Positions 1 to 32,357 of a DNA stretch of 32,357 bases are shown one piece after another; the first letter of the stretch is position 1; each line of letters opens with the position of its first letter. This stretch comes from Deltaproteobacteria bacterium RIFOXYD12_FULL_56_24 (lineage in GTDB: Bacteria > Desulfobacterota > Desulfobulbia > Desulfobulbales > Desulfurivibrionaceae), in assembly GCA_001799285.1 (NCBI GenBank), contig MGTD01000031.1, forward strand, positions 1-32,357, read 5' to 3'. Below the pieces are notes generated by a model. That model searched no databases. It was not told the DNA's origin and worked only from the letters and a program-made list of their open reading frames with translations. A program made the translations under genes and the position numbers.

Positions 1-28
1 AGATAATCACCGATTACATTTCATAGGT

Positions 29-74
29 GGTACACTTTGCTTGACCATTTTTGGTACATTATTGCATGACCATT
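29..74. repeat. Imperfect direct repeat, possible mobile-element end
   Basis: Two imperfect copies of a 21-22 base unit beginning GGTACA and ending TGACCATT start at 29 and 53, 24 bases apart. Short direct repeats of this type occur at the ends of some insertion sequences (IS21-type ends carry several). They lie directly beside the broken galE remnant, so they may mark the edge of a mobile element that continues left of the window. No transposase gene is visible here, so this is a weak inference. Confidence 0.35.
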
Positions 75-385
75 GACAGACGCCAGGCAAATAGTTCTTT
101 GATGCGTTGGGGATCCGAGATGGGCGTCGGCGGATCACCTGCCTGGCGATCCGTCTCAATGGTCCTGAATTGTACCCCGCTCACCGGGACAGCCCCGCGG
201 TTGCTGGAATAAAAATTGTCGACCACGACCACATTACAGCCGGCGTTGACCAGCTGCCGGATTGTCTGGGAACCGATATAGCCCGCTCCTCCGGTAACGA
301 GGTTATTGCGATTTTTTAAAATACTCAAGGCGGGCATGAATTTCTTCGTGGCAGAATGGGGTTGGGATCCCTTTTGGTGTTGCAT
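59..385 (-). pseudogene. galE-like NAD-dependent epimerase remnant, N-terminal fragment
   Basis: The 108-residue frame contains a clear N-terminal Rossmann segment of a UDP-glucose 4-epimerase or related [21 protein letters not shown] at about residues 29-46 (GxxGxxG NAD-binding loop), then VVVVDNF, where the acidic residue would contact the cofactor. Similarity stops near residue 80; intact GalE is about 330 residues. The remaining 28 residues ([16 protein letters not shown] and so on) do not look like GalE and run to a stop beside the direct repeats at 29-74. No ribosome binding site precedes the ATG. The simplest reading is a 5' piece of an epimerase gene joined to foreign sequence, probably at an insertion-element boundary. 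It is almost surely not a functional enzyme. Confidence 0.65.
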
Positions 386-486
386 CGGGGAGGGAGTTTA
401 TTAACAAAATAAGCAAGGGCAATTACTATATGATCCCCGGCTGTTTGTCAAACAAATGTTGGCAAATGTCGGCAGAGGGAGTGGGG

Positions 487-1416
487 TCAAGGATTTTTCA
501 CCAGCTCTGTGCTCAAATATCTTTCCCCGGTATCGCAGAGGGGAAAGACGATCTGCTTGCCCCGGTTTTCCGGGCGGCCGGCGAGCTGCATGGCGGCCCA
601 GGCGTTGGCGCCCGAAGAGATGCCGCAGAGAATACCTTCCTCCCTGGCGATTCTCCGGGCGGTTTCCATGGCCTGCTCGTTGGTCACCGTGATAATCTCA
701 TCGATGATCTCCCGGTTGAGGATCTTGGGGACAAAGCCTGCGCCGATGCCCTGAATCTTGTGGGGGCCTGGTTTTCCCCCGGATAACACCGGAGAGTCGG
801 CAGGCTCCACCGCCACCACATAAAGGGATGGTTTTAGCGCCTTGACCACCTCGCCAACCCCGGTGATGGTGCCGCCGGTGCCCACCCCGGCCACAAAAAT
901 ATCGATGGTGCCCTCAGTGTCCTCCCAGATCTCTTTGGCCGTGGTTTGGCGATGGATTTCCGGGTTGGCCGGGTTGGTAAACTGGTTGGGCATGAAGCTG
1001 TCCTGGGTTGCGGCAGCTATTTCTTCCGCCTTGGCTATGGCGCCTTTCATGCCTTCACTGCCCGGAGTAAGCACCAGTTCGGCGCCCAAGTGCTTGAGAA
1101 GGGTGCGCCGTTCCAGACTCATGGTTTCCGGCATGGTCAGGATTAGGCGGTATTTTCTGGCGGCGCAGACAAAAGCCAGGGCTATGCCGGTATTGCCGCT
1201 GGTTGGCTCGATGATGGTGGTTGTCGGCCTAAGCAGCCCTTGCTTTTCGGCGACGCTGACCATGGCCAGGCCGATGCGGTCCTTGACGCTTCCCAAGGGG
1301 TTCTGGAATTCCAGTTTGGCAATTAGCTGGGCCTGTAGCCCTGCCCCGATCCGAGCCAAGTCAAGCAGCGGAGTTTTGCCTATGATTGCGGTGATGTCAG
1401 GGGAAATACGTGGCAT
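487..1416 (-). CDS. cysK: Cysteine synthase A (O-acetylserine sulfhydrylase)
   Basis: PLP-dependent enzyme that makes L-cysteine from O-acetylserine and sulfide in the cytoplasm. The 309-residue length is typical. The PLP lysine is K45 in SVKDR, followed by the substrate loop TSGNTG (72-77), the phosphate-binding GTGGT (179-183), and the C-terminal SSGAN (267-271) and [12 protein letters not shown] (292-303), all characteristic of CysK/CysM. TSGNTG and the C-terminal block favour CysK, but CysM or a paralogue cannot be fully excluded. The ATG is preceded by AGGAGG (plus-strand positions 1427-1432, 10-base spacing), which settles the start. It stands alone; no serine acetyltransferase is nearby. 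Repeat A copy 1 lies about 110 bases upstream of the start. Confidence 0.95.
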
Positions 1417-1524
1417 GATGGGCCGTCCTCCTATGATTGGCCATAGATCAGTCTATTTCGTGCAGCTGCGGCAGCAGCGAAGCGGCGCTGCTGAACAGTT
1501 TCAATTCGATTTTCCCGCTGGTAT

Positions 1525-1625
1525 TTGTTGAAATCGTAAAAAGCCACGATTACAACGGGTATTAACGTGTAGGTGTTTTATTTTGTGTGGTGGGCCTGTG
1601 AACTTTTCAGGTTTTTACGAGTTAA
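1525..1625 (+). repeat. Repeat family A, copy 1
   Basis: About 100-base intergenic repeat also seen at 16970, 20342 (minus) and 21535. The core is an imperfect hairpin: GTTG-A-AATCGT (1527-1537), an 8-base loop, then ACGATT-A-CAAC (1546-1556). In the other copies the loop-closing pair is C-G; here it is T-A on both arms, so the two arms changed together. The 3' part (ttttgtgt, ggcctgtga, tttttacgag) aligns with copies 2 and 3. Confidence 0.75.
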
Positions 1626-1670
1626 TCGTATTTAATTTTAGCCGAATAGTTGCCCTTGATAAAGCGAAAA

Positions 1671-2048
1671 TCAGAAGAAGGGGGTGAACACTTCACACTC
1701 CCGGCAGATATTCATTTTTTCCTTCCAGTTTTTCTGGGCCTTGCACTCGCAGATGGTGCCGTTGATGAACCAGCATAATTCGCCAACCTGAAATTCCCAG
1801 GCCGGGCATTCTTCCCGCCTTTCCTGCGGGCAATTTTTTATCTCCCAGCAGGTAAGGGGGCTTGCGCTGTTTTTCTGCTGCTGACGGGAGAGGAGAAAGA
1901 AAACCTGCCGTTCGACGTGGGGGGGGACGGAACGCCAGCCCTGTTCGTATCCTTGGATGGCCTTTGTCGATGAGCCAAGGAGCTCAGCCATCTGCTTTTG
2001 AGTCTTGCCAAGTTTTTTGCGCACCAATAAAAAATCTTGTCTGTCCAT
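1671..2048 (-). CDS. XRE-type HTH regulator with two-CW cysteine-rich C-terminus
   Basis: A 125-residue protein in two parts. The first ~55 residues form a lambda-repressor/XRE helix-turn-helix (RKKLGKTQKQMAELLGSSTKAIQGYEQG), a DNA-binding fold. The C-terminal ~60 residues are cysteine-rich: CWEIKNCP, ECPAW, LCWFINGTIC, then CRECEVF. The repeated CW pairs and CxxC spacing match the so-called two-CW domain of Desulfobacterota and relatives, which probably binds a metal or cluster. I chose the ATG at 2048 because GGAG lies 7-8 bases upstream. A TTG four codons earlier is the alternative start. A metal- or redox-sensing transcription factor is plausible but is an inference. Its target is unknown; it lies upstream of cysK on the same strand, separated by repeat A. 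Confidence 0.75.
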   Translation of the reverse strand: MDRQDFLLVRKKLGKTQKQMAELLGSSTKAIQGYEQGWRSVPPHVERQVFFLLSRQQQKNSASPLTCWEIKNCPQERREECPAWEFQVGELCWFINGTICECKAQKNWKEKMNICRECEVFTPFF

Positions 2049-2218
2049 CGGTTGCTCCAAGCAGAAAAATTAGAGAGTGTTTACTGTTGCGCTATTAGTA
2101 CCACAGGGTGGCAGTTACTTCAAGAGGAGAATGCTGATTTTGTATGGGTGCATCTGAATTTCCGGCAACCGATACCGGTTAGGCGGACAGGCAATTCGCT
2201 GCCGGCCAAACAAGCCGA

Positions 2219-2269
2219 TTATTCCGTGGTTATTTTACTTTCGGGGCACTCCTCCCGTGATCGGTTACG
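2219..2269 (+). repeat. Repeat family D, partial copy (right end only)
   Basis: The segment attccgtggttattttac…cccgtgatcggttac matches the right-hand third of the full D element at 13819-13973, including the terminal GTGATCGGTTAC. The left part is missing or unrecognisable. It lies about 20 bases beyond the comM stop codon. I see nothing else nameable in the rest of the 2049-2290 gap. Confidence 0.65.
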
Positions 2270-2290
2270 AGGACAGAGCAAAGCACAATT

Positions 2291-3814
2291 TTATTGGTTT
2301 GGCAAGCGGCGATACTGGATGGCCTCGGCAAGATGGCTTGAGAGGATATTCGTACTTGCTTCCAGGTCGGCAATGGTTCTGGCAATTTTTAGAATGCGAT
2401 GATATGCCCTGGCCGAAAGGCCCAGCCTGGTCGTGGCCTGAATCAGCAGCTCCTGACCTTGGCTGTCGAGAGCGCAATGGCGCTTGATATCCTTTGGTCC
2501 CATCTGGCTGTTGAAGTACACGGCGATTCTCGCGGCAAACCGCGTCTGCTGAAGGCCGTGGGCCTTGCTTACCCTGGCCTTGATTGCCGCCGAGGCCTCT
2601 CCGGGGCGCGTGGCCGTAAGTTCATGCACCTTAACCGCAGGCACCTCAAGATGGATATCAATCCTGTCCAGCAGGGGTCCGGAAAGTCTGCTGCGGTAGC
2701 GCTGGATTTGTGAGGGCGTGCAGAGGCAATCCTTGTCCGAGCCCAGAAAGCTGCAGGGGCAGGGATTCATCGCCGCAACCAGCATGAAGTCCGCGGGAAA
2801 GCGGAGTGATTGCGCAGCCCTGGCAATGGTGACCTGGCCGTCTTCCAGGGGTTGCCGCAGAACCTCCAGAACGTTGCGCTTGAATTCCGGCAGCTCATCG
2901 AGAAAAAGCACGCCGTTATGAGCAAGGGAGACCTCGCCTGGCTTGGGAATTTGCCCGCCGCCGATCAGGCCGGCATCGGAAATGGTATGGTGCGGGGTAC
3001 GGAAAGGCCTGGTGGTGATCAGGCTTTGCTCCTTGGGGATGAGCCCCAGGGTGGAATATATTTTCGTGGTTTCCAGGGCCTCGGCAAAGGAAAGATCGGG
3101 CAGGATTGAGGGGATTCTGCGGGCCAGCATGGTCTTTCCCGAGCCGGGCGGGCCGGAAAGGAGGATATTGTGTCTTCCCGCCGCGGCAACCTCCAGCGCC
3201 CGCTTTACATGGGCATGGCCCTTGACCTCGGAAAAATCGTTTTCCGGCGCCTCTGTCTGGCGGAACAGATCGGCGTGCTGGATGGTTATCGGCGAGAGAG
3301 GTTTCTTGCCTGCCAGGAGTTCCACCGCTTCATGCAGGGCGGCCACACTCAGCGTGTTGATTCCCTCTACCACCGCCGCCTCGGCGCCATTGGCCCCGGG
3401 TACCAGGTAGTGGGCTAAGCCGGCTTTTCGTGCAGCCAGGGCAATAGAGAGAATTCCCGGCGTGGGGCGCAGGCCGCCATCCAGAGAAAGTTCCCCGGTG
3501 ACGCAGGTTCGGGCGAGTATTTCCGGGTTGATCAGTCCCGCGGAGGCCAGGATACCGAGGGCGATGGGCAAATCAAAACCGGTGCCGGATTTCTTGAGAT
3601 CGGCGGGGGCGAGGTTTACGGTGATGCGGCGGTTGGGGAAATCGTAGCCGCTGTTTTTTATGGCCGCCTTGACTCGGTCCTTGCTTTCCCGTACCGCTCC
3701 TTCGGCAAGGCCGACAATGGTGAAGGCCGGTAAGCCCATGGCAATATCAACCTCCACGTCAACGAGATGTCCGTCAACGCCCAACACCGTTCCACTGATA
3801 ACCTTGGCAAGCAT
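2291..3814 (-). CDS. comM: YifB/ComM family Mg-chelatase-like AAA+ ATPase
   Basis: 507 residues, the usual size of ComM/YifB. The N-terminal Lon-protease-like (ChlI) domain (about 1-170) is followed by an AAA+ Mg-chelatase ATPase with Walker A GPPGSGKT (221-228) and Walker [11 protein letters not shown] (302-311). A cysteine-rich [16 protein letters not shown] block (350-365) precedes the sensor region [10 protein letters not shown]. The C-terminal domain begins near 400. In naturally competent bacteria ComM is a hexameric helicase that drives branch migration during recombination of transformed DNA; this role is known from the family, not shown here. No other competence genes are in the window, so the function in this organism is inferred. 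A D-family fragment lies just past the stop. Confidence 0.93.
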
Positions 3815-3954
3815 GGCTGGCTCCGGGCAGACTTGTATGGGGGCTGGATATGCGCGCCCGGTTATTCATGTCCTGGACTGGCAGGGTGGGGAAAACCTGC
3901 GGATAAGAATACACAATCAGTCAGGATTTTCCAGGATTATGTTTTGCAGGGCTT

Positions 3955-6153
3955 CTAACCATCGTAAAAGAAATGACTGGCGGTGCTGGATTTCTTCGCT
4001 TGATACATGGCCTTGTCCGCCTTCTGGAGCAGGGCGTCGATCTGCTTGTCATCGTCGGGATAGATGCTGATGCCAACGCTGGCTGTGACGGTGAACCGAG
4101 TCTCATAAAAGAGAATGGGTTCGGCCAGCGTCTCAATGATCTTTTTCGTTACTTCCGCCACCGAGGACTTGCCTGCAATATCCTGAAGAATTACCACGAA
4201 TTCATCCCCGCCCATGCGGGCGACCGTGTCAGAATCGCGCAACAGGCCGCGCAGTCGGGCGGCGACTTCCTTGAGGACGGTGTCTCCAGCCAGGTGCCCG
4301 TGATCGTCATTGATCTGCTTGAATTTGTCCAGATCAACGTAAAGGAGGGCAATTTTTTTCCGGTGCCGCTGGCTCAGAATCATGGCCTGGGCCAGGAGGT
4401 CCGGGAAAAGATGTCTGTTGACCAGACCGGTGAGGGGATCATGATGGGCCAGGTGGGCAATGTGGTCCTGGGCCTGTTTTTTCTGGGCAGCCAGAGCGAA
4501 CAGGGAGGCGAACTGCTCAACGGTGTCGAGATCCCGTTGTTCATAATTGCGTGGGCTGTCGGTCACGGTGATAAGGCCGAGAAACTCGTCGTTAAACATG
4601 GCCGGAACCGCCAGCAGACGGGTAAGGGCGGCCGGGCCGTCAGGAAGGTCTTTTGCCCGGTAGTCGGTGCCGGGCGAGTTTGAGAGGATGGCGGCCCTGT
4701 TTTCCAGAACCCAGATGATCAACCCCTTGGGGGCGTGCACGCAGGCGTCGCCTTCTTCGTGCATGTTGCACATCGTCTGGATTTCCTGGGAAAAAGCCAT
4801 GGCCAGCAGGTTGTCTGTTTTGGGGTCCACCAGGTCGATGATTCCGTATTTGCTCTCGGTCAGAACCAGGAGCTCTTCAAGCAGGGCCGTGGAAATGTCT
4901 TTCAGGGAATCGGAGGAGATGATCATCCGGGAAATTCTGGCCACGGCCCCGTTCGTGGCCGATTCTATGGCCAGGTTGTTTTCCGCCTGCTTCCTGGCGG
5001 TGACATCATCAAAGATGGCGACAAGCTCGCCGGTGGGAAGCTTGTATACATAGTTTTCCAGCCAGCCGGAGAGACGATTGTCCTTATACAGAGCCACCGG
5101 GAGATGTTCCGGCCTGCCGGTTCGCCAGACCCGTTGCAGCACGGCAGGCAGGCCGAACTCTTTTGCGCCGGGAAAGACCTCCAAGAGCGATCTGCCGATC
5201 ACCTGGTCCTTGCCTATTTTTTCGATGCGTTGCGCCGCCCGGTTAAAGTCGACAAAAACAAAATCGCCGGCTTCAAGGTTTTCCGCTTCGTAGACCGCGA
5301 CTCCGGCCCCCATGTTGTCGAACAGCTCCCGGAAGCGTATTTCGCTGGTTTGCAAGGCTTGTTCCGCCTCGTAGCGTTCGCTGATGTCTTTGGCGATGAG
5401 AATTATACCGGGTTTGGTCTTCCCGAGTTTGAGAAAATGCAGGGCGACATGTTTGCCGTTTAAAAGCGTGGCCGGGTCATCTTCGATGAGTTGGGGCAAA
5501 CGCTCCGGCTGTGCCAGCAGGCTGGAAATTCGTAGGTGCTCATCCTTACTGAAAAGCGTGACAAGGTTCGCGGCCAGTAGCTTTTCCTCGGCAAGGTCGC
5601 AGAGGGCCATGGCGGCTAAATTGACAAAAATGATGATGCCGTCCGGGGTCAGTTCGAAAACCGCTTCGGACATGTTGTTGATGATGCCTTCAAAATGATT
5701 TTTTGCCGAAAGCAGTTCCCTTGTAATGGTCTGGTACTGGTCGTCTTCAAGATTTGCCACCGGTTCGGGGCTGGTCCGGGATTTGTCCGCCCGATGCCGG
5801 ATGATTTCAAGGACGTGTTTCTGGATGGATTTGATGGAGCCCTTGGCGATGCAGGCGTCGGCACCGAACTTTCTGTAATCGATATCATTTCCCGCGACAA
5901 TGGCGGAAAGGATGACGATGAAAAGGTCGGCAAACCTTGGGATACTGCGGATAATCAGGCAGAGCTTGTCGCCGCCGATGTTGGGCATGACCAGATCGAC
6001 AAAGATGACGTCCGGGGTGTAGACCTCCAGCACGCTGAGGGCCGCCAGGCCATCGCTGGCCGTCATTACCTCGTGGCCTTCCTTTTCCAGGAAGTTGCTC
6101 AGGAGCTTCAGGATCATCGGGTGGTTGTCCACCACGAGAATTTTTAAGGTCAT
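3955..6153 (-). CDS. Response regulator diguanylate cyclase (REC-PAS-PAS-GAF-GGDEF)
   Basis: 732 residues from the ATG at 6153, which has GGAG 5 bases upstream; a start at 6174 is possible but has no ribosome site. An N-terminal receiver domain has D53 (VDLVMP) as the predicted phosphoacceptor. Its acidic pocket reads VVDNHP, one acidic residue fewer than usual. Two PAS domains follow (around FEGIINNMSEAVFEL and FRELFDNMGAGVAVY), then a GAF domain (ISTALLEELLVLTESKYGIIDL), then a C-terminal GGDEF domain with an intact MGGDEF signature and an RDSD inhibitory site five residues before it. It should make cyclic di-GMP in response to phosphorylation and small-molecule cues, with product feedback inhibition. 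No EAL domain and no cognate kinase adjoin it. Confidence 0.93.
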   Translation of the reverse strand: MTLKILVVDNHPMILKLLSNFLEKEGHEVMTASDGLAALSVLEVYTPDVIFVDLVMPNIGGDKLCLIIRSIPRFADLFIVILSAIVAGNDIDYRKFGADACIAKGSIKSIQKHVLEIIRHRADKSRTSPEPVANLEDDQYQTITRELLSAKNHFEGIINNMSEAVFELTPDGIIIFVNLAAMALCDLAEEKLLAANLVTLFSKDEHLRISSLLAQPERLPQLIEDDPATLLNGKHVALHFLKLGKTKPGIILIAKDISERYEAEQALQTSEIRFRELFDNMGAGVAVYEAENLEAGDFVFVDFNRAAQRIEKIGKDQVIGRSLLEVFPGAKEFGLPAVLQRVWRTGRPEHLPVALYKDNRLSGWLENYVYKLPTGELVAIFDDVTARKQAENNLAIESATNGAVARISRMIISSDSLKDISTALLEELLVLTESKYGIIDLVDPKTDNLLAMAFSQEIQTMCNMHEEGDACVHAPKGLIIWVLENRAAILSNSPGTDYRAKDLPDGPAALTRLLAVPAMFNDEFLGLITVTDSPRNYEQRDLDTVEQFASLFALAAQKKQAQDHIAHLAHHDPLTGLVNRHLFPDLLAQAMILSQRHRKKIALLYVDLDKFKQINDDHGHLAGDTVLKEVAARLRGLLRDSDTVARMGGDEFVVILQDIAGKSSVAEVTKKIIETLAEPILFYETRFTVTASVGISIYPDDDKQIDALLQKADKAMYQAKKSSTASHFFYDG

Positions 6154-6325
6154 GCTTGCTCCAGTATTTGTCATATAACAACGGCTCAGGTGAATAGTCT
6201 GTCAGTAACTGAAAAATACCAGAAAAGGCGCACTTTGCACTTTATTTCAGCTTTTTATGCCTGACAGGCTGAGCTGGATAGTTTTCTTTTGATAAATGTC
6301 CTGCCTGTCAACTGGTATCTGTCGG

Positions 6326-7261
6326 TCAGCCGACGATCCAGATCGCCACCTTTTCGGCCATGAGCAGCACCCGGTCCGAAACCCCACGGAAGATGCCTTT
6401 GTTGACCTCCTCTCCCCGGCGACCCATGACAATGGTGCCGAAATCATCGATCAGGGCCTGGCGAAGAATCTGGCGGCTTGGATCGATGCCCATGGAAGTT
6501 TCCAGCCGGAATATGCGCTCCGCCGGGAAGCCGCCGTCAATGAGGATTTGTTTGGGCGCATGGAAAAGGCTGTCCTCTCGGCGCAGGTGCTCTTCGCACC
6601 ACGCCTCTCCCCAAGTGCTATAGAAATCCTTGGGCTCGATGGCGGGGCGGCTGCCAAGCAGGGCTTTGGAGTAAAAGAGGGTCACTTCGGCGAAGGGGTT
6701 GCCGGCAAGGATAAAGGCCAGATGGTCGATAGCCTTCAGGGAATGGCTGGTACCGTCCACCGGGACCAGGAATCTACGGGAATCGACCTGGCCGTCGATG
6801 ATCCACAGGGGAACATCATGGCATTTTTCAAGAATGGTGGCGGAAACACTGCCCATGATTATCTCTTCCAGTTTGCCGATGCCCCTCCGGCCGATGAGCA
6901 GGGCGTCGTATTTTCCTTGCCTGGCCTCGTGGATGATCTCCTGGAGCACAGTTCGCTGGGAAAGCCGGACGGAGGTGTGGATCTGCTCTTCGGCAATGCC
7001 CAGCCGCTTGAGGGTATCCGTGGCTTGGAGCATGTATTTTTTCTGGGCGACCAGCAGGTTGCGGGTGGCCGGGCTTACGGTATTGAGCAGTTCCGCTTCA
7101 CTCAGCCAGTCGCGGGCGGCTGAGCCGAGGCTGCTTGCCGGGACAAGGGAAAGAAGATGGAAATGAATATCGGGAAGATTCTGGAAGAGTTGGCCGAGGT
7201 AGCGGAGGGAATGGGTGCTGTATGGCGAGCCGTCAACGGCGACGAGAATTTTTTTCAGCAT
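6326..7261 (-). CDS. Tandem universal stress protein (two UspA domains)
   Basis: 311 residues. I place the start at 7261 (MLKKILVAVDGSP) because AAGGAG lies just upstream and the family begins this way; the frame stays open further upstream but that extension is unlike Usp. Two UspA folds lie in tandem. Domain 1 has the ATP-binding pattern G-2x-G-9x-G-S (GRRGIGKLEEIIMGSVS). Domain 2 carries GRRGEEVNKGIFRGVS, a looser version. Such proteins bind ATP or other nucleotides and act in stress survival in the cytoplasm; the exact role is unknown. It follows the KamA gene on the same strand with a gap of about 94 bases, so the two could be co-transcribed. Confidence 0.9.
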   Translation of the reverse strand: MLKKILVAVDGSPYSTHSLRYLGQLFQNLPDIHFHLLSLVPASSLGSAARDWLSEAELLNTVSPATRNLLVAQKKYMLQATDTLKRLGIAEEQIHTSVRLSQRTVLQEIIHEARQGKYDALLIGRRGIGKLEEIIMGSVSATILEKCHDVPLWIIDGQVDSRRFLVPVDGTSHSLKAIDHLAFILAGNPFAEVTLFYSKALLGSRPAIEPKDFYSTWGEAWCEEHLRREDSLFHAPKQILIDGGFPAERIFRLETSMGIDPSRQILRQALIDDFGTIVMGRRGEEVNKGIFRGVSDRVLLMAEKVAIWIVG

Positions 7262-7355
7262 GCGTGGTCTCCTTGTGCCATGATTCTCAATAAAGGGTAT
7301 CAAAGATGAAGGCTGGAGGCAATCGCTGCGGATAAAAAAAGGCAGGGAAACGCTG

Positions 7356-8402
7356 TTAATCAAGATCGTTGTGGTAGCTGCACGGTGCGCCGAGATAATT
7401 TGTCAAGCTGACGGTTTTGCCCAAGCTGGTGAGATAGCTGGGGGTAAGCGGGATTTTGCCCCCACCGCCTGGCGCGTCAATGGCAAAGGTCGGTACGGCC
7501 AGGCCGGAGGTGTGGCCGATTAGGGATTGCATAATTTCCAGACCCGTCTCTACCTTGGTTCTGAAGTGGTTGACGCCCAGGGTCATGTCGGCCTGGAAAA
7601 GATAATAGGGTTTTACCCGAATCATGAGCAGCTCGTGCATGAGCCTGCCGATGGTGGCGGCGTTGTCGTTGACCCCTTTGAGCAGGACGGTCTGGTTGCC
7701 AAGGGGGATGCCGGCCCCGGCCAGCCGGGCACAGGCCTTGGCCGCCACGGGGGTTATTTCGTCGGGATGGTTGAAATGGGTGTTGAGGTAGAGCGGGTGA
7801 TAGCGTTTGAGGATAGCGGCCAGCCGGGTGGTGATCCGCATGGGCAGGGTGCAGGGAACCCGGCTGCCGATGCGGATGATCTGGACCGAGGGGATGGCGC
7901 GCAGGTTGTCCAGCAGCCAGCCAAGAGTCTCGTCGCTTAAGAGCAGCGGGTCGCCGCCGGAAATGAGGACATCGCGGATCTGCTTGTTTTTGCGCAGATA
8001 GGCAAAGGCCTCCCGCATGGTTTCCCGGCTTACCAGCATGCGGGGGGTGCCGACCTTTCTTTTCCTGGTGCAGAACCGGCAATACATGGCGCATTGGTTG
8101 GTTACCAAAAAGAGGGCGCGGTCCGGATAGGTGTGGACCAGATTTTCCACCGGCGAGCGGTTTTCCTCATCCAGGGGGTCAACCAGGCAGACGTGGTCGT
8201 CCAGCTCCCGCGGGTCCGGCACAGCCTGCCGCCAGAGGGGATCTCCCGGAGTCTTGATCAGCCCTAGGTAATAGGGATTTATCCGCATGGGGAATTGTTC
8301 GATAACCGGGGCCAGGGCCGAAAAATCCTGGCCGAAATGGCGGCTTAGCTGTTCGGGGGTAGTGATGCTGCGGGCCAGCAGGCTTTTCCAGGGGGGAATC
8401 AT
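7356..8402 (-). CDS. KamA family radical SAM aminomutase-like protein
   Basis: 348 residues with the radical SAM cluster motif C104-AMY-C108-RF-C111 (CxxxCxxC) that holds a 4Fe-4S cluster and SAM. Downstream, ISGGDPLLLSD is the SAM-binding GGD-like motif, and HFNHPDEITP and GNQTVLLKGVND are typical of the lysine 2,3-aminomutase family. The length is closer to EpmB/short KamA proteins (about 340) than to catabolic lysine 2,3-aminomutase (about 416). It could act on free lysine (beta-lysine as osmolyte) or on elongation factor P; neither efp nor epmA is here, so I do not choose. The start ATG at 8402 is conventional. The usp gene follows on the same strand. Confidence 0.88.
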   Translation of the reverse strand: MIPPWKSLLARSITTPEQLSRHFGQDFSALAPVIEQFPMRINPYYLGLIKTPGDPLWRQAVPDPRELDDHVCLVDPLDEENRSPVENLVHTYPDRALFLVTNQCAMYCRFCTRKRKVGTPRMLVSRETMREAFAYLRKNKQIRDVLISGGDPLLLSDETLGWLLDNLRAIPSVQIIRIGSRVPCTLPMRITTRLAAILKRYHPLYLNTHFNHPDEITPVAAKACARLAGAGIPLGNQTVLLKGVNDNAATIGRLMHELLMIRVKPYYLFQADMTLGVNHFRTKVETGLEIMQSLIGHTSGLAVPTFAIDAPGGGGKIPLTPSYLTSLGKTVSLTNYLGAPCSYHNDLD

Positions 8403-8521
8403 CGCAATCCGTCGGAAGAAAAATAGTGGTCAGGATGGAGCCGTAAAGGGTAATGATTTGTGCTGGCCATGCTGCCGGAAAACGAGTTATGGAGATGGGA
8501 TCTGAACCTAACGCTTGTTGA

Positions 8522-8650
8522 TCGTATAACAACTGAAAAACGTAACGCCAAGACGCAGACGCGCAAACGCGCAAAGGCAACATGTTGAAATAAAAGGATT
8601 AAAATTTTGCGTCTTTGCGCCACTGCGTTAAACAATGAGTTGTTGCGAGT
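8522..8650. repeat. Repeat family B, copy 1
   Basis: Near-palindromic element of about 129 bases lying between the kup stop and the kamA start. Ends match as inverted repeats: CGTATAACAACT at the left and AGTTGTTGCGAG at the right. Inside, GTAACGCCAAGACGC on the left faces TTTGCGCCACTGCGTTA on the right, with a shared middle (catgttgaaataaaaggatt). Copies 2 (20165) and 3 (21648) share the whole pattern. With no transposase it looks like a MITE or a large REP-like hairpin. Confidence 0.8.
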
Positions 8651-8664
8651 GCCTCAAGCTTGAC

Positions 8665-10551
8665 CTATAGCTCCAACTGAACGCCAACCTCGATGACCTG
8701 GTCCGAGGGGATGTCGAAAAAACCTGCGGCATCCATGGCGTTGCGCGCCAGAAAAAGGAAAAGATGCGAACGCCAGCGCCACATCTCCGGGTGTTCCCCG
8801 ATGGAGAGTTTTTCCCGCCCCAGGAAAAAGCTGGCTTCCTTCATATCCAGGGTCAGCCCCTTGCTGCGGGCCAGGGCGAAAATTTTGTCGATCTTCGGCT
8901 CTTCCATGAAGCCGAAGTGGGCGATGATGCGGTAGAGGCCCGCACCCAGTTTTTCGGCCTCGATTTTTTCGAAATTCGGCACCCGGGGGATCTCCTCGGT
9001 GCGGATATTCAGAAAAACTACCTCGGAGTGCAGGATCTTGTTGTGCTTGAGGTTGTGCATCAGCGCGGCGGGGACAATGTCGTGGCCCCTGGTCAGGAAC
9101 ACGGCCTGGCCGTTGATCCGTTGCGGCGGAGATTTTTTCAGCATCTTTTTGAATTCACCCAGACTTGGGGTCAGGCTCCGCATCCTGCTGCCAAGGATTT
9201 CCCGGCCTTGTTCCCAGGTCAGCATGATGAGGAAAAAGAAACCGCCAATGGCCAGGGCAAACCAGGCGCCATGGAAGATCTTGCTCATGTTCGCCCCGAA
9301 GAAGGGGAGATCGATCATAAAGAAAAGGGCGGTGAGCAGGCCGGCGGTGAGCCGGTTCCAGCCCCAGCGCTTGCTGGCCACCACAAAAAAGAGGGTGGTG
9401 GTGATCAACATGGTGGCGCTCACCGCCACGCCATAGGCGGCGGCAAGCTTGCTTGAGGATTGAAAGCCCAGGACCAGGCCGATGGTGCAAAGCATCAGGG
9501 TCCAGTTCACCGGCCCCACATAGATCTGGCCGATGTGCGATGAGGAGGTGTGGGTGATCCGCAGCCTGGGGAGGTAGCCAAGCTGGATCGCCTGGCGGGT
9601 GAGGGAAAAAGAGCCGGTAATCACGGCCTGGGAAGCAATGATCGTGGCAAAAGTGGCCAGGAGTACCATGGGGATCATGGCCCAGTCAGGGACCAGGGCA
9701 TAGAAGGGGTGATAAGCCTCTTCCGGCTTGGCGAGCAAAAGAGCGCCCTGACCGAAATAGTTGAGGACCAAGGCCGGAAAGACGATTACGAACCAGACCC
9801 GCTGGATGGGGCGCTTGCCGAAGTGGCCCATGTCGGCGTAAATCGCCTCTGCCCCGGTAACCACCAGGAAGACCGCACCAAGGACGATGAAGCCATGGAC
9901 CCTGTTTGCAAGGAGAAAGCTGATCCCGTGCCAAGGAAATACGGCGGCCAGCACCTGCGGGCTTTTCACGATTTGGGCAATGCCGAGAGCGGCAAGGACG
10001 AAGAACCAGAGGAGCATGACCGGTCCGAACAGACGGCCCACCCTGGCGGTACCTCGTTTTTGCAGGAGAAAAAGCCCAGCCAGAATGGCAATGGTGACCG
10101 GGATGATATAAGGCTCGAGCAATGGGGTGATGTTTTTCACCCCTTCTACGGCGCTCAGCACCGAGATGGCCGGGGTGATCATGCCGTCGCCGTACATCAG
10201 GCAGGCGGCAAAGAGGCCGAGCCCTACCAGGGCCCATTGGGGGGTACGCGATTTCAGGTTTCTGGGCTTGATCAGGGCGGTCAGGGCCAGAACCCCGCCT
10301 TCCCCTTCGTTATCAGCCCGGAGGATGAAGCCGAGGTATTTAACGCTGACAATGAGCAGCAGGGACCAGAAGATAAGGGACAAGACACCGAGCACATTGG
10401 CGGCGGAGGCCGCGATGCCATATTCGCCGTGAAAACATTCCCGCATGGCGTAAAGTGGGCTGGTGCCGATGTCGCCGAAGACAACGCCCAGGGCCGCCAG
10501 CGACAGGACTGTTAGTTTTTTGCCGTGTATTTCTTTTTCAGAGCTGGTCAT
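8665..10551 (-). CDS. kup: Kup-type potassium uptake permease
   Basis: 628 residues, the normal length for Kup/TrkD. The family signature GDIGTSPLYA follows a short polar N-terminus. About twelve hydrophobic membrane segments fill the first ~450 residues (for example LGLFAACLMYGDGMITPAISVL, VPDWAMIPMVLLATFATIIASQ). A hydrophilic cytoplasmic C-terminal domain follows. Kup is an inner-membrane K+/H+ symporter. The ATG at 10551 has AAAGGA upstream. No trk or kdp genes adjoin it. The 328 bases upstream show no riboswitch I can name. The stop codon is followed by repeat B copy 1, whose hairpin might act as a 3' end. Confidence 0.95.
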   Translation of the reverse strand: MTSSEKEIHGKKLTVLSLAALGVVFGDIGTSPLYAMRECFHGEYGIAASAANVLGVLSLIFWSLLLIVSVKYLGFILRADNEGEGGVLALTALIKPRNLKSRTPQWALVGLGLFAACLMYGDGMITPAISVLSAVEGVKNITPLLEPYIIPVTIAILAGLFLLQKRGTARVGRLFGPVMLLWFFVLAALGIAQIVKSPQVLAAVFPWHGISFLLANRVHGFIVLGAVFLVVTGAEAIYADMGHFGKRPIQRVWFVIVFPALVLNYFGQGALLLAKPEEAYHPFYALVPDWAMIPMVLLATFATIIASQAVITGSFSLTRQAIQLGYLPRLRITHTSSSHIGQIYVGPVNWTLMLCTIGLVLGFQSSSKLAAAYGVAVSATMLITTTLFFVVASKRWGWNRLTAGLLTALFFMIDLPFFGANMSKIFHGAWFALAIGGFFFLIMLTWEQGREILGSRMRSLTPSLGEFKKMLKKSPPQRINGQAVFLTRGHDIVPAALMHNLKHNKILHSEVVFLNIRTEEIPRVPNFEKIEAEKLGAGLYRIIAHFGFMEEPKIDKIFALARSKGLTLDMKEASFFLGREKLSIGEHPEMWRWRSHLFLFLARNAMDAAGFFDIPSDQVIEVGVQLEL

Positions 10552-10879
10552 GCAGGTTTTTCCTTTGGTTATTAATATGCGGCACTATTGGCGATTGTCG
10601 GTAAAAGAGCAATAAAAAAAATGCTGCTTTTCCCAGGTTAAAATTGCCACTTTTCCCCTTGCAAGGTTGAGCAGATCAAGGGATCAGCGTGTTACGGATG
10701 GGGATGGCGATAAGTGTTTTTTCGGACGGTTCCATAGACAGAAGGCCGCTCAGTCTTGCAATTCACAGGGAGGATGTCAGGTTGGGTAAGGCGGTGCGGA
10801 TATTACAGTTTGATAAATTCCACCCGGACTAAGCCGTTGTCAAAAAAAAACTTGTACAGTCATGATCCCAGGAACGGCA
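10552..10879. other. Leader region upstream of kup, nothing recognised
   Basis: About 330 bases between the kup start codon and repeat E copy 1. Apart from the kup ribosome binding site at its left edge I see no gene, no clear promoter and no known riboswitch. A cyclic di-AMP (ydaO) riboswitch was considered because that class often precedes potassium transporters, but I could not find its conserved sequence blocks by eye. Confidence 0.4.
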
Positions 10880-10935
10880 TAAGGGGCCGTAACGAAAAGA
10901 ACCAGAAAAACATGTTGCTTTTTAACGGCTCCTAA
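10880..10935. repeat. Repeat family E, copy 1
   Basis: A 56-base element with inverted ends: TAAGGGGCCGTAAC at the left and TTTAACGGCTCCTAA at the right. The spacer is unrelated to the spacers of the other copies. It lies next to the terminator at 10934 and repeat D copy 3; E is also next to D at 13759-13973. Confidence 0.6.
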
Positions 10936-10971
10936 AAAACCCGAATCGCCATCAGGAGATTCGGGTTTTTT
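10934..10971. terminator. Rho-independent terminator, probably bidirectional
   Basis: A-tract, stem CCCGAATC paired with GATTCGGG (extended by A-T pairs) around a 10-base loop, then a run of six T. The symmetric A and T tracts allow termination on both strands. On the minus strand it lies about 190 bases past the flagellin stop, with a D element between, so it most likely ends the flagellin transcript. Confidence 0.85.
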
Positions 10972-10983
10972 GCTTGTAAGATG

Positions 10984-11134
10984 GTAACCGTTCACCGGGG
11001 CGGTCGTCAAAGTACCAAAACCACCGGACTGTAACCGTTCAGCAGTGCCGCAGATTTGGGCAAGCAGAGCGGCGCTGCGTACCTCGTGTACGTAAGCCGG
11101 GATCGTCCAAAGATGTGGTGCTGTGAACGATTAC
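10984..11134 (-). repeat. Repeat family D, copy on minus strand
   Basis: About 151 bases, diverged reverse complement of the full D element at 13819-13973. Ends GTAACCGTTCA and TGAACGATTAC are inverted repeats. The interior keeps AGTGCCGCAG, TGCGTACnnnnGTACGT, AGCCGGG and AGATGTGGTGC. It lies between the flagellin stop and its likely terminator, so it would be transcribed as part of the flagellin 3' untranslated region. Confidence 0.7.
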
Positions 11135-11162
11135 GTGAGATGGGATCACTTGCTACTGCTTA

Positions 11163-12002
11163 TCAACCCTGCAACAGGCTCAAGATGTTCTGCTTGTTTA
11201 TTTTGCCGGTCTGGGCCAGGGCAAAGGCGTTCACCTCGGTCAGCACCTTTAAGGAATTAAAGTCAATGGATTCTTCCGCCAGGTCCACATCGGAGATGCT
11301 CGAGGCGGCGGACAGCAGATTGGTGCTGGTGGCGGCCAGATTGTTGATGGTTGAGGCAAGCTGGTTCTGGGTGGAGCCGATTTCGGACCGGGCTGCGTCA
11401 ATCTGTTCCAGGGCCGCATCGGCAATTTTGATGGCGTCCTGAGCGCTTTCCTGGCTCAATACATTGACCTCGGAGAGGTTGCCCAGGGCCGGGCTGCCGA
11501 GATTGCCCGGCGTGGCCGAGGCAATGGAGAGCTTGATGGTTTCGCCGCTGTTGGCGCCAATCTGCACTTCCTTGCCGGAAAAGGTGCCGGAGAGCAACTG
11601 TTGCCCGTTGTAGGTGGTGTTCTGGGCAATTTTGTCGAGCTGGGCCAAGGAACTGTTGATGTCGCTCTGAAGAGCCTGGCGGCTTTCCGCACTCTGGCTG
11701 GCGTTTGCGGCTTGCAGCGCTTTTACGCGGATGGACTGCACCAGATCCGTTGACTGGCTCAGGGCGCTGTCCGCCACCTGGGCTATGGAAATGGCATCGT
11801 TGGCGTTGCGCAGGGACTGGCCCATTCCTCGGGCTTGACTGAGCAGAATGTCGGCGATGGCCATACCGGCGGCATCGTCCGATGCCTTGTTGATGCGCCG
11901 TCCGGAAGCGATTTTTTCCAGGGATGAGGCAAAATTTTTCTGGGTGTGCCCCAGCTGGTTTATGGCTGATGAGCTGTTGTTGCTGTTGATTGTGAGGGAC
12001 AT
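11163..12002 (-). CDS. fliC: Flagellin
   Basis: Structural protein of the flagellar filament, exported by the flagellar type III system. 279 residues from the ATG at 12002, which has AGGAGG 7 bases upstream. The conserved N-terminal D0/D1 region is clear (SLEKIASGRRINKASDDAAG, then SLRNANDAISIAQVADSAL). The C-terminal D1/D0 region is also present (IDAARSEIGSTQNQL, then a hydrophobic end LLSLLQG). The central variable D2/D3 region is very short, so the filament surface should be simple. No other flagellar genes (fliD, fliS, csrA, fliW) are beside it, so this is an isolated flagellin locus or a paralogue. The 3' region holds a D repeat and a terminator. Confidence 0.93.
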   Translation of the reverse strand: MSLTINSNNSSSAINQLGHTQKNFASSLEKIASGRRINKASDDAAGMAIADILLSQARGMGQSLRNANDAISIAQVADSALSQSTDLVQSIRVKALQAANASQSAESRQALQSDINSSLAQLDKIAQNTTYNGQQLLSGTFSGKEVQIGANSGETIKLSIASATPGNLGSPALGNLSEVNVLSQESAQDAIKIADAALEQIDAARSEIGSTQNQLASTINNLAATSTNLLSAASSISDVDLAEESIDFNSLKVLTEVNAFALAQTGKINKQNILSLLQG

Positions 12003-12023
12003 GACAATACCTCCTTTATAATT

Positions 12024-12053
12024 ATATAATGCGTATGTGACGCGGAAAGTCAA
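12024..12053 (-). promoter_or_regulatory. Candidate sigma-70-like promoter for flagellin
   Basis: Reading the minus strand, TTGACT (plus positions 12048-12053) is followed after 18 bases by TTATAT within an AT-rich tract, about 20 bases before the ribosome site. Alternative -10 hexamers overlap it. I see no good sigma-28 or sigma-54 match, although those sigma factors usually serve flagellin genes. Weak, by eye only. Confidence 0.3.
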
Positions 12054-12149
12054 GGAGGAAATGGTAAACAAATTCGTGAACTTGGGGAGATGGGTTGTCT
12101 CCGCCGCTGGTTGCCCGGAGCGACTGCTGCCAGGCAAAAAAGAACGGTC

Positions 12150-12353
12150 TCAGTTCTCCTCGCTATCCGCTGGCTGATCTGGCTCGGCTCCTTCCGGAAG
12201 CTCCTTTTTGCACCCAGAGGGTATAAGTTTCGTTTGAGCAGACAAGCTGCTCAACTCAGCTTTATCCATCAGGTTTTGCTTCTTTTCCTCTTTCTTTTTT
12301 TTCTTTGCCAGTTCTCGCTGCCGTTTTTCGTACTGATAGTTCGGTTTTGCCAC
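12150..12353 (-). CDS. Small lysine-rich protein carrying an in-frame repeat C
   Basis: 67-residue protein starting at a GTG (12353). The N-terminus MAKPNYQYEKRQRELAKKKK resembles a small, highly basic conserved protein of unknown function found in many proteobacteria. Residues 31-50 (KAELSS…QTKLIPSGCKK) are encoded exactly by a copy of repeat C (12204-12263); the acidic tail after it (DQPADSEEN) looks like the normal family ending. So the repeat appears to have entered the gene in frame without breaking it. The ribosome site is weak (GGTGA). It lies between flagellin and cmoB on the same strand. No function is proposed. Confidence 0.65.
   Translation of the reverse strand: MAKPNYQYEKRQRELAKKKKKEEKKQNLMDKAELSSLSAQTKLIPSGCKKELPEGAEPDQPADSEEN
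12204..12263 (-). repeat. Repeat family C, copy 1 (inside a coding gene)
   Basis: 60-base short form on the minus strand, nearly identical to the intergenic copy at 20259-20318. It holds two hairpins: TTGAGCA facing TGCTCAA, and TATACCC-TCT-GGGTGCA. It is read in frame as residues 31-50 of the small protein, in the same orientation and frame as the copy in the acyl-CoA synthetase gene. Confidence 0.85.
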
Positions 12354-12395
12354 GTTGTCACCATGTCTGGTTGAGGGTTTATTTGTGTTGACGGT

Positions 12396-13355
12396 TTATG
12401 GGTTCACCGCCCTGAGAAACACCCGCAAGGGGGCCGGGTAGCCTTCCACGGTCAGGGCCGGGTTGTGGGGGTCGAGGAAATCCTCGTAGGATTCAAAGGT
12501 CATCCAGGCTGTTTTTCGTTGTTCCTCGCTGCTCATTGGGTGGCAGCAAAAGATTTCCACTTCGGTAAAGCCGGTGCGGAGCAGCCAGTTGCGCAGGCAG
12601 TTGGCCGTGGGCACGAAATAGGTGCCCGGCACCTTGGCGTAGCGTTCCTCCGGGAAAAGGGCCACCGGGGCCTCGCCCGGAATGGCCTGGGATTCTATGA
12701 TTAACACGCCGCCCGGCCGCATGGCTGCCCGGATCTCCCGCAGCATCTCCACCGGCGAGATGCGGTGGTAGATGATGCCCATCAGAAACACCACATCAAA
12801 ACAGGAAGAGAAAAGGGGGACATCCTCCACCCCCATCAACTCGATAAACAGCTCGTCGGCTTTTGCCAGGCGGCGGAGGGTCTTGAAACAGTAATAATGC
12901 TGGAGAAAGGGCTCCAGGCCGACCACGCAGCGTGGCTTGTGCGGCAGCATGCGAAACATGTAGTAGCCGTTGTTGCAACCGATATCGGCCACCACCTTGC
13001 CGGCGAGGTCGGGCAGAGCGGGGAGCAGCCGGTTCCATTTGCGCCAGCTCTGCCATTCCGCGTCGATGTCAACTCCGAACACCTTGAAAGGCCCCTTGCG
13101 CCAGGGCATGAAACTTTGCATGGCCTCATGCACCAGGCCAAGGTCCGCTTCGCCCAATTCTTCGGCCAAGCCGATGGTCACCGCCTCCGTGCTGTAATCG
13201 GTGACCCTGGCGTGCAGATGGCGCAAGGACTCATAGGGTTCGCGGAAGCGCAGAAAGCCTTTTTTGGGCTGGGCCAGCAGGGCAGCCGTTTCCGCCCGTC
13301 GGGCGCGGATGGCCTCTTGGTTGGCGGTTTTCAGCAGGTCAAGATAATCGCGCAT
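12396..13355 (-). CDS. cmoB: tRNA 5-carboxymethoxyuridine-34 synthase CmoB
   Basis: 319 residues, the usual CmoB length. It transfers the carboxymethyl group of carboxy-SAM to 5-hydroxyuridine 34 in tRNA, widening wobble decoding. Hallmarks are SFMPWRKGPF (81-90), EWQSWRKWNRL (100-110), the cofactor loop DIGCNNGYYMFRML (124-137), and LMGIIYHRISP. The C-terminal half has FVPTANCLRNWL and TAWMTFES, also typical. CmoA, which makes carboxy-SAM, is not in the window. It starts 19 bases after the yhbY stop on the same strand, so the two probably form a translation-related operon. GAAGG upstream of the ATG supports the start. Confidence 0.93.
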   Translation of the reverse strand: MRDYLDLLKTANQEAIRARRAETAALLAQPKKGFLRFREPYESLRHLHARVTDYSTEAVTIGLAEELGEADLGLVHEAMQSFMPWRKGPFKVFGVDIDAEWQSWRKWNRLLPALPDLAGKVVADIGCNNGYYMFRMLPHKPRCVVGLEPFLQHYYCFKTLRRLAKADELFIELMGVEDVPLFSSCFDVVFLMGIIYHRISPVEMLREIRAAMRPGGVLIIESQAIPGEAPVALFPEERYAKVPGTYFVPTANCLRNWLLRTGFTEVEIFCCHPMSSEEQRKTAWMTFESYEDFLDPHNPALTVEGYPAPLRVFLRAVNP

Positions 13356-13374
13356 GGACGAACCTTCGCGCTGA

Positions 13375-13698
13375 TTATTTAATGGACGGCAGCTTGATCT
13401 TCTTGTCCTCTTTCAGCTCCTTGTTCTCGCGAAAGAGCAGGAAGGTCTTGCCGATGATCTGGGCGATTCGGCTTTTGCTTTTTTGGGCCAGCAGCTCGGC
13501 GGCCTCCTCCCTGGCGTAAGGGCAGCCGTCCTGGATCTTGACCTTGACCAGTTCGTGCGCGGTAAGCACTGCTTCCAGCGCCGCGGTGAGATTGTCGGTA
13601 ACGCCATCCTTGCCGATCATGACCAGGGGGGAAAGATGGTGTCCCAGGCCGCGCAGGTGGCGGCCCTGTTTGCCGGTAAGATGCATTTTTTTGTTCAT
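13375..13698 (-). CDS. yhbY: YhbY-type CRM-domain RNA-binding protein
   Basis: 107 residues forming a single CRM domain: LTGKQGRHLRGLGHHLSPLVMIGKDGVTDN, with the GxxG-type loop in GKDG, then ELVKVKI and the hydrophobic strand IGKTFLLFREN. YhbY proteins bind pre-50S ribosomal particles and help assembly. A basic tail extends slightly past the usual end. It is followed by cmoB after 19 bases, making a likely two-gene operon on tRNA and ribosome maturation. The upstream gap (13699-13975) holds repeats E and D. Confidence 0.92.
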   Translation of the reverse strand: MNKKMHLTGKQGRHLRGLGHHLSPLVMIGKDGVTDNLTAALEAVLTAHELVKVKIQDGCPYAREEAAELLAQKSKSRIAQIIGKTFLLFRENKELKEDKKIKLPSIK

Positions 13699-13758
13699 GT
13701 TTTTTTCCTGAACCGTTGTAATTAAGATATTATCGCCGTCCTGATATCAGAGGCGGCA

Positions 13759-13815
13759 TAAGGAGTCGTCACAAAACGCCCAATCGCGGCGAGAGTTCTT
13801 CGTAACGGCGCCTAA
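13759..13815. repeat. Repeat family E, copy 2
   Basis: 57 bases with inverted ends TAAGGAGTCGTCAC and GTAACGGCGCCTAA. Same size and same ends as the copies at 10880 and 21904, but with a different spacer. It directly abuts repeat D (13819), as copy 1 is close to another D element. Confidence 0.65.
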
Positions 13816-13818
13816 AAG

Positions 13819-13973
13819 GTAAGCGGTCACAGGGCACCACATCTTGCGGCGATCGGCCCGGCTCACGTACCTGATGTACGCATCGCCGTCCCGCTTGCCG
13901 CAACCTGCGGCACCCTGTGGCCGCTTATTCCGTGGTTATTTGACCCTTGTGGGCTTACCCCGTGATCGATTAC
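13819..13973 (+). repeat. Repeat family D, full-length copy
   Basis: 155 bases with terminal inverted repeats GTAAGCGGTCAC and GTGATCGATTAC. Inside, TAAGCGGTCACAGGG (13820-13834) is matched in inverted orientation by CCCTGTGGCCGCTTA (13913-13927), 14 of 15 positions. A central GTAC-6 bases-GTAC lies between GGCGAT and ATCGCC arms. The right end stops two bases before the stop codon of the TraB-domain gene, so it forms that gene's 3' flank. No coding capacity; looks like a MITE. Confidence 0.8.
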
Positions 13974-13975
13974 CT

Positions 13976-15172
13976 CTAAAAGAGGTTGGAGATAATCCTG
14001 GAGCCGCCGACCCACATTCCGGCCATGGCGCCAAAGCTTGGCAGCATAAAGGCGAGGAAAAGACGCAACAACCGATTGCGCCACCAGCCGCGCACAGTGC
14101 CCATGTCCTTAAGAACGGTTTCAAACTCAATCACCAGCGGCGGCTGGGCCATGACCTGGATAAAGGCCGTGAGATGCCCCACGCCGAGCACGGGTAGCAG
14201 GGTGGTGACGGGCGCTCCCACAAAGGCGCCGAGGATGGTGAGTGGATGGGCCAGCGCCAGGACCGCCCCAAAAGCGGCGGGAAGGCCGGTGGCCAGAATC
14301 CAGAACAGCAGATTGTCCCCGGCCACTGCCGTGCCCTTGGTAACCGCGATCACCACCAGAGCGAGAACAATGAGGGCGGGAATGGCCCAGCCGACCACCT
14401 GCCAGATAGGAGAAACGGGCGGAATTATGTTGATGGCCTCCAGCTGATCGCGGCGGTCTTCGCCGAGCGCCGTCTTGATCCCGGCCACATGCCCGGCTCC
14501 CACTACGGCCACCAACCTACTGCCTTTGCTGGCCTTGATCTTTTCCGCCAGGTAGGTGTCCCGCTCGTCAATAAGCACCCGCTTGAGTTCGGGCATGGCC
14601 TGGCCGAGCTCGCTGAGCAGCTCGGAAAGAACATCGCTCTCTTTCAGCTCCCGCAGCTTGTCCTCGGTAATCTCGGTCTCTTCGAACATGCTGGTGAGAA
14701 TACTGGCCAGCAGATAATTCTTGCGCCAGAACGAGGTGGAGTTCCAGGCCCGGCGCAGGGTGACTCGAACATCCCGGTCGCAAAGGGCCACGGGAATTCC
14801 GTATTTTTCCGCCTCCTGCACCGCCTCCAGCAGTTCGGTGCCCGGCTTGACCCCCATCTGGTCGCCGAGCCTTTTCTGGTAGGAGGCCAGGAGCATGTTG
14901 ATCAGCAGGGTGGAGAGCTGTTTTTTGCGGATGATCTCCCGCAGATCGAGAAGCTCCCAGGTCTTGCGCTTGGCCAGGGCCTCGTAACGCTTCTCGTCCA
15001 GCTCAACGCAGACGCAGTCCGGCTTTTCGCCGGCAATGACCTGGCGGACCAGCTCCACGGATTCCCGGGAGATATGGGCCGTGCCGATCAAAAAGATTTC
15101 CCGCTCGCCCAGCTTGAGGCAATGGACGTCCGGGGGATAATTGGGGGCGGTAACCGTCGTGGATTCAGTCAT
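13976..15172 (-). CDS. TraB/PrgY-domain membrane protein
   Basis: 398 residues. The N-terminal two thirds is a TraB/PrgY (GumN/TIKI-related) domain: LIGTAHISRESV with the GTAH motif at 30-33, CVELDEKRYEAL, and VVGAGHVAG near residue 230. The C-terminal third has several hydrophobic membrane helices (WAIPALIVLALVVIAV, LLFWILATGLPAAFGAVLAL, LLRLFLAFMLPSFGAMAGMW). The family is related to metallo-peptidase-like TIKI proteins; PrgY limits pheromone activity in enterococci, but the bacterial role here is unknown. Repeat D ends two bases after the stop. It lies downstream of the acyl-CoA synthetase gene, 12 bases after its stop is counted from the other side, same strand. Confidence 0.85.
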   Translation of the reverse strand: MTESTTVTAPNYPPDVHCLKLGEREIFLIGTAHISRESVELVRQVIAGEKPDCVCVELDEKRYEALAKRKTWELLDLREIIRKKQLSTLLINMLLASYQKRLGDQMGVKPGTELLEAVQEAEKYGIPVALCDRDVRVTLRRAWNSTSFWRKNYLLASILTSMFEETEITEDKLRELKESDVLSELLSELGQAMPELKRVLIDERDTYLAEKIKASKGSRLVAVVGAGHVAGIKTALGEDRRDQLEAINIIPPVSPIWQVVGWAIPALIVLALVVIAVTKGTAVAGDNLLFWILATGLPAAFGAVLALAHPLTILGAFVGAPVTTLLPVLGVGHLTAFIQVMAQPPLVIEFETVLKDMGTVRGWWRNRLLRLFLAFMLPSFGAMAGMWVGGSRIISNLF

Positions 15173-15184
15173 ATTTTTTTATGT

Positions 15185-16957
15185 TCAGCAGTTCTGGGGG
15201 CTGCTGGTGTAGAGATAGCGTTTTATCTTATGAGTCGCAGTCTTGGTGAATGGCTCCCGGTGTTCCCTCACCTGGGCAAGCTGCGCATACGGGGGTAGCT
15301 TAAGGTTTACCTGTCTTTTGATTTCCGTCAGGATCTCGGCAATATGTTCCAGTTGCCGGGATTGTTCCTTGCCTCTGGTTTTCGCGTCGATCATTTCGTA
15401 ATCCAGATAGACCAAGGCTTCCAGCCGGTTGTTGCATTCGCGCACCAGCGATTCCACTACCTGCTGGAAGGCGTTGATCTTCTCTTCGATTGTCTCGGGA
15501 TAGATATTCTCACCGTGGGAAAGGACAATGACGTTTTTGGAGCGCCCCTTGATAAAGAGATTTCCCTGCCGGTCAATAAAGCCCAGATCGCCGGTGGCCA
15601 GCCAGCCTTCCTGGTCGAGGACTTCTTTGGTTGCCTCGGGATTGTTGCGGTATCCCTGCATTACATTGGCTCCCCTGGCCATGATTTCGCCCAACCCTGT
15701 TTCGGGATTTGCCTTGCTGATTTTAACCTCCACCCCCTGCACCGGCTTGCCTGCCGAGCCCAAAGCGATGCTTGGGTCGCCGTATGGCCCGGCGCTGACT
15801 ATGGGGGAGGCTTCGGTCAAGCCGTAGCCGACCAGGTAAGGGAATCCTGCCTCGGCCAGGAATCGTTCCACCTCGATGTTGAGGGGAGCCCCGCCGATGG
15901 CGATAAGTTTAAGCCTGCCTCCGAAAAACAGCTGTAATTTTTTACCGATTTTTTGCAGGATCTTTCGGCGGAGCAGGGGCATCTTCATGGCCGCCCGCAT
16001 GAGCACATTGGCGTTGATGACCGGCAGGACTTTCTTTTTGTAGATCTTCTCCATGACCATGGGCACCATGCACATGGTGGTGGGCTGTTCCTGCTTGCAG
16101 ATCCGCTCCAGCACGGTCGGGGTCGGGGTCTTGCCGGCATAGACGATGCGGGAGCCGGTGGCCAGCGGCACCAGGAAGCTGGTGGTGAACTCATAGGCGT
16201 GGGACATGGGCAGGATCGAAAGAAAGGTCCAGCCCTGCACCGGCTCAACGGCAAAGACTGCCAGGGTGGCGCGAACATTGCTGATAAAGTTTTTATGACT
16301 CAGCATCACCGCCTTGGCGTGGCCCGAAGTGCCGGAGGTGTAGATGATCGAGGCGGTGTCCTCCGGGTCGGTCGGACATACGGGCGGGGATTTTTTACAC
16401 CCAAAGGGTATAAGTTTCGTTTGCACCCTGAAGGGCATAAAATCCGGCGAGCTGCTCAACTCAGCTTTATTTTCCGGCAGATCCCCTGCGGCGGCAAGAA
16501 ATCGGCTGAAGGGGATGGTGGTCACGAGGTTGTTCTGATCGGCGGCGTCATCCAGGGTGATTACGGCTTTTAATTTGTTGCCGGTAAGCCCATAGAGTTT
16601 TTCCAGCTGGCGCTGGGTGGTGAAAAGGATTTTTACCCCGGCCTCGTTCAGGATATGCTTGACGTCGGCCTCCGGAAAATCCGGGAGAATCGGGACACCA
16701 ATCGCTCCCAATCTGATGATGCCGAAGTAACTCATGCCCCACTGGGGAGAGTTGTCGGCGAGAATCGCCACCCGGTCGCCTTTTCTGATGCCGTGTTCCC
16801 TGAGCAGGGCTGCAACCTGCAGAGCCTTCTGCTGGAACTCTTCATAGGGAATGGGCGGCTGAAAGGCGAAGCCTACCGCGGGCAAGTGGCCAAAGGATCG
16901 GGCACTTGCTTCCAAGAGCAGGTTTAAGGTTGTTATGGTGGAGGAGATCATGGTCAT
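15185..16957 (-). CDS. fadD: Long-chain acyl-CoA synthetase (AMP-binding) with in-frame repeat C insert
   Basis: 590 residues; activates fatty acids to acyl-AMP and then acyl-CoA. The P-loop motif YTSGTSGHAKAV (206-217), the YGLTEASPIVSAG motif, the TGDLG hinge region and a C-terminal lysine region (FTKTATHKIKR) are present. Residues 164-189 (KAELSS…QTKLIPFGCKK) lie 16 residues before the P-loop and are not expected in the family; they are encoded by repeat C (16391-16468). The frame is kept, so the enzyme may still be made, with a longer loop. No Shine-Dalgarno is visible before ATG 16957 or the ATG six bases inside, and repeat A copy 2 sits only about 15 bases upstream. Exact chain-length preference is not readable. 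Confidence 0.9.
   Translation of the reverse strand: MTMISSTITTLNLLLEASARSFGHLPAVGFAFQPPIPYEEFQQKALQVAALLREHGIRKGDRVAILADNSPQWGMSYFGIIRLGAIGVPILPDFPEADVKHILNEAGVKILFTTQRQLEKLYGLTGNKLKAVITLDDAADQNNLVTTIPFSRFLAAAGDLPENKAELSSSPDFMPFRVQTKLIPFGCKKSPPVCPTDPEDTASIIYTSGTSGHAKAVMLSHKNFISNVRATLAVFAVEPVQGWTFLSILPMSHAYEFTTSFLVPLATGSRIVYAGKTPTPTVLERICKQEQPTTMCMVPMVMEKIYKKKVLPVINANVLMRAAMKMPLLRRKILQKIGKKLQLFFGGRLKLIAIGGAPLNIEVERFLAEAGFPYLVGYGLTEASPIVSAGPYGDPSIALGSAGKPVQGVEVKISKANPETGLGEIMARGANVMQGYRNNPEATKEVLDQEGWLATGDLGFIDRQGNLFIKGRSKNVIVLSHGENIYPETIEEKINAFQQVVESLVRECNNRLEALVYLDYEMIDAKTRGKEQSRQLEHIAEILTEIKRQVNLKLPPYAQLAQVREHREPFTKTATHKIKRYLYTSSPQNC
16391..16468 (-). repeat. Repeat family C, copy 2 (long form, inside fadD)
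   Basis: 78 bases on the minus strand. It matches the 60-base form at both ends. In the middle it carries an extra segment, TTTTATGCCCTTCAGGGTG, that repeats the second hairpin unit (CTTATACCC-TTT-GGGTGTA), so it looks like a form with that hairpin doubled. It is a multiple of three and keeps the fadD frame. Confidence 0.85.
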
Positions 16958-16969
16958 ATGGTCATCAAT

Positions 16970-17060
16970 TTTTGTTGAAATCGCAAAAAAACCGCGATTA
17001 CAACGGTTGTCATTCTGTAACTTTTTGATTTCGTGTCGCGGACATGTGACTTCTTTCCCT
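16970..17060 (+). repeat. Repeat family A, copy 2
   Basis: Hairpin GTTG-A-AATCGC (16974-16984), 9-base loop, GCGATT-A-CAAC (16994-17004), followed by ggttgtc, gtaactttttgattt and gtgtcgcggac as in copy 3. It fills the whole gap between the acyl-CoA synthetase start and the hybrid kinase stop. Confidence 0.8.
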
Positions 17061-17062
17061 TA

Positions 17063-20056
17063 TTACCGGACCAGCAATTTTTCCAGGGTCTGGTACAGCT
17101 GCTGACTGTCCACGGGTTTGGTCAGATACTCGTCCATGCCGGCTTCAAGGCATTTTCCCCGGTCTACATCGGTGGCCTTGGCGGTGAGAGCAATAATGGG
17201 CAGGTCAAGACGCAGAGCCCGGCGGATGGCCATGGTCGCAGTAAGTCCGTCCATCACCGGCATCATGACATCCATCAGCACGGCATCATATGTTTTGGCA
17301 GGCAGCGCGGCAAGCGCCTCCTGGCCGTTGCCCGCTATATCAACCAGAATGCCGACTCTTGTCAAGAGTTGACTTGTCACCATCTGGTTTACCGGGTTGT
17401 CTTCTACCACCAGTACCTGCTTGCCGGCCAGGCTCTCGAACTGTTTTCTGTCGTTTCCCTCCGGAGGAGAAAGTGCGCAGGACTGGGTTGAGCCTATTCC
17501 AAGACATTCGGCAATGGCTTTGTACAGGTCTGACTGCTTAAGCGGCTTACTCAGGAAAATTACTCCTGGGCAGGCCTTGTAGTCGTCTTCAAGGGCTGCC
17601 TCCTGGTCGAGCTGAGTTAGGATTATGACCGGAGTAAGATGAACGTCCGCTTGGTTGGTATCGCGCTTTTTTAGAAGAAGGGACAGGTTCAGCCCAGGAA
17701 GGGAACTGTCGATAACAAGAAGCGCATATTCCTGGGTCAGTTGGGCAAGGAATGTCGGTGAGTCATTTTCTTCAGACGGGGGGAGTATTTCTGCCTGGCA
17801 ACCGAAGTCGGAGAGCATCTTAAGCAAGGTTTCCCCCAGGGCCGGATGATCTGTCGCCACCATAACCCTGGCGTCGGCAGCTGAGGCAGGAAGAATTATG
17901 GGGTGTTGGGATTCCTGGGGCTGCAATTTAACCTTGATGGTGAAATGGAAAGTGCTGCCCCTGCCCGGTTCGCTTTCTGCGTTGATTTCGCCGCCCATCA
18001 GGGTGACCAGCTGCCTGCTGATGGCAAGACCAAGGCCGGTTCCCCCGTAAAGCCTGGCGGTTGAGCTGTCTGCCTGGGAGTATTCGTTGAAAAGCTGCTT
18101 GATTTGGTCATGGTTTATCCCGCTGCCGGTGTCTCGCACGGAAAAATGCAGTACCGCCTCGCCATCATTCAATTTTCCACAGCGAACCCTGACAGCGACC
18201 TCTCCTCTTTTGGTGAATTTGATAGCGTTGCCAATCAGATTGATCAGAATCTGCCGCAGGCGCAGAGCGTCTCCCCTCAGGGCGCAGGGCGTATCGCCGT
18301 CCACACGGATCAGCAATTCGAGGTCTTTGTCGGCGGCCTGCTTGCCGAACAGGTCCGCAAGGCTTTCCATGGTTTCCCGCAAATCAAAATTGGTGCACTC
18401 GAGATCAAGTCGGCCTGCCTCGATCTTTGAGAAATCGAGGATGTCGTTGATCAGGGCAAGCAACGCCTTGCCGGAGTCCTGGATAATGGCGAGGTATTGT
18501 TGCAATTTTGCTGTTTCCGCCATTTTTGCCGCCATGTTCGCCATGCCGAGGATGGCGTTCATCGGGGTGCGGATTTCATGGCTCATGGAGGCGAGAAATT
18601 GAGATTTTGCCTTGCTGGCCGCATCTGCCCGGGTTTCCGCTTTTTGCCTTTCCAGGACTTCCCTGGCAAGGTTCTCATTGACCCGGCTCAGGTCGGCGGT
18701 TCGTTCTTCAAGCAGAGATTCCAGGGAATGTTTAAACTGTTCCATATCCCGAAAGGTTTTCTCCAACTCACCATGGGCTTCTTCCAGTTGCCTGGCATAG
18801 ACGTTCTGCAGCTGCTCTTTTCCCTGCTTCATGAGCTGGAAACGATCGGCAAGGCCCATGGACAACAGGATGACCTCCCAGGCCGAACCGAATTGGATGC
18901 CCCAGTGGGTAATGAAGGTATGGGGCAGAATGCCGAAGGTCTTAAGGGCAAACACCGTTACTCCCAGCATGGAGACAGACCAGGCCAGGAGATAATAACG
19001 GGCCGGGCGGGAACCTTTGCGCATGCAGATAAAGCCGGCAACGATCAGGGCAACAACGGTCAGGCTCATCAGGGTTGCCAAACGGATGCTCAGGGGGTAG
19101 CCGACAAAAAAAGTCAAAATGGCGCCGATTGCGGAAAGAGCCAGACCTGCCAGGAGAATGGCGTCAAGGCGGGGGACATTTTTTGCCGTATCAAGAATTT
19201 TTCGCGTGAACTGGGTGGCGAAGATGTAGGCGAGGAAAATAAAAAATGGCGTGCAGTTATTGGCCCACCAGATCTGGCTGGGCCAGAAATACTGGAAAGC
19301 CATGCCGTTGACGCTCAACTGGAACATCATATAAGTAAAAACAAAAAGGACGTAGTATAAATAGGTGCTGTCCCTGATGCTTAGATAAATGAAAAAATTG
19401 TAGATCATCATGACCAGCAGAATGCCGTAATAGATGCCTAACATGGTCTGTTCCAGGCTGATTCCTTCGGCCAGGCCGACAGGGGAATACAGGATGAGCG
19501 GCAAGTTCAGGGAACTTGTCGTCTCGCAGCGGAGATATATGGTTTTCTCTTCGCCCGGCAGAAGCCGGATGGGGAAAATGTTGTTTTTGTGCTGGATGGC
19601 CCTGTTTTCGAAGGGGAAGCTGTCGCCGGCCTTGAGAACGATGAAGGCGCCGGTGTCGGCGGGGGTATAAAGGTATATCCGGTCAAGAAGAGGATATTTT
19701 GCTTCGAGAAAGTATTCCACGAAATTGGGCAGGCTGTTTTGTACGGTAAAACGAGCCCAGACCGCCGAGGTGGTAAATCCGAAGCTGGGAATGCCGGTGG
19801 TTGCAGGGGCAAAGCGGGCTTCGGCTTGTTTGGAAACGATGTCGGTGATTGTAAGGTTTCCGGCAGGATCTTCAAGGAGTTCTAGATGTTTCGCCAGGGG
19901 GTATGAGCTTTCCTCCGGAACAAGTAGCACCGGCACAGGCATGGCCTGGATAGCTGTCGGCGCGGCGAGGAGGCAAAAAAATGCGAAGCATAGGAGCCCG
20001 CACCTAATCATGAGATTAGGGAAACAGAAATGCATCCAGCTTGTGCATGGTTGCAT
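17063..20056 (-). CDS. Hybrid histidine kinase: 7TMR-DISM sensor, HisKA, HATPase, two receivers
   Basis: About 997 residues from ATG 20056, which has AAGGG 8 bases upstream; the frame is open to a TTG at 20125. Numbering here starts at that TTG. A signal peptide (LLCFAFFCLLAAPTAIQA) leads to a periplasmic 7TMR-DISMED2-like domain (about 65-215). Seven membrane helices (about 225-425) and a coiled coil (about 430-500) follow. The HisKA box SHEIRTPMN has phospho-His H516. The HATPase domain has NLIGNAIKF, DTGSGI and GGTGLGLAIS. A first receiver-like domain (about 753-875) keeps an aspartate (VIDSSLPG) and a lysine (LSKPL), but its acidic pocket reads VATDHP, so it may be weak. The second receiver (902-1020) is canonical, D952 in LMDVMMPVMDG. 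An inner-membrane sensor for an unknown, possibly carbohydrate-like, ligand. Confidence 0.93.
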   Translation of the reverse strand: MQPCTSWMHFCFPNLMIRCGLLCFAFFCLLAAPTAIQAMPVPVLLVPEESSYPLAKHLELLEDPAGNLTITDIVSKQAEARFAPATTGIPSFGFTTSAVWARFTVQNSLPNFVEYFLEAKYPLLDRIYLYTPADTGAFIVLKAGDSFPFENRAIQHKNNIFPIRLLPGEEKTIYLRCETTSSLNLPLILYSPVGLAEGISLEQTMLGIYYGILLVMMIYNFFIYLSIRDSTYLYYVLFVFTYMMFQLSVNGMAFQYFWPSQIWWANNCTPFFIFLAYIFATQFTRKILDTAKNVPRLDAILLAGLALSAIGAILTFFVGYPLSIRLATLMSLTVVALIVAGFICMRKGSRPARYYLLAWSVSMLGVTVFALKTFGILPHTFITHWGIQFGSAWEVILLSMGLADRFQLMKQGKEQLQNVYARQLEEAHGELEKTFRDMEQFKHSLESLLEERTADLSRVNENLAREVLERQKAETRADAASKAKSQFLASMSHEIRTPMNAILGMANMAAKMAETAKLQQYLAIIQDSGKALLALINDILDFSKIEAGRLDLECTNFDLRETMESLADLFGKQAADKDLELLIRVDGDTPCALRGDALRLRQILINLIGNAIKFTKRGEVAVRVRCGKLNDGEAVLHFSVRDTGSGINHDQIKQLFNEYSQADSSTARLYGGTGLGLAISRQLVTLMGGEINAESEPGRGSTFHFTIKVKLQPQESQHPIILPASAADARVMVATDHPALGETLLKMLSDFGCQAEILPPSEENDSPTFLAQLTQEYALLVIDSSLPGLNLSLLLKKRDTNQADVHLTPVIILTQLDQEAALEDDYKACPGVIFLSKPLKQSDLYKAIAECLGIGSTQSCALSPPEGNDRKQFESLAGKQVLVVEDNPVNQMVTSQLLTRVGILVDIAGNGQEALAALPAKTYDAVLMDVMMPVMDGLTATMAIRRALRLDLPIIALTAKATDVDRGKCLEAGMDEYLTKPVDSQQLYQTLEKLLVR

Positions 20057-20164
20057 GATTATTGCCCTTGTGTTTCCGTGACCCAAGAGGGAGAATAGAA
20101 ATGCCTTCAGTATCAACATGGACAATGATGGCCTCGCAAAAAAAGGAAAGCAGTCAAAGGTGCT

Positions 20165-20332
20165 GGACTCGTAACAACTAAAAAACGTAACGCGAAGGCG
20201 CAGAGACGCAAAAACAACATATTGAAATAAAAGGATTAAAACTTTGCGCCTCTGCGTTAAAGCTGAGTTGAGCAGCTTGCCTGCTCAAACGAAACTTATA
20301 CCCTCTGGGTGTAAAAAATGACCTACGAGTCC
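20165..20332. repeat. Repeat family B, copy 2, interrupted by repeat C
   Basis: Perfect terminal inverted repeats GGACTCGTA (20165-20173) and TACGAGTCC (20324-20332). The left body matches B copies 1 and 3 (GTAACGCGAAGGCGCAGAG facing TTTGCGCCTCTGCGTTA). After GCGTTAAA the B sequence is broken by repeat C and resumes at AAATGACCTACGAG, exactly where copy 3 reads straight through. This is a nested insertion. Confidence 0.85.
20259..20318 (+). repeat. Repeat family C, copy 3 (nested in repeat B)
   Basis: 60-base short form, plus strand. Hairpins TTGAGCA-7 bases-TGCTCAA and TATACCC-TCT-GGGTGTA are both intact. Frame 1 is open end to end and would read KAELSS…QTKLIPSGCKK, the same peptide as in the two coding copies, although no gene covers this copy. 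Confidence 0.85.
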
Positions 20333-20341
20333 ATCAAAGGT

Positions 20342-20410
20342 CAGAAACGCAAAATCAACGAGTTCCCAACAAATAACCGTTGTAATCGCGTCTTGTGGCG
20401 ATTTCAAGAA
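20342..20410 (-). repeat. Repeat family A, copy 4 (minus orientation)
   Basis: Shorter or more diverged copy. On the plus strand AATCGC (20384-20389), an 8-base loop and GCGATT (20398-20403) form the hairpin. The flank on the minus strand (acaacggtta, tgattttg, ctgacc, tttgatgg) aligns with copy 3 up to its junction with repeat B. The rest of the gap up to the cytochrome gene shows nothing further I can name. Confidence 0.7.
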
Positions 20411-20552
20411 AAATAAGGCGAAAGCAAGATTTTTATCTAGTTTTATCAGCGTGTTAATATGGCTGGCTGCCTCGGAACCTGCAAGGGATGAGAAAACAGC
20501 GGGCAAGACAGGGGGGCACAATATGCATTCAAGCAACAGGGGAGGCGGAAGG

Positions 20553-20963
20553 ATGGGAAAGAAGATTGCCCTCATTACCGGGCTGGCGGCCTTTTTGGCC
20601 TTGCTGTCTCAGGTCGGGGTTTTTGCCAAGGATGAGGGCGGCGAAACCACCTACCGTTTTGATCCGGCAACCCAGTCCAGTAGGGCCTTGGAGTATAAAA
20701 ATACCATGGCGGGGTATAAGCTGTATCGCAGTAATTGCAAAAGCTGTCATTTCAGGGGAAACGACAAAGGCGCCAAGTTTCTGGATACAGAAGCGCGGAC
20801 CATGCGGGGCTGGAACATGGTATTTTACAAGAAAAATGTTCGGTGCGCCAAGGATGGCTTATGGGCCAAGCTTTCCCCGGAAGATCTGCTGCTGATCAAC
20901 GATTATCTATACAGCAAGGCCTATGACACCTGGGATCCCAGATCCAACAAAAGCTGCGGTTGA
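20553..20963 (+). CDS. Small periplasmic monoheme cytochrome c
   Basis: 136 residues from ATG 20553, which has GGAGG 7 bases upstream. Residues 1-25 form a signal peptide (MGKK, hydrophobic core LITGLAAFLALLSQVGVF, cleavage after VFA). One heme-binding motif CKSCH (C62, C65, H66) lies after GYKLYRSN, typical of class I cytochromes. M-containing RGWNMVFY could supply the axial ligand. Two further cysteines (NVRCAK, NKSCG) might form a disulfide. The C-terminal helix (LSPEDLLLINDYLYSKAYDTWDP) is also cytochrome c-like. It should carry electrons in the periplasm; the partner is unknown. It is transcribed toward the Nudix gene and flanked by A/B repeats. Confidence 0.88.
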   Translation: MGKKIALITGLAAFLALLSQVGVFAKDEGGETTYRFDPATQSSRALEYKNTMAGYKLYRSNCKSCHFRGNDKGAKFLDTEARTMRGWNMVFYKKNVRCAKDGLWAKLSPEDLLLINDYLYSKAYDTWDPRSNKSCG

Positions 20964-20975
20964 TAAGCAGAGGCT

Positions 20976-20992
20976 GCTCCCGGTCCGGGAGC
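20976..20992. terminator. Small GC-rich hairpin between convergent genes
   Basis: GCTCCCG (20976-20982), 3-base loop, CGGGAGC (20986-20992) lies between the stops of the cytochrome (plus) and the Nudix gene (minus). There is no T-tract, so it is a weak terminator candidate only. Confidence 0.4.
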
Positions 20993-21000
20993 GATGACAA

Positions 21001-21489
21001 TCAAAGCCTGGTGAAGTTCCAGCTCAGGGGACGGCCGTTTAGGTATGGAAGATGACCATGAAAGATACGGGGATCGGAGTCGAAAACCAGAGGCAAAAAG
21101 TACCGGTCTCCCTCCCACATCGGCAGGAGATGAAGCTTGGTAATGGGGTGCCAGGCAAGCGTACCTTCTTCATTTTCAGGGCAGGGTGTGCCGAGGAAGC
21201 GGTCGATTCGGAAGATAAAGCCCAGCCAGTCTTCCCCTTTGGGCCCGAAGCCGGGCCAGTTGATGGTGCCGCGCAGCCGGATTTCTTCGCAGTCGATTCC
21301 GGCTTCTTCCTTGATTTCTCTGGTGAGACAGGTGAGAACATCCTCGTCTGACCGCATTTTGCCGCCAAGGCCATTGTATTTGCCCAGGTGGGCGTCCGCC
21401 GGGCGGGCATTGCGGTGGACAAGAAGTGTCTGGGTCCGGTCTGGAGAAAGAACGTAGCCAAGGGTGCCGATGATGGGGGTATAGGGCAT
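21001..21489 (-). CDS. Nudix hydrolase, MutT/MTH1-like
   Basis: 162 residues with a perfect Nudix box G43-x5-E49-x7-REIKEEAGI (57-65), the metal-binding and catalytic helix that cleaves nucleoside diphosphate derivatives. The flanking sequence (GTLGYVLSPDRTQTLLVHRN at the start, KYNGLGGK before the box, WPGFGPKGEDWLGFIFR after) resembles 8-oxo-dGTP diphosphatases of the MTH1 type. It would clean oxidised nucleotides from the pool; the substrate is inferred. ATG 21489 is conventional, although only a weak purine-rich stretch precedes it. It is convergent with the cytochrome c gene. Repeat A copy 3 starts about 45 bases upstream. Confidence 0.9.
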   Translation of the reverse strand: MPYTPIIGTLGYVLSPDRTQTLLVHRNARPADAHLGKYNGLGGKMRSDEDVLTCLTREIKEEAGIDCEEIRLRGTINWPGFGPKGEDWLGFIFRIDRFLGTPCPENEEGTLAWHPITKLHLLPMWEGDRYFLPLVFDSDPRIFHGHLPYLNGRPLSWNFTRL

Positions 21490-21534
21490 GTTTTTTTCCT
21501 GTTGTCAGGGAACAGCAAAAAGGGTGAAAAAATA

Positions 21535-21638
21535 TTTGATAAAATCGCAAAAAGTCGCGGTTATAACGGTTGTCGCTTCGTAACTATTTGATTTTGTGTC
21601 GCGGACCTGTGACCTGTTTTCCTTTTTACGAGCCGATC
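21535..21638 (+). repeat. Repeat family A, copy 3
   Basis: Hairpin AATCGC (21543-21548), 8-base loop, GCGGTT (21557-21562); the A-to-G change on the right arm still allows a G-T pair. The 3' part (aacggttgtc, gtaactatttgatttt, gtgtcgcggacctgtgacc, tttttacgag) aligns with copies 1 and 2. Repeat B copy 3 follows at once. Confidence 0.8.
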
Positions 21639-21647
21639 TTATTTGAT

Positions 21648-21767
21648 GGACTCGTAACAACTAAAAAACGTAACGCCAAGACGCAGAGATGCAAAGGCAA
21701 CATGTTGAAATGAAAGGATTAAAACTTTGCGGCTTTGCGCCTCTGCGTTAAAAAATGACCTACGAGT
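21648..21767. repeat. Repeat family B, copy 3 (uninterrupted)
   Basis: Ends GGACTCGTA (21648-21656) and TACGAGT (21761-21767) are inverted repeats. The internal arms GTAACGCCAAGACGCAGAG and TTTGCGCCTCTGCGTTA match copy 2. Because nothing interrupts GCGTTAAAAAATGACC here, this copy shows what copy 2 looked like before repeat C entered. Confidence 0.85.
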
Positions 21768-21903
21768 TCGTCATATTTGGCTCTTCCAAAATCAGGAGTG
21801 ATTTTATCCCATGATTGCATGCGGAGCAAGAGGTACGGCCAGGAGAGTTCTGCTCATATTTTTGTCATAAGTCGTTGTTGAAGAATAAACCGGTATTTTT
21901 TGT

Positions 21904-21960
21904 TTAGGAGTCGTAAGGGAACATTCAGAATTGTACGGTCGTTTTTTTGCGGCTCCTGAA
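21904..21960. repeat. Repeat family E, copy 3, in the leader of the REC-GGDEF gene
   Basis: 57 bases with inverted ends TTAGGAGTCGTAAG and TGCGGCTCCTGAA, ending 14 bases before the ATG at 21975. If transcription starts upstream, the mRNA leader would fold here, close to the ribosome site. The stretch 21768-21903 between B copy 3 and this element shows nothing I can name. Confidence 0.6.
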
Positions 21961-21974
21961 ACATCGAGGTGAAA

Positions 21975-22967
21975 ATGGCAATCCTTATTGTTGACGATAT
22001 CCCTGTAAACCTGATGCTGCTTGAGGAAATGCTCCAGCATGAGGGATACGCGGACATCTACTGTGTCAGAAGCGGTCAGGAAGCATTGGAAATGCTGGCG
22101 ACAACAGAAGTGGCCGAGGCGGAGGAGAGAAGAGTCGACCTTATCCTCATGGACGTTATGATGCCGGGCATGGACGGCATAGAAACCTGTCAACGGATAA
22201 AGGAGCAGGATGGACTACGGGATATTCCGGTGATCATGGTTTCAGTACGCGATGATGACGAAGCACTTGCCCAGGCGTTCGCTATGGGCGCGACAGACTA
22301 TATCGTCAAACCGGTCAGAGAGATTGAGCTGTTGGCCAGGGTTCGCGCCGCTTTGAGGCTGAAGCGGGAAACCGACCAGCGCAAGGCACGGGAGCGGGAG
22401 CTGGTCGAACTTACCCGCCAAATGGAGATGATAAATCAGCACCTGATGCACATGGTGCCTCGCGACAGCCTGACCGTGATGGACAACCGTCGTTATTTTG
22501 ATGAAACACTGGTCAGGGAATGGAACAGATCCCGGCGTAAGGCGGCTCCTCTTTCCCTGCTCATGATGGATCTTGATGATTTTAAAAAATTTAACGAGTT
22601 ACATGGCCGGGACAAGGGTGATGAATGCTTGCGGAAGGTGGCGGATGCCATGAATGGTGTTCTCAAGCGGGCCGGTGATACCGTAGTCCGTTGTGAGGGG
22701 GAGGAGTTTGCCATTGTCCTGGCCAATACCCCCAGTGAGGGCGCTCTGGTTGTGGCCCATGAATTTCTGGAGCAGATAGCCGCCTTGTCTGGCAGCTATG
22801 CCGGCGGGCAAACGGGGCAGGCCCTGACAGCGAGCGTTGGTCTTGCAACCGCCGAGCCGTGCCGTGGCTCGGATATGCAGAGTCTGATAATTGCCGCGGA
22901 CGGGGCACGCTATCTGGCCAAGGTGGAAGGGGGCAACCGGATCATGGTGGCCCATGATTGCCGGTGA
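21975..22967 (+). CDS. Response regulator with GGDEF domain bearing an EGEEF variant signature
   Basis: 330 residues from ATG 21975, with GAGGTGA just upstream; a GTG two codons earlier lacks a ribosome site. The receiver domain (1-120) has the acidic pair in LIVDDIP, phospho-Asp D60 in LMDVMMPGMDG and lysine in IVKP. A helical linker (about 125-165) leads to a GGDEF domain. Its signature is EGEEF (241-245) in place of GGDEF/GGEEF, and the usual DxLTGLxNRR reads DSLTVMDNRR. An RxxD inhibitory site (RAGD) is kept. The first glycine of the signature normally contacts GTP, so activity is uncertain; it may be a receptor or inactive cyclase. First gene of a plus-strand operon with a small protein and a histidine kinase that could phosphorylate it. 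Confidence 0.9.
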   Translation: MAILIVDDIPVNLMLLEEMLQHEGYADIYCVRSGQEALEMLATTEVAEAEERRVDLILMDVMMPGMDGIETCQRIKEQDGLRDIPVIMVSVRDDDEALAQAFAMGATDYIVKPVREIELLARVRAALRLKRETDQRKARERELVELTRQMEMINQHLMHMVPRDSLTVMDNRRYFDETLVREWNRSRRKAAPLSLLMMDLDDFKKFNELHGRDKGDECLRKVADAMNGVLKRAGDTVVRCEGEEFAIVLANTPSEGALVVAHEFLEQIAALSGSYAGGQTGQALTASVGLATAEPCRGSDMQSLIIAADGARYLAKVEGGNRIMVAHDCR

Positions 22968-23000
22968 TTATTATCAACCATAGTTGCAAGGAGGATGCTG

Positions 23001-23216
23001 ATGAAGCAATGCAGCCTGCAAGATTTTATGGAAGAACTGAAGCCTTGGCTCGACACGGATCACATCCGCAGCGCTGAGTTGAGCGGCAGTGGCCGATTGA
23101 CCCTTTATTTTCTGGATGGAATGAAGAATGTTTATCAGATTGATGACTGTAATGAAAAGCAGATTGGCTCGGTTGTCAATGATTTGCGGAAAAGAGGGAT
23201 AATGGTAAAGGAATAA
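23001..23216 (+). CDS. Small unknown protein in a signalling operon
   Basis: 71 residues from ATG 23001, with AGGAGG six bases upstream; the ATG at 22995 overlaps that site and is less likely. No signal peptide, membrane segment or known domain. It is acidic and looks like a compact alpha/beta fold: LQDFMEELKPWLD helix, LSGSGRLTLYFLDGMKNVYQID beta strands, then helix IGSVVNDLRKRG. It lies 33 bases after the REC-GGDEF gene and 65 bases before the histidine kinase, so it is probably co-expressed and may be an adaptor or regulator of that pair; this is only inferred from position. Confidence 0.75.
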   Translation: MKQCSLQDFMEELKPWLDTDHIRSAELSGSGRLTLYFLDGMKNVYQIDDCNEKQIGSVVNDLRKRGIMVKE

Positions 23217-23281
23217 TTTGCGGCAGGCGGCATGTGGAGTATCGGTCGCGTTTTTTATGATCCATGGTCTGGCGGAGGGGT

Positions 23282-24361
23282 ATGGCTGAGGAAACGGCGG
23301 CGGAAATCCAGAAGAAGTTTCTAATTCTCAAGAGCGCGGTTGAAAATACCAACGAAGCTTTTGTCACTATTGACGAAAACTCCACGGTGATTTTTTTCAA
23401 CAAGGCGGCGGAGAGGATGTTCGGCTATGACCGGGCGGAGATCCTCGGCCATGATCTGGGAAGAATTTTGAGCCCCAGCTGCCGGACCGGCCATGAACTG
23501 GCGGTGTCCCGGTATGTGCGAACCGGCAAGGCAACCTTGATAGGGCATGAGACGGAAATGGCGGTGACCCGTAAAAACGGGAAGACCTTTCCTGCCGCCA
23601 TCTCTTTTTCCGTGGCAGACATCGAGGGGCAACTCTATTTTACCGGGTTGATCAGGGATCTTTCCGACACCAGGCATCTGGAGGAGCGCCTGGCCCAGAA
23701 TGCGCGGCTGGCTACCCTGGGGCAGACCGTGGCCGAGATCAACCACGAGATCAAGAACCCGCTGATCATGATCGGCGGATTTGCTCGGCAGCTCATGAAA
23801 AAGGCCACGGACAAGAAAGACCGGGATAAGCTGGCCATTATCGTCGATGAAGTCACCCGCCTGGAGCATCTGCTTGCCGGCTTGAAGGAGCTGTACAAAC
23901 CCCCGCAGCTTAATCTGGAGATAATTTCCCTGAATGAACTCCTTGATGAGGTTGTCGAACTGGCGCGGTCCTATTCCGGCGGCAAGGGGGTTGACATCCG
24001 TCTTGCGTCCACCACCGATGTGGTGGTTGAGGTGGACAGGGAGAAGATAATGCAGGTCTTGCTGAATCTGGTAAAAAACGGGATTGAAGCGACCCCGCCC
24101 GGGGGGGAGATCGTGGTCCGCACCATAGTGCAGGAAAAACTGGTGGAGGTTGAGGTGACTGACACCGGGGAGGGGATTTCCGAGGAGATTAAAAAAAGGA
24201 TCTTTCTGCCCTTTTTTACCACGAAAAAGCAGGGAACCGGCCTGGGTTTATCAATTTCCAAAAGGATTATCGAGGACCACCCCGGCTGCTCGTTTCAGCT
24301 GGAAAGCGAGGAAGGAAAAGGCACTGTCGCCACCATTGGTTTCCCTCGCCGCAAAGGGTAA
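23282..24361 (+). CDS. Cytoplasmic PAS-domain sensor histidine kinase
   Basis: 359 residues from ATG 23282, chosen because GGAGG lies just upstream; an ATG at 23264 is in frame. An N-terminal PAS domain (about 12-130, ILKSAVENTNEAFVTIDENSTVIFFNKAAERMFGY) is followed by a HisKA box AEINHEIKNPLIMIGG with phospho-His at about 155. The HATPase domain has NLVKNGIEA, DTGEGIS and TTKKQGTGLGLSISKRI. No membrane segment, so it should sense a cytoplasmic signal through PAS. No receiver is fused. The REC-GGDEF protein encoded two genes upstream is the natural candidate partner. Confidence 0.93.
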   Translation: MAEETAAEIQKKFLILKSAVENTNEAFVTIDENSTVIFFNKAAERMFGYDRAEILGHDLGRILSPSCRTGHELAVSRYVRTGKATLIGHETEMAVTRKNGKTFPAAISFSVADIEGQLYFTGLIRDLSDTRHLEERLAQNARLATLGQTVAEINHEIKNPLIMIGGFARQLMKKATDKKDRDKLAIIVDEVTRLEHLLAGLKELYKPPQLNLEIISLNELLDEVVELARSYSGGKGVDIRLASTTDVVVEVDREKIMQVLLNLVKNGIEATPPGGEIVVRTIVQEKLVEVEVTDTGEGISEEIKKRIFLPFFTTKKQGTGLGLSISKRIIEDHPGCSFQLESEEGKGTVATIGFPRRKG

Positions 24362-24433
24362 TCCGTTATGGTTTGGGTTGTTTTTGTTCGTTTCCGGCCT
24401 TGAGCTGGATAGTTACTGTTTATTGACAATGGC

Positions 24434-27400
24434 TTAGTTTTCTTTCAGCAGACGCAAGAGATCGGCGGGATTCATGGCGTGACTAACATCGGTGCCTTCC
24501 AGTAGACTGTCCGCCAGGGCCCTTTTCTCATGGTGGAGGTGGACGATTTTTTCCTCGATGGTGTTTTTTGTCACTAGACGGTAAATGGTTACAGGGCGCT
24601 TCTGGCCGATGCGATGGGCTCGATCTGAGGCCTGGTCTTCCACGGCCGGATTCCACCAGGGGTCCATGTGGATCACGTAGTCTGCGGCGGTTAGGTTGAG
24701 CCCTACCCCTCCAGCCTTGAGACTGATGAGAAACAGGTCGCCCTTGCCCGCTTGAAATTCCTGGACCTGGATTTGGCGTTCCTTGGAAGGAGTACTGCCG
24801 TCCAGGTATCGGTAGGTAATGCCCTCTTGGTCGAGGTGTTTTCTGATCAGACTTAAATGATCGACAAACTGGCTGAACACCAGGGCCTTGTGCCCGTTTT
24901 CCCGCAATTCGGCGACAAGTTTGGCAAAGAGATCAAGCTTGGCGCTGGGGATGTCCGTTTCGGGCAGGACAAGGCGGGGATTGCAGCAGGCCCGGCGCAG
25001 TTTCATGATCTCGGCCAGAATCTGCAGCGAGTGTTTTCCCGGTGGACCACCAGTTTGCCGCAGGTTTTTCAGGGCCCGCTGCCTCAGGGCTGCATAGAGG
25101 GCCGCCTCCTTTTCTTCCATCTCCACCTGCAAAAGAATCTCGGTGCGTTCGGGTAATTCCTCCAGAACCTGTGATTTTAGGCGGCGCAGGATAAAAGGGC
25201 TGATCAGTTTTTTCAGCTTTTTCCTTGCTTCCGGGTCGTTGCCGCGCTCGATGGGGATGGCAAACCGCTGGTTGAACTGGTTCAGGGAGCCGAGCAGTCC
25301 CGGGTTGATGAACTGAAACAGGTTCCAGAGCTCGGTGAGGTGATTTTCAATGGGGGTGCCGGTGGTGACCATCTTGAACTTCCCCTGCAGGAGCATGGCT
25401 GCCCGCGAGCGTTTGGTGATGAAATTCTTGATCGCCTGGGCCTCGTCCAGAATGATGGTTTCCCAGTTCCGGGTGGCAAGGAGCGCTGATTCCTGCTGAA
25501 GCAGGCCGTAGCTGCAGATGAGCAGATCGAAGGGGCCAAGCTCGCTCAGCATTTTTTCCCGCTGGCGGCCGCCGAAGAGAACGACTTTCAAGGTGGGGGC
25601 AAAGCGGGTCGCCTCCTCTTCCCAGTTGGGACAAACCGAGGTCGGAGCCACCACCAGGGTCGGCCCCTGGTCGGCGCGGGCCAGGGCCAGGGCCAGGGCC
25701 TGGATGGTCTTGCCGAGCCCCATGTCGTCCGCCAGGCAGGCGCCCACCCCCCAGTTGGCCAGGCGGGCCAGCCAGTTGAAGCCGATCAGTTGATAATCCC
25801 GGAGTACGGCCTTGAAGGTGGACGGCATGGCGGGCTCGTATTCCTGGGCTGTCTTGAGGAGATTTTGCTGCTCCCGCCATCGTTCGTCCGTGTGCAGATC
25901 CCCAACCCCGCTGGTGAAATCCTCCAGCGCCAGGGCGGCAAGGGGGTGGAGGCGGATCGCATTTTTCTTTATTTCGGCAAAGGCGGCGATCTCATCCAGC
26001 CGCTTGCGCAGCTCCCTGGACAGGGCGAGGAAGTGTCCGTGTCCCAAGGGAATAAAGCGGCTGGTATTGGTCTGGGCCAGCTCGAGCAGGGTCCGCATGT
26101 CGAGAACCAGGGATTCGTTGAGCTTTAAGGTGCCGCTCATCTCAAACCAGTTGTTGCGTTCCTTGACCGTGAGAAGAAACTGGTTGAGCTCGGCGGGCGG
26201 GCTTACCGTAAGCCGTTCTCCTTCGGGCCATTCAATGAGTACCTCCTCAGGCAACCCTTGCAGCTCAAGCAGGAGTTGCAGGCATTCCTCCGGATCCTGC
26301 AGCAGCCATTCCCGCTCAAGGTCGGTCCCCTTGGTCAGCATTGGGCAGGATTCTTCGACCTGCAGGGCGTTTTTTTCTTCCAACTCCAGGTCGCGCGTTG
26401 TCTGTATGCGTTTGCCGGAGCTGTGGGCGATGATGGTTTTGGGGCCTTCACCCGGCTTCTGGTATGGCCCGTCGGGTTGGAGAGGCCGGACGAGCATGGC
26501 CAGCCTGAACCCGGAACCGTAAGGGAGCAGTTGCATGTGGATGCGTGAATCCGGCGCTGCCTCCGCAATGCCCACGGATTTTCCGTCAATGGTTGAGTGG
26601 ACGGTCATGAAGGAGGAGATGTTGCCCAAGGTGGCAAAAAGTTCGTCTCTGCCGCCAAGGGGGATGCTTAAGCCCTGGACGCCGATGACCTCGGCGACGC
26701 GCCGATGCTCCATGGTGATGGGGAAAATCCTGAAACGGGCCGGGGTTTCCCGAACGACTATGGCTTCCGTGCTGTCGGGCCAGGGCGAAAACTGGATTCG
26801 CAGGAAGTCGCCTTGCTGGTCAACCCGCAATTCAGGTTCGCCCTGGAGAATCTCAACCGGGGTTTTGGGCGAGTCGGCCAGAAAGGCACATGGGTGCCCG
26901 ATGAGGGCCAGCAGGGCTTTTGGCATGGCAAAGCGGTAAAAAACGCCCCGGTTGTCTTTTTTCTCCGCTATGGTTTCGCAGGCCAGGAGATCCTGGGGGT
27001 TTAAAAAAGAGGGTTTGTTTTTGCGGAACAGTTTTCTTAAGGCCACTGATCTGCCCTTGGTCCATTGACTGCGGGCGGTGAGATTTTGAATCTTCGGCGC
27101 CAGGGAGATCACCCCATCCTGGCTGCGGTAATCGAGCATCCAGGCCAGCCTGGAGGTGGTTTCCGGTTTGGGCGGGCTCAGAAGCGGGCCAGAGCTGAAG
27201 CTTAAGGCGCGCAGAGCTCGCTGCCATTGCTCCTCCGGGGTAATGGCGGTTACCAGCGAGCAGGCCTCGCTCAGTTCGGGAGGGCTTGGCCGGGCGGAAG
27301 ATTTTTCTCCGGTCAGGCCCAGCAGGGAAGCGTACTCACGGGCAAGCCACAGGTAGCCATGGGCCGCGGCTTTTTTCTGGAATCGCTTCAGGTGCGGCAG

Positions 27401-28585
27401 ACAGACCGGGCTGGGCCTTCCTTCGATCCAATAGGTGACCAAGGCCAGAAAAAGTGTGGTGATGCTGTTCGGCCTGGGCAGGAGGCTGACGGCGGTGAGC
27501 CGGTCGCGGGCCAGATCAAGCCGGTTCTCCCTTGCTTCCACCAGGGCCAGAAGCAGGAAGTAGGCCGGGAGGAAAGGGTTGTGGGGTTGAATCTCTTCAA
27601 TGTCCTGGGTAATCTTCCTCACCTGCTGGTGGGTGGCGTAATCTCCGTTTTTTAGCAAGGCCATCAGGTAGAACAGCCCTTCAACCCCGGTGAAATAGGC
27701 CTGTTCGTTCTGGTTGGCTTTTCTGATTTTGGCCAGATCTTCTTCGTAGCAAAGAATGGCCTCTGTTGTTTTTTCGGCCAGAAAATGTTGCCAGCCCAGC
27801 ACTCCCAGCGGTGGAGTCTGCTGCGGGCGGTCGCTGATCCAGGCGGAGGCGGCCCGGGTTTCTCCCCGGATGAGCAGATGGGAGGTGAGCATATAGGAAA
27901 AGGGTTCGCGGTTTTTCGCGGGCAAGGATTTGAGAAAACGCTTGTCTTGCAGGTATGCCAGCGGCAGGGGGATTTCCGTCAACAGGAGCAGTCCGTCCAG
28001 GAAGATCTGGTGCAGGGCATAGAGCTGGACATGCAGGGGAAGCCCGGAAAACCATGGCTGGTCAAAGGGTTTGCCGCAGAGAGTGACCAGGGGGTGCTCC
28101 GGGAAACGGCCGGGAAACTTTTCCTGGAGTTCGAGCAAGAAAAGAAGATTGTGACTATAGCCGTTTTCCTCTTTGGCCAGAAGGGCAAGGCGAAGATCGC
28201 GCAGGGCGAGGCGCCACAGGCTGTCAGGCTCTGGATTATCCTCCGGGGGCGTGGTCGGCCGGGCGTGTTTGATGGCGGCGGCCAGGGCCGGGAAATACGG
28301 CTGCTTCCGGGACTCGTGCGCCACGATTTCCCGAATTTCCTCGCGGCAGGCGCAGCGATCTGTCAGAAGATTTTTTTCTGCCAGGTCGGCAAGGGCGGCC
28401 GAGAGCTCCTCTTTCGTGGTCGTGGGCCAAACCTGATTTGCTGCCGGGGGAAACAGGCCAGAGAGCAGGGCGGTTTTTCCGGCCGGTTCACCTGCCAAGG
28501 CGCAAGCTTCCAAGGCGAAGCGGAGTTGAGGCGGCAAGGCCTGGTATGCGGCCCGGAGATCATGGTTTTTTTTAGGGAGGGTCAT
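24434..28585 (-). CDS. Giant SNF2-family helicase/ATPase
   Basis: 1383 residues from ATG 28585, 16 bases after the thioredoxin stop; an in-frame upstream start at 28675 would overlap that gene. The N-terminal ~800 residues are specific to large bacterial SNF2 proteins and have helical, repeat-like character (LDLARDRLTAV and similar). The C-terminal third is the SNF2 motor: Walker A in LADDMGLGKTIQAL (about 950-962), DEAQ box ILDEAQAIKN (about 1045), TTGTPIENHLTELW, then helicase C with VFSQFVDHL, YLDGST, LISLKAGGVGLNLTAADYVIHMDPWWNP and DRAHRIGQ. No nuclease domain or SWIM zinc finger is seen. It should translocate on duplex DNA or remodel DNA-protein complexes. A defence role is possible for such proteins but nothing adjoining supports it. 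Confidence 0.9.
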   Translation of the reverse strand: MTLPKKNHDLRAAYQALPPQLRFALEACALAGEPAGKTALLSGLFPPAANQVWPTTTKEELSAALADLAEKNLLTDRCACREEIREIVAHESRKQPYFPALAAAIKHARPTTPPEDNPEPDSLWRLALRDLRLALLAKEENGYSHNLLFLLELQEKFPGRFPEHPLVTLCGKPFDQPWFSGLPLHVQLYALHQIFLDGLLLLTEIPLPLAYLQDKRFLKSLPAKNREPFSYMLTSHLLIRGETRAASAWISDRPQQTPPLGVLGWQHFLAEKTTEAILCYEEDLAKIRKANQNEQAYFTGVEGLFYLMALLKNGDYATHQQVRKITQDIEEIQPHNPFLPAYFLLLALVEARENRLDLARDRLTAVSLLPRPNSITTLFLALVTYWIEGRPSPVCLPHLKRFQKKAAAHGYLWLAREYASLLGLTGEKSSARPSPPELSEACSLVTAITPEEQWQRALRALSFSSGPLLSPPKPETTSRLAWMLDYRSQDGVISLAPKIQNLTARSQWTKGRSVALRKLFRKNKPSFLNPQDLLACETIAEKKDNRGVFYRFAMPKALLALIGHPCAFLADSPKTPVEILQGEPELRVDQQGDFLRIQFSPWPDSTEAIVVRETPARFRIFPITMEHRRVAEVIGVQGLSIPLGGRDELFATLGNISSFMTVHSTIDGKSVGIAEAAPDSRIHMQLLPYGSGFRLAMLVRPLQPDGPYQKPGEGPKTIIAHSSGKRIQTTRDLELEEKNALQVEESCPMLTKGTDLEREWLLQDPEECLQLLLELQGLPEEVLIEWPEGERLTVSPPAELNQFLLTVKERNNWFEMSGTLKLNESLVLDMRTLLELAQTNTSRFIPLGHGHFLALSRELRKRLDEIAAFAEIKKNAIRLHPLAALALEDFTSGVGDLHTDERWREQQNLLKTAQEYEPAMPSTFKAVLRDYQLIGFNWLARLANWGVGACLADDMGLGKTIQALALALARADQGPTLVVAPTSVCPNWEEEATRFAPTLKVVLFGGRQREKMLSELGPFDLLICSYGLLQQESALLATRNWETIILDEAQAIKNFITKRSRAAMLLQGKFKMVTTGTPIENHLTELWNLFQFINPGLLGSLNQFNQRFAIPIERGNDPEARKKLKKLISPFILRRLKSQVLEELPERTEILLQVEMEEKEAALYAALRQRALKNLRQTGGPPGKHSLQILAEIMKLRRACCNPRLVLPETDIPSAKLDLFAKLVAELRENGHKALVFSQFVDHLSLIRKHLDQEGITYRYLDGSTPSKERQIQVQEFQAGKGDLFLISLKAGGVGLNLTAADYVIHMDPWWNPAVEDQASDRAHRIGQKRPVTIYRLVTKNTIEEKIVHLHHEKRALADSLLEGTDVSHAMNPADLLRLLKEN

Positions 28586-28601
28586 TTGAAAAGCGTCTAT
28601 C

Positions 28602-29048
28602 CTAACTCCTGAGAAAGTTATTGAGCTTGGTGACAAGGGCGTCTTCGGGCAGGGCTCCGACAATTTGATCGACAACCTGGCCGTTTTTAAGAAAAATTAG
28701 GGTTGGTACGCCCCTGATTCCGTAGTGTCGGGCGGTGAGCGAGTTTGTGCTGGTGTCGATCTTGGCGATGATCGCCCGCCCGAAAAATTGGTGTGCCAAT
28801 CTGTCTATCACAGGAGCCATGGTCCGGCATGGGCCGCAATTTGGCGAATACAGGTCGAGTAGCAGCGGCAGGTCTGCCTCGCGGATCACCTGGGCCGCGT
28901 CCTGGTCGGTAAGTTCAACCGGCTTGGCATAACCGGCCATGGGCAGAGGCGTGTGGCACTTGCCGCAACGTGGGCTCAGGTGTTGTTTGCTGGCGGCCAT
29001 TTTATTCTTGGTCTTGCAGCTCGGGCATGCAACAATCAGGGTATTCAT
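28602..29048 (-). CDS. trxC: Thioredoxin 2 (TrxC-like, zinc-ribbon type)
   Basis: 148 residues. The N-terminus has two CxxC pairs (C8/C11 and C28/C31), the zinc-binding ribbon that marks TrxC. The thioredoxin fold follows with the active site C71-G-P-C74 and the cis-proline region RGVPTLIFLKNG. TrxC reduces protein disulfides in the cytoplasm and is redox-sensitive through its zinc site. Only a weak ribosome site precedes ATG 29048. It lies 16 bases upstream of the SNF2 gene on the same strand, so the two are probably one transcript. Repeat C copy 4 lies about 31 bases before the start, in the leader. Confidence 0.93.
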   Translation of the reverse strand: MNTLIVACPSCKTKNKMAASKQHLSPRCGKCHTPLPMAGYAKPVELTDQDAAQVIREADLPLLLDLYSPNCGPCRTMAPVIDRLAHQFFGRAIIAKIDTSTNSLTARHYGIRGVPTLIFLKNGQVVDQIVGALPEDALVTKLNNFLRS

Positions 29049-29079
29049 GGTATGATGCCGGTCAAAAGATTTGAAGGAT

Positions 29080-29139
29080 AAAGCTGAGTTGAGCAGCTTG
29101 CCTGTCCAAACGAAACTTATGCCCTCTGGGCGGAATAAG
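29080..29139 (+). repeat. Repeat family C, copy 4 (intergenic)
   Basis: 60 bases with AAAGCTGAGTTGAGCAGC and acgaaactta intact; the right arm of the first hairpin (TGTCCAA) and the second hairpin (GCCC-TCT-GGGC) have drifted, but the second still pairs because both closing bases changed or were kept. It lies just upstream of trxC, in the opposite orientation to that gene. Confidence 0.8.
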
Positions 29140-29333
29140 GTCGCGGAGCATGAAAGGTCATTTTGGGGGTTGGGAAAGCCTGCGACCCGGAGCGCTTTAA
29201 TACCTCGCTTCTGGTTTTAAGCTGGAGCAAAAATCATTATATCCTACTTGACTGCGGATTTACCACCCCCCATCGATATTTTACCGATTGTTTCTAGCCG
29301 AACTAGTTTGACGCTCTCTGGATCTCGCATTTC
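29140..29333. other. Intergenic stretch without recognised content
   Basis: About 190 bases between repeat C copy 4 and repeat D. I see no gene, hairpin or clear promoter. It divides the divergent trxC and YccA genes, so it probably holds promoters, but I cannot point to convincing -35 and -10 boxes. Confidence 0.4.
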
Positions 29334-29511
29334 GTAAGCGGTTACAGGGCACCACATCTTGCGGCGATCAGTCCGGCTCATGTACAAAAGTACGCATCGC
29401 CGTCCCGCTTATAGCTGAGTTGAGCAGTTTGCCTGCCCATACGAAACTTATACCAGAAGAGTGATTCCGTGGTTATTTGACTTCAGGGGCATTCCTCCCG
29501 TGATCGGTTAC
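29334..29511 (+). repeat. Repeat family D copy, interrupted by repeat C
   Basis: The left part (29334-29410, GTAAGCGGTTACAGGG through CATCGCCGTCCCGCTT) and right part (from about 29462, attccgtggttatttgac to GTGATCGGTTAC at 29500-29511) match the full D element. Between them, repeat C copy 5 replaces the segment that holds the second internal palindrome arm. Confidence 0.75.
29411..29459 (+). repeat. Repeat family C, copy 5 (nested in repeat D, truncated)
   Basis: About 49 bases: ATAGCTGAGTTGAGCAG, TTTGCCTGCCCATACGAAAC and TTATACC, then divergence at AGAAG. The second hairpin is lost. It is the most degraded C copy, so it is probably the oldest or was cut by later rearrangement. Confidence 0.75.
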
Positions 29512-29595
29512 GGAATAGTAGCGCCTTTATTGCAAAATGCTTATTATGTAAATGCCTGTCGCGCAACTTCAAAATTTTCAAGATTAGGAGGAAAC

Positions 29596-30312
29596 ATGTA
29601 TAGCAGTGATAATGGCAGAACAATGGTTATTGATCAGTCCAGCTCTCAGGCGGCAACCCTTTTCCTGGCCAAGGTTTTTAACTGGATGGCCATCGGCCTA
29701 GGCCTTACCGGGCTAACCGCCTTGCTGGTCGCCGGCACGCCGGCTTTGCAGCAGGCCATCTTTGGCAACAAGATTATTTTTTATGGCCTGATTTTCGGCG
29801 AACTCGGCATGGTGATTTATCTCTCCGCCAGGATCGAACAGATGTCCGCCCGTCTGGCGACCAATCTCTTTCTGGGTTATTCCATCTTGAATGGGGCGAC
29901 CATTTCCGCCATCCTCCTTCTCTATACAGGTACTTCCGTCGCTACCACCTTCTTTGTCGCGGGCGGCATGTTTGTTTCCATGGCAGTCTACGGCACGGTG
30001 ACCAAAAAAGATCTCACCAGCATGGGCTCCTTTTTGTTCATGGGGTTGGTGGGCATGATTATCGCCTCGGTGGTGAATATCTTTTTGGGCAGTTCTATGG
30101 TTTCCTGGGTTGTTTCCGGCATCGGCGTCATTGTTTTTACCGGCCTTACCGCCTATGACGTACAGAAAATCACCAAGATCGGTTCAGGCGGAATCATGGA
30201 GAACGGCCAGGCCGCGATCCGGAAGGGCGCCATCATGGGGGCTCTGGCCCTGTATCTCGATTTTGTCAATCTGTTCCTCATGTTGCTTAGGTTTCTGGGG
30301 GACCGCCGTTAA
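29596..30312 (+). CDS. Bax inhibitor-1/YccA family membrane protein
   Basis: 238 residues from ATG 29596, with AGGAGG six bases upstream. The frame is open further upstream through the repeats, but that extension is not coding-like. Seven hydrophobic helices fill the protein (VFNWMAIGLGLTGLTALLVAG, IIFYGLIFGELGMVIYL, and so on to LYLDFVNLFLMLLRFLG), with the family signature GLTAYDVQKI in the second last loop. BI-1/YccA/YbhL proteins are inner-membrane proteins; some are pH-sensitive calcium leak channels, and YccA modulates FtsH. The exact role here is not readable. It is convergent with the VWA gene and ends at a terminator. Confidence 0.93.
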   Translation: MYSSDNGRTMVIDQSSSQAATLFLAKVFNWMAIGLGLTGLTALLVAGTPALQQAIFGNKIIFYGLIFGELGMVIYLSARIEQMSARLATNLFLGYSILNGATISAILLLYTGTSVATTFFVAGGMFVSMAVYGTVTKKDLTSMGSFLFMGLVGMIIASVVNIFLGSSMVSWVVSGIGVIVFTGLTAYDVQKITKIGSGGIMENGQAAIRKGAIMGALALYLDFVNLFLMLLRFLGDRR

Positions 30313-30331
30313 GCTCTTGGGGCTCCTGGCT

Positions 30332-30370
30332 AAAAAAAGCGATTGCCCTTCAGGGTAATCGCTTTTTTTT
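30332..30370. terminator. Bidirectional rho-independent terminator
   Basis: AAAAAAAGCGATTGCCCT, two-base loop, AGGGTAATCGCTTTTTTTT forms an 18-base-pair stem with one G-T pair. A-tract and T-tract on both sides let it stop transcripts from the YccA gene and from the convergent VWA gene. Confidence 0.92.
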
Positions 30371-30429
30371 AGCTTGGCAGACGGTAAAGAGGCTGAGTAT
30401 GCGCGGAAGGCTCTTGTTCTCTGTACAAG

Positions 30430-32357
30430 TCAGGAGGTTAGCCCCCGATAGATCTCGGGGATTCGATTGGGAAGTTTCTTTACCTCGTCGATGCAGATGT
30501 AATTCACCTCCCCGTACATATGGGGCAGGTAGGCGTGGGCCTGCTTGTCAATGGTGATGCAGAATGGGTGTACTCCTTGGGCCTTGGCCTCGATCAAGGC
30601 ATGCCGGGTATCCTCGATGGCGTAATCTCCTTTGTAATCGTCATAATCCTCGGGCTTGCCGTCGGAAAGGGTGATGAGCAGCCTGATCCTGGCCTCGCTT
30701 TTAGCCAAAAGCCGGGTCAGATGCCTTATGGGCGGTCCCATCCGCGTGTATTCCTGGGGGGCGATGGCGGCAATCCTGCCCTTTACCTCATCATTGTACG
30801 GTTCGCCAAGATCCTTGATTTGAAACAACTCGGCGCGGGTGCGGCGCATTCCGGAAAATCCATAGATGCCATAGGTGTCGCCCAGAACTTCCAGGGCTTC
30901 GCACATGAGGATCAATGCTTCCTTGATGGCCGTGCTGACCCAGCCCTCGGTGGAGGATGACATGTCGACGAGAAAAAGGGTGCTGATGTTGCGCCTGTCC
31001 CTGGCCAGCCGGATGAAGAGCCCCTCTGCTGGGGAGAGCCCGGCCTTGATATCGGCAAGCGCTTCGATGAGGGCGTCAAGATCGATTTCGTCCCCGTCTT
31101 TTTGCCGCCGGACAAAACGTTCCTGATTGCGCATCATTTCGAACTGCCGCTTGAGTCGGATCAGGTGGCCGTGGTATTTTTCCAGGGTGTTGCCGACAAA
31201 GGCGCCGGTTACCGGGTTGATTTTCTTGACGGCAAGAGAACACCAGTTTTTGCGAAAACCCGTGCGCCGGTAGTCCCACTCGTCATAGATGAAGAGGTTG
31301 GTTGCGGTAAGAGCCTCGCCCTCCTGAGGGGGTGGGGCGTTCCCCTGCGCCAGCCCCTTGCCTGCCGACTGCCTGGCACTGGAGATGTATTGAGAAGGGA
31401 TATGGCCGAGATCATCGACGATTTCCCGGGCCAGTTTTTTGAGTTTGTCCGGCAGGTCGATCCGGCTGTCGTCGATGGTGATGAATTCAAGGGTTTTCTC
31501 TTGGGACTTTTCCGTCTCCCCCTGATCTTTCCCGGCCCCGGCAGGAGGGATAACTACTGTGCTCTGGCCTTCGAGTTCAAGAAATCCCGAGCTCTGAGCT
31601 TCATCTTTTTCTTTGTCGAGGGGGGCATCCTGGAGGGGCGGCGCGTTGATGATGGCGGCAAGCGCCGCGATGAATTGCTCTTTGGCAGCCGTTCGTCTCT
31701 TTCGCTGTACCGCCAGCACCTCTGCCGGGCGCAGCACTCCCTGGAAGATGATGGGTGGGCAAGACTTCCCGGTATGGTCATGGAATCGGTCATAGGCCTC
31801 CGCTGCAAAACAGGCGGAATCTTGGCTGGTTGCATCATCCTGAAATAATGCGTTAAAAAGCTCCTCTATGGGTGTGGCTCCGGAAGGCCATTTGTAGGTA
31901 TCCTGCGCGGCCTGGAGGAGGATGGTTCTTTGCAGATCGGCACTGGAATCCCGTGTGTCTGGAGGGATTGTCCGTGCCAGGGCCTGGAAGAGCGGGGTGC
32001 TTTCCCGCATGAGGCCGGGAAGTCTCTCTTGGAGAAAGGAAGTGGCCCGGGATGTTTCGCCAAAATGGAAAAGATTAGCCGCAACGGCCGGTTCCGGGAA
32101 GAGGTTGAAAAAATCGCTGAGGCTCGTGAATTCAGAGGGAAGAACGGTGCGGTACCGTTTGGCGGCGGCGATAACTGCCGGAGAGTCCTTCCTGAGCTGA
32201 AGAGAAAAGGTGCCGATGGCGGTAAAGGCCCACTGGAAGGAGATAATGAGTTTGTAGAGCAGAAAATTGTCGACACGTTTTGGCAGGAGGGCGATGCGGG
32301 GGGGAAGATAGATCGTCGCGGTATCCGTGTAGATCTCCGGGCCGGAGCTCAACTCCA
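30430..32357 (-). CDS. NorD-like von Willebrand factor A domain protein, 5' end outside window
   Basis: The frame stays open to the right edge; about 640 residues are visible and the true start lies beyond it. The C-terminal ~200 residues are a VWA domain with an intact metal-ion site DMSSS (in STLFLVDMSSSTEGW), the MGPPIRHL segment, and ITLSDGKPEDYDDYKGDYAIEDTRHAL, which is very close to NorD/CbbO proteins. NorD-type proteins work with a MoxR-type AAA+ ATPase (NorQ/CbbQ) to load metal into partner enzymes such as nitric oxide reductase or RuBisCO. The partner ATPase would be expected just to the right, outside the window. The N-terminal ~400 residues are helical and poorly conserved. Which enzyme it activates is unknown. 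Confidence 0.88.
   Translation of the reverse strand, partial: ELSSGPEIYTDTATIYLPPRIALLPKRVDNFLLYKLIISFQWAFTAIGTFSLQLRKDSPAVIAAAKRYRTVLPSEFTSLSDFFNLFPEPAVAANLFHFGETSRATSFLQERLPGLMRESTPLFQALARTIPPDTRDSSADLQRTILLQAAQDTYKWPSGATPIEELFNALFQDDATSQDSACFAAEAYDRFHDHTGKSCPPIIFQGVLRPAEVLAVQRKRRTAAKEQFIAALAAIINAPPLQDAPLDKEKDEAQSSGFLELEGQSTVVIPPAGAGKDQGETEKSQEKTLEFITIDDSRIDLPDKLKKLAREIVDDLGHIPSQYISSARQSAGKGLAQGNAPPPQEGEALTATNLFIYDEWDYRRTGFRKNWCSLAVKKINPVTGAFVGNTLEKYHGHLIRLKRQFEMMRNQERFVRRQKDGDEIDLDALIEALADIKAGLSPAEGLFIRLARDRRNISTLFLVDMSSSTEGWVSTAIKEALILMCEALEVLGDTYGIYGFSGMRRTRAELFQIKDLGEPYNDEVKGRIAAIAPQEYTRMGPPIRHLTRLLAKSEARIRLLITLSDGKPEDYDDYKGDYAIEDTRHALIEAKAQGVHPFCITIDKQAHAYLPHMYGEVNYICIDEVKKLPNRIPEIYRGLTS

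Follow-up and report, generated by a model that had tools for sequence, protein, structure and literature searches.

The window analysed here is a 32,357-nucleotide stretch of DNA from Deltaproteobacteria bacterium RIFOXYD12_FULL_56_24, of the order Desulfobulbales (assembly GCA_001799285.1, contig MGTD01000031.1, positions 1-32,357, forward strand). Two of its minus-strand genes carry, in the same orientation and in one shared frame, an insertion of a short sequence, Repeat C. The first (15185..16957) encodes a fadD-like AMP-binding acyl-CoA synthetase, assigned by alignment and by its match to PF00501 (residues 17-436, 265 bits); the element is present there in a long form (16395..16469, minus strand; TAA followed by 72 nt), whose 24 extra codons, KAELSSSPDFMPFRVQTKLIPFGC, come after DLPEN and before YTSGTSG. 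The second (12150..12353) encodes a small lysine-rich protein of 67 aa, in which orthologue comparison delimits an 18-residue insert: the standard element (TAA plus 54 nt, 12208..12264, minus strand) adds KAELSSLSAQTKLIPSGC. The first-pass annotation had recognized both copies and their common orientation and frame, and had put their lengths at 60 and 78 bases. The net gain is in fact 54 nt (18 codons) in the one and 72 nt (24 codons) in the other; the overestimate arose because A-rich flank, also found in uninserted relatives, had been counted in.

Three other copies lie between genes, on the plus strand. That at 20258..20314 served as the search consensus and is preceded by another repeat (...CTCTGCGT); that at 29079..29135 is upstream of, and antisense to, a thioredoxin-family gene, the ATG of which follows the element. 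Both had been correctly noticed, at 20259 and 29080. The third, earlier placed at 29411, is indeed present (29410..29466), but it has diverged, and a larger intergenic repeat (CCGTCCCGCTTA...GTGATTCCGTGGTTATTTGAC) encloses it. An empty TAA site (13723..13725, plus strand) lies close to the yhbY start, and its orthologue is filled in the sister genome G013 (L261).

Repeat C is a dispersed family, not a chance resemblance. In the 3.04-Mb genome the left arm has 172 matches (87 + 85) with at most two mismatches, versus 5 for a reversed-pattern control, and the right arm has 174 with at most three, versus 1 in the control. Across the order, matches occur in 48 of 257 genomes and 20 of 69 genera, and the distribution is patchy: copies are numerous in some genomes and few or absent in close relatives. 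Most copies outside the sense and antisense carrier genes sit between called genes. The earlier view of a DNA repeat residing both inside genes and between them is borne out, on a scale (the whole order) larger than was then seen. Viral contigs contain no exact match to the Repeat C pattern, and plasmids no match; nor is there a report of such an element in Desulfobulbales among the literature matches listed, which come largely from outside the subscription literature.

The element comprises two different short hairpins, one 7 nt from the left end and the other adjoining the right end, with a left flank that is nearly always TAA. As single-stranded DNA it is predicted to fold at -10.6 kcal/mol (z = -4.4). 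Terminal inverted repeats are absent: in an alignment of 104 copies, the ends AGCTGAGTTG and CACCCAGAGG are not complementary. The left triplet of single core copies is TAA in 107 of 135; on the right, CAA (62 copies) outnumbers TAA (45). When only the 103 distinct copies are taken, 97 have T as the left base, 47 have C and 41 have T at the right end, and 31 have identical left and right triplets. The right-end base seems to be borne by the element, since it correlates with internal variants at three of five positions tested (p 0.003 to 0.010). Of 163 core arrays, 157 have a net length divisible by three, versus 7 of the 37 copies that lie within the "type 1" repeat.

Comparison of sister species reveals the insertions directly. 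At orthologous empty sites the net gain is 54 nt, or 72 for the long form, and tandem arrays grow in steps of 54; Ddl has one, two, and three tandem units in three species. In a check set beforehand, the peptide was absent from all 12 aligned FadD relatives (of the 14 loci detected, the two remotest were left unaligned), all five orthologues of the lysine-rich protein, and all 19 MnmE relatives with alignment over the site. Two or more species have the same filled site in Ddl, FlpD, a solute-binding protein, HdrA, SUI1, and a DUF2582 protein. At the fadD site, nine of ten BLAST pairs leave 3 nt (L172 gives -9); at the lysine-rich protein site, the empty loci L166 and L167 leave 3 nt, L169 and L176 leave 2, and L173 gives -2. 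Eight orthologous empty sites were read. TAA is present in three, in two of them at least one base off the BLAST edge, and the others read GAA or CAA, AAA, GA, TGA, and TGC. Either the target is looser than TAA, therefore, or the relatives have changed since.

Among 16 genomes of the family, the KAELSS...KLIP.GC frame is used in 22 genes (one start uncertain) versus 3 in antisense, a count in which case selection is a matter of judgement. The sense-frame carriers include MnmE, MnmA, Ddl, LpxI, and SelA; IspA is another enzyme with an 18-residue insert. Inserts lie inside the MnmE G domain, inside the FadD AMP-binding domain, and between the MnmA domains, with up to three element units in Ddl and MnmA, and the in-frame genes are backed by protein-family matches or homologues. 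The sense bias (22 of 25, p = 2.0e-6, with 41% sense expected) persists when the embedded case L164 is added (22 of 26, p = 7.9e-6), when FliP, the response regulator, and HdrA are removed (19 of 23, p = 6.6e-5), and when the antisense gene L093 is removed (22 of 24, p = 4e-7). The first-pass statement that the consensus frame lacks a stop holds for the sense frame; the antisense frame is open too, and is used in three genes: L239, L255, and L093, the last a cytochrome in which MKWF is followed by the insert and then by a signal-like hydrophobic stretch.

The tally began with a script that used coding score alone and returned 24 sense and 17 antisense rows. Sense rows L098, L132, and L246 were dropped (no family, or a low score on one side), and rows that the script had missed were added on the grounds of family matches, homologues, or start context (L138, L150, L181, L207, L237, L253, L264, and L196). 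Cases in which the start lies or may lie after the element were excluded, both sense (L119, L123, L140, L146, L159, L163, L212, L217, L221, and L238) and antisense (L071, L098, L114, and L133). FliP (L181) was kept in the sense count, although its start could also lie after the insert. The antisense rows are mostly shadows of a sense gene occupying that position; 20 antisense frames from the genome itself and 2 from its relatives were searched with Pfam, the relatives' others being judged by eye.

Are in-gene copies mostly frame-breaking? The 25 arrays with a good coding score on both sides argue otherwise: six are in-frame read-throughs, seven lie between opposite strands, and 12 are one-strand cases. 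No open frame of the read-through phase crosses the element in any of these 12. Eleven (nine with a listed ORF, plus L086 and L201) look like gene junctions or in-frame tail additions; in the twelfth, L123, no ORF runs through and the downstream frame has its own ATG.

The effect of a copy follows from its phase. In the sense orientation, phase NNT|AAN is read through as KAELSS...GC, phase TAA gives an immediate stop, and phase NTA|ANN gives K-L-S-stop; in antisense, one phase in three reads through. In 25 arrays the element's TAA serves as the stop codon of the gene before it, versus 3 in which that gene stops at the TGA of the other stop-giving phase. Intergenic core copies with flanking genes on one strand number 61 sense and 36 antisense, and 18 of the 61 are stop-codon cases. 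(An earlier idea, that all same-strand copies are co-directional, was weakened by this tally of every copy.) In the model inferred here, the target would mostly be TAA, so that a co-directional stop codon, once hit, would remain a stop. Selection would then purge gene-breaking inserts, leaving the in-frame copies in conserved proteins together with those at gene ends and between genes.

Repeat C is thus very probably a non-autonomous mobile hairpin, with its effect set by phase and its in-frame copies tolerated in proteins, as judged from sequence comparison. The first-pass description, a selfish hairpin tolerated in proteins, gains support from the spread and constraint data; the "selfish" label itself draws on the patchy spread and the absence of peptide constraint, and should be read as provisional. 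A more specific proposal is that this selfish DNA follows a gene-sparing insertion rule: a length divisible by three, a stop-regenerating TAA target, and an open frame for NNT|AAN. That proposal is held only tentatively, the more so as just three of eight orthologous empty sites read TAA.

How does the element move? Its subterminal hairpins, head-to-tail arrays, absence of terminal inverted repeats, and right end, which is no copy of the left flank, together give a single-strand enzyme of the HUH/Y1 type nearly an even chance of being responsible. Elements of the IS200/IS605 type carry a hairpin close to each end and use a short, fixed target. Repeat C resembles them in its subterminal hairpins and lack of terminal inverted repeats, but a partner element with ends matching Repeat C was not identified. 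Their non-autonomous relatives lack both terminal inverted repeats and any larger target duplication (PMC2817692). No transposase could be linked to Repeat C: Y1_Tnp is present in 25 of 27 family genomes, element-free genomes included. At the 30 Y1 loci examined (flanks up to ~1.5 kb) there is no right arm and no copy with both arms; left-arm-like matches at some loci, with 2-3 mismatches, look like chance. No clear strand bias along contigs, such as single-strand insertion might give, was visible by eye in the copy list.

A classical MITE, in which a DDE transposase mobilises a small element and duplicates a target of 3 bp, often TAA, would also suit the 54-nt gain and the 3 nt that remain at many empty sites, as well as those copies flanked by TAA left and right whose empty site is TAA too (case 42; among repeat copies, case 153). 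This is rather unlikely given the absent terminal inverted repeats, a right triplet that is CAA more often than TAA whereas the left is mostly TAA, and a right-end base that seems part of the element.

Many copies lie near gene ends and starts, and the hairpins are stable, so Repeat C might act mainly at the RNA level, its mRNA hairpins altering stability or translation and its in-frame copies being a by-product. That is distinctly improbable: the one-strand intergenic excess shrinks to 43 sense versus 36 antisense without the stop-codon cases, hairpin covariation is not above shuffles, and species differ in whether an orthologous site is filled or empty.

As a hairpin repeat present at more than 100 copies, partly in mosaics, Repeat C recalls REP and BIME sequences moved by RAYT (REP-associated Y1 transposase), and Y1 proteins of RAYT-like length (about 280-320 aa) occur in the high-copy genomes G000, G011, and G013. 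Yet the consensus of 104 copies lacks a GTAG/GTGG head (heads as given in PMC2817692), no flanked rayt or flanking copy pair was found at the 30 Y1 loci, and Repeat C has 54 nt and two different hairpins, whereas REPs are described as 20-40 bp (PMC3733652). A REP origin is highly improbable.

The inserted peptide appears to be free of purifying selection. Synonymous to nonsynonymous differences stand at 12:46 in 25 in-gene copies versus 46:226 in 102 others (p = 0.57), so that within sample limits the peptide looks tolerated, not maintained. The predicted FadD structure (12-row alignment) is poor, with a mean pLDDT of 62 and values below 50 for residues 162-220, which include the insert; it says no more than that the insert is not modelled as ordered. 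A useful peptide (a linker, tag, or binding motif) retained by selection in its carriers could account for the in-gene sense bias, the sites filled in more than one species, and the tandem growth in Ddl, but is extremely unlikely in view of the similar ratios in genes and elsewhere (power limited), the lack of an evident function common to the carriers, and the examined FadD, lysine-rich protein, and MnmE orthologues that manage without it.

Under the favoured reading, that of a tolerated mobile hairpin, the closest parallels are Rickettsia RPE-1 to RPE-3 and Wolbachia WPE, small palindromic repeats found both between genes and in frame within conserved genes, whose reading frames stay open (PMC10969869, PMC2229807, PMC3767692). 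Repeat C too lies in frame in conserved protein genes and between genes; by analogy it behaves like a Rickettsia palindromic element. The first-pass parallel with RPEs stands for behaviour only, Repeat C being shorter, of another lineage, and of other anatomy: RPEs are about 100-150 bp with a long stem-loop, versus 54 nt net and two short hairpins, and their hosts are Rickettsiales, versus free-living-type Desulfobulbales MAGs. Moreover, every R. japonica orthologue is reported to have its insert at the same locus (PMC3767692), whereas Repeat C sites are filled or empty among sister species and tandem copy number changes. ERIC/RU-1, YPAL/RU-2, RU-3, and the Correia 107-bp element are intergenic mobile repeats with an open frame that is sometimes joined to a gene in frame (PMC2229807, PMC2759123). 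These exceed 100 bp, and the RU fusions described there frequently extend a protein's tail or occur in small or putative proteins, whereas Repeat C lies inside domains of MnmE and FadD and between those of MnmA.

The literature consulted links frequent in-frame mobile repeats in core proteins with Rickettsia and Wolbachia; Repeat C shows this behaviour among environmental bacteria of a different order. Because species differ in which sites are filled, the target, the tolerance, and the effect on enzymes become directly testable, and the inserts in conserved enzymes such as MnmE, Ddl, and IspA form a ready-made series of 18-residue insertions. If the gene-sparing rule is true, the element could occupy core genes of free-living bacteria throughout the order, each insertion lengthening a protein by 18 residues.

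Repeat C is a dispersed hairpin element that most often adds 54 nucleotides to its site. The source genome (3.04 Mb in 67 contigs, 95% complete; the window is the whole of one contig, C31) gave at least 45 matches to the 60-nt consensus, counted among the best 40 of 181 candidates scored. Searches with the separate arms gave more: 87 + 85 matches for the left arm (up to two mismatches; 5 for a reversed-pattern control) and 95 + 79 for the right arm (up to three mismatches; 1 for the control). Listing and merging the consensus and arm matches defined at least 138 sites, all of which were fetched; a script found 164 element matches in them, with both arms present in 136. Fifteen other genomes of the family contributed loci, taken from their best-scoring places only. 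The analysis covers 227 arrays from 16 genomes (127 from the source genome, 100 from relatives): 199 single, 21 double, and 7 triple. By the preceding sequence, 163 are core arrays; the other 64 are embedded in larger intergenic repeats, of which there are three.

Comparison of flanks across genomes defines the insertion. Against 57 (or 75) nt in a carrier, an empty orthologous locus commonly keeps 3, so that the net gain is 54 (or 72) nt. Eight orthologous empty sites were compared in sequence: FadD (the named relatives retrieved with this protein are MAGs titled Deltaproteobacteria, Proteobacteria, Desulfobulbaceae, Desulfurivibrio, a member of the Desulfobulbales, or Desulfobulbus); the lysine-rich protein; IspA, filled in relative G013 and empty in the source genome; the yhbY start region, filled in G013 and empty in the window at 13723-13725; and loci L099, L223, L239, and L249. 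(A further pairing, L214 with L158, was dropped, as the sequences do not align.) Three of the eight read TAA: yhbY, plus L099 and IspA once the edge is shifted. The other five read GAA or CAA, AAA, TGA, TGC, and GA (L223). Of the 135 single core copies, 107 have TAA as the left triplet; on the right, 62 have CAA and 45 have TAA. Where the left and right triplets are unlike and an empty counterpart (a site or a repeat copy) is available, its first base matches the left triplet in four cases (L239, L261, L072, L126), with the right in one (L179), and with neither in one (the lysine-rich protein), so the sequence comparison leans toward the left flank as the target. Tandem units are spaced 54 nt apart, with the right-end YAA as the junction. 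Of the core arrays, 157 of 163 have a net length that is a multiple of three; so do 19 of 21 and 6 of 6 of the arrays embedded in two of the larger repeats, but 7 of 37 of those in the "type 1" repeat.

Twenty-two genes carry the element in its sense frame (KAELSS...KLIP.GC); names such as YfcE, RfbB, HdrA, IspA, and ClpA are our reading of Pfam matches. Eight insertions are internal: FadD; the lysine-rich protein; a DUF2582 protein (two species); MnmE; the arginyl-transferase ATE, 13 residues from the start; SUI1/YciH (two species); MnmA, with three units after ESQDICFL; and a peptidase-U32 protein, beyond the Pfam domain. The MnmE with the insert is the sole full-length match in its genome among the matches listed; the insert falls within a gap inside the G domain when aligned to a solved MnmE, and is absent from all 19 relatives whose alignment spans the site (loci L317-L320 lie outside the alignment). 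In MnmA, two aligned stretches flank the insert.

Eight more insertions lie at gene starts: LpxI; Ddl (three species, with 1, 2, and 3 units); an RfbB-like dehydratase; FliP; a YfcE-like phosphoesterase; a LuxR-type response regulator; IspA; and an HdrA-like protein (two species). LpxI and the phosphoesterase have no start codon between element and domain, and the first in Ddl comes 16 residues past the element. RfbB, IspA, FliP, the response regulator, and HdrA each have a start codon past the element; a Shine-Dalgarno-like GGAG or GGGAG precedes the upstream start in RfbB, the response regulator, and HdrA, and the empty sister site of IspA keeps an identical start. The remaining six are tails: SelA; a solute-binding protein (two species); FlpD (two genera); FtsJ; a ClpA-like ATPase; and a 4Fe-4S protein.

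Only three genes carry the antisense frame: an APH-family kinase (empty site in relative G011), a multicopper oxidase (two units), and a cytochrome (L093). A signal sequence normally carries a basic part before its hydrophobic stretch. In the oxidase and the cytochrome, the basic peptide TPRGYKFRLSRQAAQLSF directly precedes a hydrophobic stretch, a position that may explain its tolerance there. Separately, an O6-methylguanine-DNA methyltransferase frame (L164:2078-3256, minus strand), which may or may not be an intact gene, holds a reverse embedded copy between its two domain matches. By array, 9 sense and 1 antisense copies lie in genes among 63 core arrays of the source genome, and 20 and 2 among the 100 of relatives.

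Phase counts of TAA over 382 kb of probable coding sequence from the source genome (sense: 986 in the read-through phase, 744 in the stop phase; antisense: 1390 in the read-through phase, 1098 in the stop phases) provide a neutral expectation. Neutral insertion at TAA with loss of broken genes predicts 41% sense, a figure that assumes a TAA target and shifts if the target is looser; 22 of 25 were observed (p = 2.0e-6). The bias holds with the embedded L164 case included (22/26, p = 7.9e-6) and with three doubtful starts removed (19/23, p = 6.6e-5). From this excess, it seems that the sense peptide is better tolerated than the antisense, or that entry is biased. Synonymous and nonsynonymous differences stand at 12:46 in 25 in-gene copies and 46:226 in 102 others (p = 0.57, no difference), and a stop interrupts the sense frame in 16 of those 102. 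Within the limited power of the comparison, this argues against a maintained peptide function.

Insertion also appears to have struck stop codons. In rough gene calls, 25 arrays supply the stop of the co-directional gene upstream through the element's TAA and 3 through the TGA of the other phase. Entry at random positions close to gene ends should yield about equal counts, and the excess suggests that TAA stops were hit. A single insertion at lpxI serves two genes: the 271-aa frame upstream ends at its TAA, and LpxI gains 18 residues from the element's own frame. L220 resembles this double role. Aligned orthologues ending at the same place also carry the element, so the original TAA stop is only putative. 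At L203 the element lies between two genes: the one upstream ends at its TAA, and directly after the element starts a ParE-like toxin frame.

Folded as single-stranded DNA, the consensus forms two hairpins, which across 104 copies pair in 91% of cells; no covariation is evident in these copies, which vary too little to show any. The larger intergenic repeat ...GAGCAGGCTGATA | CAACGCAGATGCGG... occurs with the 54-nt core (L072, L077, L078, L120, L126, L139, L149, and L157, source genome) and without it (L227, L246, and L208, relatives). It seems from these sequences that the core entered this repeat, then travelled or decayed along with it. Mosaic repeats, in which the element's left half is followed by another repeat's end (...ACGAAACTTGATGAACT or ...ACGTAAATTGATGGACT) and so has a different right end, occur at L066, L088, L098, L103, L110, L122, L136, L151, L152, and L161. 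The window holds two further dispersed families, one at 1538-1618, 16986-17066, and 21549-21629, the other at 8524-8619, 20161-20256, and 21644-21739.

Matches occur in 15 of 17 genomes of the genus, 16 of 27 of the family, and 48 of 257 of the order, in nine families; the order's other 209 gave no match. A first look gave 142-195 candidates in four genomes (G177, G212, G213, and G216). A looser pattern gave 33 arrays from other families (20 stretches, nine genomes, five families), of which at least one, in G177, reads in frame, with two units after a CxxCxxCC domain. This patchy distribution suggests horizontal spread or repeated loss.

The first-pass annotation likened repeat C to the Rickettsia palindromic elements (RPEs), which, according to one review passage, carry in-frame fusion to unusually high frequency. 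As passages of reviews and genome papers describe RPEs, the anatomy of repeat C is unlike theirs, but by behaviour the element belongs beside them.
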